A stretch of DNA of 64,000 nt from Salarchaeum japonicum (GTDB taxonomy: Archaea > Halobacteriota > Halobacteria > Halobacteriales > Halobacteriaceae), in the NCBI RefSeq assembly GCF_020614395.1, contig NZ_CP085324.1, positions 563,564-627,563 on the forward strand, given 5' to 3'. The position numbers were made by a program, and so were the translations under genes. This document shows, in pieces, positions 1-64,000 of this stretch. Numbering within the stretch: position 1 is the stretch's first letter; every line of letters begins with the position of its first letter. The notes below the pieces were generated by a model. That model saw nothing but the letters and a program-made list of their open reading frames with translations. It had not been told where the DNA came from and ran no database searches.

Positions 1-722
1 ACGACCACGTCCGCGGACGCGACGTGCTCCGAGAGCGCGTCCAGGCTCACCGCCGCGCTCGCCGTCTCCAGCTCTTCGAGCACCCACTCCGCGTGCGTGA
101 CGGTGCGGTTCGCGACGACGAGGTTCGCCGCGGCGCTCGCGTCGAACGCCTTCGCGGCGAGCGCGCCCATCTCGCCAGCGCCGACGACGAGCGCGCTCGC
201 GCCCGCCAGCCCGGCCTCGCGGTCGGCGAGCCGTGTCGCCGCGCTCCCGAGGCTCACGACGCCCTCGTTGATGGTGGTCTCGTTTCGCGCGCGCTCCCCG
301 ACGTGCAACGCCTTCGTCACGGCCTCCCGGAGGACGGGGCCGACGCCGCCCGCGTCCCGCGCCGCCTCGAACGCGTCCCGGAGCTGGCCCATGATTTGGT
401 CTTCGCCGAGCACCACGGATTCGAGGCCCGCCGCGACCCGGAGGAGGTGGCGGAGGCTCGCCTCGTGGTTCATCCCGACGACGGGCGCGTCACCGAACAC
501 CGCGTCGAGCGCGCGGTCGCCCGTGGACTCGTCGTCCGCCACCACGTACGCCTCCACGCGGTGACAGGTCTGCACGGCGAACGCCTCCCGGACGCCCGGC
601 TCGTCGAGCAACGACGCGACCACGTCCGCGTCGCTCCCCAGCCGTGCGGCCTCGATGTCGTCCAGCGTCGCGTGGTCGTGCGAGACGCGAACGCCCGCGA
701 TGACGCCCAAGTTCTCGTTCAC
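1..722 (-). CDS. hemA: Glutamyl-tRNA reductase, C-terminus cut by window edge
   Basis: The N-terminal 240 residues of glutamyl-tRNA reductase, which makes glutamate-1-semialdehyde from Glu-tRNA as the first step of C5 tetrapyrrole synthesis. The catalytic cysteine lies in QTCHRVEAY (C53), followed by NHEASLRHLLRVAAGLES and VLGEDQIMGQ. A Rossmann motif VVGAGEMGALAAKA follows near residue 190. The bacterial consensus is TCNR, so the Asn after the Cys is His here. The start is GTG at 720-722; it overlaps the sirC stop as GTGA, so the two are probably translationally coupled. This is the last gene of ahbAB-sirC-hemA and continues beyond base 1. Confidence 0.93.
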   Translation of the reverse strand, partial: MNENLGVIAGVRVSHDHATLDDIEAARLGSDADVVASLLDEPGVREAFAVQTCHRVEAYVVADDESTGDRALDAVFGDAPVVGMNHEASLRHLLRVAAGLESVVLGEDQIMGQLRDAFEAARDAGGVGPVLREAVTKALHVGERARNETTINEGVVSLGSAATRLADREAGLAGASALVVGAGEMGALAAKAFDASAAANLVVANRTVTHAEWVLEELETASAAVSLDALSEHVASADVV

Positions 723-1372
723 GGTGAGTACTGCTCCCCGAGTTCGTCCGCGAGGACGACCTCGGCTTGTTGGCGAGGATTCGCCCCACGCGTACGTAAA
801 GCCTTCCAAACCGACGGCGCTCGCACCAGCCGACGCACCGCCCTCCGTCGGTCAGCCGGCGGGACGCCAGCGGCCTTCAGCTCCGCTCGCACCTCGCCCG
901 AGAGGTCGGCCATCCCGCCCGCGCCCGCGAGCTCGTCCCCGATGCGCTCCCGGAGGTGTTTCGCGAGCGCGGGACTCGCCCCGCCCGTCGAAACCGCCAC
1001 CGTCACCGGGTCGTCCTCGACGGTCGCGGGCACGGTCACGCTCCCCGCGCGCCGCCCCCCCGACTCGTCCGCGCGGTTCACGAGCGCGCCGTGGTCGCGC
1101 GCCGCCGCCGCGGCCGCGTCGTTCACGGTCTCGGAATCGGTCGCCGCCACGACGAGCACGGGGTCGGCGCGCGCCACCCACTCCCGAACGTCGTCCGGGC
1201 CGGGGGCCGCGCGAACGAGGGCCGCGTCGCCGAACGCGGCGTCCGCGAACTCGGGACTCACCACGACCACCGCGGCCTCCTCGGCGAACCCGCGGGCCTT
1301 CCGCGCGCCCACCCGCCCGCCGCCGAACACCAGCACGGTCTCGCCCGTGAAGTCGTGCGCCAGTAGCGCCAT
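719..1372 (-). CDS. Precorrin-2 dehydrogenase, SirC/Met8-like
   Basis: 217 residues. A Rossmann domain begins at once with VLVFGGGRVGARKARGF (GxGxxxA type) and carries AATDSETVN, the NAD-binding/catalytic segment of the SirC/CysG-N/Met8p family. It oxidises precorrin-2 to sirohydrochlorin; some members also chelate iron, which sequence alone does not settle. The ATG abuts the stop of the upstream siroheme decarboxylase gene with no gap, and the TGA overlaps the hemA GTG. The context (hemA, ahbAB) fits siroheme made as a heme precursor. Confidence 0.88.
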   Translation of the reverse strand: MALLAHDFTGETVLVFGGGRVGARKARGFAEEAAVVVVSPEFADAAFGDAALVRAAPGPDDVREWVARADPVLVVAATDSETVNDAAAAAARDHGALVNRADESGGRRAGSVTVPATVEDDPVTVAVSTGGASPALAKHLRERIGDELAGAGGMADLSGEVRAELKAAGVPPADRRRAVRRLVRAPSVWKALRTRGANPRQQAEVVLADELGEQYSP

Positions 1373-2443
1373 CTACGCCTCCGATTCCGACTCCGTGTTC
1401 GCGTCCGCGCGCTCCGCCATCCGAAGCCCCGTCTTCTTCAGAATCCGCGTCGAAAAGAGCGTGTCCCAGTCGTCCTCGCTCACGTCCCAGTACTCGCTCA
1501 TCACCTCTCGCACCTGCTCGATGCGCTCCTCGCTCTCCGCCTCGCTGCGGCCGTGCGTCATCGCGAAGAAGTTGTACGGCCACACGCCCTCGTGGCGCGG
1601 GCGCTCGTAACAGTGCGTCACGAAATCGAGGCCCGCGACCGCCGGCCCGACCTCGTCGACCACGTCGTCCGGCACGTCCCAGACCGTCATCCCGTTCTCC
1701 GTGTACCCGAGCGCGTAGTGGTTCGGAATCACGCCCACGCGCCTGACCTTCCCCTCCTCGTTGAACCGCCGGAGCGTCTCCACCACCCACTCCGCGTCCT
1801 GCCCGATATCTTCGGCGACGTCCGCGTACGGCGTCTCGGTGACGGGCAGGCCGTCCTGAATCGCGAGCACGAGGTCGCGCTCCGCCGGCGTCAACGCGTC
1901 CCGGTCGGTTCGCGCCGGACTCGGCCCGAGGTGCGAGAGGTCGATGTCGCCCTCCGGAATCGGGCCGTCCACGAGGAACTTCGCCTCCACCCGGAACTCC
2001 CGCTGTTTCGGCAGATTGTACGTCTCCTGGCCGGTCTCCGCCTCGATGTCCGCAAGTACTTCCGCGACGCGGTCTTCGTCCGCGACGGACAGCACGAACC
2101 ACATGTTCAGGTAGGGGTGTTCGCGCTCGTAGTTGTGCGCGACCTCCCGGTGGTCGTTCACCAACTCCGCGACGGCCTCGTACTCGTCCTCGGGCGCGTG
2201 CATCGCGACCAGCGTCGCCTGCCCGCCGATCTCCTCCGCGTTGATGAGCGCGCCGAACCGCGTCAGAACGCCCTCGTCGTCCAACTCTCGAACTACCTCC
2301 ACGAGCTCCGCGGCGTCCACGTCGATACCCCGCCCGCGGAGCGCTTCCGCGGCCGGTTCGAACGGATGCCGGACGACCGGGAACCCACCCTGGAACGCGT
2401 TGATGACCGCGCGCTCCCGGTCGCCGAGGTCCGTCTCAGTCAT
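1373..2443 (-). CDS. Fused siroheme decarboxylase AhbA-AhbB
   Basis: 356 residues with two tandem Lrp/AsnC-like modules. The first spans about residues 5-175 (RERAVINAFQGGFPVV, then RFGALINAEEIGG and PYLNMWFVLSV). The second spans about 190-345 (AERDLVLAIQDGLPV, then RRVGVIPNHYALGY, and ending TRILKKTGLRM). AhbA and AhbB are usually separate proteins that decarboxylate siroheme to 12,18-didecarboxysiroheme in the archaeal alternative heme pathway; here they are in one chain. The reading frame stays open far upstream, but MTETDLGDRERAV at 2443 is the family-like start, with a box CTTATCTG about 27 bases upstream (2466-2473). First gene of the heme operon. Confidence 0.85.
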   Translation of the reverse strand: MTETDLGDRERAVINAFQGGFPVVRHPFEPAAEALRGRGIDVDAAELVEVVRELDDEGVLTRFGALINAEEIGGQATLVAMHAPEDEYEAVAELVNDHREVAHNYEREHPYLNMWFVLSVADEDRVAEVLADIEAETGQETYNLPKQREFRVEAKFLVDGPIPEGDIDLSHLGPSPARTDRDALTPAERDLVLAIQDGLPVTETPYADVAEDIGQDAEWVVETLRRFNEEGKVRRVGVIPNHYALGYTENGMTVWDVPDDVVDEVGPAVAGLDFVTHCYERPRHEGVWPYNFFAMTHGRSEAESEERIEQVREVMSEYWDVSEDDWDTLFSTRILKKTGLRMAERADANTESESEA

Positions 2444-2481
2444 ACACTCGTGTGGGGGCCGGGCACAGATAAGACCACCCG

Positions 2482-2904
2482 TTACGGCTCCGCGAAGTAC
2501 TCCTCCTCCGTCACGCCCACGACCTCGTCCGCGTTCGCAACCCCGCGCAGGTCGTCGAGGATGGCGTCGTGGTCGTCCGTCGCCTCCCAGTACAACACCA
2601 CGTCGTACGTTCCCTCCCGCATCAACTGCTGGCACTCCCAGACGAACTCGTCGCCGTCGATGGTGCGGCCGTGATGCTGGTTCACGCCGAACTCGTCGCT
2701 GTCGTTCCCCGAGTACACGTACGTGTCCTCGTCCGTGACGTGCGCGGAGATGACGTCGCCCGCGTCGAGCGTGAGCTGGTGCATCATGCTCTCCTCCTCG
2801 CCGTCCAGGCTCGTGTGCACGACCGCGCCGTGCAACTCGATGTCGCCGGGCTTGAGGAGTTCGACCGCGCGCCGGTAGAGATCCGCGTTCAGCGTCTCCG
2901 TCAT
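2482..2904 (-). CDS. Haloarchaeal conserved protein (probably DUF5778)
   Basis: 140 acidic residues, soluble, no membrane segment or known catalytic motif. The core reads LLKPGDIELHGAVVHTSL, EESMMHQLTLDAGDVISAHV and HDAILDDLRGVANADEVV. I recall this pattern as the haloarchaeal family DUF5778, but that is from memory. The frame opens upstream at 2940; MTETLNADLYRRAV at 2904 is preferred because the upstream stretch is Arg-rich and unlike the rest. The same strand as the heme operon 38 bases downstream, though that operon has its own promoter-like box. Function unknown. Confidence 0.75.
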   Translation of the reverse strand: MTETLNADLYRRAVELLKPGDIELHGAVVHTSLDGEEESMMHQLTLDAGDVISAHVTDEDTYVYSGNDSDEFGVNQHHGRTIDGDEFVWECQQLMREGTYDVVLYWEATDDHDAILDDLRGVANADEVVGVTEEEYFAEP

Positions 2905-2995
2905 ACCCCGTACTCGGGCGGAGCGCGCCATACGTCTCACGATCCCGTCCGCGACTCCAGAAGGCTGATACCCCTCCGCGACCCACCCTCGGGTG

Positions 2996-3895
2996 ATGCG
3001 AGACTGGCTTCGCCGCCGACTCCGCGCGGGCTACGAGCGACTGCTCTCCCGCGAGGTGGACGGCGCGCCCGAACACGTCGCCGTCATCCAGGACGGCAAC
3101 CGCCGGTACGCCCGCGAACGCGGCGGCGAAGCCACCGACGGCTACCAGGCCGGCGCGCGCACCACCGAGGAGATGCTGGACTGGTGCGCCGACCTCGGCG
3201 TCGAAGAACTCACCCTCTACGCGTTCTCCACGGAGAACTTCGAACGCCCCGAAGAACAACAGGAACACCTCTTCGACCTCCTCACCGAGAAACTCCACGA
3301 GTTCGCGGACGCCGACCGCGTCCACGACCGCCGCGTCCGCGTGCGCGCCATCGGCGAAACCGACCGCCTCCCCCCGCGCGTCCAGCACGCCATCGCGTAC
3401 GCCGACCGCCGCACCCGCGGATACGACGGCTTCACGCTCAACGTCGCGCTCGCGTACGGCGGCCGCGCGGAACTCCTCGGTGCCGCCCGCGACATCGCCC
3501 ACGCCGTCCAGTCCGACGACCTCACCCCCGACGACGTGACCGTGGACGAAATCCAGGCACGCCTCCACCCCGCCCGCGTCCGCGACGTCGACCTCATCAT
3601 CCGCACCGGCGGCGACGAACGCACCTCCAACTTCCTCCCCTGGCACGCCAACGGCAGTGAAGCCGCCGTCTACTTCTGCGCGCCCTACTGGCCCGAATTC
3701 TCCAAAATCGACTTCCTCCGCGGCATCCGCACCTACCAGGCCCGCGAGAAATCCTGGCAACGCGCCCGCCTCGAACGCGCCCTCGCCCTCGTCCGCGCGT
3801 TCGGCAGCGCCGAACTCGACGACGCCCGCGCCATCATCGACCGCCTCCGCACCCACACCACCATCGACCTCCCCGACGAAGAACCCGCGGACTAA
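2996..3895 (+). CDS. uppS: Cis-prenyltransferase (UppS/DHDDS type), catalytic subunit
   Basis: 299 residues. It extends an allylic diphosphate with isopentenyl diphosphate in cis to give the long polyprenyl (dolichyl) diphosphate used for N-glycosylation. Catalytic signature HVAVIQDGNRRYARERG near residue 28 (D33, N35, R36-R37); also LYAFSTENF, RAIGETDRLP and RTGGDERTSNFLPW. The C-terminal RRFG motif of homomeric enzymes is missing: RGIRTYQAREKSWQRARLE continues into a different tail. The start is ATG 2996, directly preceded by an in-frame GTG. A small hairpin (CACCC tc GGGTG) sits at the start. The homologue at 4008-4616 faces it and shows the opposite losses. Confidence 0.9.
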   Translation: MRDWLRRRLRAGYERLLSREVDGAPEHVAVIQDGNRRYARERGGEATDGYQAGARTTEEMLDWCADLGVEELTLYAFSTENFERPEEQQEHLFDLLTEKLHEFADADRVHDRRVRVRAIGETDRLPPRVQHAIAYADRRTRGYDGFTLNVALAYGGRAELLGAARDIAHAVQSDDLTPDDVTVDEIQARLHPARVRDVDLIIRTGGDERTSNFLPWHANGSEAAVYFCAPYWPEFSKIDFLRGIRTYQAREKSWQRARLERALALVRAFGSAELDDARAIIDRLRTHTTIDLPDEEPAD

Positions 3896-3942
3896 CCCCC
3901 CTTCCTTCGCCCGACTTTGCCCAAGCCCTCCGGCCTTGCTGA

Positions 3943-4020
3943 GTTTGGACGGGTCGCTGACGCTCACCGTCCAAACTACTGTGAATCGGAGATTCACTGA
4001 ATTCGGTCTAGCGACCGAAT
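3943..4020. terminator. Three perfect hairpins between convergent cis-prenyltransferase genes
   Basis: Three back-to-back perfect inverted repeats fill the gap. The first has 10-bp arms GTTTGGACGG/CCGTCCAAAC (3943-3952 and 3967-3976). The second has 7-bp arms GTGAATC/GATTCAC (3981-3987 and 3991-3997). The third has 8-bp arms ATTCGGTC/GACCGAAT (4001-4008 and 4013-4020) and contains the TAG stop of the minus-strand gene. CGGAGATTC (3987-3995) can pair instead with GAATCTCCG (4017-4025), so hairpins two and three could be exchanged for an alternative fold. Likely a bidirectional terminator or 3' processing structure. There is no T-tract of the usual archaeal kind. Confidence 0.6.
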
Positions 4021-4616
4021 CTCCGCTGGCGGTTCTGGTAATCCCTGATGGCGCGGAGGTAGTCGCGCTTCCGGAAGTCCCGCCAGTTCACGTCGGTGAA
4101 GTAGAGTTCGGCGTAGACGGACTGCCATATCATGAAGTCGCTGAGGCGTTCCGCGCCGGTTTTGACGACGAGGTCGGGTTCGTCGGGGAAGACGAGGCGG
4201 GATTCGATTTCGGATTCGTCCACGTCGTCCGGGCTGAGGTCGCCGGATTCGACGGATTCGGCGATGGACTGGACGGCGTCCGCGAACTCGTGCTTCCCGC
4301 CGAGGCCGACGGAAATCTGGATGGGTGTGTCGGCGCGTTCGGTGTCGCCGGGGCCGCGGACGGCGACCTCGCGGGGTGCGTCGATGGCGGCGAGTTCGCG
4401 TTCGAGCGTCGGGACGGCGGCCTCGTCGAGCACGCTCACGTACACGGTGACGCGCTGTGCGCCGTAGTCGAACGCCCAGTCGAAGGCGTCGCTGAGCGTG
4501 TCGTACGCGCCCTGTTCGAGGAGGTCGCGTTCGGTGATGACGAGCGCGACGTGGTCGGGAGTCGGCGCGTCGTCGCGGCGCACGCGGAGCGCGAGGTAGT
4601 GGTCGTAGACGCCCAC
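4008..4616 (-). CDS. Degenerate cis-prenyltransferase homologue, NgBR/Nus1-like subunit
   Basis: 202 residues of the UppS fold. Where the enzyme at 2996-3895 has HVAVIQDGNRRY, this protein has HVALVITERDLL (about residues 22-33), so the catalytic Asp and the Asn-Arg-Arg are gone. The second signature is also altered (KTGAERLSDFMIWQ for RTGGDERTSNFLPW). Yet the C-terminal RRFG (198-201), the RxG motif needed for activity, is intact after DYLRAIRDYQNRQ. Eukaryotic DHDDS/NgBR and the reported heteromeric enzyme of Methanosarcina divide these motifs the same way. I infer a non-catalytic partner subunit; a separate short-chain enzyme is unlikely without the DGN motif. Confidence 0.8.
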   Translation of the reverse strand: MGVYDHYLALRVRRDDAPTPDHVALVITERDLLEQGAYDTLSDAFDWAFDYGAQRVTVYVSVLDEAAVPTLERELAAIDAPREVAVRGPGDTERADTPIQISVGLGGKHEFADAVQSIAESVESGDLSPDDVDESEIESRLVFPDEPDLVVKTGAERLSDFMIWQSVYAELYFTDVNWRDFRKRDYLRAIRDYQNRQRRFGR

Positions 4617-4699
4617 ACCGGGTTTCTGCGGCGTGCGGCCTAAACCCCTCCGCTGTTCGGGAGCCTTAAGTGCGGCGCAGGTGAAGCAACGGCGATACC

Positions 4700-5998
4700 G
4701 TGACTCTCCCGCTCCGGCGGGCGGCGGCGTACGCGCTCTGTAGTCTCCTCGCGCTCACCGCCCCCTTCCTCGGCCGGTTCGCCGCCGCGCCGTTCGTCGT
4801 GGTGGCGGCCGCGGCCTACGTCGTCCGGGACGGCCCCGTCTTCCGACTGTTCGCGTTCCCGTGGGACGAACACGCGGAACGCTTGCGGACGCTCGTCGGG
4901 TTCGCGAGCGCGAGCGCCGGCCTCGCCGTCCTCCTGCCCGCCGTCGACCTGCCGGTCGTCGTGTACGTCGCGACCGTGCTCGCGCTGGCGTTCGGCGACC
5001 TCGGCTACCGCGCCGTCCTCGACTACCGGGAGTCCCGCGTGTACGCGACCGCGGGGTTCGCGGTGCTCGGCACGCTCGCCGCCTTCCTCGGCCAGCTCGC
5101 CGTCGTCGAGGCGGGCGCGACCGCCGCCGCACCGCCGACGTATGCCTTCTTCGCCACCACCGCCGCGTTGCTCGCCGCGCTCCTCCGCGCCGTCTTCACC
5201 GAACGCGACTCCCCGCTCCTCCTCGCCGTCATCGCCCTCCTCCTCTGGCTGTTCTGGGCGGTCGCCGACCCCGTCTCGTGGACGCGCATCGCCGTCGCGC
5301 TCGCGCTCACCGTCGGGTTCGGCGCGCTCTCCTACGTCGTCGGCTCCACGTCCATCCCCGGCCTCCTCACCGGCGTCTTCCTCGGATTGCTCGCCGTCGT
5401 CCTCGGCGGCTACGGCTGGTTCGCCGTCCTCATCACGTTCTTCGGCGTCGGCAGTCTCGCCACCAAGTACCGCTACGACGAGAAGAAGAACCGGGGGGTC
5501 GCCGAGGAGAACGAGGGCGCGCGCGGGAGCGGGAACGTCCTCGGGAACTCCGCCGCCGCGCTCGTCGCGCTCCTCCTGTTCGCGTCCGCCGACCACCTCC
5601 CCTGGGGCGCGCACGTCTTCCTCTACGCCTACCTCGGTAGCGTCGCCACCGCGCTCGCCGACACGCTGTCGAGCGAAATCGGCGGTCTCTACGGGCCGCC
5701 CCGCCTCCTCACCACGCTCGAACCCGTCGAACCCGGAACCGACGGCGGCGTCACCTGGCAGGGCGAACTCGCCGGCGTCGCGGGCGCACTCCTCATCGCG
5801 CTCATCGCGCTCGCCGCCTTCTCCCTTCCCGCGCTCGGCGTCGCGCTCGTCGTCGCCGGCGGCCTCGTCGGCATGACCGTGGACAGCCTCGTCGGCGCGA
5901 CCCTCGAAGGCGGCCTGTTCGGAAACCAGTCCGTGAACTTCACCGCCACGGCGTCCGGCGGCGTCGCCGCCGCCCTCCTCGCCGTCGCACTCCTCTAA
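4700..5998 (+). CDS. DUF92 family membrane protein with N-terminal membrane extension
   Basis: 432 residues, almost entirely hydrophobic with roughly a dozen membrane segments. The C-terminal part, from about residue 205 (STSIPGLLTGVFLGLL, FFGVGSLATKYRYDEKK, GNVLGNSAAALVA, SVATALADTLSSEIG, GMTVDSLVGATLEGG), is the DUF92/TMEM19/VTE6 domain. Plant VTE6 acts on phytyl phosphate, and related proteins are taken to be CTP-dependent polyprenyl-phosphate kinases. The first 200 residues add about six membrane helices of unknown role. The start is GTG 4700. It is divergent from the NgBR-like gene, which fits a shared role in isoprenoid-alcohol phosphates (inference). Confidence 0.8.
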   Translation: MTLPLRRAAAYALCSLLALTAPFLGRFAAAPFVVVAAAAYVVRDGPVFRLFAFPWDEHAERLRTLVGFASASAGLAVLLPAVDLPVVVYVATVLALAFGDLGYRAVLDYRESRVYATAGFAVLGTLAAFLGQLAVVEAGATAAAPPTYAFFATTAALLAALLRAVFTERDSPLLLAVIALLLWLFWAVADPVSWTRIAVALALTVGFGALSYVVGSTSIPGLLTGVFLGLLAVVLGGYGWFAVLITFFGVGSLATKYRYDEKKNRGVAEENEGARGSGNVLGNSAAALVALLLFASADHLPWGAHVFLYAYLGSVATALADTLSSEIGGLYGPPRLLTTLEPVEPGTDGGVTWQGELAGVAGALLIALIALAAFSLPALGVALVVAGGLVGMTVDSLVGATLEGGLFGNQSVNFTATASGGVAAALLAVALL

Positions 5999-5999
5999 C

Positions 6000-7325
6000 T
6001 CACTCCAGTTCAGAAATCGTGTGCACGCGCACGGCCGCCGGCTGTTTCACGTAGTCGCCGTGGTCCGTCCCGACGACCCGGCCGACGCCGCGTTGGGCCG
6101 CCACGTCCAGCACGCGCTGGGTCACCGCGCCGTCCAACACGACCAATGCCGGCACCGGGTCGGCGTCCACGAGCGCGTCGAACGCCTCGTCCGCCGCGAC
6201 CGCCGCGAGTTCCGCGCGCTCGCCGTCGAAGAAGTACGCCTCCCCCGACCCCGCGACCTCGCTCGCGAGCTCCGCGAGCGACGCCGGCTCGACCGACCCC
6301 GACTCCGCCGAGTCGTCGTCCGCATCGTCGCCCGCCACCGATTCGCCGTCTCTCTCTGTGGGTTCCTCGACGACGCTGGCCGCGTCCGCGACGTTCGCGT
6401 CCGCTTCCGCCGCGTCGCGCGCGCCCGCGACGGCGTCTATCGCGGGTTCGGCGGGCGCGTCGGTCTGCGGTTCGTCTGGCGCGGGGACGGTTTCGGTGCT
6501 GCCGTCGGTCACCGCGGTGGGGGCGTCGGCGCTCGCGTACGGCGTCTTGTTCCGGAGCGCGGCGTCCACCTGCTCGCGCGCGAGGTCCTCGACGGACTCG
6601 CCGTCGGGCGCGCGGGCGACGTAGTCGATGTCCCCGACTTGTTCGAGTTCGCGGCGGATGAGGTCGCCGCCGCGGTCGCCGTCCAGGAAGACGGTCGTCG
6701 TGCGCTCCCGGGTGAGGTCGGCCACCGCGTCCGGGACGTTCGTGCCCTCGACCGCGATAGCGTTCTTCACGCCGTACCGGAGGAGGCGCTTCACGTCCGC
6801 GCGCCCCTCCACGACGACGACCGCGTCCGAGGACGCGACGTGCGGGCCCGCCGGCAAGCCCTCGTACTCCGTGATGTCGGCTTCCTTTGCGGACTCCCGA
6901 ACCTCGTTCAGGAGTTCGTCGCTGTCGAGCACGCCGTCGTCGAACGCGGTCGCGAGCAGTTCCTTCGCGCGTTCTTTCACCTCTCGGCGTTTCGCCGCGC
7001 GCACGTCCTCGATGTCGCTCACGCGCACGCTCGCCCGGCAGGGCCCAATGCGTTCGACCGCCTCCAGCGCGGCGGCGAGCACGGCGGTCTCGACGCGATC
7101 CATGCTGGACGCGATGGTGATTGTGCCGGTGGAGCGACCCTCGGTGTGCTCGACGTTCACGTCGATGCGGCCGAGTTTCGACGAATTTTGGAGGTCGGGG
7201 ATGTCGAGGCCGTCCCCCAGCAGGCCCTCGGTCTGTCCGAAGGCCGCGCCGACCACGTCGCTACGTTCGATGACGCCGTCGGCGGTGAACTCGGCGTGGA
7301 TGAGGTATTTCGAGGTGTCTTCCAT
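6000..7325 (-). CDS. dnaG: Archaeal DnaG primase
   Basis: 441 residues. The N-terminal archaeal part begins KYLIHAEFTADGVIERSDVV; LQNSSKLGRIDVNV follows. The TOPRIM domain is at about 170-260: VVVVEGRADVKRLLRYG supplies the catalytic Glu and FLDGDRGGD the DxD. Archaeal DnaG has also been linked to the exosome. Between the TOPRIM domain and a conserved C-terminal stretch (AYFFDGERAELAAV, VGTDHGDYVKQPAAV) lies about 100 residues of acidic Ala/Asp/Glu/Pro-rich linker. The stop comes two bases after that of the convergent DUF92 gene. The ATG start at 7325 fits the family N-terminus. Confidence 0.95.
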   Translation of the reverse strand: MEDTSKYLIHAEFTADGVIERSDVVGAAFGQTEGLLGDGLDIPDLQNSSKLGRIDVNVEHTEGRSTGTITIASSMDRVETAVLAAALEAVERIGPCRASVRVSDIEDVRAAKRREVKERAKELLATAFDDGVLDSDELLNEVRESAKEADITEYEGLPAGPHVASSDAVVVVEGRADVKRLLRYGVKNAIAVEGTNVPDAVADLTRERTTTVFLDGDRGGDLIRRELEQVGDIDYVARAPDGESVEDLAREQVDAALRNKTPYASADAPTAVTDGSTETVPAPDEPQTDAPAEPAIDAVAGARDAAEADANVADAASVVEEPTERDGESVAGDDADDDSAESGSVEPASLAELASEVAGSGEAYFFDGERAELAAVAADEAFDALVDADPVPALVVLDGAVTQRVLDVAAQRGVGRVVGTDHGDYVKQPAAVRVHTISELE

Positions 7326-7378
7326 CGGCGGTGTCGGGGAAAAATTCGTGTCGGCGATGGAAATACCTGTCGTCGCCG

Positions 7379-8797
7379 CTAGGTCAGGGGTTCGCCCTTC
7401 GTCTCACGGCCGAACGCGAGGACGACGAGGCCGCCGAGCGCGAACGCGACGGCGAGCGGCGTGAGCGCGACGAGATACCCGATGTCCACGAGCGCGCCCG
7501 CGAGAATCGGGCCGATGACGGCCGCTATCTTCCCGACGCCGCCCGCGAATCCGTTCCCGGTCGCCCGGGCTTCCGTGGGGAAGAGTTCGGGCGTGTACGC
7601 GTAAATCGCGCCCCACGCGCCGAGCGTGAAGAAGGAGGACGCGAGGAGCGCGAGGAAAAAGGGCCAGAACCCGCTGATTCCGAGGCCGAATCCCGCGCCC
7701 GGCATCGCGCTCGCGAACACGAACGTGAACGCGCCGGACGCGAGCAGGTAGGTGCCGAGCGTGAGCTTCCGGCCGATTTTCTCGACGAGGTAGGCGGCGC
7801 TCGCGTACCCGGGGAACTGGACGAGCGCGATGAGGAGGAAGTAGACGTAGACGCCGCCGAACGTCAGGCCCGCGACTTCGAGCGCGGGGACGGTGCCGCT
7901 CGCGCCGAACGTCTGCGGGAGCCAGATGAACACGCCGTAGTACCCGAAGTTGATGGCGAACCAGGCCGCGGAAATCATCACGGTCTGCAGGCGGATGTCG
8001 GCCTCGAACAGCCGGCCGAACCCGGGGGAGTCCATCGGCGTCACGTCGTCCGCGTCGATGAGCTGGACGTCCTCGCCGTTCTCCTCGGCGATGGCGCGCA
8101 GGCGGTCGTTCGCGGCTTCCACGTCGCCCGTGCGTGCGAGGTAGTACGGCGTCTCCGCGAGCTGGGTGCGGATGACGAACACGAGGAGGCCGGGCACCGC
8201 GGACGCGACGAACAGGAGCCGCCAGCCCTCCACCGCGCCGAACACGGGGACGGAGACGGTGCCGCCCGAGGGGAGGAAGGCGAGGAAGAACCACGCGAGG
8301 CCGACGGCGAGGCCGTAGCCGAGCGGCCAGAACGCGTCGAGGTACACCAGGTACCTGCCGCGGCGGTTCGTGGGGAGGTGTTCGGAGAGGTAGGAGGTGT
8401 CCACGGCGAGCGCGCCGCCCAGGCCGACGCCGGTCAGGAAGCGGAGGGCGAACCCGCTGTAGAAGCCGACGGCGAGCGCGGTGAGACCGGCGAACACCGC
8501 GTAGGTGAGGACGGTCCACTGGAACGCCGGCTTCCGGCCGTACTGGTCGGCGAAGTACCCCCAGCCCCAGTTCCCGACGACCATACCCATGAGGCTCGCG
8601 GAGCCGAGGAAGCCCGCGGTGAGGCCGCTGAGGCTCCACGCGTCGAGGAGGACGGGGAGGGTGAAGCTGATGAGGATGACTTCCATGCCGTCGAACGCCC
8701 ACGCCGTCCCGCAGATGGCGAGGAGCCGACGATGGAACGTGCCGACGGGAATCCTGTCTAACACCGTCGATACCGGAACGCTTCGTTGTTCGGACAT
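7379..8797 (-). CDS. MFS transporter, sugar-porter-like
   Basis: 472 residues, twelve membrane segments. MFS motif A appears as GYFADQYGRKPAFQW after helix 2 and again as YLVEKIGRKLTLG in the second half; PELFPTEARATGNG resembles the helix 10/11 loop of the sugar/organic-acid porter group. Substrate unknown (sugar, aromatic or organic acid are possible). The start is ATG 8797, with TATTGAATC about 27 bases upstream; an in-frame GTG at 8812 is the alternative. An A5 run at 7340-7344 (T5 in the transcript) lies about 35 bases past the stop and may terminate it. Confidence 0.85.
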   Translation of the reverse strand: MSEQRSVPVSTVLDRIPVGTFHRRLLAICGTAWAFDGMEVILISFTLPVLLDAWSLSGLTAGFLGSASLMGMVVGNWGWGYFADQYGRKPAFQWTVLTYAVFAGLTALAVGFYSGFALRFLTGVGLGGALAVDTSYLSEHLPTNRRGRYLVYLDAFWPLGYGLAVGLAWFFLAFLPSGGTVSVPVFGAVEGWRLLFVASAVPGLLVFVIRTQLAETPYYLARTGDVEAANDRLRAIAEENGEDVQLIDADDVTPMDSPGFGRLFEADIRLQTVMISAAWFAINFGYYGVFIWLPQTFGASGTVPALEVAGLTFGGVYVYFLLIALVQFPGYASAAYLVEKIGRKLTLGTYLLASGAFTFVFASAMPGAGFGLGISGFWPFFLALLASSFFTLGAWGAIYAYTPELFPTEARATGNGFAGGVGKIAAVIGPILAGALVDIGYLVALTPLAVAFALGGLVVLAFGRETKGEPLT

Positions 8798-8880
8798 TCG
8801 TGTACTCGGCACCGACGATTCAATACACCAAAAAGATTGCGCCTATTCGTTCGATTCCGAGTGTCGGAGACTATTTTTCT

Positions 8881-9159
8881 TCAATCGGCGAGCGTGTCGG
8901 TCATCCACTCGAACTGTTCGCGGAGCGCCGACTTCCCCGTCTCCGTGAGCGACACGCGCTCGTGCGCGCCGTCCGCCGACCGTTCCACCAACCCCTGCGA
9001 TTCCAGGCCGTCGATAGCGCCGTGGAACGTCTTCGGCCGCACCCGGCTCTCGTACTGTTTCTCCAGCGCGCGCTTCACGCCGCTCACGGTCGGGTCGTCA
9101 AGACCGGCGATAGTGATGCAGACGTCCCGCCGCAACCCGGACTGCAACCATCGAGACAT
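8881..9159 (-). CDS. Small winged-helix regulator, PadR-like
   Basis: 92 residues, a single winged-helix domain: TVSGVKRALEKQY, then RVRPKTFHGAIDGLESQGLVERS as recognition helix and wing, then LTETGKSALREQFEWM. This resembles PadR-type or haloarchaeal MarR-like regulators without the C-terminal dimer helices. Its start is 59 bases from the divergent CARF-like regulator at 9219, so the two may share control elements. T5 on the transcript strand (A5 at 8830-8834) is a possible terminator, lying inside the promoter of the next gene. Target unknown. Confidence 0.75.
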   Translation of the reverse strand: MSRWLQSGLRRDVCITIAGLDDPTVSGVKRALEKQYESRVRPKTFHGAIDGLESQGLVERSADGAHERVSLTETGKSALREQFEWMTDTLAD

Positions 9160-9218
9160 ACCCGGGCGGTCGAGCGCCGACGAGTAGTCTTTTGCCGTTC
9201 ACGACCCCACGACCGGGT

Positions 9219-10103
9219 ATGCAGACGCACGTCATCCCGGTCGGGTTCGACTACGACCGGCTCATCGCGCCGCTCGTCCGCGACCGACTCGACGTCGATA
9301 GGGTGGTGCTCCTGGAGGGCGCGGTGGGGAGCGAGGCGAACGTCGAGTACTCCCAGCACCTCGCGGAGAAACTCGAACAGGACTTCGAGAACCTCCTCGG
9401 CGCGGAGACCGACCGAGTGTCGGTGAGCGACGTGTACGACTACGACGCCGCGTTCGCGCAGGCGTTCGACCTCATCGCCGAAGAACTCGACGCCGGCGGC
9501 GAGGTCTGGGTGAACATCGCCTCGATGCCGCGCACCGTCTCGTTCGCGTTCGCGACCGCCGCGCACTCGCTCGCCGTCGAACGCGAGGAAGACCGCTCGC
9601 GCATCCACACCTACTACACCGCACCCGAGAAGTACCTCGAAACCGAACTCGCGGAGGAACTCCGCAAGGAAATCGAGTTGCTCTCCGACCTCGCGGACGA
9701 CGCCGACGACGACCGCATCACCGAGCGCGTGGAGAGCGCTCGCGCCCTCCTCGACGAGTTCGACGAACGCGGCACCACCATCGGCGCGAAGGAAATCGAC
9801 GGCCGGCACGTCGTCGAAATCCCCGTCGCCTCGTTCTCGAACGTCAAGCCCTTCGAGGAACTCGTGCTGTTCACGCTCGGCGAGCACGGCGAGTTCGCGA
9901 GCGTCAGCGACCTCGCCGAAACCCTCGCGAGCGACTTGGGTGAGGAGTACACGGACTCCTTCCGCTCGAAAGTCATCTACAACGTCGATAGGCTCGGGCC
10001 GGGCGGGAAGGGCTACATCGAACAGGAACGCGAGGGGAAATCCCACCGCACCCGCTTATCGCGCATCGGCGAACTCTGGGTGCGCGCCCACGAGAACGAC
10101 TAA
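9219..10103 (+). CDS. HFX_2341/DUF6293-type regulator: CARF-like domain plus winged helix
   Basis: 294 residues. The N-terminal half (MQTHVIPVGFDYDRLIAPLV, VDRVVLLEG, AGGEVWVNIASMPRTVSFAF) has the strand-helix rhythm and early loop of CARF/Rossmann ligand-binding domains. The C-terminal part (about 205-290) is a winged helix: FEELVLFTLGEHGEFASV, then FRSKVIYNVDRLGPGG. I recall this as the haloarchaeal HFX_2341 family (DUF6293). CARF-HTH proteins such as Csa3 normally sense cyclic oligoadenylate beside CRISPR loci; none is visible here. The ATG 9219 has a box GTCTTTTGCC about 27 bases upstream. An in-frame ATG-like start at 9192 is less likely. Confidence 0.8.
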   Translation: MQTHVIPVGFDYDRLIAPLVRDRLDVDRVVLLEGAVGSEANVEYSQHLAEKLEQDFENLLGAETDRVSVSDVYDYDAAFAQAFDLIAEELDAGGEVWVNIASMPRTVSFAFATAAHSLAVEREEDRSRIHTYYTAPEKYLETELAEELRKEIELLSDLADDADDDRITERVESARALLDEFDERGTTIGAKEIDGRHVVEIPVASFSNVKPFEELVLFTLGEHGEFASVSDLAETLASDLGEEYTDSFRSKVIYNVDRLGPGGKGYIEQEREGKSHRTRLSRIGELWVRAHEND

Positions 10104-10762
10104 GCCTTCAGTTTCTCCACTCGCGTCGCGAGCGCGAGGAACGTCGCGAGCAGGGTGAGGGTGACGGCGGCGACGGCGGCGAGGTCGTGCGCGCGGAGCG
10201 CGTGGTCGATACCGCCGGACACGTACTCCGCGCGGAGGGTCGTGTGGTGGAAGTCGCCGACGAGGGGGGCGAAGTAGTCCACCACGTCGTTGAACCAGTA
10301 CCAGCCCGCGGCGACTGCGATTGCGGGCACCGAGAAGGACGCGTAGCGGTGGATGACGAAGGCTTCGACGGCCATCGCGGCGTGGCTGAGGACGAGGAAC
10401 CAGTACATCGCCCACCAGAGGCCGCCCTGGCCGTTCACGACGAGCTGGACGAACGGCGTCCACAGCCCGAGTTTGATGCAGCCGAAGAAGGCGAGCGCGT
10501 GCAGCCACTCCGCGCCCCAGTCGAGGCGGTAGGCGGCGAGCGAGAGACCGATGAAGAGCGTCGCCACGGGGCTGTCGGGGACGACCGCCCACGCGACCAC
10601 TGGCGTGGTTTCGAGCTGGAAGCGGTAGTACCAGAACCCGAACAGGGTGCCGACGAGGTTCACGAGCACGATGACCGGGAGCAGGCGGAACGCCAGGTCT
10701 TCGAGCCGGGCGGGGAGGGGCGCGACGTACCGGGGGAGGTCGTCGCGCGCCGGAATCGTCAT
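10100..10762 (-). CDS. DUF1405 family membrane protein
   Basis: 220 residues, about six membrane helices (FRLLPVIVLVNLVGTLFGFW, LFIGLSLAAYRL, MYWFLVLSHAAMAVEAFV, VAAVTLTLLATFLALATRV). The motif GFWYYRFQLETTPVVAWAVV, ending in a PDSP turn, is typical of DUF1405 as I recall it. Function unknown; the protein is often a lone gene in archaea and Bacilli. MTIPARDDLPRY at 10762 is chosen over the open frame to 10855, whose first 31 residues are Arg/Thr-rich and unlike a membrane protein start. The stop shares CTAA (10100-10103) with the convergent regulator gene. Confidence 0.8.
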   Translation of the reverse strand: MTIPARDDLPRYVAPLPARLEDLAFRLLPVIVLVNLVGTLFGFWYYRFQLETTPVVAWAVVPDSPVATLFIGLSLAAYRLDWGAEWLHALAFFGCIKLGLWTPFVQLVVNGQGGLWWAMYWFLVLSHAAMAVEAFVIHRYASFSVPAIAVAAGWYWFNDVVDYFAPLVGDFHHTTLRAEYVSGGIDHALRAHDLAAVAAVTLTLLATFLALATRVEKLKA

Positions 10763-10893
10763 ACCGGGAAATTGACGGACTGCGTCAAAGCGTCTGCGGT
10801 CCCGGCGGCTCGACGCCGGCCGACCCCTCGTGGTCGCGGTAGTTCGTTCGGGCAACCAGACGCGTTAAGGTACTCCCGGCGGAACCCTCATAC

Positions 10894-11802
10894 ATGAGCG
10901 AGGAGACCGACATCGAGGAGTTGAAGCGCGGAACCGACCTGGTGAAGCGCGGGTTCGCGCGGATGCAGAAGGGCGGCGTCATCATGGACGTGGTGAACCG
11001 CGAGCAGGCGCGCATCGCGGAGGACGCCGGCGCGGTCGCGGTGATGCACCTCGAAGCCGTCCCCGCCGACATCCGAAAGCGCGGCGGCGTCGCGCGGATG
11101 GCCGACCCGAGCGGGATTCAGGAGGTCATCGACGAGGTCTCCATCCCCGTGATGGGGAAGGTACGCATCGGCCACCGGAAGGAAGCCGAAATCATGGAGG
11201 TCGCGGGCGCGGACATGATTGACGAGTCCGAGGTCTTGACGCCCGCGGACGACACGTACCACATCGACAAACGCGACTTCACCGCGCCGTTCGTCTGCGG
11301 CGCGCGAAACCTCGGCGAAGCCCTGCGACGCATCCACGAGGGCGCGGCGATGATTCGGACGAAGGGCGAAGCCGGTACCGGAGACGTGAACCAGGCCGTC
11401 CACCACCAGCGCACCATCAAGAGCGCGATTCGGAAGCTGGAGGGCATGAACTACGAGGAGCGCGAGATGTGGGCGCGCGAGCACGAAGCCCCGAACGACC
11501 TCGTGCACGAGACCGCCGAGATGGGGCGGCTCCCCGTCGTGAACTTCGCCGCGGGCGGCATCGCCACGCCCGCGGACGCCGCCTTGATGATGCACCACGA
11601 GTGCGACGGCATCTTCGTCGGCTCGGGTATCTTCGGCGCGGAAGACCCCGAGAAGATGGGGCGCGCCATCGTCGACGCCGTCAACAACTACGACGACCCC
11701 GAACGCCTCATGGAAATCGCCTCCGACATCGGGAGCGGCATGAAGGGCGAGGCGAACGTCGACCTCCCCGAGGAGGAGAAGCTGCAGGGCCGCGGGAACT
11801 AA
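10894..11802 (+). CDS. pdxS: Pyridoxal 5'-phosphate synthase, PdxS subunit
   Basis: 302 residues, close to the family length. It is the synthase subunit that builds PLP from ribose-5-phosphate, glyceraldehyde-3-phosphate and ammonia delivered by PdxT. Core motifs: [33 protein letters not shown] (catalytic region), [10 protein letters not shown] with the Schiff-base lysine, [11 protein letters not shown] and [15 protein letters not shown]. pdxT is not in the window. The ATG at 10894 has GTTAAGG about 27 bases upstream (10864-10870), suggesting a leaderless transcript. The stop abuts, without overlap, the thrB stop on the other strand. Confidence 0.97.
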
Positions 11803-12678
11803 CTACAGTATTTCTGCGCCGGTGCCGACGCCGGACTGGTAGGCGCGGGCGTCCACGCCTTCCTCGTTGAAGCCGTCGATGAGCGCGGACGCGACCTCGC
11901 GCTGGCGGCCGGGGTAGCAGACGGCGAGGACGCTCGGGCCGGATCCGGAGATGGTCGCGCCGGTCGCGCCGGCTTTCTTGGCGTAATCGACGGCGCGCGC
12001 GTAGCCGTCGATGAGCGCGGCGCGCGCGGGGGTGACGACGTGTTCGCGCATCCCGCGGCCGACGAGCACGGGGTCGTCCTGCTGGAAGCCCGCGGTGAGC
12101 GTCGCGGCGCTCCCCACCGTATCGACGAGGTCTTCGATGGCGACGGAGTCGGGGACGACGCGGCGGGCGTCCCGGGTGGACACGACGATTTCGGGGAGGC
12201 AGGCGACGAGCGACACGTCCGTGGGGATGGACGTGACGCCGTCGTCGCGGACGATGGTGAACCCGCCGAGGATGGCGGGCGCGACGTTGTCCGCGTGCGC
12301 TTCTCCCGACACCGCGGCTTCGCCTTTCGCGGCGACGCGGACGAGTTCTTCCTTCGTGAGTCCGCAGTCGTGGAGTTCGTTCAGCGCGACGGCGGCGGCG
12401 GCGGCGCTCGCGGCGGACGACCCGAGCCCCGACGACGGCCGGACGCCCTTCTCGATGGTGATGTGGGCGGGGGCGTCGAGTTCGCGCGCGACCACGCCCG
12501 CCGTGTTCTTCGCGGGGTCGGTCGGAATGTACTCGCTCCCGTACCCCTCGATTTCGAGGGTCGTCGTCTCCGCGCGCTCGACGGTGACGTAGTCCGCGGG
12601 TCGGTCGAGCGCCACCCCGAACACGTCGAAGCCGCTCCCCAGATTCGCGCTCGTCGCGGGCGCCCGTACCGTAATCAT
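11803..12678 (-). CDS. thrB: Homoserine kinase
   Basis: 291 residues of the GHMP kinase family: MITVRAPATSANLGSGFDVF at the N-terminus, ATP-binding loop RPSSGLGSSAASAAAAA near residue 85, and the C-terminal SGSGPSVLAVC. It phosphorylates L-homoserine with ATP in threonine synthesis. The frame remains open upstream to 12789, but that segment is Pro/Thr-rich and the family start MITVRAPATSANLG is at 12678. It is divergent from the FAD protein at 12779 with 100 bases between. Confidence 0.95.
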   Translation of the reverse strand: MITVRAPATSANLGSGFDVFGVALDRPADYVTVERAETTTLEIEGYGSEYIPTDPAKNTAGVVARELDAPAHITIEKGVRPSSGLGSSAASAAAAAVALNELHDCGLTKEELVRVAAKGEAAVSGEAHADNVAPAILGGFTIVRDDGVTSIPTDVSLVACLPEIVVSTRDARRVVPDSVAIEDLVDTVGSAATLTAGFQQDDPVLVGRGMREHVVTPARAALIDGYARAVDYAKKAGATGATISGSGPSVLAVCYPGRQREVASALIDGFNEEGVDARAYQSGVGTGAEIL

Positions 12679-12735
12679 GGCACGGAGTAGCGAGGGCGGG
12701 GGGAAAAGACTAGCGGGTATCGCGGCTCCGTCCGG

Positions 12736-12753
12736 CGTAACCGTAACCGTAAA
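12736..12753 (+). repeat. Triple 6-bp direct repeat upstream of FAD gene
   Basis: CGTAAC, CGTAAC and CGTAAA lie head to tail in the thrB/FAD-gene divergent region, ending 25 bases before the ATG at 12779. The last unit overlaps the place where a TATA-like box would sit for a leaderless start. It could be a promoter element, a regulator binding array, or chance in a G+C-rich gap. Confidence 0.4.
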
Positions 12754-12778
12754 CCGCGGCGCTCGCGGAGCATGGGAC

Positions 12779-14092
12779 ATGATTGGCATCGTCGGCGGTG
12801 GTATCGCGGGGCTCGCGGCCGCCCGACGGCTCCAGGCGCACGGCGAGGACGTGCGCGTGTTCGAAGCCTCTGACGCGCTCGGCGGGCTCGCGGCGACCTA
12901 CGACACCGCCGGCGACCCCATCGAGAAGTACTACCACCATCTCTCCGCGAGCGAGGAGACCATCGTCGACCTCATCGACGACCTCGGACTGAGCGAGAAC
13001 CTCAACTGGCCCATCGGGAAGAACGCCTACTACATGGATGGCACCGTCCACCCGCTCGATAAGCCCTGGGAGATTCTCGCCTACCCCCACCTCAGCGTCT
13101 ACGACACGTTCCGCCTCGCGATGCTCACGCTCGAAATCGACGTGCGCGGCGGCGTTCCCTCGTTCGACACCTACGAGAACCTGGAGGACTTCGAGGACGT
13201 CCCAATCAAGGAGTTCCTGCTCGAACACACGACGCGCGGCGTGTACGAGAACTTCTTCGAACCGCTCCTGAACGCGAAGTTCGGGAGTCGGAAGGAGGAC
13301 GTGTCCGCGGCGTGGCTGCTCGGCCGAATCAAGTTCCGGGGCGAGCGCGACCTCCTGCGCGGGGAGCCGCTCGGCTACCTCGACGGCGGGTTCGGACAGT
13401 TGCTCGACCGCCTCGTCGCCGATGTCGGCCGGGAGAACATCGCGACGAACGCGCGCGTCACCGAGGTCTCGTTCGCGGACGGCGCGGTCGAATCCCTCTC
13501 CGTCGAGACCGACGGCGGGACGGAGACGCACGACGTGGACGACGTGGTGGTCGCGGCGATGCCGAACGTGCTCGAAGCCCTCACCGGCTACGAGTGCGAC
13601 ATCGAGTTCCAGGGTACCGTCTGCTCCGTGATTTCGATGGACGAGTCCCTGACGGACACGTACTGGCTGAACATCGGGGACGACGCGCCGTTCGGCGCGC
13701 TCATCGAGCACACGAACTTCATCCCGCAGTCGAACTACGGCGGCGAACACCTCCTCTACGTCCCGAAGTACATCCAGAGCCCCGAGGAGGCGGTCTGGCA
13801 GATGGACGACGACGAGGTCGAAGAGTTGTGGCTCTCCGGCATCGAAGACCTGTTCCCGTCCTTCGACCGCGAGTCCGTGAACTGGATTCGCACGAGCCGG
13901 AACCCGCGCACTGCGCCGGTGTACGAGCGCGGCTACCTCGACATGGTCGTCCCCTACGACCTCGCGGACGAGGTGGCCGACGGCGTCTACTACGCGGGCA
14001 TGGCGAGTCGCGCCCAGTACCCGGAGCGAAGCCTCAACGGCGGTATCGTCGCCGGCTACGAGTGCGCGGAGCGAATCGCGGAGTCGCGGTAG
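12779..14092 (+). CDS. NAD(P)/FAD-dependent oxidoreductase, amine-oxidase/PPOX-like
   Basis: 437 residues. The dinucleotide-binding motif MIGIVGGGIAGLAAARRLQ is at the very start and is followed by the ADP-ribose acid (VRVFEASDALGGLAATY). A second FAD contact is near the end (YYAGMASRAQYPERSLNGG). The architecture matches the protoporphyrinogen-oxidase/phytoene-desaturase/UDP-galactopyranose-mutase-like superfamily. The substrate cannot be read from sequence; FEPLLNAKFGSRKEDVSAAW is typical of haloarchaeal members found with sugar or lipid genes. The frame opens at 12677, but MIGIVGGGIAG at 12779 is the natural start. Confidence 0.8.
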   Translation: MIGIVGGGIAGLAAARRLQAHGEDVRVFEASDALGGLAATYDTAGDPIEKYYHHLSASEETIVDLIDDLGLSENLNWPIGKNAYYMDGTVHPLDKPWEILAYPHLSVYDTFRLAMLTLEIDVRGGVPSFDTYENLEDFEDVPIKEFLLEHTTRGVYENFFEPLLNAKFGSRKEDVSAAWLLGRIKFRGERDLLRGEPLGYLDGGFGQLLDRLVADVGRENIATNARVTEVSFADGAVESLSVETDGGTETHDVDDVVVAAMPNVLEALTGYECDIEFQGTVCSVISMDESLTDTYWLNIGDDAPFGALIEHTNFIPQSNYGGEHLLYVPKYIQSPEEAVWQMDDDEVEELWLSGIEDLFPSFDRESVNWIRTSRNPRTAPVYERGYLDMVVPYDLADEVADGVYYAGMASRAQYPERSLNGGIVAGYECAERIAESR

Positions 14093-14122
14093 CCGGATAA
14101 TCGGTGGACTTTTCCCGCTCGC

Positions 14123-14140
14123 TGACTAACTGGTCAGTCA
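14123..14140. promoter_or_regulatory. TetR operator directly before its gene
   Basis: TGACTAACTGGTCAGTCA is an interrupted palindrome: the outer 5 bp TGACT/AGTCA and the inner AC/GT match, giving 14 of 18 symmetric positions. It touches the ATG at 14141, so a bound dimer would cover the transcription start. The half-site TGACT.AC resembles operators of TetR proteins in haloarchaea. It probably mediates autorepression. Confidence 0.65.
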
Positions 14141-14716
14141 ATGAGCGAGACGAAGGAGGAGATACTGCGGGCAACCTACCACGCGCTCTGCGAGCACGGC
14201 TTCGCCGACCTCACGATGCAGGCAATCGCCGACGAGGCCGGCGTCAGCAAGTCCCTCCTCCACTACCACTACGACACCAAACAAGACCTCATCACGTCCT
14301 TCCTCGGCGCGTTCACCGAGCGATTCGAGGACGAACTCGACTCCCTCGACGCCGACGACCCCGCCGAGCGCCTCGACATCATCCTCGACCGCCTCCTCTT
14401 CGGTCAGGACGACAGCGACCAGACCGACTTCGGGCGCGCGTTCCTCGAACTCCGCGCGCAAGCCCCCCACGAACCCGCGTACCGCGACCAGCTCGCGGCG
14501 AACGAGGAGTTCCTCCGCGGCGTCCTCGCCGACACCATCGCAGAGGGCATCGACCAGGGCGTCTTCCACGACGTCGACCCCGAACGCACCGCCCGCCTCA
14601 TCCGCGCCACCGTGGACGGCGCGCGCTCCCAGCACGTCACGCTCGGCGACGACACCCGCGAAGTCGTCCGAGACGCCCTCGACGACCACGTCATCAGCGA
14701 CCTCCGCGTCGAGTAG
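14141..14716 (+). CDS. TetR/AcrR family transcriptional regulator
   Basis: 191 residues. The N-terminal helix-turn-helix (about 5-50) reads EILRATYHALCEHGFADLTM, then IADEAGVSKSLLHYHYDTKQ. The rest is the helical ligand and dimer domain, containing DFGRAFLELRAQAPHEPAYR, also seen in haloarchaeal TetR proteins of the BetI-like C-terminal type. A palindromic operator abuts its start, so it probably represses itself. The MBL hydrolase follows 40 bases downstream on the same strand and may be co-transcribed. The inducer is unknown. Confidence 0.88.
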   Translation: MSETKEEILRATYHALCEHGFADLTMQAIADEAGVSKSLLHYHYDTKQDLITSFLGAFTERFEDELDSLDADDPAERLDIILDRLLFGQDDSDQTDFGRAFLELRAQAPHEPAYRDQLAANEEFLRGVLADTIAEGIDQGVFHDVDPERTARLIRATVDGARSQHVTLGDDTREVVRDALDDHVISDLRVE

Positions 14717-14756
14717 CGGCGCGAACACTCTTTTCGCTCGCGCCCCCACCACCGGT

Positions 14757-15419
14757 ATGGTGCGCGAACTCGCGGACGGCGTCTGGCACATCGACCTCTC
14801 CGGCACGAACGCCTACCTCGTCGCCGACGACGCGCTCACGCTCGTCGATACGGGGATGCCGTGGCACGCCGACACTATCGCGACCGCCGTCGCGGACGCC
14901 GGATACGCCGTGAGCGATATCGACCGCGTCCTCCTCACGCACTACGACCTCGACCACGTCGGCGGCCTCCCACGACTCAAGGGCCTCGACGCCACCGTCT
15001 ACGCGGGCGAACGCGACGCAGACCTCGTCACGGGCCGCGAGAAACCGAGCGTGTTCGACCAGAAGGGCGCGTTCCAGCGGCTCACCGGCCTCCTCACCGC
15101 GCCGCCGTCCGCGCGCGTCGAACCCGTCCGGGACGGCGACACTGTCGGGAGTTTCACCGCCTACCACACGCCCGGCCACACACCCGGACACGTCGCGTAC
15201 GTCAGCGAACAACTGGGCGTCGCGTTCCTCGGCGACCTCGTCCGCGAATCCGGCGGCGACCTCGAACCCAGCCCGTGGTACCTCAGTCACGACACCGACG
15301 ACGTGCGCGCGTCCATCCGCGACCTCGCAGACCGCGCCCCCGACTTCGACATCGCCTGCATCGGCCACGGCACGCCCCTCCTGGAGGGCGGCCGGGACGC
15401 GCTCCGCAGGCTCGCCTAA
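14757..15419 (+). CDS. MBL-fold metallo-hydrolase
   Basis: 220 residues. The metal-binding motif LLTHYDLDHVGG (HxxxDH with the first His kept) is near residue 60, HTPGHTPGH near 140 and GDLVRESGGDLEP supplies the bridging Asp. This is the glyoxalase-II-like branch of the metallo-beta-lactamase fold; the substrate is undefined. It lies just after the TetR gene and may be its target. The stop overlaps that of the convergent DUF6149 gene in the tetranucleotide CTAA (15416-15419). Confidence 0.85.
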   Translation: MVRELADGVWHIDLSGTNAYLVADDALTLVDTGMPWHADTIATAVADAGYAVSDIDRVLLTHYDLDHVGGLPRLKGLDATVYAGERDADLVTGREKPSVFDQKGAFQRLTGLLTAPPSARVEPVRDGDTVGSFTAYHTPGHTPGHVAYVSEQLGVAFLGDLVRESGGDLEPSPWYLSHDTDDVRASIRDLADRAPDFDIACIGHGTPLLEGGRDALRRLA

Positions 15420-15964
15420 GCGTCGATTTCGTCCGTCCGGTCGCCCTTCTTCACGTCCCCGTCCGCCGTCTTCACGTACACGTCGTCGGCGTACCCCGCC
15501 TCCGCGTTCGCGAACTCGCCGTCGTCCAGTTTCTCCGGGGTCGCGGGCGCGTCCGGCAGGCCGTCCGCGGGCGCGAACTCTCCGAGCGGGTTCTCGACCG
15601 AGATGTCGTGCGCGTCGAAGAACTCGCGGTAGCGCTCGTAGTGCGCTTCGACCTCGTCCGCGGGGAACTCCATCATCTCCGTCCAGCCATGGGTGTAGAA
15701 GTCGAACGACCCGACGACGTGCGTGATTTCGCGGGCCTCGGCCTCCGCGTACCCCTCCTGGAGCGCGACCAGGTACATGTCGATGGTCGCGTCGAAGAAC
15801 GCCTCCAGGCGCGCGCGGCGCTCTTCCGTGTGGTCGTCGTCCGCCTTCTCCAGGAACACGTCCACGTGGAGGTCGACGAGCCAGTCGTGCATCCGCTCCG
15901 AGACGACGGGGAGCGTGAGCGCTTGCTTCGTCGCGAAGTGCCGGACGTTCTGCGCAATCTTCAT
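15416..15964 (-). CDS. DUF6149 family protein (paralogue A)
   Basis: 182 residues, soluble, helical. Conserved core: [60 protein letters not shown] and [10 protein letters not shown] recall this as the haloarchaeal DUF6149. The protein at 41235-41768 shares the same core in the same order with more than half the positions identical by eye, so they are paralogues 25 kb apart. Function unknown; the regular amphipathic helices suggest a dimer or a peripheral membrane protein. The divergent flavoprotein begins 130 bases away. Confidence 0.8.
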   Translation of the reverse strand: MKIAQNVRHFATKQALTLPVVSERMHDWLVDLHVDVFLEKADDDHTEERRARLEAFFDATIDMYLVALQEGYAEAEAREITHVVGSFDFYTHGWTEMMEFPADEVEAHYERYREFFDAHDISVENPLGEFAPADGLPDAPATPEKLDDGEFANAEAGYADDVYVKTADGDVKKGDRTDEIDA

Positions 15965-16093
15965 GTTCTCATAGTGGGGTCACGCCCACCTAAATCGCGG
16001 GGTTCCGGGCCGCGCACGCTCGTCTCCGGCAACCCGTGCCGGCACCGTAGGCGGATAGCAACCCACTTTAACCCCGAATACGACACTCTCGGT

Positions 16094-17332
16094 ATGACCG
16101 AGTCGTACGTGATAATCGGGGACGGGATTTCGGGGAGTTCCGCCGCCGAGACACTCCGCGAGGAGGCTCCGGACGCCGACATCACCGTCGTCACGGACGA
16201 GGGAGAACCCCTCTACAATCGCATTCTCATCAAGGAGTTCGCGAAAGGGAAACTCCCGGAAGCACCGATTTCCATCCACGACGAGGACTGGTACGACGAG
16301 CGCGACATCGACCTGAAGCTGAACACGCTCGTCACGGGTCTCGACACGGACGCCCACGAGGTGTACACGCACGAGAGAGAGACCCTGGAGTACGACAAGC
16401 TCCTCGTCGCGACCGGCGGCACGCCCGCGCAGCTCCCCGTACCGGGGAGTGACGCGGATGGCGTCCACCACTTCTGGACGTTCCAGGACGCCCGCCGCAT
16501 CCGCGAGGACGCCGAGGACGCCGACACCGGCGTGCTCGTCGGTGCAGGCCTCCTCGGTATCGACTTCGCCGCGATTTGCGCCGCGCAGGGCGTGGACGCC
16601 CACTACCTGATGCGCGGCGACCGCTGGTGGCGGTACGCGCTCAGCGAGGACGGCGCGGATATCATCCACGAGGCGCTCGACGAGAAGGGCGTGACGCCCG
16701 TCTTCGACTCCGGCGCGAGCGAGTTCATCACGGACGACGACGGGAACGTCGTCGAGACCGTGGACTCGAACGGCGAGCACTACGACTCCGAGTTCGCGGG
16801 CGTCGCCATCGGCCTCGATTTCAACGTGGAGTTCATCCAGGACGCCGGGTTCGACATCGAGACCGGCATCATCGTGGACGAGTACATGCGCACCGGCGTC
16901 GAGGACGTGTTCGCCGCGGGCGACATCACGGAGTTCTACGACGTGGTGCTCGAAGACCACGCGCAGAACGGCTCGTGGGGCTCCGCGAAACAGCAGGGGT
17001 CGGTCGCCGCGCAGGCGATGGTGGCCGACGACGTGGAGGACGACGTCGAGGAGTTCCGCTGGGTGTCCTCGTACTCCATCACGCACTTCGACTTCCCGTT
17101 CCTCTCCTTCGGCTTCCCCACGAGGGGTGACGACGAGTGCGAGCGCACGTACGACGACCAGGAGTGGCGGCGGCTCACGTTCAAGGACGGGAAGCTCATC
17201 GGCGGCGTCCTCATCGGCAACCTCGCGCCCCAGTCGAAGTACAAACAGCTCATCCGGGAGGAAGCCCAGGTCGCAGACCAGAAAGAGGTGCTCCTGGAGG
17301 AGAACTTCGACCTCGACGACCTCGACTTCTAG
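16094..17332 (+). CDS. FAD-dependent pyridine nucleotide-disulfide oxidoreductase family protein
   Basis: 412 residues. FAD motif MTESYVIIGDGISGSSAAE; second Rossmann motif TGVLVGAGLLGIDFAAICAA near 155; FAD site GVEDVFAAGDITEFYD near 270. It resembles the rubredoxin/ferredoxin-reductase or NirB-like class with no redox-active CxxxxC pair. A C-terminal domain (QEWRRLTFKDGKLIGGVLIG) caps it. The electron partner is unknown. The start at 16094 has CACTTTAACC about 27 bases upstream (16064-16073), consistent with a leaderless transcript. The open frame from 14861 is a shadow. Confidence 0.85.
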   Translation: MTESYVIIGDGISGSSAAETLREEAPDADITVVTDEGEPLYNRILIKEFAKGKLPEAPISIHDEDWYDERDIDLKLNTLVTGLDTDAHEVYTHERETLEYDKLLVATGGTPAQLPVPGSDADGVHHFWTFQDARRIREDAEDADTGVLVGAGLLGIDFAAICAAQGVDAHYLMRGDRWWRYALSEDGADIIHEALDEKGVTPVFDSGASEFITDDDGNVVETVDSNGEHYDSEFAGVAIGLDFNVEFIQDAGFDIETGIIVDEYMRTGVEDVFAAGDITEFYDVVLEDHAQNGSWGSAKQQGSVAAQAMVADDVEDDVEEFRWVSSYSITHFDFPFLSFGFPTRGDDECERTYDDQEWRRLTFKDGKLIGGVLIGNLAPQSKYKQLIREEAQVADQKEVLLEENFDLDDLDF

Positions 17333-17460
17333 CGTACTTCCGTTTTCGCGGTCGCTCCGCCGGATTCCTTCGACTCTCTAGCCGTATCTTGCGACTACAG
17401 TAATCCTTATACGCTTGTGTGGTATACACTAGCACAGCCCGTGGTGGCTGGTGTATCAAC

Positions 17461-17667
17461 ATGAACCCGACAGTGCGACTCGAACGCGCGGACGCCGTCC
17501 CGCAGGACGCCCGCGTCCGCGACTTCGACGAACTCGACTCCGACGCACAGCACGCCCTCCCCGGTGCGGTCGACGGCGACCCCGTAACACTCGACGCCCC
17601 GACCGCGCTGGAGGACGGCGAAATCGTGAAGTACACCGGCTACTACCGCATCTCCGTCGCGGAGTGA
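17461..17667 (+). CDS. Small haloarchaeal protein, 68 residues
   Basis: Reads MNPTVRLERADAVPQDAR, then a core DELDSDAQHALPGAVDG and a C-terminal EDGEIVKYTGYYRISVAE. It is acidic and soluble, with no cysteine or membrane segment; I do not recognise a characterised family. The start could also be the GTG at 17419, which adds CINM and a Trp, but the ATG at 17461 gives the normal acidic N-terminus. A box CTTATACG (17405-17412) would place the transcript start near 17435, leaving a leader of about 25 bases. Confidence 0.65.
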   Translation: MNPTVRLERADAVPQDARVRDFDELDSDAQHALPGAVDGDPVTLDAPTALEDGEIVKYTGYYRISVAE

Positions 17668-17707
17668 AACGAAGGCGTTTTCCCCGCTCTCCCCCCACTT
17701 CTTCCCC

Positions 17708-18130
17708 ATGAGCATGAGCGGCGGCAGCGGGGACATGACGCTCGCGTTCGAACTGTCCGCGCTCCAGGCACTCGCGAAGCCCGGAACGGCGTTCGCGGAC
17801 GCCCGGCAGTGGACGGAGTACGTCGGCGTCGTGAGCGACGAACCGACGTACGTCGTCACGAACTTCACGCGCAAGCGCCGCATCCGCCAGGACTTCTTCA
17901 GCGGCCCGAAGGGCAAGGAGGAGAGCCTCGACTCCGTGAAAGACCAGTTCGACACCGAACGCCACGTGTTCGTCGGGACGAGCGACGAGGACGAGGCGCT
18001 CGCGTCCGAGGTCGGCTGGGAGTTCCTGCACGTCGAGGACGCCGCTGAGGCCGCGGGCTGGGAGCTCGCGGATGAGGACGACGAGGACGACGTGTTCGAG
18101 AGCGACGAACAGCGCGACGACTGGCCCTAG
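17708..18130 (+). CDS. Haloarchaeal conserved protein (possibly DUF7124)
   Basis: 140 residues. The core GDMTLAFELSALQALAKPG, YVGVVSDEPTYVVTNFTRK and RRIRQDFFSGPKGKEES looks conserved. It ends in a very acidic tail (LADEDDEDDVFESDEQRDDW). I recall the pattern from many haloarchaeal genomes, possibly DUF7124, with no assigned function. A second ATG lies two codons downstream (17714). The stop overlaps the stop of the convergent ABC permease gene in CTAG (18127-18130). Confidence 0.7.
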   Translation: MSMSGGSGDMTLAFELSALQALAKPGTAFADARQWTEYVGVVSDEPTYVVTNFTRKRRIRQDFFSGPKGKEESLDSVKDQFDTERHVFVGTSDEDEALASEVGWEFLHVEDAAEAAGWELADEDDEDDVFESDEQRDDWP

Positions 18131-18912
18131 ACGTCGCGCCGACGGAAGTACAGGACGCTCGCCGCCACGAGGACGAGAGTGGCGGCGAGCAGGATGGCGG
18201 CGGCGGGGAGGTCGTACGTGTTCTCGACGAGTATCGCGGTCGGGTCGAAGTACCGCATCGGCGCGAGCGCGCCGAGCCACGCGTAGTCGGTCGTCGTGAC
18301 GACGGTTTCGAACAGGAACAACCCGAACACGGTCGCCATCGCGCCGCGCTGGGCGACGCTCGCCCGGCTCGCGGCGGCGCTGAACGCGAGGCCGACGGCG
18401 GCACAGCAGAGCAGGTAGGGGAGGGAGAGCAGGTGGACGGCGAGCAGGTCGGTGGCGGCGACCGGGTAGCCGATGGCGTGCGTCGCGAGCCACGTGACGG
18501 CGGCGACGACGGCGTTCACGAGCAGGATGCCCGGCACGAGCGCGAGGTAGTTCTCGGCGACGACGCGACCCCGGGAGACGGGGAGGGAGAGCAGGATGTC
18601 CATGCGTTCCGACTCCACGTCGCCCGCGAGGAGGCCGGCGGCGGCGTACGCGAGGTAGACGCCGAGCAGTATCACCCACGCGAAGTGGTAGAGTTCGGTC
18701 GCGAGGAAGCCCTCGATGGTGCCGAACGCGCGCAGGCCGAACGCCTCCACGAACACGGGCGGGAGCGCGTCCACGTACTCCGACACGTCGAACCCGCTCG
18801 CGATGGAGGGGTAGAACGCCGCGTACAGCACGCTGAACGCGGACATCCCGACGGAGAGCGCGAGCGCGCCCCGGACGCGCTTTCGCGCGCCGTACCGCGC
18901 GAGTTCAAGCAT
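18127..18912 (-). CDS. ABC-2 type transporter permease
   Basis: About 261 residues, six membrane helices (for example LALSVGMSAFSVLYAAFYPS, FAWVILLGVYLAYAAAGLLA, AAILLAATLVLVAASVLYF). The segment GDVESERMDILLSLPVSRGR is the cytoplasmic loop typical of ABC-2/NosY-like permeases in multidrug, antibiotic or copper-enzyme maturation exporters. The ATG at 18912 (MLELARYGARKRV) overlaps the ATPase gene by 8 bases; a GTG at 18921 would overlap by 17. Operon with the ATPase upstream. Confidence 0.85.
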   Translation of the reverse strand: MLELARYGARKRVRGALALSVGMSAFSVLYAAFYPSIASGFDVSEYVDALPPVFVEAFGLRAFGTIEGFLATELYHFAWVILLGVYLAYAAAGLLAGDVESERMDILLSLPVSRGRVVAENYLALVPGILLVNAVVAAVTWLATHAIGYPVAATDLLAVHLLSLPYLLCCAAVGLAFSAAASRASVAQRGAMATVFGLFLFETVVTTTDYAWLGALAPMRYFDPTAILVENTYDLPAAAILLAATLVLVAASVLYFRRRDV

Positions 18913-19801
18913 CGGTATCACCGTAGAACGTCAGGAACACGTCCTCCAGTGGCGCTTCCTCCACGTCGAGTTCGCGCAGGTCGTAGGCGTCGAACGCGTC
19001 CACGAGGGCGTTCACGTCGCCCGCGAACGTGAACGAGAACGCGGTCTCGTCGCCGTCCCGCCACCGCGACACGTCCGAGACGCCCGCCACGTCGAACGCG
19101 CCCGCGGGCGGGTCGCCCGCCACCCGCACCCGGACGTGCTTCCCGCTCCGGTCGAGCAGGTCGCGCACGTCCTCCACGGTGACGAGTTCGCCCTCGCGGA
19201 GCACGCCCACGCGGTCGCACACCCGCCTGACCTCGCTGAGGACGTGACTCGAAAACAGCATCGTCGTCCCGCGCTCGCGCTCGTCCCTGACGAACTCGTT
19301 GAACCGCTCCTGGAGCAGGGGGTCGAGACCCGCGGTGGGTTCGTCCATCACGACCACGTCCGGGTCGTGCATGAACGCCTGCACGAGCCCGAGCTTCTGG
19401 ACGTTCCCCGTCGAGTACTCCCTGACTTCGCGCTCTACGGGCGGCGTGAACAGGTCGAGCAGTTCCGCCCTGCGCTCTCCGCCCTTGACGGACTCGTGGA
19501 GGTCGAGCACCTCCCGGCCCGTCGCCTGTTCGTCGAACCGCGGGTTCGACGGCAGGTAGCCGATTCGCTCCAGGGCGTCGAGGCGCTGGGACTCGACGGC
19601 CATGTCCCGGCCGAGCACGGACACCGTGCCCGCCGTCGGGGACTGCAGACCGAGGAGGGTGCGAATCGTCGTCGTCTTCCCCGCGCCGTTCGGCCCGAGG
19701 TACCCGAACACCTCCCCGGACTCGATGGCGAGAGAGAGGTCGGAGACGGCGGCGAGGTCGCCGTACCGCTTCGTCAGTCCGTCTATCTCGATGGCGGCCA
19801 T
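18905..19801 (-). CDS. ABC transporter ATP-binding protein
   Basis: 298 residues. Walker A GYLGPNGAGKTTTIRTL near residue 35; signature YSTGNVQKLGLVQAFMHDP in place of the textbook LSGGQ, as usual for this export subfamily; Walker B DVVVMDEPTAGLDPLLQER; switch His in MLFSSHVLSE. A C-terminal domain of about 80 residues follows. It pairs with the ABC-2 permease whose start it overlaps. The cargo is unknown; CcmA/NatA-type and daunorubicin-type exporters have the same layout. Confidence 0.93.
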   Translation of the reverse strand: MAAIEIDGLTKRYGDLAAVSDLSLAIESGEVFGYLGPNGAGKTTTIRTLLGLQSPTAGTVSVLGRDMAVESQRLDALERIGYLPSNPRFDEQATGREVLDLHESVKGGERRAELLDLFTPPVEREVREYSTGNVQKLGLVQAFMHDPDVVVMDEPTAGLDPLLQERFNEFVRDERERGTTMLFSSHVLSEVRRVCDRVGVLREGELVTVEDVRDLLDRSGKHVRVRVAGDPPAGAFDVAGVSDVSRWRDGDETAFSFTFAGDVNALVDAFDAYDLRELDVEEAPLEDVFLTFYGDTDA

Positions 19802-19888
19802 ACCCGGAACGACTCCGCACGCCCGGATGAAGGTTGTTCCGCGACGCCATGCGGAGGGCTTACCCGCGTTCGCGCGTCACACTCCTGT

Positions 19889-20440
19889 ATGGCTGAACCC
19901 CGCGTACCGGACGACGACGGCGGCGATGGGGGCGGTGGCGGTGCGAGCGACGGCGTGGTCGAACTCCCCTGCGGGGAGCGCGTGGAGACGACGGCGTTCG
20001 ACCTCGGGATGCGCGAGTACGACTGCCCGTGCGGCGAGTCGCACGCGGTCGTGATGGACATGCACCCGCCCGGGCGCTTCCTCCCGGAGTCCATCGTGGA
20101 CATCCTCGAATCCGCGGTCGAACCCGCCGAGGACGACGCGTTCGAGGAGTTCGGCACCCCCCACCTGATGGGCGCGGTGATGGAGGACGTGCCCGAGGAG
20201 GTGGCGACGTACGACGCGAGCGGCGAGGGCGAGGTCGGGTACGCGCTCCTCTGGGTGTTCGACTTCGACTCCCGCACGCTCCACGAGTACGTCGTCGAAC
20301 TCGTCGTCGAACTGATGGACCACGCCGTGAGCCACGCCGAGAACCCGGGCGCGCAGGGCGAGTTCGAGGACGCGATGACCGAGTTCGACGTGGGCGCGTT
20401 CGTCGAGGAGTACCGGGACGAACGGAACTGGGAGGCCTGA
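19889..20440 (+). CDS. DUF5815-type haloarchaeal protein with CxC motif
   Basis: 183 residues. After a Gly/Asp-rich N-terminus come two cysteine patches, ELPCGERVETTAFDLGMREY and DCPCGESHAVVMDMHPP. These may bind zinc or be redox-active. The rest is acidic and helical (EEFGTPHLMGAVMEDVP, LHEYVVELVVELMDHAVSH). I recall DUF5815 for this pattern. The frame opens far upstream in antisense of the ABC gene; MAEPRVPDDDGG at 19889 is the real start. A T6 run (20450-20455) ten bases after the stop is a likely terminator. Confidence 0.75.
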   Translation: MAEPRVPDDDGGDGGGGGASDGVVELPCGERVETTAFDLGMREYDCPCGESHAVVMDMHPPGRFLPESIVDILESAVEPAEDDAFEEFGTPHLMGAVMEDVPEEVATYDASGEGEVGYALLWVFDFDSRTLHEYVVELVVELMDHAVSHAENPGAQGEFEDAMTEFDVGAFVEEYRDERNWEA

Positions 20441-20449
20441 CACGCGGAC

Positions 20450-20455
20450 TTTTTT
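20450..20455 (+). terminator. T-tract terminator after DUF5815-type gene
   Basis: Six consecutive T, ten bases past the TGA at 20438-20440, in a G+C-rich context. Archaeal polymerase terminates at such U-tracts without needing a hairpin. It isolates the gene from carB downstream. Confidence 0.6.
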
Positions 20456-20532
20456 GGCGTCGGTAGCGGTCGCGTAGCGGTGCGTTCGCGACGCTCCCGG
20501 CGGCCTGGCCGCGCCCACCACGATTTTCGATT

Positions 20533-20578
20533 TTCGTAATTCAGTTTCGAGCCGCGTAGTTTTTCGTCGGACTTATTA
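20533..20578 (+). promoter_or_regulatory. carB promoter with CarA/Lrp-type operator
   Basis: TTCGTAATTCAGTTTCGAG (20533-20551) matches the perfect palindrome of the carA/lrp divergent region (25264-25282) at 15 of 19 positions. A TATA-like ACTTATTACG follows at 20571-20580, about 27 bases before the ATG at 20605, so the message is probably leaderless and the operator lies just upstream of the TATA box. The stretch from 20441 to 20604 otherwise holds the T6 terminator and G+C-rich sequence with no further feature seen. Confidence 0.65.
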
Positions 20579-20604
20579 CGATGACCGAACTGGATTCGGG
20601 TAGT

Positions 20605-23600
20605 ATGAGTGACGACCGGACCGTGCTCCTCATCGGGAGCGGCCCGATTCAGATCGGACAGGCGGCTGAGTTCGACTACTCCGGCGCGCAGGCGTGCCGC
20701 GCCCTCCAGGAGGAGGGAGCCCGAGTCGTCCTCGTGAACTCGAACCCCGCGACCATCATGACCGACCCCGAGATGGCGGACGCCGTCTACATCGAACCCA
20801 TCACGACGGACGCCATCGCAGAGGTCATCGCGAAGGAGAACCCCGACGGCGTCATCGCCGGACTGGGCGGACAGACCGGCCTGAACGTCACGGCGGAACT
20901 CGCGGAGGAGGGCGTGCTCGACGAACACGACGTCGAAATCATGGGCACGCCGCTCGACACCATCTACGCGACGGAAGACCGCGACCTCTTCCGCCAGCGC
21001 ATGCACGACCTCGGCCAGCCCGTGCCGAAGTCCACGACCATCAGCCTCGACGAGGGCGAATCCCTCCAGGCGCTGAGCGAGGACGACATCGCCGACCGCG
21101 TCGAGGACGCCGTCGAGCAGGTCGGCGGCCTCCCCGTCATCTCCCGCACCACGTACACGCTCGGCGGGAGCGGGTCCGGCGTCGTCCACGAGATGGAGGA
21201 ACTCAAGCAGCGCGTGCGCAGCGGCCTCCGGCTCTCCCGGAACTCCGAGGTGCTCATCACGGAGTCCATCTCGGGCTGGGTGGAACTGGAGTACGAGGTG
21301 ATGCGGGACGCCGGCGACTCCTGCATCATCATCTGCAACATGGAGAACATCGACCCGATGGGCATCCACACGGGCGAGAGCACCGTGGTGACGCCCAGTC
21401 AGGTCATCCCGGACGAGGGCCACCAGGAGATGCGGGACGCCGCCCTGGAGGTCATCCGCGACCTCGGCATCGAGGGCGGGTGTAACATCCAGTTCGCGTG
21501 GCACGACGACGGCACGCCCGGCGGCGAGTACAGGGTCGTCGAGGTGAACCCGCGCGTCTCCCGCTCCAGCGCGCTCGCGTCGAAGGCGACCGGGTATCCG
21601 ATTGCGCGCGTCACCGCGAAGGTCGCGCTCGGCAAGCGCCTCCACGAGATTTCGAACGAAATCACGGGCCAGACCACGGCCGCGTTCGAACCCGCAATCG
21701 ACTACGTGGTCACGAAGGTGCCGCGGTGGCCCAAGGACAAGTTCCCCGAGGTGGACTTCGAACTCGGCACCGCGATGAAGAGTACGGGCGAGGCGATGTC
21801 CATCGGTCGGACGTTCGAGGAGAGCCTCCTGAAGGCGTTGCGGAGTTCGGAGTACGACCCCGCCGTGGACTGGCCGGAGGTCTCGGACGACGAACTCGAA
21901 GTGGACTACCTGGAGCGCCCGACGCCCGACCGCCCGTACGCGATGTTCGAGGCGTTCGACCGCGGGTACACCGTCTCCGAGGTCGTGGAACTGACTGACA
22001 TCGCGGAGTGGTACGTGGAGCGGTACGCGAACGTCGCGGACGCCGCCGCGGACGCGCAGAACGGCGACTTCACGAGCGCCGCGACCGCGGGCTTCACGAA
22101 CCACGAAATCGAGGCGCTCGCGGGCGGCGAGTTCGCGGACGCGAACGAGTCCTGGCTCCCCGCCGAGGACGAGGACGCCGTGACGGACGGCGCGGGCGCG
22201 AGCATCGACAGCATCGAGGCGGACGTGCCCGGACGCACCTACAAGCAGGTGGATACGTGCGCGGGCGAGTTCGCCGCGCAGACGCCCTACTACTACTCCT
22301 CGCGCAAGCCCGAGTGGTTCAGCGGGCCGTTCGAGGGTGACGCGGCCGCGGGCGAACTCGTCGTGGACGACGACGAACGCAGCGTCGTCGTCGTGGGCGG
22401 CGGCCCCATCCGCATCGGCCAGGGCGTCGAGTTCGACTACTGCTCGGTGCACGCGGTGCGCGCGCTCCGCGAGGAGGGCATCGACGCGCACGTCGTGAAC
22501 AACAACCCCGAAACCGTCTCCACCGACTACGACACCTCCGACGGATTGTTCTTCGAACCCATCACCGCCGAGGAGGTCGCGGACGTGGTGGAGGCGACGA
22601 ACGCCGACGGCGTGATGGTGCAGTTCGGCGGCCAGACCTCCGTCAACATCGCCGACCCGCTCCAGGACGAAATCGACCGCCGCGGCCTGGACGCCGAAAT
22701 CGTCGGAACGAGCGTGGACGCGATGGACCTCGCGGAGGACAGAGACCGGTTCAACGCGCTGATGGACGAGTACGGAATCAGCCAGCCGACCGGCGGGAGC
22801 GCCACCTCGAAAGCGGAGGCGCTCGATTTGGCGCACGACATCGGCTACCCGGTGCTCGTCCGGCCGTCCTACGTGCTCGGCGGGCGCGCGATGGACGTGG
22901 TGTACGACGACGACGACCTCATCGAGTACATCGAGGAAGCCGTCCGCGTCAGCCCCGAGAAACCGATTCTCGTGGACGAGTTCCTCGCGGACGCCGTCGA
23001 ACTCGACGTGGACGCGGTCTCCGACGGCGACGACGTGCTCATCGGCGGCGTGATGGAGCACGTCGAGGAAGCCGGCGTGCACTCCGGCGACTCCTCCTGC
23101 GTGATTCCGCCCCGCAGTCTCGACGACGACACGCTCGCTCGCGTCCGCGAAGTCACCGAGGACATCGCGGACGCCCTCGACACCGTTGGCCTGCTGAACG
23201 TCCAGCTCGCCGTTCAGCACGGCGAAGTGTACGTCCTGGAGGCGAACCCGCGCTCCTCGCGCACCGTCCCGTTCGTCTCGAAGGCGACGGGCGTCCCCAT
23301 CGCGAAACTCGCGGCGAAGGTGATGGCCGGCCAGACCCTCGACGACCTCGGCGTCGCGGAGGGCGTGCCCGAGCAGTACAGCGTGAAGGAGGTCGTCCTC
23401 CCCTTCGACCGCCTCGAAGGAAGCGACCCCCGCCTCGGCCCCGAGATGAAGAGTACGGGCGAAGTGATGGGCACCGCGCGCTCCTTCGGGAAGGCCTACG
23501 AGAAAGCGCAGTCCGCGGCCGGGAACACGCTCCCCGCCCCCGGCGCGACCGCCGTCGTTGACCTCGACCTCGACGGGTTCGAGGAGTACTACGAGGTCGC

Positions 23601-23826
23601 CGCGTTCGAGGACGTGACGGACGCGCTCCGCACGGGCGAAATCGACCTGCTCGTCACGGACGACCCCGACCACCTCCGCACCGCCGTCCGCGAGGACGTC
23701 CCCTACTTCTCCACCGTCGCGTCCGCCGCGGCCGCGCTGGAGGCGCTCGCGCACCGCGACGACGACCTCGACGTCCTCCCCGTCAGCGACCGCCCCATCA
23801 CCCACACCGACTGGGGCGCGAACTGA
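20605..23826 (+). CDS. carB: Carbamoyl-phosphate synthase large subunit
   Basis: 1073 residues. The two homologous ATP-grasp halves start with RTVLLIGSGPIQIGQAAEFD and, near residue 595, VVVVGGGPIRIGQGVEFDYC; the C-terminal allosteric domain is short. It makes carbamoyl phosphate from bicarbonate, two ATP and ammonia channelled from CarA, for arginine and pyrimidines. The frame also has an ATG eight codons earlier (20581), but that one sits on the TATA box; MSDDRTVLLIGSG at 20605 is spaced about 27 bases from it and fits the family. It is convergent with carA, with one small membrane gene between. Confidence 0.97.
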   Translation: MSDDRTVLLIGSGPIQIGQAAEFDYSGAQACRALQEEGARVVLVNSNPATIMTDPEMADAVYIEPITTDAIAEVIAKENPDGVIAGLGGQTGLNVTAELAEEGVLDEHDVEIMGTPLDTIYATEDRDLFRQRMHDLGQPVPKSTTISLDEGESLQALSEDDIADRVEDAVEQVGGLPVISRTTYTLGGSGSGVVHEMEELKQRVRSGLRLSRNSEVLITESISGWVELEYEVMRDAGDSCIIICNMENIDPMGIHTGESTVVTPSQVIPDEGHQEMRDAALEVIRDLGIEGGCNIQFAWHDDGTPGGEYRVVEVNPRVSRSSALASKATGYPIARVTAKVALGKRLHEISNEITGQTTAAFEPAIDYVVTKVPRWPKDKFPEVDFELGTAMKSTGEAMSIGRTFEESLLKALRSSEYDPAVDWPEVSDDELEVDYLERPTPDRPYAMFEAFDRGYTVSEVVELTDIAEWYVERYANVADAAADAQNGDFTSAATAGFTNHEIEALAGGEFADANESWLPAEDEDAVTDGAGASIDSIEADVPGRTYKQVDTCAGEFAAQTPYYYSSRKPEWFSGPFEGDAAAGELVVDDDERSVVVVGGGPIRIGQGVEFDYCSVHAVRALREEGIDAHVVNNNPETVSTDYDTSDGLFFEPITAEEVADVVEATNADGVMVQFGGQTSVNIADPLQDEIDRRGLDAEIVGTSVDAMDLAEDRDRFNALMDEYGISQPTGGSATSKAEALDLAHDIGYPVLVRPSYVLGGRAMDVVYDDDDLIEYIEEAVRVSPEKPILVDEFLADAVELDVDAVSDGDDVLIGGVMEHVEEAGVHSGDSSCVIPPRSLDDDTLARVREVTEDIADALDTVGLLNVQLAVQHGEVYVLEANPRSSRTVPFVSKATGVPIAKLAAKVMAGQTLDDLGVAEGVPEQYSVKEVVLPFDRLEGSDPRLGPEMKSTGEVMGTARSFGKAYEKAQSAAGNTLPAPGATAVVDLDLDGFEEYYEVAAFEDVTDALRTGEIDLLVTDDPDHLRTAVREDVPYFSTVASAAAALEALAHRDDDLDVLPVSDRPITHTDWGAN

Positions 23827-23853
23827 CACACCGGCTTCCGTCCACGTCGCCGG

Positions 23854-24129
23854 TTAGACTACCGCGAGCGTGAGCGCTCCGGCGAACACGAACCCGCCGA
23901 GTCCGTACCATGGTTCGCGGCGGAGCGTGCGCGCGCCCGCGGCCGTTCGGCCGCCGATATCGACGCCGAGCGCCAGCCCCACGAACAGGGCGGCGAGCGC
24001 GACGCCGACGCCCGGGAAGCCGTGTTGTTCGACGTACGCGGCGATAGCGCCGACGGCGACGCCGACGATTGCGGCGTGGACTTCCGTGTACGTGAGTCGG
24101 TTCCCCGACCCGACGGGTGTCGAACCCAT
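23854..24129 (-). CDS. Small membrane protein, 91 residues
   Basis: Reads TEVHAAIVGVAVGAIAAYVE, GFPGVGVALAALFVGLALGV and, after a basic loop RTLRREPWYGLGG, FVFAGALTLAVV. That gives three membrane segments with a short N-terminal tail. I do not recognise a named family; similar small proteins are common in Halobacteria. It lies between the convergent carB and carA genes on the carA strand, 36 bases past carA, so it may be transcribed with carA. Confidence 0.65.
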   Translation of the reverse strand: MGSTPVGSGNRLTYTEVHAAIVGVAVGAIAAYVEQHGFPGVGVALAALFVGLALGVDIGGRTAAGARTLRREPWYGLGGFVFAGALTLAVV

Positions 24130-24165
24130 ACGTCCGATACGGGGACGCGTGAAAAGAAACCTCGG

Positions 24166-25224
24166 TCAGTCGGCGCTGACGGGCGTGCGGGACTCCGCGA
24201 GGTCGAGCACGTCGTCGAAGAAGCCGAGGGAGTCGTGGGGGCCGGGGTGGGCTTCGGGATGGTACTGGCGCGTGATGACGTCGAGTTCGTCGGATTCGAG
24301 GCCCTCGGGCGTGTCGTCGTTGACGTTCACCTGGGTCACGTCGAGGTCGCCGGGTTCCGCGACGGTGTAGCCGTGGTTCTGCGTGGTCATCACGACCTTG
24401 TCCGTCCGCAGGTCGCGCACGGGCTGGTTCACGCCCCGGTGGCCGAACGCCATCTTCTCAGTGCTCCCGCCGAGCGCGTTCGCGACGACCTGCTGGCCGA
24501 GACAGATACCCGCGAACGGGTACTCGCCGACGAGTTCCGCGACGAGGTGTTCGGCGGCCTCGAAGTTCTCCGGGTCGCCGGGGCCGTTCGAGACGAACAC
24601 GATGTCCGGGTCGAGGTCGCGAACCTCCGCGGGCGTCGTGTCGTAGGGGAGGACGTGCACCTCGGCGTTCCGCGCGGTGAGCGAGTCCACGATAGAGCCC
24701 TTCGCGCCGCAGTCCACGAGCGCGACGGACGGCCCGCTTCCGGGGTGGTGTTCGGGGTCGGTGACGCTGACCTGCGCGCCGATGTCCGTGATGTCGGACA
24801 TCCCCGGGCAGTCGGCGAGTTCCTCCTTCGCGGCCTCGGGTGTGGCGTCGGGGCCGGCGGCGATACCGACCTTCATCGCGCCGCCCTCGCGGATGTCGAG
24901 CACGAGGTCGCGGGTGTCCACGTGGTCGACGGCTGGCACGCCCTCGGCGGCGAGCCAGTCGGCCACGTCGTCGGTGAGTTCGCGCGCGACGACGGAACTC
25001 GGGTGGACGCGGTCGGACTCGAATCGCTCGGTTCGGACGCCGTAGTTCCCGATGAGCGGGTAGGCGAACGTGAGCACCTGTTCCTCGTAGGAGGGGTCGG
25101 TCAGGGACTCCTCGTAGCCCGTGTACGCGGTGGTGAACACGAGTTCACCCTGCGCGCGGCCCGGTGAGCGGGCGCGAGCTTCGACGACGTCCCCCGTTTC
25201 GAGCGCGAGGTATGCGTCCGGCAT
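24166..25224 (-). CDS. carA: Carbamoyl-phosphate synthase small (glutaminase) subunit
   Basis: 352 residues. The N-terminal CPSase small-chain domain (LALETGDVVEARARSPGRAQ, FTTAYTGYEESLTDPSYEEQ) is followed by a class I glutamine amidotransferase domain with intact triad: FAGICLGQQVVANALGG (Cys) and TRQYHPEAHPGPHDS (His, Glu). It supplies ammonia to CarB. The start MPDAYLAL at 25224 is preferred to the open frame at 25251. Its promoter region holds the palindromic operator shared with carB and is divergent from an Lrp gene. Confidence 0.96.
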   Translation of the reverse strand: MPDAYLALETGDVVEARARSPGRAQGELVFTTAYTGYEESLTDPSYEEQVLTFAYPLIGNYGVRTERFESDRVHPSSVVARELTDDVADWLAAEGVPAVDHVDTRDLVLDIREGGAMKVGIAAGPDATPEAAKEELADCPGMSDITDIGAQVSVTDPEHHPGSGPSVALVDCGAKGSIVDSLTARNAEVHVLPYDTTPAEVRDLDPDIVFVSNGPGDPENFEAAEHLVAELVGEYPFAGICLGQQVVANALGGSTEKMAFGHRGVNQPVRDLRTDKVVMTTQNHGYTVAEPGDLDVTQVNVNDDTPEGLESDELDVITRQYHPEAHPGPHDSLGFFDDVLDLAESRTPVSAD

Positions 25225-25263
25225 TACGAGATTCAAACGAACTAACCGCACTTAGTCCTTACC

Positions 25264-25291
25264 TTCGTAACTGAGTTACGAAATTCGTAAC
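25264..25291. promoter_or_regulatory. Palindromic operator between carA and Lrp gene
   Basis: A perfect inverted repeat TTCGTAAC-TGA-GTTACGAA (25264-25282) is followed after one base by a third half-site TTCGTAAC (25284-25291). It lies upstream of the likely TATA boxes of both genes (CTATTG at 25293-25298 for the Lrp gene; near 25251 for carA). Size and symmetry suit a dimeric Lrp/AsnC regulator; the neighbouring gene is the obvious candidate. Confidence 0.7.
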
Positions 25292-25321
25292 GCTATTGGG
25301 TTCGGGGGTGGTTCCACGCGT

Positions 25322-25735
25322 ATGGACGACCTCGACCGGAAGATACTCGACATCCTCCGACGGGACGCCCGCACGCCCTACACGGAGATAGCGAGCACGC
25401 TCGACGTGAGCGAGGGAACGGTCAGGAACCGCGTCGACCGCCTCCGCGACGACGGCGTCATCGAACGCTTCACGGTCGCCACCCGAACCGGGAACGTCAA
25501 GGCGATGATAGAGGTGTCGGTCGCGATGGACGTGGACACGCACTCCGTCGGCGACCGCATGACCGACTGGGACGAGGTGGACTTCGTCTGGCAGGTCTCC
25601 GGCGAACTCGACATCGTGCTCGTCGTGGACGCCGCCGACACCACGCGCGTGAACGAACTCATCACGAAAGCCCGCGAACAGGAGGAGGTCGTGGAGACGA
25701 AGACGCGCCTGATACTGGACGAGAAACTCGGCTGA
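25322..25735 (+). CDS. Lrp/AsnC family transcriptional regulator
   Basis: 137 residues. A winged helix is at 1-50 (MDDLDRKILDILRRDARTPY, IASTLDVSEGTVRNRVDRLR). The RAM ligand domain follows (MIEVSVAMDVDTHSVGDR, FVWQVSGELDIVLVVDA, VVETKTRLILDEKLG). It is divergent from carA across a palindromic operator, so it probably controls carA, itself and carB in response to an amino acid or pyrimidine signal; arginine and glutamine are reasonable guesses. ATG at 25322. Confidence 0.9.
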   Translation: MDDLDRKILDILRRDARTPYTEIASTLDVSEGTVRNRVDRLRDDGVIERFTVATRTGNVKAMIEVSVAMDVDTHSVGDRMTDWDEVDFVWQVSGELDIVLVVDAADTTRVNELITKAREQEEVVETKTRLILDEKLG

Positions 25736-25776
25736 ACATCCGAAGTTCTATTCCCGTTCCTCTCTCTCCTATGGGT

Positions 25777-26355
25777 ATGAGCGACACGGAGACGGGAGCG
25801 GACGTACGCACGCCCGAGGAAGTCGAGAACGCAGAACAGGACGTCGTCACCGTCACGCCCGACGACGAACGAACCGGCCTCGCGAACCGCCTCGACGCCC
25901 ACACCGGCGACGGCATCCGCCACCGCGCCTTCACCTGCCTCCTCTTCGACGAACAGGGACGAATCCTCCTCGCGCAGCGCGCCGCCCGCAAACGCCTCTG
26001 GGACACGTGCTGGGACGGCACCGTCGCCTCCCATCCCGTCGAGGGACAGTCCCAGAAGGAAGCCACGCGCGAACGCCTCGAAGAGGAACTCGGGATTTCG
26101 CCCGACCAGTACGACGACCTCGAAGTCACGGACAGGTTCGAGTACAAGCGCTACTACATGAACGACGGCGTCGAGTGGGAGGTCTGCGCCGTCCTCCAGG
26201 CGACGCTCACCGACACCAGCATCGACCCCGACCCCGACGAGGTCGGCGGCGTCCTCTGGGCTGACTACGAAGACCTCCACGAGAACCCCCGGCACTACCG
26301 CCAGCTCGACCTCTGCCCCTGGTTCGAAATCGCGATGCGCCGCGACTTCGAGTAG
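25777..26355 (+). CDS. Nudix protein of the type I isopentenyl-diphosphate isomerase family, catalytic Cys absent
   Basis: 192 residues. All metal ligands of E. coli Idi are visible: AHTGDGIRH (H42, H49), ASHP (H86) and EWEVC (E133, E135). The Nudix-like helix GQSQKEATRERLEEELG is also present. But the active-site cysteine of the family (VCGHP in E. coli, CSHP in animals) is Ala here: WDGTVASHP, A84. Haloarchaea also use the unrelated type II isomerase. So this may be an isomerase with a different acid, or a related Nudix enzyme acting on prenyl diphosphates. ATG 25777 is chosen; ATG 25771 is two codons earlier. Confidence 0.75.
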   Translation: MSDTETGADVRTPEEVENAEQDVVTVTPDDERTGLANRLDAHTGDGIRHRAFTCLLFDEQGRILLAQRAARKRLWDTCWDGTVASHPVEGQSQKEATRERLEEELGISPDQYDDLEVTDRFEYKRYYMNDGVEWEVCAVLQATLTDTSIDPDPDEVGGVLWADYEDLHENPRHYRQLDLCPWFEIAMRRDFE

Positions 26356-26363
26356 GCTTTTCC

Positions 26364-26380
26364 CGATAGCGACCCTATCG
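26364..26380. promoter_or_regulatory. Inverted repeat just upstream of JAMM gene
   Basis: CGATAG-cgacc-CTATCG, perfect 6-bp arms with a 5-base loop, ending five bases before the ATG at 26386. It may be a repressor site or an RNA hairpin at the end of the preceding message. The same geometry recurs before the gene starting at 47189, with a different sequence. Confidence 0.4.
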
Positions 26381-26385
26381 AACCC

Positions 26386-26799
26386 ATGCTCGCCCTCGCC
26401 GGCGGCGTCTACGACGACGTGCTCGCGCACGCCCGCGAGGACGCCCCACGCGAGGCCTGCGGTATTCTCGTCGGCACGACCGAGGCGGAGACGGCGACCG
26501 CGACGGTCGCGCACCGCGTGCGGAACGTCGCCGACGCCCCCCGGGTCGCGTACGAGATGGACGCCACCGAACAGCTCCGGGTGTTCGAGACGGCGGCCGA
26601 CCACGGCCGCGAAGTCGTCGGGTTCTACCACTCGCATCCCGCGGGCCCCGCCGCGATGAGCGACCGCGACCGCGAGACGGCCGCGTGGCCCGGGTATCGC
26701 TACCTCCTCGTGTCGCTCGCCGGCCGCCCGCCGTTCGTCGGCGCGTGGACGTGGACGGGCGACGACTTCGAGCGCGAGACCGTCACAGTCCAAAACTGA
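26386..26799 (+). CDS. JAMM/MPN+ metalloprotease, desampylase-like
   Basis: 137 residues, a minimal JAB1/MPN+ domain. The zinc site is complete: E23 in PREACGILVG, then FYHSHPAGPAAMSDRD giving H82, H84, S92 and D95 in the spacing HxHPx6Sx2D. In Haloferax volcanii the similar HvJAMM1 removes SAMP proteins from targets. A SAMP1 gene is present in this window (51093-51362). It lies 30 bases after the Idi-like gene, same strand. The precise substrate is inferred from the family. Confidence 0.85.
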   Translation: MLALAGGVYDDVLAHAREDAPREACGILVGTTEAETATATVAHRVRNVADAPRVAYEMDATEQLRVFETAADHGREVVGFYHSHPAGPAAMSDRDRETAAWPGYRYLLVSLAGRPPFVGAWTWTGDDFERETVTVQN

Positions 26800-26826
26800 G
26801 TAGTGTCCGCCCCTCCCTCCTCCCGT

Positions 26827-27519
26827 ATGGTCGATACGTACGACGACCTCTCGGGACAGGTCGCGCTCGTCACCGGCGCGAACCGCGGACTCGGCGCGGA
26901 AATCGCACGCCGGCTCGCGGAGAACGGCGCGACCGTCTACGCCGGCTCCCGGAGCTCGCAGAACGAGACGCCGGAAAACACCGAACGCGTCCTCCTCGAC
27001 GTGACCCAGGAGGGCGACATCGAGGCCGCCGTGGACGGCATCTTCTCCGAGGTCGGTCGCCTCGACATCCTCGTGAACAACGCGGGCGTCGGCGAGTTCG
27101 GGAACGACATCGTCGCGGAACCGACGACCGAAATCGACCGCACGCTCGCGGTGAACCTCCGCGGGCCGATGGTGCTCTGCAAGCACGCCGTCCCGCTCCT
27201 CATCCAGAACGACGGCGGGCGCGTCGTCAACATCTCCTCCGGCATGGCCGGCCTGCACAACATGGACGGCTCCAGTCCCGCCTACCGAATCTCCAAAACT
27301 GGCCTGAACGGCCTCACCACGTACCTGCACGGCGAGTACAACGAGAACGGCCTGCTCGCGAACTCCGTCTGTCCCGGCTACGTCAAGACGGACATGGGCG
27401 GCGAGGACGCCGACCGCTCCGTCGAGAAGGGCGCGGAGACGCCGGTGTGGCTCGCGTCGCTCGAACCCGACGGCCCCTCGGGCGCGTTCTGGCGGGACAA
27501 GGAACGCATCGACTGGTAG
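26827..27519 (+). CDS. Short-chain dehydrogenase/reductase
   Basis: 230 residues, classical SDR: cofactor motif LVTGANRGLGAEIARRL, then ILVNNAGVG, the catalytic Ser in VVNISSGMAGL, YRISK as YxxxK, and NSVCPGYVKTDMGG. The basic residues after the glycine motif and R/S near GSRSSQ suggest NADP(H). The substrate is unknown. The C-terminus GPSGAFWRDKERIDW is of the carbonyl-reductase-like type found in archaea and plants. Start ATG 26827; an in-frame start at 26803 is less likely. Confidence 0.9.
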   Translation: MVDTYDDLSGQVALVTGANRGLGAEIARRLAENGATVYAGSRSSQNETPENTERVLLDVTQEGDIEAAVDGIFSEVGRLDILVNNAGVGEFGNDIVAEPTTEIDRTLAVNLRGPMVLCKHAVPLLIQNDGGRVVNISSGMAGLHNMDGSSPAYRISKTGLNGLTTYLHGEYNENGLLANSVCPGYVKTDMGGEDADRSVEKGAETPVWLASLEPDGPSGAFWRDKERIDW

Positions 27520-27525
27520 GCCGCG

Positions 27526-27756
27526 CTAGCGCCGCACCGCCGTCCAGACGCCCACGAGGGCGAACAGCACCGCGGGAATCATCGGGAGCGCGACGAGCGT
27601 GTCCATCCAAGTCAGTCCGAGCGGGCTGAGCGTCCCGCCGAGCAGTATCAGCGCCGGTATGACGAGCAGGGAGACGACGAGCACCGCGATTATCGCCCAC
27701 GACTGCCGATCCGTGAGCGGTTGTTCGGCCTGCGCCTCCTGTGGTTCGTGCGCCAT
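27526..27756 (-). CDS. Small two-helix membrane protein
   Basis: 76 residues: an acidic/Gln-rich head (MAHEPQEAQAEQPLTDRQ), then two membrane helices (SWAIIAVLVVSLLVIPALIL and LVALPMIPAVLFALVGVWTA) and a basic end. Not recognised. Its ATG overlaps the stop of the alcohol-dehydrogenase-like gene as TGATG, so it is translationally coupled to it. Confidence 0.7.
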   Translation of the reverse strand: MAHEPQEAQAEQPLTDRQSWAIIAVLVVSLLVIPALILLGGTLSPLGLTWMDTLVALPMIPAVLFALVGVWTAVRR

Positions 27757-28796
27757 CAGTATTCGCTATCGGGTTTTACCACCACCTTCCCAAAGCCTTC
27801 GCGGTTCTCCAGCAGTTCGTGCGCGCGCGCCGTCTCGCTCATCGGCAGTACCTCGCGGATGCGCGGCTCGAACGTCCCGTCCCAGACGTGCTGGAGCGCG
27901 TCGTCCGCCTCGCCGAGCGTCGCCATCGTCGAGCCGATGACCTTCAGTTGGTTCCAGAAGATGCGGTTGATGTCCGTCTCCGGCCGTCCGCCGGTCGTCG
28001 CGCCGCAGGTGACGACGCGGCCGCCCTTCGCGAGCGACTTCAGGCTGTCCTGCCACGTCGCCGCCCCGATGTGGTCTACGACGACGTCCACGCCGCGCTT
28101 GCCCGTCAGCTCTCGAATCCGGCTCGCGAAGTCGTTCGCCTCGTAGTCGATGGTGTAGTCCGCGCCGAGTTCCTCCGCGTAGTCGAGTTTCTCCTCGGAC
28201 GAAGCGGTGGCGTACACCTCCGCACCCGCGTGCTTCGCCACCTGCACGGCCGCGTGCCCGACGCCGCCGCTCGCGCCGAGCACGAGCACTTTCTCGCCCG
28301 GACTGACCTCGCCGCGCGTGAGCAGCATCCGCCACGCCGTCTGGAACACGAGCGGCGCGGCCGCCGCCGTCTCCCAGTCCACGTGCTCCGGCACGGGAAC
28401 GAGGTTCTCCTCGGGAACGACGGTCTGCTCGGAGTGGACGCCGCGGACGTGCTCGCCGATGATGTGGAACGACGAACACAGCGAGTGCTCGCCGTTCCGA
28501 CAGAACTCGCACTCCCCGCAACTCACGCCCGAGAGCAGGGCGACCCGGTCGCCCTCCGAAAACCGGGACACGTCCTCGCCGACTTCGGCGACGACGCCCG
28601 CGCAGTCGCTTCCCGGGATGTGGGGCATCTCCAGGTCGAGCCCCGGCATCCCCTTTCGCGTCCAGATGTCGAGATGGTTCAGCGCGCCCGCCTTCACGTC
28701 CACCACGACCTCGCCCCGGCCGGCCTCCGGGTCGGGGAACTCGCCGTACTCGATGACGTCCCTGCCGCCGTGCTCCGCGAACTGAACTGCCTTCAT
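27756..28796 (-). CDS. Zinc-binding dehydrogenase (MDR family)
   Basis: 346 residues. GroES-like domain with HIPGSDCAGVVAEVG; structural zinc lobe SCGECEFCRNGEHSLC near 95-110; nucleotide motif VLVLGASGGVGHAAVQVAKH near 170. It reduces or oxidises an alcohol, aldehyde or quinone. The GxSGGVG variant and the intact structural zinc put it between alcohol dehydrogenase and quinone-oxidoreductase groups. Start MKAVQFAEHGG at 28796 rather than 28811. A small membrane protein follows, overlapped by one base. Confidence 0.9.
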   Translation of the reverse strand: MKAVQFAEHGGRDVIEYGEFPDPEAGRGEVVVDVKAGALNHLDIWTRKGMPGLDLEMPHIPGSDCAGVVAEVGEDVSRFSEGDRVALLSGVSCGECEFCRNGEHSLCSSFHIIGEHVRGVHSEQTVVPEENLVPVPEHVDWETAAAAPLVFQTAWRMLLTRGEVSPGEKVLVLGASGGVGHAAVQVAKHAGAEVYATASSEEKLDYAEELGADYTIDYEANDFASRIRELTGKRGVDVVVDHIGAATWQDSLKSLAKGGRVVTCGATTGGRPETDINRIFWNQLKVIGSTMATLGEADDALQHVWDGTFEPRIREVLPMSETARAHELLENREGFGKVVVKPDSEY

Positions 28797-28868
28797 GCGT
28801 CGGGATTTCACGTCCTCGCATCAAAACTCTATGGCACGTATTATGCCGCGCCCGCCCTCACGGCCCGT

Positions 28869-29531
28869 ATGGTCGACTTCCAGTCCCGCGACACCCGCCG
28901 CGACACCGACGACGACGCCGACCCGGCGGACGCGGCGGACGACGACGGCGAACAGGCCGACCACGGACACACGCCCGACGACCACCACACTCACGAGAAC
29001 GAGCACGACGACCACGACGACCACAGCCACCACGACGCCGACGTCGCCTCGCTCGGCGTCGGCGTGGTGACGGTGTCCTCCTCTCGGAGTCTGGACGACG
29101 ACCCGAGCGGGGACGCCATCGCGGCGGCGTTCGAGCGCGAAGGCCACGCGGTCGCCACCCGCGAACTGGTGCGGGACGACTACGACCGCGTGCAGGCGGT
29201 CGTGAACCGGCTCGTCGGCCGGGACGACGTGAACACGGTCGTCACGACGGGCGGGACGGGCGTCACGCCGGACGACCAGACCGTCGAGGCGGTGCGGCCG
29301 CTCCTCGAAAAACGCCTCCCCGGGTTCGGCGAACTGTTCCGCCGGCTCTCCTACGACGACATCGGCACGCGCGTCGTCGGGACGCGCGCGCTCGCCGGCA
29401 TCGCGGACGGCGTCCCCGTCTTCTGTCTCCCTGGGAGCGAGAACGCCGCGACGCTCGGCGCGGAGGACATCATCGTCCCCGAAGCTCCCCACCTCGCCGG
29501 GCTCTCCCAGTACGCGGAGGACGAGGCGTGA
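28869..29531 (+). CDS. MoaB/MogA-type molybdopterin protein with His/Asp-rich N-terminus
   Basis: 220 residues. The conserved domain starts near residue 62 (LGVGVVTVSSSRS) and carries the MPT/ATP loop TVVTTGGTGVTPDDQTVEA and PVFCLPGSENAATLGAEDII. In molybdenum-cofactor synthesis it adenylylates molybdopterin. The first 60 residues are an unusual tail of Asp, His and Glu with about eleven His (for example HGHTPDDHHTHENEHDDHDD), like a metal-storage tail. The stop overlaps the GTG of the next gene as GTGA. Confidence 0.85.
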   Translation: MVDFQSRDTRRDTDDDADPADAADDDGEQADHGHTPDDHHTHENEHDDHDDHSHHDADVASLGVGVVTVSSSRSLDDDPSGDAIAAAFEREGHAVATRELVRDDYDRVQAVVNRLVGRDDVNTVVTTGGTGVTPDDQTVEAVRPLLEKRLPGFGELFRRLSYDDIGTRVVGTRALAGIADGVPVFCLPGSENAATLGAEDIIVPEAPHLAGLSQYAEDEA

Positions 29532-30286
29532 CGGACAAGGAGACGATTCGGGAGCGCGTCTGGGACGCGCTCGACGAGTCGGGCGTGGCGCGCTTCCCGT
29601 TCCCGCCGCACGGCCGCATCCCGAACTTCGCGGGCGCGGCGACCGCCGCCGACCGCCTCGCCGACACGGACGCCTGGCAGTCGGCGGACGTGGTGAAGGC
29701 GAACCCGGACGCGCCCCAGCTTCCGGTTCGGCGGCGCGCGCTCCGCGACGGCAAAACCGTCTACATGGCCGTTCCCCGGCTCAGGGACGAGGAGTGCTTC
29801 CTCGAACTCGACCCCGACGCCATCGACCCCGAGAACTACGACAGCGCGCCCGCGCTCTCGAATGTGGACGAGTACGCTACTCAGGTCGGGCCGGACGCCG
29901 TCCCGCGAATCGACCTCGTCGTGTCCGGGAGCGTCGCGGTCACCGAGGACGGCGCGCGCATCGGGAAGGGCGAGGGGTACAGCGACCTCGAATACGCGAT
30001 ACTCCGCGACCTCGGACTGGTGGCGGCCCGCGGGAGCGACCGAACGGCGAACGGTGAGACCGCGGGCACGACGGTCGCGACGACGGTGCACGAACGCCAG
30101 ATAGTCGAGGACGCGACGCCGGACGACCACGACGTGCCGATGGATCTGGTGGTCACACCCGAACGAACCATCGAGACGGAGACGCCGTACGAGCGTCCCG
30201 AGGGCGTGGACTGGAGCGCGCTGAGCGAGGAGCGAATCGCGGAAATACCGGTGTTGGAGCGCCTGCGGCCGGACGAGACTTTATAG
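29528..30286 (+). CDS. 5-formyltetrahydrofolate cyclo-ligase family protein
   Basis: 252 residues. Recognisable by FPFPPHGRIPNFAGA at the N-terminus, KANPDAPQLPVRRRAL, TVYMAVPRLRDEECFLEL and GKGEGYSDLEYAILRDLG. This longer archaeal/plant-like branch of the family lacks clear proof of ATP-dependent cyclo-ligase activity, so the folate role is by homology. The GTG start at 29528 is fixed by the 4-base overlap with moaB. A glycine-rich insertion (SDRTANGETAGT) interrupts the C-terminal half. Confidence 0.8.
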   Translation: MTDKETIRERVWDALDESGVARFPFPPHGRIPNFAGAATAADRLADTDAWQSADVVKANPDAPQLPVRRRALRDGKTVYMAVPRLRDEECFLELDPDAIDPENYDSAPALSNVDEYATQVGPDAVPRIDLVVSGSVAVTEDGARIGKGEGYSDLEYAILRDLGLVAARGSDRTANGETAGTTVATTVHERQIVEDATPDDHDVPMDLVVTPERTIETETPYERPEGVDWSALSEERIAEIPVLERLRPDETL

Positions 30287-30309
30287 GTCGAGGCGGCGAA
30301 CGTCCGGGT

Positions 30310-30516
30310 ATGCCGCGGGAGGCCGAGTCCGTGCTCGCCGGAATCCTGGAGGAGCGCGAGACGACGCCGACCTGCGCGGTGTGTTCGAGCGACGCCGACT
30401 TCTTCCTCTACGAACCCGGCCGCGTCCGGAAGTTCGTCTGCTGGGAGCACGTCAGCCCGTACGCCGCCGCGGTGGACGAACCCGGGGACGACCGGCCGAC
30501 GGCGCTCAGAATCTAG
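30310..30516 (+). CDS. Small zinc-ribbon-like protein, 68 residues
   Basis: Reads MPREAESVLAGILEERE, then TPTCAVCSSDADFFLYEPG and KFVCWEHVSPYAAAV. The spacing C-x2-C ... C-x2-H suggests one zinc site. This size and pattern recur in Halobacteria, but I know of no function. It follows the folate gene by 23 bases and may be in its operon. The stop is shared with the convergent cupin gene in CTAG (30513-30516). Confidence 0.7.
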   Translation: MPREAESVLAGILEERETTPTCAVCSSDADFFLYEPGRVRKFVCWEHVSPYAAAVDEPGDDRPTALRI

Positions 30517-30824
30517 TCCATCGGCGTCAGCGTCGCCGTGAACACCGCGGGGTCGTCGCTCTCGTTTCGCGCGCCGTGCGGGACGCCGGGGTCGTGGACG
30601 ACGACGCCCGGCGCGTCCACCTCCCGCTCGCTGTCGCCCTGCACGACGACGACCGTTCCCTCGACGACGTGGAACGCGTTCGTCTGGCCGGGATGCTCGT
30701 GCGGGCTGAGTTCGCCGCCCGGCCCGAGCGCGAACGCCTTCACGAGCACGTCCTCGGAGTAGTACAGTTCGCGGGTCTCCACGTCGCCCGCGTCGGGCGC
30801 GAAGTCGAGGTCGTGGACGTCCAT
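30513..30824 (-). CDS. Single-domain cupin protein
   Basis: 103 residues. Cupin motif 1 PGGELSPHEHPGQTNAFHVVEG supplies HxH...(Q)...H ligands, in shorter form SPHEHPGQTNAFHVVEG; motif 2 is APGVVVHDPGVPHGARN. It is a small beta-barrel that probably binds a divalent metal. The catalysed reaction, if any, cannot be inferred. Adjacent minus-strand gene at 30849 starts upstream with a 24-base gap and may be co-transcribed. Confidence 0.85.
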   Translation of the reverse strand: MDVHDLDFAPDAGDVETRELYYSEDVLVKAFALGPGGELSPHEHPGQTNAFHVVEGTVVVVQGDSEREVDAPGVVVHDPGVPHGARNESDDPAVFTATLTPMD

Positions 30825-30848
30825 ACCGGCGCGTGGGCGCGGAGGTAC

Positions 30849-31172
30849 TTAGGCTTCGACGCCCGTGAGTTCCTCCGCGACGAGGTCGGCGTCGAGGAGT
30901 TCGGTGTCGAGCGCGAGGTCGAGTTGGCCGCGGACGAACTCGGGAATCGTGTCCGGCGAGTAGACGACGGTCTTCAGGCGGTCGTTCAACTCCAGGGCGA
31001 CCGACACCGCGGTGGATTCGCCCACGTCGGTCAGCACGAGGAGGTCGGTGTCCGCGACGCCCGCGTCCTCCAGTTCGGTGGCGCTCCCGAGGTCGATGCG
31101 TTCGACCGACACGCCGTGTTCGGCGAGCGCGTCACCGAGTCCGCGGTCGGGGCCGACGAGGATTGCGTTCAT
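30849..31172 (-). CDS. Rossmann-like TrkA-N-type single-domain protein
   Basis: 107 residues: MNAILVGPDRGLGDALAEHG, then VERIDLGSATELEDAGVADT, DLLVLTDVGESTAVSVALEL and KTVVYSPDTIPEFVRGQLDL. The beta-alpha pattern and the nucleotide loop resemble a lone TrkA-N/RCK-N domain. Haloarchaeal copies are sometimes labelled CTP synthetase-like in databases; I see no synthase motif. It lies between the cupin and methyltransferase genes on the same strand. Role unknown. Confidence 0.7.
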   Translation of the reverse strand: MNAILVGPDRGLGDALAEHGVSVERIDLGSATELEDAGVADTDLLVLTDVGESTAVSVALELNDRLKTVVYSPDTIPEFVRGQLDLALDTELLDADLVAEELTGVEA

Positions 31173-31213
31173 GCCGGAGACTCGGCGCTCGGCGGATAAG
31201 AAGGTGACGTAGA

Positions 31214-31981
31214 CTACGCGACCGCCCAGAACCGCACGCTCCGCGGAACCTTCCAGAGGGCGTCGGGGAGGTCGCGCGCGCCCGGGTCGTTCTCCGCGAC
31301 GTGCGGGTGCTGGTGTTCGACGAGTCGGTGCACGTCGAACCCGGCCTCCGCGAGCGCGTTGTACCGGGCGTCTATCGGGCGGTCGAAGACGGTGAGCGTC
31401 TCCCCGTACTCCTCGCTGATGGTGATGTCGCGCGGCCCGGGGTCGAGGTAGTCGCGCGTGAGTTCGCTGGTTTCGGCGTCGAACGCCTCGTAGAGGGGGT
31501 GTGGGACGCTGAGCACGAACACGCCGCCGGGGCGGAGGACGCGGTGGGCTTCCGCGAGCGCGCGGTCGAGGTCGGCGACCATCTGGAACGCCGCCTCGGA
31601 GGACGCGAGGTCGAAGCGGTCGTCGGGGAACGGGAGGCTGGTCACGTCGCCCTGCGCGAACCGGGCGTCCGCGCCGTAGAAGTCGCGGAGGCGGCGCGCG
31701 TGCGCGAGTTGCTCCTCGGAGAAGTCGAGGCCGACGGCGTCCGCGCCGAGTTCGGCGGTGCCGACGGTTCCCTGGCCGCCGCCGCAGCCGAGTTCGACGT
31801 AGTCCGCGCCCTCGACGTCACTCGCGTCGAGGAGCGATTGTTCCGCGAACCCGGGGGCGTCCGCGTCGAACGGCGACGGGGCGGGCGGCAGGTCGTCGTC
31901 CGTGTCCGCGTTCCACGCGGCCTGGAAGGCGTCGCTCCACTCGTTCCACAGTCGCCGGTTCGACTGCGCGTGGTCGTCCAT
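31214..31981 (-). CDS. Class I SAM-dependent methyltransferase
   Basis: 255 residues. SAM motif I YVELGCGGGQGTVGTAELG near residue 62, motif II AVGLDFSEEQLAHARRL, then FAQGDVTSLPFPDDRFDL and HRVLRPGGVFVLSVPHPL. It is of the Methyltransf_11 type (UbiE-like); the substrate is unknown. The Trp/Asn-rich N-terminus SNRRLWNEWSDAFQAAWNAD is common in a haloarchaeal group of these enzymes. Start ATG 31981; 39 bases from the guaAb stop on the same strand. Confidence 0.88.
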   Translation of the reverse strand: MDDHAQSNRRLWNEWSDAFQAAWNADTDDDLPPAPSPFDADAPGFAEQSLLDASDVEGADYVELGCGGGQGTVGTAELGADAVGLDFSEEQLAHARRLRDFYGADARFAQGDVTSLPFPDDRFDLASSEAAFQMVADLDRALAEAHRVLRPGGVFVLSVPHPLYEAFDAETSELTRDYLDPGPRDITISEEYGETLTVFDRPIDARYNALAEAGFDVHRLVEHQHPHVAENDPGARDLPDALWKVPRSVRFWAVA

Positions 31982-32020
31982 ACGCGCCCTCGAACGCCCC
32001 GCGAGAAGAAGGTTCGGCCG

Positions 32021-32937
<917 letters not shown>

Positions 32938-32938
<1 letters not shown>

Positions 32939-34566
32939 CAGGCGGTCACCTCCGTCTCCGCGAGCACCGCCTGCAGTAGCCCGACGAACGGCGGGCTCGC
33001 GCGCCCGGGGCGACTGCGGAACTCGGGGTGGAACTGCGTCCCGAGGAAGTACGGGTGGTCGTCGAGTTCGACTATCTCCATGCGGTTACCCGCGTGCCCG
33101 CTGAACGTCAAGCCGTCGCTCGTGAGGTCGTCGATGTACTCCGGGTTCACCTCGTAGCGGTGGCGGTGGCGTTCCGTGCACGTGTCCGCGTCGTACACGT
33201 CGTGGGCGAGCGTCCCCGGTTCGATTTCGGTCTCGTGCGCGCCGAGCCGCATCGTCCCGCCGAGGTCTTCCATGTCGTACTGCTCGGGGAGCAAGTCGAT
33301 GACCGGGTACGGCGTGTCCTCGTCGATTTCCGCGGAGTGCGCGCCCGCCAGTCCGAGGACGTTCCGCGCGTACTCCACGACCGCGAGCTGGAAGCCCAGG
33401 CAGAGGCCGAGGAAGGGCACGCCGTGTTCGCGGGCGTACCGCACGGCTTCGAGTTTTCCTTCGATTCCGCGGCTCCCGAACCCGCCGGGGACGACGATGC
33501 CGTCCGCGGATTCGAGGCGGTCGCGGTGCTCGTCGTTCATCTTCTCCGAGTCCACCCAGGTGACGTTCACGCTCACGCGCTCGTGCAGGCCGGCGTGCTT
33601 GAGGGACTCGTGAATCGAGATGTAGGCGTCCTCCAATGCGTACTTCCCGACGAGCGCGATGTCCACGTCGCCCTCGGTGTCCCGGGTGACGAGGTCGCGC
33701 CACTCGGTCGAGCGCTCGCCCGCGGGGAGCGCGTCGTCGGCGATGGCGAGTTCGCTCATCACGTACTCGTCCAGGCCTTCCTCTTCGAGCATCAGGGGGA
33801 CGTGATAGATGTCCTCCACGTCCGGGTTCGAGAACACGGCGTCGGTCGGCACGTCGCAGAACAGCGCTATCTTCTCCTTCACGCTCTCCTCCAGTTTCTC
33901 GGGGTTCCGTCCGACCAGAATGTCGGGCTGGAGGCCGATGGAGCGCAGTTCCTTCACGGAGTGCTGGGTCGGTTTCGTCTTCTGCTCGCCGTTCTTCGAA
34001 TCGGGGACGAGCGTGACGTGCGCGAACAGGAGGTCGTCGTCGTCCTGCTCGTGGCTGAACTGCCGGAGCGCTTCGAGGTACGGCATCCCCTCGATGTCCC
34101 CGACGGTACCGCCGATTTCGACGATGCACACGTCGCTCCCCTCAGCGGCCTCCCGAATGCGGCGCTTGATGTCGTCGGTGACGTGCGGAATCACCTGCAC
34201 GGTCTTCCCGAGGTAGTCGCCGGCGCGCTCGCGCTCGATGACCTCCTGGTAGACCTTCCCCGTGGTGACGTTGTGGTCGGAGGTCATGTCGGCGTCGAGG
34301 AAGCGCTCGTAGTTCCCCAAGTCGAGGTCGACCTCGCCGCCGTCCTTGAGCACGTACACCTCGCCGTGCTGGTAGGGGTTCATGGTTCCGGCGTCCACGT
34401 TCAGGTAGGGGTCTACCTTCACGGCGGTCACGTCGAACCCCGCGTTCGAGAGAAGTCGTCCGAGGCTCGCGGCCGTGATACCCTTCCCCAGGCCGGACAT
34501 CACGCCCCCGGTAACGAACACGAATTTGTCGCCCAGTGATGGGTCGTATCCGGTCTCCGTCGGCAT
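32938..34566 (-). CDS. pyrG: CTP synthase
   Basis: 542 residues. Synthetase domain: [39 protein letters not shown] and [20 protein letters not shown]. Glutaminase domain: [17 protein letters not shown] (nucleophilic Cys) and [13 protein letters not shown] (His, Glu). It makes CTP from UTP, ATP and glutamine. The start [13 protein letters not shown] at 34566 is preferred over 34581; a box TTTAGA on the minus strand (34589-34594) lies about 26 bases upstream. It is followed by guaAb. Confidence 0.97.
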
Positions 34567-34632
34567 ACTGTCTGTCCGCAATCCCAGTTCTAAACCGTTT
34601 CGGAGACCGCTCGCGTGCGGTTTGCTGACAGC

Positions 34633-35607
34633 CTACTCGGCGTCCCGCGGAATCCCCTGGAGGGTGTCGGAGCGGTCGTAGATGACGAACTGGCCCGCGG
34701 ACTCGGTGCGCTTCGCGATGGCGACCACGCGCAGGATGTACGTGCCGAGCAGGACGATGGGCGCGAGCGACACGACGTGCACGCCGACGACCAGCCAGTG
34801 CGACTGCGGGAGCTGGTCGATGTGCAGGAGCACGAACGACATCGCGACGATGGCGGGGAACGCGACCAGGAAGAGGTCGCGAGAGAGGTTCGCGAACTCC
34901 CGCCGGAAGTAGAGCGTCTTGAAGTACTCGCGGGTGGTCGCGAGGTACTGGAGGAGGTCGAGCATGTCGTCGATGGTCTCGTCCACGGACTCCGGGAGGT
35001 CGCCGTCGCCCTCCGCGCGAAGCCGCTGGAGGTCGTTCACCTGGCGCTCGTAGTCGTACGCGAGCGTCGCCAACACCACGTCGAGCGGGCCCGCGGCCTC
35101 GTCGAGTTTCGCGTTCAGGTCGGCGGTCGCCGCCCCGAGGTCGTCGAGGTAGGCGTCGAAGTCCTCCCGGAATTCGAGGTCGGTCGCGGGGATGCGTTCT
35201 TCGAGGTACTGCGCGCGCTCCACGATGTCGCCCGTGAGCACGCGCAGGAACGCGGACGGCCTCCCGGGCACGTGGTCGAACTCCGTCACCTCCTCCAGGC
35301 GGTGGCGGAACTGGGAGACGGAGTGGATGCGGCCGAACTGCTCGCCGAGCGGGTTCTGCTCGCCGGAGACGAACAGGCTGTTCACGGAGACGACGATGGA
35401 GACGAGGAGGAAGTTCCCGCTCAACAGCGTCGTCACCAGCGGTACGACCGTCTGGTGCCGGGAGAGTGTCTGTCCGAGGCCGCCCGTGAGGAGGTGGCCG
35501 ACGGGACCGAACAGCACGAACAGCAGGACGACCGCGATGGTCGTGACTGTCAGGCGGTTCGCCCGATACACCAGCCACTCCGTCGCGCGCGATACCGGCG
35601 ATGCCAT
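34633..35607 (-). CDS. Four-helix membrane protein (paralogue of 38398-39447)
   Basis: 324 residues: two membrane helices at 20-80 (RLTVTTIAVVLLFVLFGPVG, LLSGNFLLVSIVVSVNSLFV), a soluble helical middle of about 150 residues, then two more (VAFPAIVAMSFVLLHI, LVVGVHVVSLAPIVLLGTYI). The 2+2 arrangement around a cytoplasmic domain recalls bestrophin-like or other anion-channel folds, but that is only topology. Motif REYFKTLYFRREFANLSRDL is shared with the paralogue. ATG at 35607, preceded by an in-frame GTG. Function unknown. Confidence 0.75.
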   Translation of the reverse strand: MASPVSRATEWLVYRANRLTVTTIAVVLLFVLFGPVGHLLTGGLGQTLSRHQTVVPLVTTLLSGNFLLVSIVVSVNSLFVSGEQNPLGEQFGRIHSVSQFRHRLEEVTEFDHVPGRPSAFLRVLTGDIVERAQYLEERIPATDLEFREDFDAYLDDLGAATADLNAKLDEAAGPLDVVLATLAYDYERQVNDLQRLRAEGDGDLPESVDETIDDMLDLLQYLATTREYFKTLYFRREFANLSRDLFLVAFPAIVAMSFVLLHIDQLPQSHWLVVGVHVVSLAPIVLLGTYILRVVAIAKRTESAGQFVIYDRSDTLQGIPRDAE

Positions 35608-35666
35608 CACTCGGGGGTTGGGAGCGCCCCCGGATTAGTGGTTCGGGCCGACGCGCCCCCAGCGGG

Positions 35667-36266
35667 TCACGCCCTGAGCGCGTCCGCGAGGAAGCCGCCC
35701 GCGGCGTCCGCGACCTGGTCGGTCTTCCCGACGAAGAAGTGGTCGGCGGAGAGTTCCACCACCGTCATCCCGTGTTCGCGGGCGCGCTCGACGACGGGCC
35801 GCCAGTCCGCGGTCATGTCGCGCGCGCCGTACACGACCTGCGTCGGGCTCGCGATGTCGTCGAGGGCGTCCGCCGCGTTCAACCCGGCTTCGACTTCTGC
35901 GGTGGGCGCGAGCAGGCTCACGCCCGCGAGGTCGATTTCCGTACTGGCGGCGGCGAGCGCGGCTATCGCGCCGCCGAAACTGAACCCGAACACGCCGACG
36001 GCGTCGTACGCGTCGGCGGCCCAGCGGAGGGCGTTCCGGGCGTCCTCGCGCTCGCCGCGTCCCTCGTCCCAGGAACCGTAGTCGAACCGAAGACACGCGA
36101 TTTCGGGCGTGAGGTGGTCGCTGACGGCGGTGAGGCGGGCGTCGCCGCGGTGCCCTCGGTGCTGTGGGTGGGGCGGGCACGCGACCACGCAGGCGTCCGC
36201 GTCGCGGGGGCCGTCGAGCGTCGCTTCGACGCGGCGCGCGCCCGGCACGAACACGGTTTCTCCCAT
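35667..36266 (-). CDS. Alpha/beta hydrolase
   Basis: 199 residues. The nucleophile elbow VFGFSFGGAIAALAA (GxSxGG) is near residue 95. The acid is probably in VVYGARDMTADWRPV and the His in LSADHFFVGK. ACVVACPPHPQHRGHRGD supplies the oxyanion loop with an unusual His/Pro/Gly cluster (PPHPQHRGHRGD). It belongs to the dienelactone hydrolase-like or alpha/beta hydrolase COG2945-like group. Substrate unknown. ATG at 36266. Confidence 0.82.
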   Translation of the reverse strand: MGETVFVPGARRVEATLDGPRDADACVVACPPHPQHRGHRGDARLTAVSDHLTPEIACLRFDYGSWDEGRGEREDARNALRWAADAYDAVGVFGFSFGGAIAALAAASTEIDLAGVSLLAPTAEVEAGLNAADALDDIASPTQVVYGARDMTADWRPVVERAREHGMTVVELSADHFFVGKTDQVADAAGGFLADALRA

Positions 36267-36318
36267 ACGCACGCTCCACGACTCCGGGAGGTTTAGCGGT
36301 GGTGTTCGCCGGCGAGAA

Positions 36319-36324
36319 TTTTAA
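36319..36324 (+). promoter_or_regulatory. TATA box of PspA-like gene
   Basis: TTTTAA (followed by GC) centred about 26 bases before the ATG at 36348. This spacing suits a leaderless transcript and supports that start over the in-frame ATG at 36327, which would lie inside the promoter. Confidence 0.6.
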
Positions 36325-36347
36325 GCATGGAGGACGAACCGACTGGT

Positions 36348-37139
36348 ATGGGACTGCTCTCGCGACTCTCGTACGCCATCCGGTCGAAACTGAACGCGCT
36401 CGTCGGGCGGACGGAGAACCCCCAGGAGGCGCTCGACTACTCCTACGAGCGGATGCAGGACGAACGACAGAACGTCCGCGAGAGCCTCGCGGACCTCACG
36501 GCGCAGAAGAAACGACTCGAAGCCCAGCGCTCGCGGCTGAACGAGAACGTGGAGAAGCACGCCCGGCAGGCGGAGGAGGCGATGCGTCAAGACCGCGAGG
36601 ACTTGGCGCGCCGCGCGCTGGAGAAGAAGCAGGCGAAGGTACAGCAGATGAAGGAGTTGGACGAGCAGATAGCGGAACTGGAGCGCACGCAGGCGGACGT
36701 GGAGGAGAAGAAGGAGCAACTCGACCAGCGCATCGAGGAGTTCCGGACGAAGAAGGAGACGATGAAGGCGCGCCACGAGGCCGCGGAAGCCCAGAGCCGC
36801 GTGAACGAGGCGTTGACGGGCGTCGGCGGCGAGATGGGTGAGGTGAACCGGGCGGTCGAGCGCGCGACCGAACGCACGGAGGAGATGGAGGCGCGCGCCG
36901 CCGCGCTCGACGAACTCGAAGACAGAGGCGCGCTCGAATCCACGACGGGCGAGGACGAGATAACGACCGAACTCCGCGCGGAGCGAAACGAGAGCGAGGT
37001 GGACGCGGAACTGGAGACGCTCCGCGAGGAGGTTCAGGGCGACCGGGACGTGAGCGAGGCAGAGAAGTCCGCGGAGGCGGAGGTCTCGGAGGCGTCCGTC
37101 GAGGAGGAACTCGAATCGCTGCGCGAGGAGGAGTCCTGA
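36348..37139 (+). CDS. PspA/IM30/Vipp1 family membrane-remodelling protein
   Basis: 263 residues, almost all coiled coil. It starts MGLLSRLSYAIRSKLNALVG, with an amphipathic N-terminal helix, then ENPQEALDYSYERMQDERQN and long heptad runs (AQKKRLEAQRSRLNENVEKH). The acidic C-terminal third (EEELESLREEES) is haloarchaeal. PspA/Vipp1 are ESCRT-III relatives that bind and stabilise stressed membranes. The transcript end overlaps the convergent surface-protein gene by 106 bases. The start is set by the TATA box at 36319. Confidence 0.9.
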   Translation: MGLLSRLSYAIRSKLNALVGRTENPQEALDYSYERMQDERQNVRESLADLTAQKKRLEAQRSRLNENVEKHARQAEEAMRQDREDLARRALEKKQAKVQQMKELDEQIAELERTQADVEEKKEQLDQRIEEFRTKKETMKARHEAAEAQSRVNEALTGVGGEMGEVNRAVERATERTEEMEARAAALDELEDRGALESTTGEDEITTELRAERNESEVDAELETLREEVQGDRDVSEAEKSAEAEVSEASVEEELESLREEES

Positions 37140-38329
37140 GCGAGCGCCCGAACCGCCGACTCGTTCGTCCCCGACACCACCGTCACCCGGTCGCCCGCCC
37201 TGTCGATGGCGGCGTAGAACCGGGGCGTCGTGTCCGTCGCGGGCACGGCGAGCAGTCCGTCGGTCGTGGTGGCGTTCCGCGAATCGAGCATCCCGCGCCA
37301 CGCGGCCGCGAACGCCGCCGCCTCCGTCTCGTTCTGCCACGCCGTCCGCCAGTGCACGGCGTTCGCGCCGTAGTACGTCATGCGGTCGTTCCGCCAGCCG
37401 AACGCCGCGCCCGCCGCCGCGTCCTTCGAGTAGTCGTTCGCGCGTAACGCGAGCCGAATCCCGAGTTCGCCCACGGTGTCGTACCGAACCGGCGTCAGAC
37501 TGTCCGTGCGCGGCGGGTCGGCGAGCGCGGGTTTCGTGTCGTTCACGCCGGGGTGGAGGAGCGCGCGCGTCGTGTTCGGCGGCGACCGCAGGACGGCGTT
37601 CCGCTCGTCCGGCGTCTCCGCTCGTTCGCGCACGTACTCGTAGCCGTAGTGGTAGTAGGCGGACGAGAACGCGGCCTGCCAGCGCTCGCGCTCGACCGAC
37701 GACAGCGACACCACGGGCCGGGACGCGTTCGGCAGGTAGCGGTTCCGGTACGCGAGCGCGGTCGATTGCGCGTCGCCCTCGACGACGCCGCGCACGGCGA
37801 GCGCGCGGTCGGTGTCGAGCAACCCGGACGTCCCCATCCGCACCGCCGCGAAGTCGTGCTGGTACTGGAGGGCGTGCACGAGTTCGTGCGCGAACACCAG
37901 TTCCTGCGGGTACGCGTCCACGTCCTCCCGGAGGACGATGCGCGGCCCCGCGTACGTCACGCCGAGCGTGGTGCCGGCGGGCGCGCTCGCGTTCGTCTTG
38001 AGGCCGAGCGCCACCGCGCCGGCGGGCCGGATGCCGAGCGCGCGGTCGGGGAGGTCGCGCGCGCCGAGCGCGGTCATCGCCGCCTCGCTCACGCGAATCA
38101 CGCCCGTGGCGTTCAAGCCGCGGAGGCGTTCGACGCGGTCGAGCACGCGCTGTCCGTCGTAGTCGAGCGCGGCGTCCTCGTACGCGAGCGGGCCGTCCGG
38201 CGACGCGTCGGTCGTCGTCGGGCCGTCGGTCGTCGTCGGCGCGCTCGTGGTCGGTGCCGTGTCCGCGGTCGGAGCCGAACAGCCGGCGAGGACGAGCAGG
38301 AGGACGGCGAGGAGGGCGCGTGCCTGCAT
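37034..38329 (-). CDS. Hvo_1808-family surface lipoprotein with HExxH motif
   Basis: 431 residues. A Sec signal peptide with lipobox LLVLAGC (Cys17) is followed by a Thr/Ser-rich spacer, as in haloarchaeal lipoproteins. The metallopeptidase motif ELVFAHELVHALQYQHDF gives HELVH at 148-152. Eight or so NxS/T sequons (for example ASNAS, PNASRP, NETEAA) suggest N-glycosylation. I recall it as the Hvo_1808 surface-protein family. The C-terminal tail is Ser/Asp-rich and encoded antisense to the PspA-like gene. It is a probable membrane-anchored zinc protease; activity is unproven. Confidence 0.8.
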   Translation of the reverse strand: MQARALLAVLLLVLAGCSAPTADTAPTTSAPTTTDGPTTTDASPDGPLAYEDAALDYDGQRVLDRVERLRGLNATGVIRVSEAAMTALGARDLPDRALGIRPAGAVALGLKTNASAPAGTTLGVTYAGPRIVLREDVDAYPQELVFAHELVHALQYQHDFAAVRMGTSGLLDTDRALAVRGVVEGDAQSTALAYRNRYLPNASRPVVSLSSVERERWQAAFSSAYYHYGYEYVRERAETPDERNAVLRSPPNTTRALLHPGVNDTKPALADPPRTDSLTPVRYDTVGELGIRLALRANDYSKDAAAGAAFGWRNDRMTYYGANAVHWRTAWQNETEAAAFAAAWRGMLDSRNATTTDGLLAVPATDTTPRFYAAIDRAGDRVTVVSGTNESAVRALAQDSSSRSDSSSSSTDASETSASADFSASLTSRSP

Positions 38330-38397
38330 GGGGGAAGCGTCCGCGCGCCGTCACATAAGGCCGTCGTCCCTTTCACGGTGGCCGCCGAACCCCCGGT

Positions 38398-39447
38398 ATG
38401 AGCGACTCGGGCGACGACGGCGCGGGCGAGGAGCGGCCGAGCGACACGATGCGCGAGCGCGTCCCCGAGAGCAGTCGGAAGTTCTGGGTGCTCCTCGACG
38501 CCCCGCGGTGGGCGCTCGCCGCCGGCATCGCGGGCGTCGTCTTCCTCGCGCTCGTCGTCCTCGGCCACCTCCACCCGCTCGGCACCCCGAAACTGTTCGC
38601 GACCGCCGACCCCGTGGAGACGCTGTTTCAGGGTCTCCTTGGCTCCATCATCACGGGCGTCACGCTCGTGCTCACGCTCAGCCAGCTCGTGCTCAGCCAG
38701 GAACTCGGCGCGGTCGGCGACCAGCGCGACCGCATGGAGGGCGCGACCGCCTTCCGCGAGGACGTGGCCGACCTGCTCGACGAACCCGTCAGCCCCGCGA
38801 TGCCCTCCGCGTTCCTCCGCGCGCTCGTCTCCCTCACCGAAGACCGCGTGAACGCCCTCGAAACCGCCGTCGAGGACATCGAGAACGACGACCTCCGGGA
38901 CGCGGTCGCCGAGTACGCGGAGAACCTCCGCGGGAACGCCGACGCCGTCGAAGACCAGCTCGACGGCGCGCAGTTCGGCGAGTTCGACGTGGTGTGGGCG
39001 GCGCTGAACTACAACTACTCGTGGAAGATTTACGCCGCGAAGAAACTCCGCGCCGAGCACCGAGAGAGCCTCACCGAGGACGCCGAAACCGCGTTCGACG
39101 ACCTCGTGGAGTCACTCGAACTGTTCGGCCCCGCCCGCGAGCACTTCAAGACGCTCTACTTCCAGTGGGAACTCGTCAACCTCTCCCGAACCCTCATCTA
39201 CGCCGCCGTCCCCGCGCTCACCACCGCCATCGCCACCCTCGTCTACCTCGAACCCAGGCTGTTCCCCGGGGCGGTCTGGGGCGTCGAACCGCTCGTCGTG
39301 GTCGTCGCCGCGGCCGCCACCGTCTCAGTCGTGCCGTTCGCCATCCTCCTCGCGTACATCCTCCGCATCATCACCGTCACGAAGCGCACGCTCTCCATCG
39401 GGTCGTTCATCCTCCGAGAAACGGAGCGCTCCCGCGACCTCGACTAG
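38398..39447 (+). CDS. Four-helix membrane protein (paralogue of 34633-35607)
   Basis: 349 residues with the same layout: a long acidic head, two helices (RWALAAGIAGVVFLALVVLG, GSIITGVTLVLTLSQLVLSQ), a middle helical domain, and two helices (YAAVPALTTAIATLVYL, VVPFAILLAYILRIITV). The shared motif is REHFKTLYFQWELVNLSRTL, plus PSAFLRALVSLTEDRVNALE. The head of about 45 residues is missing from the paralogue. The stop is shared with the convergent MFS gene in CTAG (39444-39447). Function unknown. Confidence 0.75.
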   Translation: MSDSGDDGAGEERPSDTMRERVPESSRKFWVLLDAPRWALAAGIAGVVFLALVVLGHLHPLGTPKLFATADPVETLFQGLLGSIITGVTLVLTLSQLVLSQELGAVGDQRDRMEGATAFREDVADLLDEPVSPAMPSAFLRALVSLTEDRVNALETAVEDIENDDLRDAVAEYAENLRGNADAVEDQLDGAQFGEFDVVWAALNYNYSWKIYAAKKLRAEHRESLTEDAETAFDDLVESLELFGPAREHFKTLYFQWELVNLSRTLIYAAVPALTTAIATLVYLEPRLFPGAVWGVEPLVVVVAAAATVSVVPFAILLAYILRIITVTKRTLSIGSFILRETERSRDLD

Positions 39448-40646
39448 CTCGCCGCCAGTCGCGCGCCGAGCACCGTCGCGACGACGGCGAACGCGGCGAG
39501 CGCGAGAAACAGCGCGAACGGCGTGGCGTACGCGAGGAGACCACCCGCGACGGTCGCGCCGAGCGCGCCGACGCCGAACACGCCCAGATAGGTGAAGCCG
39601 TACGAGATACCTCTGGTCTCGGGCGGCGAGTACTCCGCGACGAGCGCCTGGTACATCGGCTGGACGACGAACAGGAAGAACCCGAGCACCGCGCTCACCG
39701 CGAGCAGGGGTACCGCGCCGATGCCGGCGAGCGGCATGAACGCGACGGCGAGCACCGCGAGCACGCCGAACGCGATGGCGATACCGCGCTCGGGCGGCAT
39801 CATGTCGGTGAGCCGGCCGCCCGCGTACTGGCCGAGCACGCCGACGGCGAGCAGGCCGGAGTAGACGTAGCGCGCGGGGTCGCTGATGCCCGAATCGGTT
39901 GCGAACGCCTGCACGAAGTCGAGGTCGGAGAGCAGTTCGGGGAGGAACGTGAGGACGCCCCGGTAGTAGAGACCGCTCATCATCACGATGCCGAACACGA
40001 GGACGAACGCGCCCGCGAACAGCGTCTTCGAGGTGTCGAGGAACGCGCTCCACGACGCGGGCGGGCCGCTCGCCTTCCCGCCGGCCTCGTGCGCGGACTC
40101 GTCCACGGACACGAGGAGCACGAGGCCCGCGGCGACGATGGCGGGGACGCCGAGCACGACGACGACGGTGCGCCAGTCGAACGCGAGGAGGAGGAGGCTG
40201 GTCGCGAGCGGGCCGGCGGCGATGCCGACGTTCCCGGCGATGCCGTGGAAGGCGAGGCCGCGGCCGCGCTCGGTGACGCCCGTGCTGATGAGGGAGAGGC
40301 CGGCGGGGTGGTAGACGCTCGCCGCGACGCCCCAGCAGACGAGCGCGAGCGCGATGACGAGCACGGACGGTGCGACGCTCAACAGGAGGAAGGACGCGCC
40401 CATCCCCGCGACGCACGCGGCGATGAGCGGCTTCGACCCGACGTGGTCGGCGAGCACGCCCGCGGGGAGCGCGCCCAACCCGAACAACCCCATCCCGACC
40501 GTCACCACGAGGCCGAGTTCCGCCGTCGTCGTGGAGAACTCGGTGAGCCAGATGGTGACGAGGATGGGGATGGAGAGTTCGTACGTGTGGACCAGGGCGT
40601 GCGCGAGCATCGCGACGCCGACGATGGCCCGGTCGTTCCGGTTCAC
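39444..40646 (-). CDS. MFS transporter, fosmidomycin-resistance-like
   Basis: 400 residues, twelve helices. The start HALVHTYELSIPILVTIWLT resembles the FSR-like branch of MFS exporters. MFS motif A is weak (GVLADHVGSKPLIAA, GGRLTDMMPPERGIA). VCWGVAASVYHPAGLSLIS is typical of the same branch. The start is GTG 40646 (VNRNDRAIVG); the frame remains open much further upstream but as antisense of the HPP gene. Substrate unknown, possibly drug efflux. Confidence 0.82.
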   Translation of the reverse strand: MNRNDRAIVGVAMLAHALVHTYELSIPILVTIWLTEFSTTTAELGLVVTVGMGLFGLGALPAGVLADHVGSKPLIAACVAGMGASFLLLSVAPSVLVIALALVCWGVAASVYHPAGLSLISTGVTERGRGLAFHGIAGNVGIAAGPLATSLLLLAFDWRTVVVVLGVPAIVAAGLVLLVSVDESAHEAGGKASGPPASWSAFLDTSKTLFAGAFVLVFGIVMMSGLYYRGVLTFLPELLSDLDFVQAFATDSGISDPARYVYSGLLAVGVLGQYAGGRLTDMMPPERGIAIAFGVLAVLAVAFMPLAGIGAVPLLAVSAVLGFFLFVVQPMYQALVAEYSPPETRGISYGFTYLGVFGVGALGATVAGGLLAYATPFALFLALAAFAVVATVLGARLAAS

Positions 40647-40671
40647 GCACGGGAGAACACGGAGAACCGGG

Positions 40672-41151
40672 TTAAGTCTCGGGTTTCCGGTAGACGCTCG
40701 CGAGTTCGTGCGCGCCCAGGAGGACGGCGACGCTCGCGACGATGATGGCGACCTCCAGCGGGGTGGCGAGGAGGCCGAGGGAGACGATGAGCGTCGTCGC
40801 ACAGGCGGGCGGGTGGACGGCGTCCAGCGCGAGCATCCCCCACGCCGTGAGCGCGACCGACAGCGTCCCGCTCGCCGCGAGGCGCGCGCCCTCGATGGTC
40901 GCGGGCGCGAACCCCGCGGTGAGCATCGCATCCCCGGCGAGCAGCGTGTACGCGAGGAAGCCCGCGACCGCGCCGACTGCGTGTCCGCCGACGACGCGCC
41001 GGCGCGCCCGCTCGACGCCGCCGAACGCCAGCACGAACGCCGTCGGCCCGAGACTCGGGAACACGAACGGCTCCCCGGACAGCCACGCCAGCGCGCCGAG
41101 CACGCAGAACAAGCCCGCGGCGCGCACACCCGTCACGAACGCCCTGTTCAC
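40672..41151 (-). CDS. HPP family membrane protein
   Basis: 159 residues, four helices. Family motifs: PFVFPSLGPTAFVLAFG, GGHAVGAVAGFLAYTLLAGD and DAVHPPACATTLIVSLGLL, which gives HPP its name. It has been linked to nitrite/anion transport in cyanobacteria and plastids. The start could be GTG 41151 (VNRAFVTG) or GTG 41190; 41151 has TTTTGG about 27 bases upstream. A second HPP domain, fused to Usp domains, is at 55851-57278. Confidence 0.8.
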   Translation of the reverse strand: MNRAFVTGVRAAGLFCVLGALAWLSGEPFVFPSLGPTAFVLAFGGVERARRRVVGGHAVGAVAGFLAYTLLAGDAMLTAGFAPATIEGARLAASGTLSVALTAWGMLALDAVHPPACATTLIVSLGLLATPLEVAIIVASVAVLLGAHELASVYRKPET

Positions 41152-41234
41152 GCTCCCAGTCCGCCCGCCGCCCCCAAAAGCCCTCCCCACTCGCGGCCAC
41201 CACGAACTACTTCCCCCCGTCCGATTCCGGTCGT

Positions 41235-41768
41235 ATGCGGCTCTACCAGACGCCGAAGAACTATGTCGCGCAGGTCGTGCTTGAACGCGACATCCCGCTC
41301 CTCACGGACGCGATGCGGTCGTGGCTCGTCTCGCTCCACGCGGACTTCTTCGTCGAAGCCTCCGAGACCGACGGCGAGGCGCGGCGCGCGCACCTCGACG
41401 CGCTGTTCGACGCGACCATCGACGCCTACCTCCGCGCGCTCGACGAGGGCTACCCGGAGGCCGAGGCCCGGGAAATCACGCACGTGATGGCCGCCTGGGA
41501 CTTCCAGAACCAGGGCTGGGGCGAACTCCTCGAATTCCCGCCCGACGAACGCCGAGAATACTACGAGAAGTACAGCGAGTTCTTCGACGCGCACGACGCG
41601 AACCCCGAAAACCCGCTCGGCGAGTTCGCGCCGCCCACTGGATTACCGTACGCGCCGACGACGCCCGAGCGACTCGACGGCGAGTTCCCGTTCGCCGAAC
41701 CCGGACTGGTGGACGACATCTACGTCCACGCGCCCGACGACGAAGTCCACCTCGGCTGCGGCCGCTAG
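41235..41768 (+). CDS. DUF6149 family protein (paralogue B)
   Basis: 177 residues. Shares with 15416-15964 the core [60 protein letters not shown] and GEFAPPTGL. The N-terminus ([15 protein letters not shown]) and tail ([14 protein letters not shown]) differ. Function unknown. The stop is shared with the convergent thrS gene in CTAG (41765-41768), the same kind of stop sharing seen at paralogue A. Confidence 0.8.
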
Positions 41769-43690
41769 ACGAGGAACGTGACCGCGCGGCGCTTCTGCTC
41801 CTCTTCGAGTTCGAGGTGTTCGCGGAACGAATCGAGCGCCACGTCGCCCTCCTGGCGCTCCTGGCGGTCGCGGACGGAGACGGTTCCGGTCTCCTCCTCG
41901 TCGCCGCCGACGATGAGCATGTAGGGGACGTTGTCGTCGTGCGCCTGCTGAATCTTCCGCCCGACCGTCCACGAGCGGTCTTCGACCTCGACGCGGAAGT
42001 CGTCGAGTTCGCTCGCGACCTCGCGGGCGTACGGGATGTTGTCGTCCGTGACGGGGAGGACGCGCACCTGCTCGGGCGCGAGCCAGAGCGGGAACTGGCC
42101 CTTGAAGTGCTCGATGAGCACGCCCATGAACCGCTCGAAGCTCCCGAGGAGCGCGCGGTGAATCATCACGGGGTGGTGTTCCTCGTTGTCCTCGCCGATG
42201 TACGTGAGGTCGAGGTTCCGCGGGATGTTGAAGTCCACCTGCACCGTCCCGATGGTCCACTCGCGCCCCAGGGCGTCACGGGCGTTGATGCCGATCTTCG
42301 GTCCGTAGAACGCCGCCTCACCCTCTTCGACGTCGTAGTCGAGGTCTTCTTCCTGGAGCGCGTCAATGAGCGCGTCCGTCGCCTGCTCCCAGATGTCCGC
42401 CGACCCCATCGCGTCCTCGCCCCGGGTTTCGAGCTTGTAGAGGACTTCGAGGCCGAAGTGGCCGTAAATCTCCTCGATGGCCTGGAGGATGTCGAGGATT
42501 TCTCCCTGAATCTGGTCTGGGCGGACGAACGCGTGTCCGTCGTCCTGCGTGAACCCGCGCACCCGCAGGAGCCCGGAGAGTTCGCCCGACTGCTCGTTCC
42601 GGTAGTCGTTCCCGAACTCCGAAAACCGCACGGGGAGGTCGCGGTAGGAGTGCGTGGACTCCGAGTAAATGTGGGCGTGGTTCGCGCAGTTCATCGGCTT
42701 CAGGCCGTACTCGGTGTCGTCCTGCTCCCACGCGAACATCTCGCCGTTCTCCGTGAACGTCTCGTAGTGCCCGGTCGGCTTCCAGAGCTCCGCCTTGTTC
42801 AACTCCGGCGTCCGAACCTCGTCGAACCCGAGGTCGTCGTTCTTCTCCCGCACGTAGTCCTCCAGCTGGCGGCGAATCGCCATCCCGTTCGGGTGGTAGT
42901 GCGGACAGCCCGGACTGTGCTCGGGCACCGAAAAGAGGTCCATCTCCTGGCCGATCTTCCGGTGGTCGCGCTCCTTCGCCTCCTCGCGCATCTCCAGGAA
43001 GTCCTCCAGTTCGGACTCGGTGGGGAACGCGGTGCCGTGGACGCGCGTCAGCGTCTCCTTCTCCTCGTCGCCCCGCCAGTACGCGGCGGAGACGGAGAGG
43101 AGTTTGAAGCCGCCGACTTCCCCCGTCGAATCGACGTGCGGGCCTTGGCAGAGGTCGCGCCAGTCGCCCTGCTCGTAGAACGACACGGGGTCTTCGTCCG
43201 CGGCCTCCGTCTCCAGAATCTCGCGCTTGAACTCGTTGTCCTCGAAGAACTCGAACGCGTCCTCCCGCGGGACTTCGACGCGCTCGATGGGGTAGTCGGC
43301 CTCGACGATGTCCGCCATCTCCGCTTCGATGTCGTCGAGGTCGGCCTCCTCCAACTCGACGTTCGCCACGTCGTAGTAGAACCCCTCGTCGGTGGAGGGG
43401 CCGATGGTGAGTTTCGCCTCCGGGTACACCCGCTGGAGCGCCTGTGCGAACACGTGCGCGGCGGAGTGGCGGAGCACGTCGAGGTACTCCTCGCTGCTGT
43501 CCGTGACGATTTCGATGCGGCAGTCCTCGTAGAGTGGTTCTTCCTTCGCGACGAGGTCGCCGTCCACGACGCCGGCGACGGTGTCCCGGCCGAGGCCTTC
43601 GCCGATTCGGTACGCGATGTCCTCGACCGTCTCCCCGGCGTCCGCGGAGAGCGTGGAGCCGTCGGGGAGCGTGACCGTGAGTTCGCTCAT
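41765..43690 (-). CDS. thrS: Threonyl-tRNA synthetase, bacterial-type with TGS and editing domains
   Basis: 641 residues. TGS domain at 1-60 ([20 protein letters not shown]); N2 editing domain with [11 protein letters not shown] (HxxxH) and [10 protein letters not shown]; catalytic core with [30 protein letters not shown] (zinc Cys) and [14 protein letters not shown]; anticodon domain near 540-641. Many archaea carry a distinct editing domain instead, so a bacterial/eukaryal-type enzyme here suggests ancestral transfer. Start [12 protein letters not shown] at 43690, with nine in-frame codons upstream not conserved. Confidence 0.96.
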
Positions 43691-43736
43691 GGGGCGAATA
43701 CGGCCAACAGCCCACATAAGCGTGACGTGATACCGC

Positions 43737-44780
43737 TTACTCGACGGGGCGCGCGCACGTCCCCGACCGCTCGACGGCGTCGAGGTCTATGTAGCCGCCG
43801 GGGAGCGGCACGCCCTCGTAGGGGTCGTCCGCGAGGAGGAGGGAGCCGTCGAGGTCGGCGTAGTCGAGCAGGGGCGCGAGGTGGCAGGCCGCGGCGATGG
43901 CGGCGTTCGTCTCCACCATACAGCCGAGCATGACTTCGAGGCCCTGGGCGCGGGCGGCGTGAATCATCCGCGTCGCCTCCCGCAGACCGCCGCACTTCAT
44001 GAGTTTGATGTTCGCGATGTCCGCGCGGCCCGCGAGGGCGGGCACGTCCGCGAGCGTGACGCAGGACTCGTCCGCCGCAATCGGGAGCGCGCTTCGCTCG
44101 TAGACGAACTCCAACCCGTCGGCGTTCTCCGCGGGCACCGGCTGTTCGACGAACTCCACGCCGTACTCCGCCAGCCACTCGGTGTTCGCGACGGCCTCGC
44201 GGGGCGTCCACGCCTCGTTCGCGTCCACGCGGATTGTCGCGTCCGGCGCGGCCTCCCGCACGGTTCGGACGATCTCTTCGTCCCGCGGCGTCCCGAGTTT
44301 CACCTTCAGCGTCCCGTACCCCGCCGCCACGGCCTCCCGGGTCTTCTCCCGCATCGTCTCGGTGTCGTCCAATCCGATGGTGAACGACGAGGTCACCGAT
44401 TGCTCGGGGTCGAGTCCCCAGTACCGATACAGGGGGAGGCCCGCGCGCTTCGCCGCGAGGTCGTGGAGCGCGATACTCACCGCGCACCGCGCCGCCGGAT
44501 TCCCCGACACCGCCTCCCGCATCCCCGTCTCGATTCGGTCGAGGGCGTGCGGGTCACCGACTTCCTCGACCACGGACAGGAGGTCGGGGAGGACGGCTTC
44601 CACGGTACTCGCGGTCTCGCCGTAGTGCGTCGAGGGCGCGGCCGCTCCCACGCCCGTGTTCCCCTCGTCGTCTTCGATGCGAACGACGACGTTCTCCGCG
44701 GTCGCCGTGGTGCCGCGCGCGATGGTGAACGCGTGTTCGAGCGGGAGGCTCACCCGGTCGAACTCGGCTTCCAGGGTCAT
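43737..44780 (-). CDS. dgcA: Enolase-superfamily epimerase, N-acetyl-D-glutamate racemase-like (DgcA)
   Basis: 347 residues. Muconate-lactonizing/AE-epimerase type with KxK ([10 protein letters not shown]), DANEAW, VEQPVP and ADESCVT metal acids, and [11 protein letters not shown] for the second base. Databases often call it dipeptide epimerase. It is coupled by an ATGA overlap to a DUF1611 protein; the same pair (DgcN-DgcA) has been reported to catabolise D-glutamate in marine Proteobacteria and halophilic archaea, DgcA racemising N-acetyl-D-Glu. The naming rests on that gene pairing. Confidence 0.72.
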
Positions 44781-45790
44781 AGGATGTCGTCGAGCACCTC
44801 GTCCATGCCGAAGCGCACCGGGTCGGTCGCGGGCACGTCGATGGTGTCGGCGTACGACTCGACGGCCTCGCGCGCCGCGTCGTCGCCGTCCACGCCACGC
44901 GTGTTCAGCGCGCCGGCGACGACCTCCGTCTCGTGGACGGGCGCGGCGAGCGACTCGTAGAGCGACACGTACTCGGGGAGCGGCGGCAACTCCTGGTCGT
45001 AGCCGTGCACGGAGTCGCGGTCGTGCTCGTGGCAGAGCACGAGTTTGTCCGCCATCGACCCGTGGAGGATGCCGCAGGTCACCGCGGAGTACGCGGGGTG
45101 GACGATGCTCCCCTGGCCCTCGACGAACACCACGTCGTGGTCGTCGCCGACCTCCAGAATCATCTCCTCCACCGCGCCCGCCGTGAAGTCGGACACCACG
45201 CGGTCGATCGGGTTCCCCCAGCCGGCGATCATGATGCCGGTCTGGCCGGTCGGGACGAACGCCGCGTCGTACCCCGCGTCCTCCGCGGCCGCGACGAGTT
45301 CGAGCGTCGTCGTCATCTTCCCCACCGAGCAGTCCGTGCCGACGGTGAGCACGACCTCCGCGCTCACCTCGTCCGCGACGCCGTCCGCGACGGTGAGGTC
45401 GGGCGACGGCTTCCGCACGTCCCAGAGTTCGCCGCCGTGCTCGGCCGCGAGGCGCGCGAACTCGTCGTCCTCGGCGAGGAAGTAGTGGAGGCCCGAAACC
45501 ACTTCGAGGCCGCGTTCGAGCGCGTTCCGCACGTCCGGCCGCCAGGACTCGTCGAACCCGCCGCCGATGGGTGCGATGCCGATGAGCAACCCATCGACCT
45601 CGTCCTCGACCTCGCTCATCGACGCGACGACCGGGGCGTCCGGAACGTCGTCGATGAGGTCGTTCACGCGCTTGCCGGCGTTGTCGCGGTCGACCACGGC
45701 GACGACCTCGTGGTCGCCGTACCGCATGACGCCGACCGCGGTCTTCGCGCGGTCGGGGAACTTCTCGTGTGCGAGCAGTGCGATACGCAT
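44777..45790 (-). CDS. dgcN: DUF1611 family P-loop protein, D-glutamate N-acetyltransferase-like (DgcN)
   Basis: 337 residues. An N-terminal Rossmann-like domain (RIALLAHEKFPDRAKTAVGV, GIAPIGGGFDESW) is followed by a P-loop domain with VLTVGTDCSVGKMTTTLEL (residues 147-165) and HDVVFVEGQGSIVHPAYSAV. This is DUF1611. In the reported D-glutamate pathway DgcN acetylates D-Glu with acetyl-CoA. The stop overlaps the dgcA ATG by 4 bases. MRIALLAHEKF at 45790 is preferred to 45799. I cannot exclude another acyl acceptor. Confidence 0.72.
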   Translation of the reverse strand: MRIALLAHEKFPDRAKTAVGVMRYGDHEVVAVVDRDNAGKRVNDLIDDVPDAPVVASMSEVEDEVDGLLIGIAPIGGGFDESWRPDVRNALERGLEVVSGLHYFLAEDDEFARLAAEHGGELWDVRKPSPDLTVADGVADEVSAEVVLTVGTDCSVGKMTTTLELVAAAEDAGYDAAFVPTGQTGIMIAGWGNPIDRVVSDFTAGAVEEMILEVGDDHDVVFVEGQGSIVHPAYSAVTCGILHGSMADKLVLCHEHDRDSVHGYDQELPPLPEYVSLYESLAAPVHETEVVAGALNTRGVDGDDAAREAVESYADTIDVPATDPVRFGMDEVLDDIL

Positions 45791-45815
45791 ACCCGCCACA
45801 TGGACACCGCCCGTC

Positions 45816-46703
45816 CTAAATCAACCGGAGGCGAACGGTCCAGAAGTCCCGGAACGCCTCCGCGAGCGCGTCCTCGGGGTCGCCGGTCGCGTCCGACGGC
45901 GCGGTCTCGGCCGCTCGCTCCGCGAACTCCGGGAGGAGCGTGCGCTCCCCGACGACGTACACGGTCTCGGTGTCCAGCGCGTCCAGCGCGTCCTCGCACC
46001 GTTCGATGTGTTCCGCGACCTGCTCGTCGCGCCGGCGCTCGAACCGGCCCTGACTGAACCCGCCCTTCGAGTGCTTCGACTTCACGTCGCTCTCGAACCC
46101 TTCGAACCCGGTGCGCTCGCGGCCGTCGTACGTGCCGAGCGCGAACAGGTCGGCGCGCACGACCGCCAGCGCGAACTCGCCCGTCGGCTCGAACCACTCC
46201 CGTTCGACCTCGAAGCCGTCGCTCCACGCGTCGAACGGCTCCGGCGCAATCGGCGGGCGGAGCGTCGCGCTCACGACGCCGTCGGCGTCCCGAACCGCGA
46301 GACAGGGGCTCGCGCGCTCCACGAGCGCCGCGCGCTCACCGAACGCGTCGCGCACGCTCCCCGGAATCCGGTCGTCCACCATCGCGGTCAGCGCGCCGTC
46401 GCCGGGCGCGTCCACGGTTTCGAGCCGCGCGAGCAATCGGTCGAGGCGCTCACCGAACACGTCGGCGGTTCCGCGGAAGTCGAGTTCCTCCTCGACGGTC
46501 TCCGCGCGCTCCACGCGGTCGCGGAGCTCCTCGACGCGGTCTTCCAGCCGATTGACCTCCTCTTCGGCCTCCTGTTTCGCCGCGACCGCGTCCCGGCGGC
46601 GCTCGCCCTCGGCGTCGAGTTGCGCCCGCAGGCTCTCGACCTCGTCTTCGAGTTCCTCGACGCGGTCTTTCAGGTGCGCGCGCCCGAGGAGTCTGTCCAG
46701 CAT
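45816..46703 (-). CDS. Vms1/Ankzf1-like peptidyl-tRNA hydrolase
   Basis: 295 residues. A coiled coil at about 10-75 (LEDEVESLRAQLDAEGERRR) precedes the release-factor-like domain. The motif KHSKGGFSQGRFERRRDEQV places Gln218 where Vms1/ANKZF1 and eRF1-type proteins keep their catalytic Gln. Eukaryotic Vms1 cuts the nascent chain from tRNA on stalled 60S subunits (ribosome quality control); archaeal homologues are thought to do the same. A structured leader lies upstream (46751-46790). ATG at 46703. Confidence 0.8.
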   Translation of the reverse strand: MLDRLLGRAHLKDRVEELEDEVESLRAQLDAEGERRRDAVAAKQEAEEEVNRLEDRVEELRDRVERAETVEEELDFRGTADVFGERLDRLLARLETVDAPGDGALTAMVDDRIPGSVRDAFGERAALVERASPCLAVRDADGVVSATLRPPIAPEPFDAWSDGFEVEREWFEPTGEFALAVVRADLFALGTYDGRERTGFEGFESDVKSKHSKGGFSQGRFERRRDEQVAEHIERCEDALDALDTETVYVVGERTLLPEFAERAAETAPSDATGDPEDALAEAFRDFWTVRLRLI

Positions 46704-46750
46704 CGACCGGACGACCGCCCGCTGGCCGGAAAAACGTAGCGAATGGGCTG

Positions 46751-46790
46751 ACGGACAGTCCTCGCTGGCGGGCGCGCGGCGGACTGCCGT
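46751..46790. promoter_or_regulatory. Hairpin in leader of Vms1-like gene
   Basis: ACGGACAGTC (46751-46760) pairs with GACTGCCGT (46782-46790) with one bulged A; the loop is G+C-rich. A TATA-like TATTTAAA (46848-46855) would start minus-strand transcription near 46824, so the hairpin would sit in a leader of about 120 bases, unusual where leaderless messages dominate. It could be an independent small RNA. This gap (46704-46850) contains no open frame I would call. Confidence 0.4.
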
Positions 46791-46850
46791 GTTCGCGGGA
46801 CGCGCGCCCCCTGGGTCACGTCACGCCGCCCGCTGGCGTCGGCTTCCTAT

Positions 46851-47189
46851 TTAAACTGCGCCCGTGCGGACGAGGCGTTCGGCGTGGTCAGCCTTCGCGA
46901 GCAGGACTTCGCGGAGCGCGGGCGGGTTGTCCACGGAGACGCGTTCGAGGAGGTCGCGGGGGACGGCGAGCGTGTCCGCGGGCACGTCGGCGCTCCCGTG
47001 GACGCGGAGGTGGGCGGTGTCGAGTTTCATCACGAGCGGGTAGTCGGTTCGCTCCACGCCCTCGCCGGACGCGTAGAGCTGTTCGTTCACGCGCTCGTGC
47101 TGGCGGCGCTGCATCGCCGCGCGGTCGCCGTCGTGCGGCTCCACCACGAGCCGACCGAGGTAGTAGCCGTTCGAAAACACCTCGAACAT
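46851..47189 (-). CDS. Haloarchaeal conserved protein (probably DUF5802)
   Basis: 112 residues: MFEVFSNGYYLGRLVVEPHD, MQRRQHERVNEQLYASGEGV, DYPLVMKLDTAHLRVHG and NPPALREVLLAKADHAERLV. I recall this as DUF5802, widespread in Halobacteria, of unknown function. It has no membrane segment. An inverted repeat lies 7 bases upstream of the start (47196-47212). The stop TAA lies inside the TATTTAAA box that may drive the next minus-strand gene. Confidence 0.75.
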   Translation of the reverse strand: MFEVFSNGYYLGRLVVEPHDGDRAAMQRRQHERVNEQLYASGEGVERTDYPLVMKLDTAHLRVHGSADVPADTLAVPRDLLERVSVDNPPALREVLLAKADHAERLVRTGAV

Positions 47190-47195
47190 ACATGT

Positions 47196-47212
47196 TACCG
47201 TTTACCACGGTA
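47196..47212. promoter_or_regulatory. Inverted repeat before DUF5802-like gene
   Basis: TACCGT-TTACC-ACGGTA, perfect 6-bp arms, 5-base spacer, 7 bases upstream of the minus-strand ATG at 47189. If the message is leaderless or nearly so, a protein bound here would block initiation. Confidence 0.4.
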
Positions 47213-47326
47213 GTAGTTAAGCGCGTCGGCGAAGGCTTTTATCGAACGGCTGCGCGACCGTTCACGCCCCGAAAACGGTTCGAACGAACGACCGGGTTTT
47301 TACCCTGCAGGTCGTACGGTCGGGTG

Positions 47327-48226
47327 ATGAATCGCGCCGCCCTCGTCGCCGCGGTCGCGCTCGCCGCCGCGACCCTCACCGCCGTCGTCGCCGCTGGAGC
47401 GACGGCCGGAGTCGCGCCCGCCGTGGCGGACGCCGCTGCGAACAACACCACCGCGAACGACACGGCCGAGAACGCGAGCTTCGGCGCGAGCCTCTCCTCG
47501 TTCATGGCGTCGAACGCCGCGGACGCGAACGGCACCGTCGACCAGGGACTCTGGGAGGCGTCCGTGAACCGCTCCGAGAACGCGACCGACGACGTGACGC
47601 GGCGCGTCGCCACCCTCCAGGAACGCCTCAGCGAACTCCAGGAGCGCCGGCAGGCGCTCGTTGACGCCCGCCAGAACGGCTCGCTCTCCCCGCTCGCGTT
47701 CCGCGCGCAGATGGCGGAACTGTCCGCGCGCTACCAGCAACTCGCGGCGTCCGCGAACGACACCGCGTCCGTCGCCCGCGCGCACAACGCCACGCCGCCC
47801 GGCCTCCAGACGCTCGTGGAGAACGCGTCCGCCGCCGCGGCCGCCACGCGCGGCCCGCCCGGCGACATCCCGGGACGCGGCACCGACGCGCCCCGCGGGC
47901 CGCCCGAGAACACCACCCGGGGCCCGTCCGAGAACCGCACCACTGGCCCGCCGGAGAACACCACCCCGGGCCCTCCTGAGAACACGACGCGCGGGCCGCC
48001 TGAGAACACGACCCAGGGGCCGCCTGACGGCACGACGACACGCGGTGGCGAGAACGCCGGGAACGCCGGCGGGGCGGACACGACGACGCGCGACGCCGGG
48101 AACGCGAGCGACGGCGCGACGACCACGCGGCGCGGAACCCGCGGCGGGAACGCCGGCGGGAGCGGCGACGGGAACGGCCGGCCCGCCGCGTTCGACCCCG
48201 CGGTTCGCGGGGAGTCACCCTTTTGA
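47327..48226 (+). CDS. Secreted protein with tandem sequon repeats
   Basis: 299 residues. Signal-peptide-like start MNRAALVAAVALAAATLTAV, then an Asn/Thr-rich extracellular segment and a coiled coil (VATLQERLSELQERRQALVD). From residue 190, six 8-residue repeats of the form RGPPENTT follow, each with an N-x-T/S sequon or relic; the end is Gly/Asn/Thr-rich. About twenty N-x-S/T sites suggest heavy N-glycosylation by AglB. A TATA-like GGTTTTTACC lies about 27 bases upstream. It is followed by an ArsR-like regulator 27 bases away. Function unknown; cell-surface mucin-like role inferred. Confidence 0.7.
   Translation: MNRAALVAAVALAAATLTAVVAAGATAGVAPAVADAAANNTTANDTAENASFGASLSSFMASNAADANGTVDQGLWEASVNRSENATDDVTRRVATLQERLSELQERRQALVDARQNGSLSPLAFRAQMAELSARYQQLAASANDTASVARAHNATPPGLQTLVENASAAAAATRGPPGDIPGRGTDAPRGPPENTTRGPSENRTTGPPENTTPGPPENTTRGPPENTTQGPPDGTTTRGGENAGNAGGADTTTRDAGNASDGATTTRRGTRGGNAGGSGDGNGRPAAFDPAVRGESPF
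47894..48037 (+). repeat. Six tandem 24-bp coding repeats
   Basis: The in-frame units read RGPPENTT, RGPSENRT, TGPPENTT, PGPPENTT, RGPPENTT and QGPPDGTT. The repeat length is an exact multiple of the codon, so copy number can vary without frameshift. Five of the six retain the sequon NTT or NRT; the last has lost it (DGTT). Confidence 0.8.
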
Positions 48227-48253
48227 ACGCGAGTCCCTAACCGTCGCGCGGTA

Positions 48254-48904
48254 ATGGATTCCGGGGCGCTCCTCGACCTGCTCGGTAACGCCAATCGGCG
48301 TCGCATCCTGCGACTGCTCGCGCAGAAGCCGTGCTACGTCACCGAGATAAGCGAGTACATCGGCGTCAGCCCGAAGGCCGTCATCGACCACTTGCGCCGC
48401 CTCGAAGACGCCGGGCTCGTGGAGAGCCACACGGACGACCGCCGCCGGAAGTACTTCCACATCGCGCGCAACCTCCGCCTTGAAGTGAGCGTCAGCCCCT
48501 ACGAGTTCGGCGCGAAGAGCGCGTACCCCGCGAGCACCACGCTCGATTTGGGCCGGTGTACGCACCTCAGCATCGACCTCGAAATCGCCGACGAACCGGA
48601 AGTCAGCGGGCTGGCCGCGGAGCTCCGCGACCTCCGCGAACTGGAGCGCGAACTCTCGATGGCCCAGCGCTGGGTGCAGGGCCGGCTCGCGGATGTGCAG
48701 TCCGACATCGCGGACGCCGCCACGGAGGACGACGACCACCTCGTCCCGGACGTGCTCGCGGAAATCGTCGACCGCCCGCTGGACACGCGGGCGCTCGCCG
48801 ACCGCGTGAACGCGCCGCCGTCCGTCGTGGAGAGCACGCTCGTCCGCCTCCGCGAGCGCGGTATCGTGGAGGAGGACGGCGACGGCTGGCGCATCGCGGA
48901 GTAG
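48254..48904 (+). CDS. ArsR-type winged-helix regulator with C-terminal wHTH
   Basis: 216 residues. The N-terminal winged helix reads LLGNANRRRILRLLAQKPCY, TEISEYIGVSPKAVIDHLRR and LVESHTDDRRRKYFHIARN. A central acidic region (LAAELRDLRELERELSMAQR) is followed by a second small winged helix (RALADRVNAPPSVVESTLVR). This ArsR/SmtB-like type lacks an obvious metal-binding Cys cluster. It lies between the sequon-rich secreted gene and gatD, same strand, and may control the former. ATG 48254. Confidence 0.85.
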   Translation: MDSGALLDLLGNANRRRILRLLAQKPCYVTEISEYIGVSPKAVIDHLRRLEDAGLVESHTDDRRRKYFHIARNLRLEVSVSPYEFGAKSAYPASTTLDLGRCTHLSIDLEIADEPEVSGLAAELRDLRELERELSMAQRWVQGRLADVQSDIADAATEDDDHLVPDVLAEIVDRPLDTRALADRVNAPPSVVESTLVRLRERGIVEEDGDGWRIAE

Positions 48905-48939
48905 AATCCTTTTAGTCCGCGCCACCGCTGGGTTCGGGT

Positions 48940-50193
48940 ATGAACACTGGGGATCGCGTTCGCGTCAGCCGCGCGGGCGAGGAGACGGAGGGCGTCGTCC
49001 TCCCGTCCTCGTCGCCGGAGACGCTCGTCCTGAAACTCGACAGCGGCTACAACGTCGGTATCAGCCGCGAGGACGCCGACGTGACCGTCGTCGAGTCCGA
49101 CGTGTACGAACTGGAGCGCGAGGAGAGCGACACCGGCAGCGTCTCCGAGGTCGATTTCGACGACGACCTACCCACCATCTCGCTCATCAGCACGGGCGGC
49201 ACCATCGCCTCCACGGTGGACTATCGGACGGGCGCGGTGACCGCGCAGTTCGACGCCGAGGACGTGCTCCGCGCCGTCCCCGACCTCGCGGGTCGCGCGA
49301 ACTACCGCGGGCGCGTCGTGGCGAACATCCTCTCCGAGAACATGGAGCCGTCCATCTGGCAGGACCTCGCCCGCGCGGTCCACGACGAAATCGAGGCCGG
49401 CGCGGACGGCGTCGTCGTGATGCACGGCACGGACACGATGCAGTACTCGGCGTCCGCGCTCGCGTTCATGCTCGACACGCCGGTTCCCGTGGTGTTCACG
49501 GGAAGCCAGCGCTCCGCCGACCGCCCCTCCTCGGACAACGTGATGAACGCCGTCTGTTCGGTGGAGGCCGCGAAGTCGGACGCCGCCGAGGTGATGGTGT
49601 GCATGCACGCCTCGGAGAGCGACGACCGGTGCGCGCTCCACCGCGGCACGCGCGTGCGGAAGAACCACACGAGCCGCCGGGACGCGTTCGAGACGGTCGG
49701 CGCGGACCCGCTCGGGTACGTCGAGTACGAGACCGAGACCGTCGAGTTCACCCGGGAGACCGCGGAGCGCGGCGGCGTCGAACTCGACATCGCGCCCGCC
49801 ATCGAGGAGGACGTGGCGCTCGTGAAGTTCACGCCGAACATGGATCCGGGCTTTCTCGACCTCTGCGAGGGGAAGGCGGGCGTCGTCATCGAGGGCACGG
49901 GCCTCGGACACGTCCACTCCGACCTCGTCGGCCGCATCGACGACCTGACGAGCGACGGGACGGCGGTCGTGATGACGAGTCAGTGCCTCGAAGGCCGCGT
50001 CTGTGACCGCGTGTACGATACGGGCCGCGACCTCCTGGACGCCGGTATCATCGAGGGCGAGGACACGCTCCCCGGCACGGCGAAAGTCAAACTGATGTGG
50101 GTGCTGGCGAACGCGAGCGAGGAGAGCGTGGACGAGGCGTTCCGCACGCCCGTCGCCGGCGAACTCACCGACCGCTCGACGCCATGGCAGTAA
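48940..50193 (+). CDS. gatD: Glu-tRNA(Gln) amidotransferase subunit D
   Basis: 417 residues. N-terminal beta-barrel RVRVSRAGEETEGVVLP, then the L-asparaginase-like domain with LISTGGTIASTVDY (nucleophile Thr), VVMHGTDTMQYSASALAFML (catalytic Thr-Asp) and RGTRVRKNHTSRRDAFE. GatD releases ammonia for GatE, which converts Glu-tRNA(Gln) to Gln-tRNA(Gln); archaea use GatDE. gatE is not in the window. ATG 48940 has TTTTAGT about 27 bases upstream. The last 10 bases overlap the start of the GNAT gene. Confidence 0.96.
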   Translation: MNTGDRVRVSRAGEETEGVVLPSSSPETLVLKLDSGYNVGISREDADVTVVESDVYELEREESDTGSVSEVDFDDDLPTISLISTGGTIASTVDYRTGAVTAQFDAEDVLRAVPDLAGRANYRGRVVANILSENMEPSIWQDLARAVHDEIEAGADGVVVMHGTDTMQYSASALAFMLDTPVPVVFTGSQRSADRPSSDNVMNAVCSVEAAKSDAAEVMVCMHASESDDRCALHRGTRVRKNHTSRRDAFETVGADPLGYVEYETETVEFTRETAERGGVELDIAPAIEEDVALVKFTPNMDPGFLDLCEGKAGVVIEGTGLGHVHSDLVGRIDDLTSDGTAVVMTSQCLEGRVCDRVYDTGRDLLDAGIIEGEDTLPGTAKVKLMWVLANASEESVDEAFRTPVAGELTDRSTPWQ

Positions 50194-51089
50194 CGATTCG
50201 GCAGGCCCGCCTGGACGATTCCGAGGCGGTCGCGGCGTTCACGCAGGACACGTGGAGCGACCGGCGGGAGAACGGCGACTACATCCCGCGCGTCTTCGAG
50301 GACTGGGTCGAGTCCGACGACGACACCCAGCGCACGTTCGTCGCGGACGTGGACGGCACCGCGGCCGGCGTCTTCCAAATCGTCCGCCTGAGCGACCACG
50401 AGGCGTGGGCGCAGGGGATGCGGGTCGACCCCGACCACCGCGGGAAGTCGCTCGGCACCCGGATGACGCACGCGGGCTTCGACTGGGCGCGCGAGACGGG
50501 CGCGACCGTCGCCCGGAACATGGTGTTCTCGTGGAACGTCATGGGCTTGGGGCTCTCCCGCGCCGCCGGCTTCGAACCCGAGACCGAGTTCCGCTGGGTG
50601 CACCCCGACCCCGACCCCGACGCCGCCCACGACTATACCGAGACCGAGGACGTGCACGCGGCGTGGCGCGCCATCCAGTCCAGCCGCGCGTTCGACGAAC
50701 TCGCCGGTCTCGGCCTCGACCTGAACGAGGCCTGGGCGCTCAGCGAAATCACGAAGGAGACGCTCCGGGACGCGCCGCGAACCATCGCGCTCACGAACGA
50801 CCGGGGCGCGCGAGCGGCGGCCTACCGCGTCCGCGACTACGACCGCGAGAACGAGGACGGCGAGTCGGTGACGTGGGCGGATTACGGCGTCGGCGTCTGG
50901 CACGACACCCGGGCCTGCGAGGCGCTCCTCGCCGCCGTCAGCCGGGACGCCGCAGAACGCGACATCGATCGGGTGCGCGTCCTCATTCCCGAGGACGCCG
51001 AGTTCGTCAGCGACGTGGCCGCCGCCCGCGTCGATATCGGCGACGAACCCGACTTCGTCACCGCCGCCGACCTCACCGCCGACTACTGA
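50184..51089 (+). CDS. GNAT family N-acetyltransferase
   Basis: 301 residues. The N-terminal GNAT domain (1-150) has TIRQARLDDSEAVAAFTQDT and the acetyl-CoA loop GMRVDPDHRGKSLGTRM near residue 80, then MVFSWNVMGLGLSRAAGF. A C-terminal half of about 150 residues resembles a second, degenerate GNAT-like domain (AACEALLAAVSRDAAERDID-like helices). The acceptor is unknown. ATG 50184 overlaps the gatD stop, so it is co-translated with gatD. Confidence 0.85.
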   Translation: MAVTIRQARLDDSEAVAAFTQDTWSDRRENGDYIPRVFEDWVESDDDTQRTFVADVDGTAAGVFQIVRLSDHEAWAQGMRVDPDHRGKSLGTRMTHAGFDWARETGATVARNMVFSWNVMGLGLSRAAGFEPETEFRWVHPDPDPDAAHDYTETEDVHAAWRAIQSSRAFDELAGLGLDLNEAWALSEITKETLRDAPRTIALTNDRGARAAAYRVRDYDRENEDGESVTWADYGVGVWHDTRACEALLAAVSRDAAERDIDRVRVLIPEDAEFVSDVAAARVDIGDEPDFVTAADLTADY

Positions 51090-51092
51090 CTT

Positions 51093-51362
51093 CTACCCGC
51101 CGCTCACGGGCGGGAACAGCGCGAGTTCGTCGCCGTCCTCGACGGTCGCGTCGAGGTCGTCCACGGGCGCGCCGTTCCGGAGGACGTTGATGTGGTCGTG
51201 GAGTCTGCCGTCGTCGTCCAGCACTCTGTCTTCGAGCGCGGGACGGTCGGCGAGAAGGGCGTCGAGGGCGGCCCCGACGGTCGGGGTTTCCACTGTCACG
51301 GCGACGTGGCCGTCGCCCGCGACTTCCGCGAGGTCCGCGAATAACTTCCACTCGGCGTTCAT
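51093..51362 (-). CDS. samp1: SAMP1 ubiquitin-like small archaeal modifier protein
   Basis: 89 residues, beta-grasp fold of the MoaD/ubiquitin type, ending in the required diglycine (FPPVSGG). EWKLFADLAEVAG at the start and HDHINVLRNG match the SAMP1 of Haloferax volcanii closely as I recall it. E1-like UbaA adenylates the terminal Gly; SAMP1 then either modifies lysines or carries sulfur for molybdopterin. A JAMM desampylase-like gene is at 26386-26799. It stands alone, convergent with the GNAT gene, 3 bases between the stops. Confidence 0.9.
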   Translation of the reverse strand: MNAEWKLFADLAEVAGDGHVAVTVETPTVGAALDALLADRPALEDRVLDDDGRLHDHINVLRNGAPVDDLDATVEDGDELALFPPVSGG

Positions 51363-51386
51363 GTCGAGTGGGTCGGACTGCGAGCC

Positions 51387-52541
51387 CTAAGAGCCTCCCG
51401 ACTCCCCGGGCGCGCCGCCGGCGTCCGCTTCGATGCGGCGGAGGGTTTCGGGGCGCGCGACGACGTACAGCCAGTCGTTCCCCGCGAGCCGGCGGTCGCG
51501 GGACGGAATCGGCTCCACGGGGCCGTCCTGGGGGCGGACGGCGACGACGGTCGCTTCGACGTCCCGGAGGCGGGTGCCGGCGAGCGGGCCGTCGGGCGCG
51601 ACGCGGATGGCGGCCATCGTCTCGTCCGCGGCGCGGAGGAGCGCGGCGAACTCGCGGTCGGCGCTCGGCGTCGAGGGAAGGGTGAGGAGGCGGTACCGGC
51701 CGCCCGCGACCCGCTCGGCGTCGGCTTCGTCGAGCGCGAGCGTGACGGTGTCCCCGGCGGTCGCGCGGAGTTCCGCGGTCGCGACGCGCTCGGGGGTTTC
51801 GCCGGTCGTCCACACCTGCACCACGTCGCCCGCGCTCGCGGAGTTCGGGGGGTCTGCGGTGACGGCGACCGCGGCGGTACCGGGGCCGAGCGTCGGGCCG
51901 ATACCGGCGAGGCGGCGGCCGACCGCGAGGTAGGTGACGGTGCCGTCGGGTTCCATCTCCACGTCCACGTACCCCACGTCGTGGTCGTCCTTCAGCCGGT
52001 TCACGACGCGCTCGCGGAGTTCCTCGACGGTGAGCCGGCGCGGGAAGATGAGGGTCTTCCCCGCGATGTCGTCCTTCACGGACGCCTCGGCGGGTTCGTA
52101 CTCCTCGATGTCGCCCACGTCCTCGGGGAGCGTGACGGCGACGACCCGCCCGACGGCCTGCACGAGCTGGCTCACCTCGCCCGTCACCTCTCGCGCGCCC
52201 GCGGCGGCGAACGCGGAGACGGCGATTCGGTCGCCGGTTCGCTGGCCGACCGGCCCGACCGCGGTGGCGAGCGCGAACGCGGCGCTGTTGAAGAGGACGA
52301 CGTTCATTTCGAACAGCTCGGACTGGCCGGCGAGCACTTGCGTCACGGCGGATTTCGTGTTCAGGTAGAGCGCGACCGACGCGACGGCGGCGAGCACCGC
52401 GAGACCGGTCGGGACGCGGTCGCGGAAGTACCACCGGTAGCCGAGCGCGACGACGCCCGCGGTGACGCCCGCGAGCACCGTGAGGCCGAACAGGCGGGCG
52501 GCGGCGAGCGCCGACACCCCGAACAGCGTCTGGGCTATCAC
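51387..52541 (-). CDS. Membrane protein with TrkA-C/RCK-like C-terminal domains, second of pair
   Basis: 384 residues. Three helices in the first 100 (VSALAAARLFGLTVLAGVTA, VPTGLAVLAAVASVALYLN, LFNSAAFALATAVG) precede a cytoplasmic region with a coil and two domains, ending in a TrkA-C-like fold (MAAIRVAPDGPLAGTRLRDV, RDRRLAGNDWLYVVARPETL). The GTG start overlaps the stop of its larger upstream partner (52538-53770) as GTGA. Together they look like the two-part haloarchaeal K+-channel-associated proteins. Transport itself is not shown: there is no pore motif. Confidence 0.75.
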   Translation of the reverse strand: MIAQTLFGVSALAAARLFGLTVLAGVTAGVVALGYRWYFRDRVPTGLAVLAAVASVALYLNTKSAVTQVLAGQSELFEMNVVLFNSAAFALATAVGPVGQRTGDRIAVSAFAAAGAREVTGEVSQLVQAVGRVVAVTLPEDVGDIEEYEPAEASVKDDIAGKTLIFPRRLTVEELRERVVNRLKDDHDVGYVDVEMEPDGTVTYLAVGRRLAGIGPTLGPGTAAVAVTADPPNSASAGDVVQVWTTGETPERVATAELRATAGDTVTLALDEADAERVAGGRYRLLTLPSTPSADREFAALLRAADETMAAIRVAPDGPLAGTRLRDVEATVVAVRPQDGPVEPIPSRDRRLAGNDWLYVVARPETLRRIEADAGGAPGESGGS

Positions 52542-53770
52542 GCGACCACCCCGTCGAAGGCGTCGAGGGCGTCCCGCGACCCGACGACGAACGCGTCGTC
52601 GCCCGCCTCCAGGCGCGTGCTCCCCCGGGGAGCCATCGTCCACGCGCCGTCGTGCCGAACCGCGAGCACGACGACGCCGTGCTCGTCGCGGGGGTCGCTC
52701 TCCGCGAGCGTGCGGCCGGCGAGCGCGCTGTCCGCGCCGACGGTGACGCGGCGGAGGCGGTGGCCGGCGCGCCGCAGGAGGCTCACGAGTTCGAACTCGC
52801 GCCGGGTGCCCCGCGACCGCACCACCACCGTCCCGCCATCGGCCGCGAGCACCGCCGTCGCGTCCGCGCGGTCGAGCGCGACCGTCACCCGGCCGTTCCC
52901 GCCGGTCGTCGTCCCCACGGCCGCCGCGCCGCCCGCGTCCGTCCCGCCGTCGGTCGACGCGTCCGCGTCCGCCGGGTTCGACTCCGCCTTCTTCTCGCCC
53001 GACTTCGCGCTCACGACCGTGCCGGTGGCGGTCGTCCCGCCCGCGAACACCGTCACCGCGTCCCCGCGCGCGACCCCGGTCGGCACGAGCGCCTCCACGG
53101 ACACCGCGCGCTTCCCCGACGGCACGCGCTTCGACACGCCCGACACCGGCGGCGCGGCGACGACGGTGGCGCGCGCCTGTTCGTCGAGCGTCGCGTCCGC
53201 GGCCGCGAGGTCGAACTCGCTCTGCAACCGGTCTTCGAACCGCGTCTCTATCTCGCCCACCGGGAGGTCGGCGGGGAACGTCCACTCGGTCTCCCGAATC
53301 TCCGCGCGGAGCGGCTCGGGGAGCGGCGGGTAGCCCTCCATGTCCGCGACGTCCCCCACGACCTCCACTCGCACCTGGCCGCGCGTGCCGACGAGTTCCA
53401 CCACGTCGCGGTTGAACGTGCGCTCCCGGATGCGCGCGAGGCTGATTCGCTTCGGGAGCGTGCCGCCGAGGCGGTCGCCCTGGGCGTGCGCGTAGAAACT
53501 CATCATCAGGATGACCATGAGCGCGGTGAGAACGGTCGTGCTGTTCGCGGACTGGAGGATGGTCTGGTCGTTGAACGCGAGGAGCCCGCCGTTGATGCCG
53601 GCGACCGCGACCGCGAGCACGACGACACCGAGCGCGGGAATCGTGAGTCCGGTGACGTACTTGAACACGAACCCGAACCCGAACGACACCAGCACCGGCA
53701 CCACGCCGGCCAGCAGGCCGAGGTAGATGCCGCGGAGCACCTGCACCGCCAATCCTGACTCCACTGCCAT
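52538..53770 (-). CDS. Membrane protein with TrkA-C domain, first of pair
   Basis: 410 residues. Three helices (GIYLGLLAGVVPVLVSFGFG, IPALGVVVLAVAVAGINGGL, STTVLTALMVILMMSFYAHA), then a soluble domain beginning LPKRISLARIRERTFNRDVV, an Ala/Asp/Thr-rich linker (GTDAGGAAAVGTTTGGNG), and a TrkA-C-like end (TVGADSALAGRTLAESDPRD, STRLEAGDDAFVVGSRDAL). The gene pair is divergent from the K+ channel at 53855. It probably senses ligand or ions through TrkA-C; no pore sequence is present. Confidence 0.75.
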   Translation of the reverse strand: MAVESGLAVQVLRGIYLGLLAGVVPVLVSFGFGFVFKYVTGLTIPALGVVVLAVAVAGINGGLLAFNDQTILQSANSTTVLTALMVILMMSFYAHAQGDRLGGTLPKRISLARIRERTFNRDVVELVGTRGQVRVEVVGDVADMEGYPPLPEPLRAEIRETEWTFPADLPVGEIETRFEDRLQSEFDLAAADATLDEQARATVVAAPPVSGVSKRVPSGKRAVSVEALVPTGVARGDAVTVFAGGTTATGTVVSAKSGEKKAESNPADADASTDGGTDAGGAAAVGTTTGGNGRVTVALDRADATAVLAADGGTVVVRSRGTRREFELVSLLRRAGHRLRRVTVGADSALAGRTLAESDPRDEHGVVVLAVRHDGAWTMAPRGSTRLEAGDDAFVVGSRDALDAFDGVVA

Positions 53771-53854
53771 ACGTCGTGTGGAGGCGGGGACGCCTTACCA
53801 GTACCGCCCGCCAGAACCGCCTCGCTTATACTCGCGCGGCCATCCTATGCGGGT

Positions 53855-55003
53855 ATGGTCGTCTCGCGCGAGTCCCTGGCGACCGGCCGCATCGCGGTCG
53901 GTCTGACGATGCTCGTCGCCGTGCTTTCCGTCGTCACGGGCGTCGTCGAAATCAGCCAGCCCGGACACTTCGGTCCGGTCGCGCCCTACCTCCCGGAGAG
54001 CGTGAAGCAAGCCGCGGGGTTCACGGGCGCGCTCACCGGGTTCCTGATGGTGTTCAGCGCGCTCGGGATGCGCCGCGGCCTCCGCGCCGCCTGGTACTCC
54101 ACCGCCGTCCTCCTCCCCTTCACGGCCGTGCAGGGCGTCGTCCAGACGAGCATCTACTCCACGCCCCTCATCGCGCTCTCACTCGTCTCCCTCCCGGTCG
54201 TCCTCCTCACCAAGGATCGCTTCGACCGCTCGGTCTCCCTCTCCACCACCCAGCTCTCCGCGGCTATCGCGCTCACCGGCATCCAGATTTACGGCACCGT
54301 CGGCGCGTACGCGCTCCGCGAGCACTTCCCCGCCATCGACACCGTCCTCGACGCGTTCTGGTTCACGCTCGTCACCTCCTCCACCGTCGGGTACGGCGAC
54401 ATCACGCCCACCACCCAGACCGGCCGCCTGTTCGGGCTGAGCGTGCTGGTTCTCGGGACCGCGAGTTTCGCCATCGCGCTCGGCGCGCTCCTCGGTCCCG
54501 CCATCGAAGCCCGGTTCGCGAACGCACTCGGACGCATGACTCAATCACAACTCGAAGCCCTCGACAATCACGTCATCGTCGCGGGCTACGGCGACCTCAC
54601 AGAACCGCTCATCGTCGAACTCCGCGAGAACGACACGCCGTTCGTCGTCGTCACGCCGGACGCGTCGGTGCCGGACAAACTCCCCGAGGAGACCGTGCTC
54701 GTCGCGGACCCGAGCGACGAAGCCGTCCTCGACCGCGCGGGCATCGACCACGCGCGCGCCGTCGTCGCCGCCACAAACAACGACGGCGAGGACGCGCTCG
54801 TCGTCCTCACCGCCCGCCAGATGAACGCGGACGTCCGCATCGTCGCCGCCGCCACCGACAAGGAGAACGAACCGAAGCTCCGCCGCGCGGGCGCGGACGC
54901 CGTCATCAGTCCCGCGGTCATCGGCGGCCACCTCCTCATGCGGTCTGCGTTCGGCGACGAGAACTCGGAGCGCGTCGCCGAGGAACTCCTCGAAGACGAC
55001 TAG
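53855..55003 (+). CDS. RCK-type potassium channel
   Basis: 382 residues. Several N-terminal helices lead to a pore segment with the K+ selectivity filter TSSTVGYGDITPTTQTG (TVGYGD at 177-182) and the last helix LFGLSVLVLGTASFAIALGA. A TrkA-N/RCK domain starts near 215 (DNHVIVAGYGDLTEPLIVEL). There are additional helices before the pore, so it is larger than the two-helix channels. The NAD/ligand loop has VAGYGDL, a variant of GxGxxG. K+ is the main osmolyte of these cells, so it likely helps set turgor. Confidence 0.88.
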   Translation: MVVSRESLATGRIAVGLTMLVAVLSVVTGVVEISQPGHFGPVAPYLPESVKQAAGFTGALTGFLMVFSALGMRRGLRAAWYSTAVLLPFTAVQGVVQTSIYSTPLIALSLVSLPVVLLTKDRFDRSVSLSTTQLSAAIALTGIQIYGTVGAYALREHFPAIDTVLDAFWFTLVTSSTVGYGDITPTTQTGRLFGLSVLVLGTASFAIALGALLGPAIEARFANALGRMTQSQLEALDNHVIVAGYGDLTEPLIVELRENDTPFVVVTPDASVPDKLPEETVLVADPSDEAVLDRAGIDHARAVVAATNNDGEDALVVLTARQMNADVRIVAAATDKENEPKLRRAGADAVISPAVIGGHLLMRSAFGDENSERVAEELLEDD

Positions 55004-55021
55004 CCGCCGCGAAACAGTTAT

Positions 55022-55037
55022 CTGAACAGCTGTTCAG
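55022..55037. promoter_or_regulatory. Perfect 16-bp palindrome in arsM leader region
   Basis: CTGAACAG-CTGTTCAG, perfect two-fold symmetry, ends nine bases before the ATG at 55046. Flanks TATC and GGTA extend it with three of four matches, giving about 24 bp. A weak TATA-like AGTTAT sits at 55015-55020, so the site covers the likely transcription start: repressor geometry, plausibly for an arsenic-responsive ArsR-type protein encoded elsewhere. Confidence 0.65.
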
Positions 55038-55045
55038 GTAGTTGC

Positions 55046-55849
55046 ATGGGTTCGATTGACGACCGCCGCGAGCGCCCGGACTCGCTGGACGCAGACCGCC
55101 AACGCCGCGCAGTCCGCGAGCGCTACGCCGCCATCGCGGACGACACCGACGCTTGCTGTGGAACCGACGAGGCCGCGGTCGAACGCGCCCGACAGGCGGG
55201 CTACGACGACGCGGACGCGACGGGCGACGCGAGCGACGCCAACCTCGGCCTCGGCTGTGGGAACCCCGACGCCATCGCCGCGCTCTCCTCCGGCGAGACC
55301 GTTCTCGACCTCGGGTCGGGCGCGGGGTTCGACTGCTTCCTCGCCGCCGACCGCGTCGGCCCCGCCGGCCGCGTCGTCGGCGTGGACATGACGCCCGAAA
55401 TGGTCGAACGCGCCCGCGAGAAAGCCGCCAGCGACGACTACGAGAACGTCGAGTTCCGCCTCGGCGAAATCGAACACCTCCCCGTCGCCGACGCCACCAT
55501 CGACGCCGTCATCTCGAACTGCGTCATCAACCTCTCGCCCGACAAACCCCGCGTGTTCGCGGAGGCGTACCGCGCGCTCCGTCCCGGCGGCCGCCTCGCC
55601 GTCTCCGACGTGGTGCTCACCGCCGACGTGCCGCCGGAACTCCGCGCCGACCCGGACGCCGTCGCCGCGTGCGTCGCCGGCGCGTCCACCATCGACCGCC
55701 TTCGCGCGCTCCTCGCGGACGCCGGGTTCGCTGACGTCGAAATAACGCCCGTGGACGACGGCGCGGAGATGCTCTCCGAGTGGGCGGCCGACCACGACCC
55801 GAGCGACTTCCTCGTCTCCGCGAGCATCGCCGCGCGCAAGCCCGCCTGA
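55046..55849 (+). CDS. arsM: Arsenite methyltransferase
   Basis: 267 residues. N-terminal Cys pair DTDACCGT (C37-C38), SAM motif VLDLGSGAGFDCFLAADRVG near 92, VGVDMTPEMVERAREKA and the As-binding cysteine motif ISNCVINLSPDKP. A further Cys in NLGLGCGNPDAI matches the usual order of ArsM. It methylates As(III) with SAM, giving volatile or less retained products. No other ars gene is adjacent. It starts behind a perfect palindrome (55022-55037), suggesting arsenite-responsive control. Confidence 0.9.
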   Translation: MGSIDDRRERPDSLDADRQRRAVRERYAAIADDTDACCGTDEAAVERARQAGYDDADATGDASDANLGLGCGNPDAIAALSSGETVLDLGSGAGFDCFLAADRVGPAGRVVGVDMTPEMVERAREKAASDDYENVEFRLGEIEHLPVADATIDAVISNCVINLSPDKPRVFAEAYRALRPGGRLAVSDVVLTADVPPELRADPDAVAACVAGASTIDRLRALLADAGFADVEITPVDDGAEMLSEWAADHDPSDFLVSASIAARKPA

Positions 55850-55850
55850 G

Positions 55851-57278
55851 TCAGGTTCGGTGGACGACCGCCACGTCCGTCTCCACGTCGTCGATGCGGC
55901 TGAACGTCGGCGGCGACACCACCCGGGAGGCCGCGGAGCGGTTCGAACTCGCGCCGAGCACGACGAGGTCGTAGTGGGCGTCGTTGCGCTCGATGAACGA
56001 CTCGATGCTGGAGCGCGACACCCGCGTCTCGGAGCGGCACTCGATTGTCTCCACGAGGTTCGCGAGCATCGACTCCGCGCTCCGGCGCTCGCGCTCGTGG
56101 TCGATGCAGGTGCAGACGCTCACCGTGCCCGCGTGCCCGGCGAGGCGGGCGGCGTAGTCTATCATCGCGTGCGCGAGGTCGCTCGCGGTTCGCACCGGCA
56201 CCATCACGCGCTTCCACGTCGTGCTCCCCGTTGCGGAGCGGAACGCGATGGCGTCCACCGGCCCCCGTAGGATCGTGCGGACGAACGGCGACGTGGCGTC
56301 GTCCTCCTCCTCGTACGGCGTGACGACGAGGTCGCAGTTCGTGCGCTCCGCGGTATCGAAGACGGTCTCCGCGGGGGCCTGGCGGTCGACCGCGACCACG
56401 ACCTCGACGGGGACGCCGACCCGGGTCTCGATGTGGGCGGCGTGGCGTTCGAGTTCGCGCGCCGCCTCCGCCGCCACCTCCTCCTGCGCGCACTCCTCCG
56501 GGTTCTCCACGCCCTCGTCCAACCGGGCGCGGGTCGCCTGCGCCACCGTGCGCTCGTCCATCACGTCCAACAGGACGACTTTCGCGGCGTCGTGCGCGGC
56601 GGCGACGCGCGCGCCGAACATCGCCGTCTCCGTGACGTGCTCGCCGCGCATCGGCACGAGCACGTGGTCGTCGCCCTGCGTCGTCTGGTAGAGGTAGCGC
56701 GCGCGCTGTTCGTAGAACTGGCGTCGCCACGCGACGAACACGCCCGCGACGACGAGCGAGGACACGAGCACGCCCGCCAGGTAGGCGAGCTGGGCGTTCC
56801 CCGTCAGGAGAACGAGGAGCGCGGTCGAGAACGCGGTGGGGAGTTCGAGGTCGAGGAGCCACGTGGAGACGCCCGTGAAGAGGATGGCGAGCGCCGCGCC
56901 GCTCGCGTGCACGTCCATCGTCGTCGGGGACACGCCGTACGCGATGGCGGTCGCTTCGAGCGCGAGCCAGCCACAAAATGCGCCGAGCGTCAGCCCGCCG
57001 ACGAACCGCCGGGGGTCGGCGTACCGGCCCTCGGGGTCGGCGAACAGCGTGTACGTGCTGGACGCGAGCGGCGGGAAGAGCAGGAAGGAGATGTTCGGCA
57101 CGAGCTGGGAGAGCAGGGTGACGAACCCCATGAGGAGGGGGACGAACAGGAGGACGGAGACCCGGGTGAGGTTGCTCGTCGTTTCGAGCCACCGCCGGAA
57201 CTCGTTCACCTCGCGGCGTTCGATACGGCCGGCTCGGCGGCGCGCGGCACGGATGCGCTCACGGAGCCGGTCGAGCAT
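55851..57278 (-). CDS. HPP membrane domain fused to two universal stress (Usp) domains
   Basis: 475 residues. HPP part (40-190): LTRVSVLLFVPLLMGFVTLL, FPPLASSTYTLFADPEGRYA, DPRRFVGGLTLGAFCGWLA and three further helices. Usp-like part: VLVPMRGEHVTETAMFGARV near 215 and VMVPVRTASDLAHAMIDYAA near 350, with DLVVTPYEEEDDATSPF and LVVLGASSNRSAASRVV as ATP-loop relics. HPP-Usp fusions are common in haloarchaea; anion transport gated by stress is a guess. Start MLDRLRERI at 57278. A stand-alone HPP gene is at 40672-41151. Confidence 0.83.
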   Translation of the reverse strand: MLDRLRERIRAARRRAGRIERREVNEFRRWLETTSNLTRVSVLLFVPLLMGFVTLLSQLVPNISFLLFPPLASSTYTLFADPEGRYADPRRFVGGLTLGAFCGWLALEATAIAYGVSPTTMDVHASGAALAILFTGVSTWLLDLELPTAFSTALLVLLTGNAQLAYLAGVLVSSLVVAGVFVAWRRQFYEQRARYLYQTTQGDDHVLVPMRGEHVTETAMFGARVAAAHDAAKVVLLDVMDERTVAQATRARLDEGVENPEECAQEEVAAEAARELERHAAHIETRVGVPVEVVVAVDRQAPAETVFDTAERTNCDLVVTPYEEEDDATSPFVRTILRGPVDAIAFRSATGSTTWKRVMVPVRTASDLAHAMIDYAARLAGHAGTVSVCTCIDHERERRSAESMLANLVETIECRSETRVSRSSIESFIERNDAHYDLVVLGASSNRSAASRVVSPPTFSRIDDVETDVAVVHRT

Positions 57279-57317
57279 ACCCCTCACATTCCGTTCGGGG
57301 TTTTTGCGTCTTTCGCG

Positions 57318-58046
57318 TTACGCGAGGTTCGTGACCGCGTTCAGGCTGAGCGTGATGGCGCGCTCGACGTTGTTCTTCGCCTTCTCGGGGAGTTCCTCGT
57401 CCTCGGTCGCGCCCTTCTGCGTGCCCTCAACGAGGTTGCCGTCCACGGTGCAGATCGCGCCGGCGCGCATGCCCTTCCGGCGCGCGAGCGAGAACACGGC
57501 CGCGGCCTCCATCTCGACGGAGAGGATGTTCGCGTCCTCCCACGCCGACACGTACTCGTCGGTCTCCGCGTAGAACGCGTCGTCGGACGCGATGGGGCCG
57601 ACGTGCACGTCCTCGTCGTTCGCCTCCGCGGAATCCACGAGCGCGGACAGCACCGTGTAGTCCGGAACCGCGGGCAGGGTCTCGGACTCGTAGCGCTTCG
57701 ACGTGCCCTCGTCCTTCGCCGCGCCCGTCGCCACGATCATGTCGCCGATTTCGATGCCCTCCTGGAGCGCGCCCGTCGTCCCGACGCGAATCACGGTGTC
57801 GACGCCGACCGCGTGCAGTTCCTCGACCGCGATAGCGGCGGACGGACAGCCGATGCCGGTCGAACAGATAGTGAGGGGCGTCCCCTCGTAGGTCGCGTTC
57901 ACGACCTTGTACTCGCGGTTCTCCGAGACGACCTCCACGTCCTCGCACTGCTTCGCGATACGGTCGACGCGGCCGGGGTCGCCCGGAATCAGCGCGATGT
58001 CGTTCACGTCGCCCGGTGCCACGAGCAAGTGGGGCTGCTTCGCCAT
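57318..58046 (-). CDS. Nucleoside phosphorylase, uridine-phosphorylase type
   Basis: 242 residues. NP-1 family: GDVNDIALIPGDPGRVDRIA, phosphate and ribose loops ICSTGIGCPSAAIAVEEL, RVGTTGALQEGIEIGDMIVA and the purine/pyrimidine contact LSVEMEAAAVFSLARRKG. It releases ribose-1-phosphate from a nucleoside. The substrate (uridine, guanosine or adenosine) is not fixed by the motifs. Part of a nucleoside/pentose set with the PfkB kinase (59034), ribose-1,5-bisphosphate isomerase (61454) and deoC (62497). ATG 58046. Confidence 0.9.
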   Translation of the reverse strand: MAKQPHLLVAPGDVNDIALIPGDPGRVDRIAKQCEDVEVVSENREYKVVNATYEGTPLTICSTGIGCPSAAIAVEELHAVGVDTVIRVGTTGALQEGIEIGDMIVATGAAKDEGTSKRYESETLPAVPDYTVLSALVDSAEANDEDVHVGPIASDDAFYAETDEYVSAWEDANILSVEMEAAAVFSLARRKGMRAGAICTVDGNLVEGTQKGATEDEELPEKAKNNVERAITLSLNAVTNLA

Positions 58047-58085
58047 ACTCGGAGTTCAGGAGGGGGAGAGAAAAGTACCGCGTTC

Positions 58086-58991
58086 TCACCGGACGAGGCC
58101 GTTCGGGCGCTGTCGGGGCGCGTCCCACTCCCGAACCGCCCGCCAGCGCTCCCCGCGCGACGCGGCGGCGTAGAGCGCGCCGTCGGTGAGCGCGTACCAC
58201 TCGTCCGGGGTCGCGAGGAGCGACGGCGCGAGCAGGCGGTCGGGGAGGCCCGCCGTCCACTCGTGCCAGCCGTCGTCCCAGAACGAGACGGTCGCGTCCG
58301 CGGTCTCCGGGGTGTGCGCGCGCCGCGGACCGGTCGCGGACGAGACGGCGAGCGCGTCTTGGTCGTCGTCGCGGACGGCGACGCTCCAGCAGTACGTCTC
58401 CGAGAGCCCGGACTCCCGCCGCATCCAGGACTCGCCGCCGTCCGCGGTCACGTAGAACCCGTCGCCGGCGGCGGCGTACGCCCGCTCGGGATTGCTCGCG
58501 GGCACGGCCATCGTGTGCGTGTCGAACGCCTCCCGCGCGACGCGGTCAGTCCACGTCTCGCCCGCGTCCGGACTGCGGACGAGCGCGCCCGCCTCGATGG
58601 CGACGTACAGTCGCTCCGCGCCGGGGACGGACTGAATCCAGCGGACGTGGTGGGTGTCGGGCCGCGGCGGGAACGACCACTCGCCGCTCGATTCGAGTGC
58701 GTCGAGTCCCTCGCACTCCGTCCACGTCTCGCCGTCGCGCGACCGATAGACCCGGCTCGGTTCGGTGCCCGCGAACACGAACCGGGGCGTCACGCAGAGC
58801 GCCGTCACGAACTCGACGTCCGGCTCGAAGACGCGTTCCGCGCCGCCGTCCCGGAGCCGGTAGACGGCGTCGTCGGTTCCGGCGAACGTCCCGCGGTCGC
58901 CGGCGGCGACGCACCGCACGTCCTCGCCGACGAGGAACTCCGTCACGCCGTCCGAGAGCGACAGCACGCGGTCCGAGAGCGCGGCGAACAT
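58086..58991 (-). CDS. BNR/Asp-box beta-propeller protein
   Basis: 301 residues. Three or more Asp-box repeats (S/T-x-D-x-G-x-x-W): VYRSRDGETWTECEG, LVRSPDAGETWTDRVAR and FYVTADGGESWMRRESG. This is a sialidase/VPS10/YCF48-like beta-propeller. There is no signal peptide or membrane segment, so it is probably cytoplasmic. The binding partner is unknown. It lies between the nucleoside phosphorylase and PfkB genes, same strand, about 40 bases from each. Confidence 0.82.
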   Translation of the reverse strand: MFAALSDRVLSLSDGVTEFLVGEDVRCVAAGDRGTFAGTDDAVYRLRDGGAERVFEPDVEFVTALCVTPRFVFAGTEPSRVYRSRDGETWTECEGLDALESSGEWSFPPRPDTHHVRWIQSVPGAERLYVAIEAGALVRSPDAGETWTDRVAREAFDTHTMAVPASNPERAYAAAGDGFYVTADGGESWMRRESGLSETYCWSVAVRDDDQDALAVSSATGPRRAHTPETADATVSFWDDGWHEWTAGLPDRLLAPSLLATPDEWYALTDGALYAAASRGERWRAVREWDAPRQRPNGLVR

Positions 58992-59033
58992 ACGGGGGAG
59001 ACGGACTCGTGCACCAAAACGGTTCGCCGCCCG

Positions 59034-59936
59034 TCAGTACTGGTCGTCGAGAAAGGCCTCGACCTCGGGCCGGTCGGGGGCGGTGCGCGCGCCCTCGCTG
59101 GTGGCGGCGAGCGCGCCGCAGGCGTTCGCGTACTCCAGCGCGCGCTCGATGCGGTCGGCGTCGATGCCGTCCGCGCCGAGGACGACGGCGAGGAACCCGG
59201 CGGCGAACGCGTCGCCCGCGCCCGTCGTGTCCACCGCGTCCACGTCGAATCCGGGGTGGTCGTAGCTCCCGGTCGCGGTGTGGACGGTCGCGCCGCGCGC
59301 GCCGTGCTTCACCACCACGAGACCGCCGCGGGTCGGCGGCGCGTTCGCGTACTCGGAACCGAGCACGGACGCGGCTTCCCGGCCGTTCAGGAACAGCACG
59401 TCCGCGCGCTCGATGGTCGCGGAGAAGTCTCGGGCGTCGAGCCGACGCCCGGGGTCGAAACTCACCGTCGCACCCGCGTCGGCGGCCAGTCGCGCGAGCC
59501 GGGTCGCGGTTTCGGGGCGCTGGCTCGTCAGGTGGACGTGGTCGGCGTCAGCCACCGTCTCCGCGTCCACGTCGTCCGGGCCGACGGCCTCGTTCGCGCC
59601 GTCGTTCCCGAGCACCATCACCTGGCCGCTCGCCGCGACGACGAGGTACTTCACGCTCGTCTCGCCGTCGTCCACGACGCGCAGGCGGTCGGTGTCCACG
59701 CCCGCCTCCGCGAGTTCGCGCTCGACGAGCAGGCCGTTCTCGTCGTCCCCGACGCTCCCGAGGATGCTCGCGTCCACGCCGTGCCCGGCGAGCGACACGG
59801 CGGCGTTCGCCGCGCTCCCGCCGCCCGCGGCGTGCTGGCTCTCGATGCGCGCCTCGCCGTCCGGGTCGGGGAGCGCGTCCACGCGCAACGTCACGTCCCA
59901 GTTCACGTGACCGGCCGCGAGCACGCGCCGGGTCAC
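59034..59936 (-). CDS. PfkB-family sugar kinase
   Basis: 300 residues. PfkB signatures: DALPDPDGEARIESQHAAGG, GGSAANAAVSLAGHG and the ATP/anion-hole segment DAVDTTGAGDAFAAGFLAVV near 240. Candidate substrates are ribose-1-phosphate (haloarchaeal pentose bisphosphate route), ribose, adenosine or fructose. The neighbours (nucleoside phosphorylase, ribose-1,5-bisphosphate isomerase) favour ribose-1-phosphate. The GTG start overlaps the DUF63 gene stop as GTGA, so the two are co-translated. Confidence 0.85.
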   Translation of the reverse strand: MTRRVLAAGHVNWDVTLRVDALPDPDGEARIESQHAAGGGSAANAAVSLAGHGVDASILGSVGDDENGLLVERELAEAGVDTDRLRVVDDGETSVKYLVVAASGQVMVLGNDGANEAVGPDDVDAETVADADHVHLTSQRPETATRLARLAADAGATVSFDPGRRLDARDFSATIERADVLFLNGREAASVLGSEYANAPPTRGGLVVVKHGARGATVHTATGSYDHPGFDVDAVDTTGAGDAFAAGFLAVVLGADGIDADRIERALEYANACGALAATSEGARTAPDRPEVEAFLDDQY

Positions 59937-60742
59937 GGCGCGGTCACCACGAACAACAGGAAGTTGTGCATTCCCGGCCCCAGTCCCACGGCGGCGACGA
60001 GCCCGAGGAGGAGCGACCCCTCCGCTTCCTCCTCGCGCACGTACTCCGCGAGCAGGACGGTGATGGCGGCGGCGAGCGCGAGCTTCACGAGCACGAACAG
60101 CCACCCGCTCCCGAGCGCGTCCGCCGTCGGCAGGCTCGCCGCGAACTCCATGATGAGGCGGGAGAGCGGCGTGCGCTCCCCGAACCCGAGCACGTCCACG
60201 CCCACCGCGGTCGTCGCGCCGTCGAGCGCGTGCCCGAGCACCACGAGCGCGCCCGCCGGCCACGTCACCCGCGCCGCGTTCGGCCGCACCCGCCGCAGCA
60301 CCGTCCACACGACCGCCGCCGCGACCACGCCGACCGTCAACCCCGCCAGCGGCCACGTGAGCGTGAGACCGCCGTGGTTCGACCCGTACTGGAGCGCCAC
60401 GCCCACCGGGGCCGCGAGCGCGAGAAACCCCGTGCCTGCGAGCACGCGGAGCGGCGCGTCCGTCCGACTCGCCCCGAGCCAGCACAGGCCCGCGAGCACG
60501 AACGTGGACGCGTACACTATCGGCGAACTCGCAAAGGGCGCGACCGGCTCTGGCAGTACGTCCAACTGGTAGGTGACGTACAGCGTCGACCCGACAGCCA
60601 TCCACGGCGCGAGCGCCACGATGCTCCGCGGCGTCACGCGAACGCGGGCCGCCCGAAGCCCGTACGCCACCACCGCCACGCCCACCAGCACCGCGAGCAA
60701 GTGGGGGAGCGGCGGAACCTCGACTCCTGCGGGCAACACCAT
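59933..60742 (-). CDS. DUF63 family membrane protein
   Basis: 269 residues, about eight helices. Recognisable by VALQYGSNHGGLTLTWPLA, WPAGALVVLGHALDGATTAV, GVDVLGFGERTPLSRLIMEF and LGLGPGMHNFLLFVV. DUF63 is an archaeal membrane family with no known activity. It leads the DUF63-PfkB pair (GTGA overlap). A G+C-poorer gap (60743-60958) separates it from the divergent lipoprotein gene. Confidence 0.8.
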   Translation of the reverse strand: MVLPAGVEVPPLPHLLAVLVGVAVVAYGLRAARVRVTPRSIVALAPWMAVGSTLYVTYQLDVLPEPVAPFASSPIVYASTFVLAGLCWLGASRTDAPLRVLAGTGFLALAAPVGVALQYGSNHGGLTLTWPLAGLTVGVVAAAVVWTVLRRVRPNAARVTWPAGALVVLGHALDGATTAVGVDVLGFGERTPLSRLIMEFAASLPTADALGSGWLFVLVKLALAAAITVLLAEYVREEEAEGSLLLGLVAAVGLGPGMHNFLLFVVTAP

Positions 60743-60958
60743 ACCGGACGCCCGCGGCCCGACCGGAAAACGTTGCCGCTCCGCGCCCGCCCCGGACGCA
60801 TACTACATAACCACGCTACAGGAGGCTGGAACTCACCAGACGGCAGCCCGCGTTCGCTGTGTATGGGATTCCGCGCGTCGTCACTGGAAAACAAATTTCT
60901 CCCGACAATACCGTTACTGAAAACTGGCGCTATCCATAACCACCCGGACGTACCTACG

Positions 60959-61450
60959 ATGGCTCCCTCCGAACAAAACGACGCAATTCCCTGGTGTTCG
61001 CGTCGTCGGTTCCTCGCAACGGTCGGTGTCGGCCTGACCGGGAGCGTCGCCGGCTGTACGTCCGGCGACGACGACTATCCCGCCGGGACGCTCCGGTTCG
61101 CGAACAACCACGACCTCCCCCACTCGCTTTCGCTCCGCGTTACCGACGTTGGCGCTCGACCGACCGACATGAACCGTTCTGTCGATGGCTATGCGTCCGT
61201 GCCGCCCTCTCAACGGAACATAACGACGGCCACCACGCTCCAGCCCGGTGACGAACAGACGTATCGAAGCGTCTTCACCGAACCGGCCTGGTACGCCATC
61301 GAGTTCTCCCTCGACGGGCGCGTGCTGGACGGGTCTCGCGGCCATCTCGCGTTCAATCCGATTCCGAACGAGGCGAGCGAGGAAACCCGCTACCTGACTG
61401 CGAGCGTCACCAACGCCGGGGAGTTCTCGTGGGGGATTCCCCACCTCTGA
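60959..61450 (+). CDS. Tat-dependent lipoprotein, unknown function
   Basis: 163 residues. Twin-arginine signal CSRRRFLATVGVGLTGSVAG followed by a lipobox cysteine (VAGC) and an acidic spacer (SGDDDYPAG): a classical haloarchaeal Tat lipoprotein. The mature part (LRFANNHDLPHSLSLRVTDV, EQTYRSVFTEPAWYAIEFSL) looks like an Ig/beta-sandwich domain. Codon choice is more relaxed than in neighbours. The upstream gap 60743-60958 holds a TATA-like GCTATCC about 27 bases before the start and no other feature that I see. Confidence 0.75.
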   Translation: MAPSEQNDAIPWCSRRRFLATVGVGLTGSVAGCTSGDDDYPAGTLRFANNHDLPHSLSLRVTDVGARPTDMNRSVDGYASVPPSQRNITTATTLQPGDEQTYRSVFTEPAWYAIEFSLDGRVLDGSRGHLAFNPIPNEASEETRYLTASVTNAGEFSWGIPHL

Positions 61451-61453
61451 CAG

Positions 61454-62386
61454 CTACTCGGAGAACACGTCGTCAGGGCGGTCCCCGTACCGGTCGCGCA
61501 TCAGCGTGACGAGGCTCTCGGGGGCGTACTGGCCGCGTTCGGTGACGACGGCGTCGATGTACCGCGCCGGGGTCACGTCGAACGCGGGGTTCGCGACGGC
61601 CACGTCGAGGCCGTCGTCGGGGTCGAGAACCTCGCCGGGGTCGCGTTCCTCGATTTCGATGGGGTGGCCGGCGAGCGTCCGCGGCGCGAGCTTGAGGGTC
61701 TGGGCGGCGACGGTGACGGGAACGTCGCGCTCGCTCGCGCTCGCGGCGAGGCCGGCGGTGCCGATTTTGTTCACGACCGCGCCGTCCGCGCGCACCGCGT
61801 CCGCGCCGACGAGCACGTGGTCGGTCTCCGGGAGGAAGTGGTGGGCGGCCGAATCCACGATGATAGTGGTCTCGACGCCGAGTTCCCGCAACCGCTCGGC
61901 GGTGATGTGGCCCTGCTTCCGGGGACGCGTCTCCTTCACGTACGCGGAGAGCGACTTCCCCGACTCGACTGCGTGTTCGACGCACGCGAGCGCGTCCGTC
62001 GAGTGACAGTGCGTCATCACGGTGTCGCCGTCCGCGAACCGCCGACCGCCCACCCTGCCGAGGTCGTCCTGGGCGGCGTCCAGCTCCGCGCGGAAGTCCT
62101 CGACCGCCGTAATCACGCTCTCCCGGAGTTCGGGCACGCTCTCGCCGCGCATCCCGCCGAGCACGAGCCGGAGCGCGTTCGGCAGGGAGACCGCGGTCGG
62201 CCGGGTCTCCCGGAGGCGGTCGGCCGCCGCCGTCACGTCCGCGCGGAACGCCCCGGGGGTGTCCGCGTCGCTCTCCCGGGCTTCGACGGCGAGCGCGTCC
62301 GCCGCGGCGCGCGCGATGGTCGCCGCCCCCCGCACGTCCATCGACGCGATGCGCTCCGCAGTGTCCGCGACCGCGTCGCTAACCAT
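61454..62386 (-). CDS. Ribose-1,5-bisphosphate isomerase
   Basis: 310 residues, eIF-2B alpha/MtnA-like fold. The catalytic Cys is in VMTHCHSTDAL and the Asp in VGADAVRADGAVVNKIGT, the pair used by the Thermococcus enzyme. It converts ribose-1,5-bisphosphate to ribulose-1,5-bisphosphate. No RuBisCO is in the window, so RuBP may instead be dephosphorylated (haloarchaeal non-carboxylating route). The frame is open to 62494, but MVSDAVADTAERIAS at 62386 is the usual N-terminus. Confidence 0.88.
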   Translation of the reverse strand: MVSDAVADTAERIASMDVRGAATIARAAADALAVEARESDADTPGAFRADVTAAADRLRETRPTAVSLPNALRLVLGGMRGESVPELRESVITAVEDFRAELDAAQDDLGRVGGRRFADGDTVMTHCHSTDALACVEHAVESGKSLSAYVKETRPRKQGHITAERLRELGVETTIIVDSAAHHFLPETDHVLVGADAVRADGAVVNKIGTAGLAASASERDVPVTVAAQTLKLAPRTLAGHPIEIEERDPGEVLDPDDGLDVAVANPAFDVTPARYIDAVVTERGQYAPESLVTLMRDRYGDRPDDVFSE

Positions 62387-62465
62387 ACCGTGCCTTCGCG
62401 GGGTGTCGGGAAAAAGAGCGGGGGCGCTCGCGTCCCGGTCGGCGCGCGTCGCCGTAAACACCCGC

Positions 62466-62473
62466 CGTTTATG
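62466..62473 (+). promoter_or_regulatory. TATA box of deoC
   Basis: CGTTTATG, about 27 bases before the ATG at 62497. It supports that start over the in-frame upstream ATG at 62476, which would fall right behind the box. Confidence 0.5.
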
Positions 62474-62496
62474 CGGTGAGGCCGCGACGTCCACCC

Positions 62497-63129
62497 ATGA
62501 ATCGGGACGACCTCGCCGCCGCCATCGACCACACCGTCCTCGGCCCCGAGACCACCATCGACGACGTGGAGCGCGTGCTCGACGACGCCGCGGAGTACGG
62601 CATGAACGCCTGCATCCCGCCCTGTTACGTCGCGGAGGCCGCGGACTACGCGCCGGACGTGACGCTCGCGACCGTCGTCGGATTCCCGCACGGCCAGCAC
62701 CACCCCGCGGTGAAGCGCGCCGAAGCCGAGCAGGCGTGGGAGGACGGCGCGGACGAACTCGATATGGTACTCAACGTCGGCCGCCTGAAGAACGGCGAAC
62801 ACGACGCCGTCCGCGACGACATCGAGGGCGTCGTCGCCGCAACCCCCCTCCCCGTGAAGGTCATCGTGGAGACCGCGCTCCTCACCGACGCCGAGAAACA
62901 CGCCGCCGGCAAGCTCACGAACGAGGCGGGCGCGGACTACCTCAAGACCTCCACCGGGTTCGCGGGCGGCGGCGCGACCGTCGCGGACGTGGAACTCCTC
63001 GCCGAGTACCTGCCCGTGAAAGCCAGCGGCGGCGTCGGCACCGCCGACGAGGCGCTCGCGATGCTCGACGCCGGCGCGGAACGCATCGGCGCGAGCTCCG
63101 GCGTCGAAATCGTCGAGGACTACGACTGA
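62497..63129 (+). CDS. deoC: Deoxyribose-phosphate aldolase
   Basis: 210 residues. Class I aldolase with the catalytic pair of the E. coli enzyme: Schiff-base Lys in [13 protein letters not shown], second Lys in [15 protein letters not shown], and the Asp in [15 protein letters not shown]. It splits 2-deoxyribose-5-phosphate to acetaldehyde and glyceraldehyde-3-phosphate, ending deoxynucleoside breakdown. The divergent gene is the ribose-1,5-bisphosphate isomerase, 110 bases away. The last 10 bases overlap the convergent propeller gene. Confidence 0.94.
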
Positions 63130-64000
63130 ACCACGAACGTCGTCCGACTCCCCTCGTCGTTCTGCCCGGTCGCGACGACGAGTCCGTCGGTCGCGGTGAC
63201 TGACGGCCCCAGGTAGCCGCCGAGCGGGAGCGTCCACTTCTCGTCGCCCGACTCGCGGTCGAGCGCCGCGAGCACGCCGTCGTCCCGCCCGACGAACACC
63301 GTGTCCCCGGCGACCGCGGGCGCGCACCGGACGTTCGCGTCCTCCGGCCCGTACGACCACACGACCTCCCCCGTCTCGACGCTGTGCGCGTCGAGCGCGC
63401 CCGTCCCGCTGTACAGGCGGGGGCCGTCGAACGCGAGCGCCCGCCACCCCGCGCCCTCGTCGCGCTCCCAGACGACTTCGCCCGTGCGGCGGGAGAGCGC
63501 CGCGAGCGTCCCGTAGTGGCCGTTGACGTAGACGCGCTCGTCCCCGACGACCGGCGACTGGAGGTCGCGCGCGCCGAGGTTCGTCCGCCACACGGGCGTC
63601 CCGTCCGTCCGGAACACGTACACCTCGCCCGTCGCGGTCGCCACGGCGGTCACGGAGCGGTGCACCGACGGCATCGACACGATATTCCCCCAGACCGACC
63701 GCGTCCACACATCACCGTCGTACCGCCCCACGCCGGCGACTCGCCCGTCCGCGAGCGCGACGACGAACCGCTGGCTATCCACCGAGACCGCGGGCGGCGT
63801 CACCACCTGAGCCGGGAACTCGACCTGCGCGACCAGGTCGCCCGAGTCCACGTCGAACCCGCGGAGTTCGGAGCCAGCGGCCGTGTAGGCCACGCCGTCG
63901 ATCACGGTCGGCGGGAACCGCGTCCTCGTCTCCGCGCGCCACACGCGCTCGCGGGACGCGGTGTCGAACGCGTGCACCCATTCGTCGTCCGAGACGAACA
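63120..64000 (-). CDS. PQQ-type beta-propeller protein, N-terminus cut by window edge
   Basis: At least 290 residues of tandem beta-propeller blades of the PQQ_2/WD-like type, for example [37 protein letters not shown] and [17 protein letters not shown]. No PQQ ligand can be assigned. The frame continues to the right edge ([18 protein letters not shown] lies near 63960), so any signal peptide is outside the window. Such proteins are often exported and Tat-dependent in haloarchaea. The GTG at 63977 is internal, not a start. Confidence 0.75.

Follow-up and report, generated by a model that had tools for sequence, protein, structure and literature searches.

Do two neighbouring cis-prenyltransferase genes of Salarchaeum japonicum, each of which holds a part of the motifs of a homomeric enzyme, encode two enzymes or two halves of one? 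The genes lie in a stretch of 64,000 nucleotides that was analysed as a whole (denoted the window). The first encodes a putative catalytic, DHDDS-like cis-prenyltransferase of 299 residues (subunit A; 2996..3895, plus strand), which matched PF01255 over profile positions 1-217 (E 4.5e-68). The second encodes a putative non-catalytic, NgBR-like homologue of 202 residues (subunit B; 4008..4616, minus strand). Its match to PF01255 covered profile positions 113-219 only (E 4.2e-28) and is confined to the C-terminal half of the protein; the N-terminal half was unrecognised by Pfam. The two genes are convergent, with their ends 112 bases apart, and A and B are the sole PF01255 proteins in the genome (2.34 Mb, 99% complete).

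AlphaFold2 monomer models obtained with the phylum alignment as input reached a pLDDT of 88 and a pTM of 0.81 for A, and a pLDDT of 86 and a pTM of 0.83 for B. The model of A superimposed on UppS with a TM score of 0.90 over ∼225 residues (Foldseek), and its structural alignment with DHDDS extended over ∼298 columns. B also adopted the cis-prenyltransferase fold in its model, with a larger deviation (TMq 0.62-0.74), so that by PF01255 match and fold both proteins belong to the superfamily. In the predicted structure of A, helices are formed by residues 237-268 and 271-287. The last core helix continues through the RXG position; after it come a second helix and a tail, which replace the RXG end (3704..3892, plus strand).

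The initial annotation had described the plus-strand protein as carrying QDGNRR without a C-terminal RRFG, and the minus-strand protein as having another sequence in place of the catalytic motif while keeping RRFG at residues 198-201. Both descriptions proved correct at this locus, and they hold across the 47 A and 46 B sequences that we aligned from the phylum Halobacteriota. The catalytic motif QDGNRR of A (residues 32-37; 3089..3106, plus strand) is found as part of HVAVIQDGNRRYA together with the remaining substrate-binding set; YQAREKSWQRAR occupies the homomeric RRFG position, and the chain has no RXG end. In B, HVALVITERDLL stands at the site of HVAVIQDGNRR in A, and DHVALVITERDLLEQG (residues 21-36; 4509..4556, minus strand) replaces the DGN catalytic motif in the alignment. 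The C-terminal end of B is IRDYQNRQRRFGR, in which RRFG (4014..4025, minus strand) is followed by one further residue before the chain ends.

Residues D26, G27, N28, R30, S71, N74, R77, R194, R200 and S202 (E. coli numbering) were present at 100% in the 47 A sequences; in the numbering of A itself, D33, G34, N35, R36 and R37 were invariant, and the homomeric tail was missing phylum-wide. D26, N28, R30, S71, N74 and R77 were replaced or lost in nearly all of the 46 B sequences, which kept R-R-x-G at 97-100%, with R196, R198 and G201 of B invariant and R199 nearly so. The B chain ended one residue after the RXG glycine in 48 of 48 sequences (47 by automatic count, plus one ending in GG). The tail of A measured 3-65 residues across the phylum and did not form an RXG end; a stray R-A-G was seen near the end of a single A, which terminates in RIRAGE. 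The C-terminal tail of A was short or absent in several Halobacteriota outside the haloarchaea, and the second-helix tail is therefore not the defining change. As a control, 78 single-chain archaeal enzymes carried both motifs in one chain. The pairing of DGN with RXG in the same chain that characterizes homomeric UppS was thus not found here, the motifs being divided between a subunit with DGN and without RXG (the 47 A sequences) and a homologue without the catalytic residues and with RXG (the 46 B sequences). A complementary loss of the E213 equivalent was also considered and dropped: the glutamate is present at 100% in B, yet at 91% in A, where it lies beside a two-residue insertion. Collectively, the alignments argue that the motif split between A and B is not due to chance.

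The loss of catalytic residues from B, together with an N-terminal half that is invisible to Pfam, would also be expected of a decaying duplicate of A that has no function in this enzyme. We consider such decay extremely improbable, because B forms a single clade retained throughout the phylum and preserves 18 invariant columns, 17 of which fall within its C-terminal half.

The distribution of the two genes points to a functional pair. PF01255 was present in 393 of 393 Halobacteriales genomes, 380 of which had exactly two matches. Assignment of the matches to A or B in 99 of these genomes, comprising at least one for each of 87 genera and those with unusual counts, revealed at least one A and at least one B in 98; the exception, G153, a draft of 120 contigs, had B alone. 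None of the typed haloarchaea therefore had an RXG-less A without B; the absence of B from many such genomes was what the initial annotation had named as evidence against the pair. Outside Halobacteriales, A and B co-occurred, as in heteromeric systems, in 71 of 75 Halobacteriota genomes; of the remaining four, G466 (89% complete) had A only and three members of one family had neither. A and B lay within 12 kb of each other in 78 of the typed haloarchaeal genomes, always convergently (78/78), and apart in the other 21, all of which, save G153, retained both genes. The genes were linked in 24 of the 71 other Halobacteriota, again always convergently (24/24). The convergent arrangement was probably inherited from one ancestor and hence counts as one event, but a very old one. 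At five non-haloarchaeal loci (L029, L030, L035, L038 and L039), A and B share a few to ∼50 bases where the 3' ends of their open frames overlap. Ten of the 11 typed haloarchaeal genomes with surplus A had no extra B, comparable to the situation in yeast, where Rer2 and Srt1 share Nus1. One haloarchaeon (genome G001, 477800-480800; L011) had a third, divergent PF01255 homologue, with GLIPDGHRRYADERG and the end RRNEGR, in a 622-residue open frame.

The closest precedent is the heteromer of Methanosarcina mazei, a member of the same phylum with the same two-paralogue set. According to a later article, it consists of MM_0618 and MM_1083, two of three paralogues, makes C45-50 products (Emi et al. 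2019, cited in PMC8131916), and is assigned there to the synthesis of glycosyl carrier lipid (PMC8131916). Heteromery is therefore the expected behaviour in Halobacteriota. A and B are presumably orthologous to its two subunits, as judged from the phylum-wide clades, which include a genome with the MM_0014 orthologue. M. mazei differs from S. japonicum by its third paralogue, MM_0014, which has no counterpart in the S. japonicum genome.

MM_0014 is the reason why the loss of RXG alone is, by analogy, insufficient proof of partner dependence: this protein, whose chain has TLGG at its end and no RXG, is nevertheless active (PMC8131916). Together with the weak activity of DHDDS homodimers (PMC7573591), it raises the alternative that A acts alone as an RXG-less homodimer, with B serving as a separate regulatory or moonlighting protein. 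The MM_0014/MA1831-type enzymes share with A the missing RXG, but they end in TLGG, act without a partner, occur sporadically and occupy another branch of the tree. Accordingly, the MM_0014 orthologue L057, which G412 carries in addition to A and B, fell outside the A clade, and A did not group with this type. Haloarchaeal A, moreover, bears a C-terminal extension, and B retains precisely the RXG tail with its exact chain end. The pair co-occurs throughout the phylum, as a moonlighting protein need not. A solitary A is therefore quite unlikely in our judgement.

The human DHDDS/NgBR complex, with which yeast Rer2/Nus1 is grouped as the closest eukaryotic two-subunit system, provides a structural framework for the pair. 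As in A and B, one subunit has DGNRR and no RXG, and its partner has no catalytic aspartate and, in the human enzyme, has RXG. There, R290, L291, G292 and the terminal K293 of NgBR organise the active site of DHDDS; the tail of NgBR reaches across the subunit interface, where the backbone of its leucine and glycine holds the S2 phosphate and the terminal residue contacts R37 and R85 of DHDDS (PMC7573591). The chain end of B, one residue beyond the RXG glycine, has the same geometry as R290-K293 of NgBR, and the residues of A that would be expected to receive this tail, D33, N81, R84 and R36, are invariant. A helical C-terminal extension is found on both DHDDS and A, and the two helices modelled for A recall the helix-turn-helix of DHDDS, which is said to be incompatible with homodimer tail contacts (PMC7573591). 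The systems differ in that the human products are longer (C85-100) and in that the N-terminal membrane region of NgBR is missing from B, whose fold is preceded by ∼20 mostly polar residues. Homomeric UppS of E. coli, Asgard archaea and Thermoproteota shares fold and chemistry with the enzyme proposed here, but has both motifs in one chain.

Taken together, these observations make it highly probable that A and B together form one heteromeric cis-prenyltransferase, to which each contributes a subunit; we judge this the best explanation as a whole, including the tail, product, pathway and duplication history set out below. It supports, at the level of sequence, the heteromer proposed in the initial annotation. 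Complex, product and pathway would be as follows. A would bind and condense the allylic diphosphate and IPP through DGNRR, R84, R203, R209 and S211. B, a catalytically dead paralogue, would use its conserved C-terminal half to dimerise with A. By analogy with NgBR, its RRFG tail would act in trans, crossing the interface into the active site of A and supplying the part that A has lost. The product would be a polyprenyl diphosphate, the precursor of a dolichyl-phosphate-type carrier for AglB-dependent N-glycosylation. A and B would descend from one single-chain archaeal enzyme whose gene was duplicated, the two copies then losing complementary parts before Halobacteriota radiated.

We infer the role in N-glycosylation from knowledge of the pathway and from the AglB/STT3 gene of S. 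japonicum, of which the genome has one. STT3 was found in the ten tested Halobacteriota genomes with A and/or B and was missing in the three without any cis-prenyltransferase. The latter (G399, G408 and G417, family f18), which are 86-91% complete and matched neither PF01255 nor STT3, may have lost lipid-carrier synthesis together with N-glycosylation, or may simply be incomplete; the sample of three is small. Five Asgard genomes without a PF01255 match nonetheless had STT3, and the correlation between cis-prenyltransferase and STT3 is therefore not general and may reflect incomplete genomes.

Several features flank or separate the two genes. Three consecutive hairpins were predicted between A and B (3942..4023), the third of which extends into the end of B. 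They are more stable than shuffled sequence (z -2.9) and probably serve two-way transcription termination. The large hairpin occurred once in the genome, which argues against a repeat element, and an Rfam search of these hairpins matched no family. A small protein divergent from A (2482-2904, minus strand) is conserved in the vicinity of either gene across most of the sampled haloarchaea; NCBIfam gave no match for it. On the other side, B is divergent from a gene for a DUF92/TIGR00297 membrane protein (4700..5998, plus strand; PF01940, E 8.9e-57). A DUF92 gene stood beside B in this orientation in 19 of 20 haloarchaea and in 8 of 20 other Halobacteriota. It adjoined B in eight genomes in which A lies elsewhere, and in haloarchaea it accompanies B more constantly than A does. 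We take DUF92 to be COG1836, the family of plant VTE6. In an article that treats VTE6 and COG1836, VTE6 is a putative phytyl-phosphate kinase (PMC9782597), and a geranylgeranyl-phosphate kinase activity is cited there as described in archaea (Ohnuma 1996, cited in PMC9782597). A search of solved structures for DUF92 found none. On the basis of its conserved linkage, the DUF92 protein is a candidate prenyl-phosphate kinase, and its linkage to the non-catalytic subunit suggests that it may help to supply or recycle prenyl diphosphates.

The likeness to DHDDS/NgBR raises the question of whether the archaeal and eukaryotic splits have one origin. The outgroups sampled were Asgard archaea, Thermoproteota and a small DPANN set; Methanobacteriota and Thermoplasmatota lay outside the sample. 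PF01255 matched in 84 of 89 Asgard and 91 of 91 Thermoproteota genomes, nearly always as one protein, which in Asgard archaea was a full-length chain extending to the RXG position; the small DPANN sample resembled this pattern, and the motifs were read directly in ∼80 of the outgroup sequences. In a maximum-likelihood tree built without the two motif regions, A and B were each monophyletic, with support of 97/94 and 98/99, respectively. Because deep families of Halobacteriota are represented in both clades, the duplication and split predate the radiation of the phylum. Of the E. coli UppS, DHDDS and NgBR reference sequences in our alignments, that of UppS agrees with the stretches shown in the PDB, and those of DHDDS and NgBR are taken as approximate. 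With these sequences, human DHDDS was placed among the single-chain enzymes of Asgard archaea and Thermoproteota, to which it is 46% identical, compared with 37% to the nearest A. NgBR sat on a very long branch whose position was uncertain, and a clade of B and NgBR was not recovered.

A single origin, with A the orthologue of DHDDS and B that of NgBR/Nus1, would account for the same motif split in both groups, and the B profile does align to NgBR end to end. However, that profile gave 119 bits for E. coli UppS, compared with 47 bits for NgBR, and NgBR scored alike against B and single-chain Asgard enzymes. The sequence LVITE, common to human NgBR and haloarchaeal B, could be read as a further sign of common descent; it is confined to haloarchaeal B, with FMISEKD, VIAEDD and others as counterparts in other Halobacteriota, and given the closer relation of the B profile to UppS we set it aside as probably a chance likeness. 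AU tests, which used 204 columns only, rejected none of four joint clades, among them A with DHDDS (p 0.257) and B with NgBR (p 0.28). The case for separate origins accordingly rests mainly on the single-chain form kept in Asgard archaea and Thermoproteota, beside which DHDDS falls in both identity and tree. On these sequence comparisons a shared origin is unlikely, and Halobacteriota most likely reached the DHDDS/NgBR-like division of labour independently of eukaryotes. Of the parallels drawn in the initial annotation, that with Methanosarcina thus has a real precedent (PMC8131916), and the likeness to NgBR is functional, a relation by descent being unsupported.

A further split may exist in Thermoproteota. 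The draft assembly G607, alone in this respect, encodes two PF01255 chains on two contigs: L212 keeps DGNRR and ends in KRILQKKQGMEA, and L213 shows IIADENLN at the DGN site and terminates in RRFGR. Both are 56-60% identical to single-chain enzymes of Thermoproteota and Asgard archaea, above their identity to A or B, and AU tests excluded kinship neither with A (0.139) nor with B (0.262). From its motifs and identities, the G607 pair looks like a further, separate split. We lean slightly towards a broader reading, in which eukaryotes, the ancestor of Halobacteriota and the G607 lineage each came to the DHDDS/NgBR-type split independently, so that it arose three times or more. Single-chain homodimers would then be prone to this complementary loss, and in Halobacteriota gene order would link the dead subunit to a DUF92 prenyl-phosphate kinase, which may supply or recycle its substrate.

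The heteromeric cis-prenyltransferase as a kind of enzyme is already known from M. mazei; what is added here is its distribution across the phylum, the apparently separate origin of its split from that of eukaryotes, and the divergent DUF92 gene, a candidate prenyl-phosphate kinase gene whose position beside B is deeply conserved. Mutations of DHDDS and NUS1 cause disease and make the human split medically important, and the split is usually described as a feature of eukaryotes that goes with long-chain synthesis. A separate split in archaea, where the product reported for M. mazei is shorter (C45-50), would argue that it is not simply bound to long chains or to the ER. B would be named polyprenyl diphosphate synthase by homology, though it lacks the catalytic residues, which calls for caution in automatic annotation. 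The conserved linkage of DUF92 names a candidate for the archaeal geranylgeranyl-phosphate kinase activity, and since haloarchaea are genetically tractable, the roles of the subunits are open to test by deletion.
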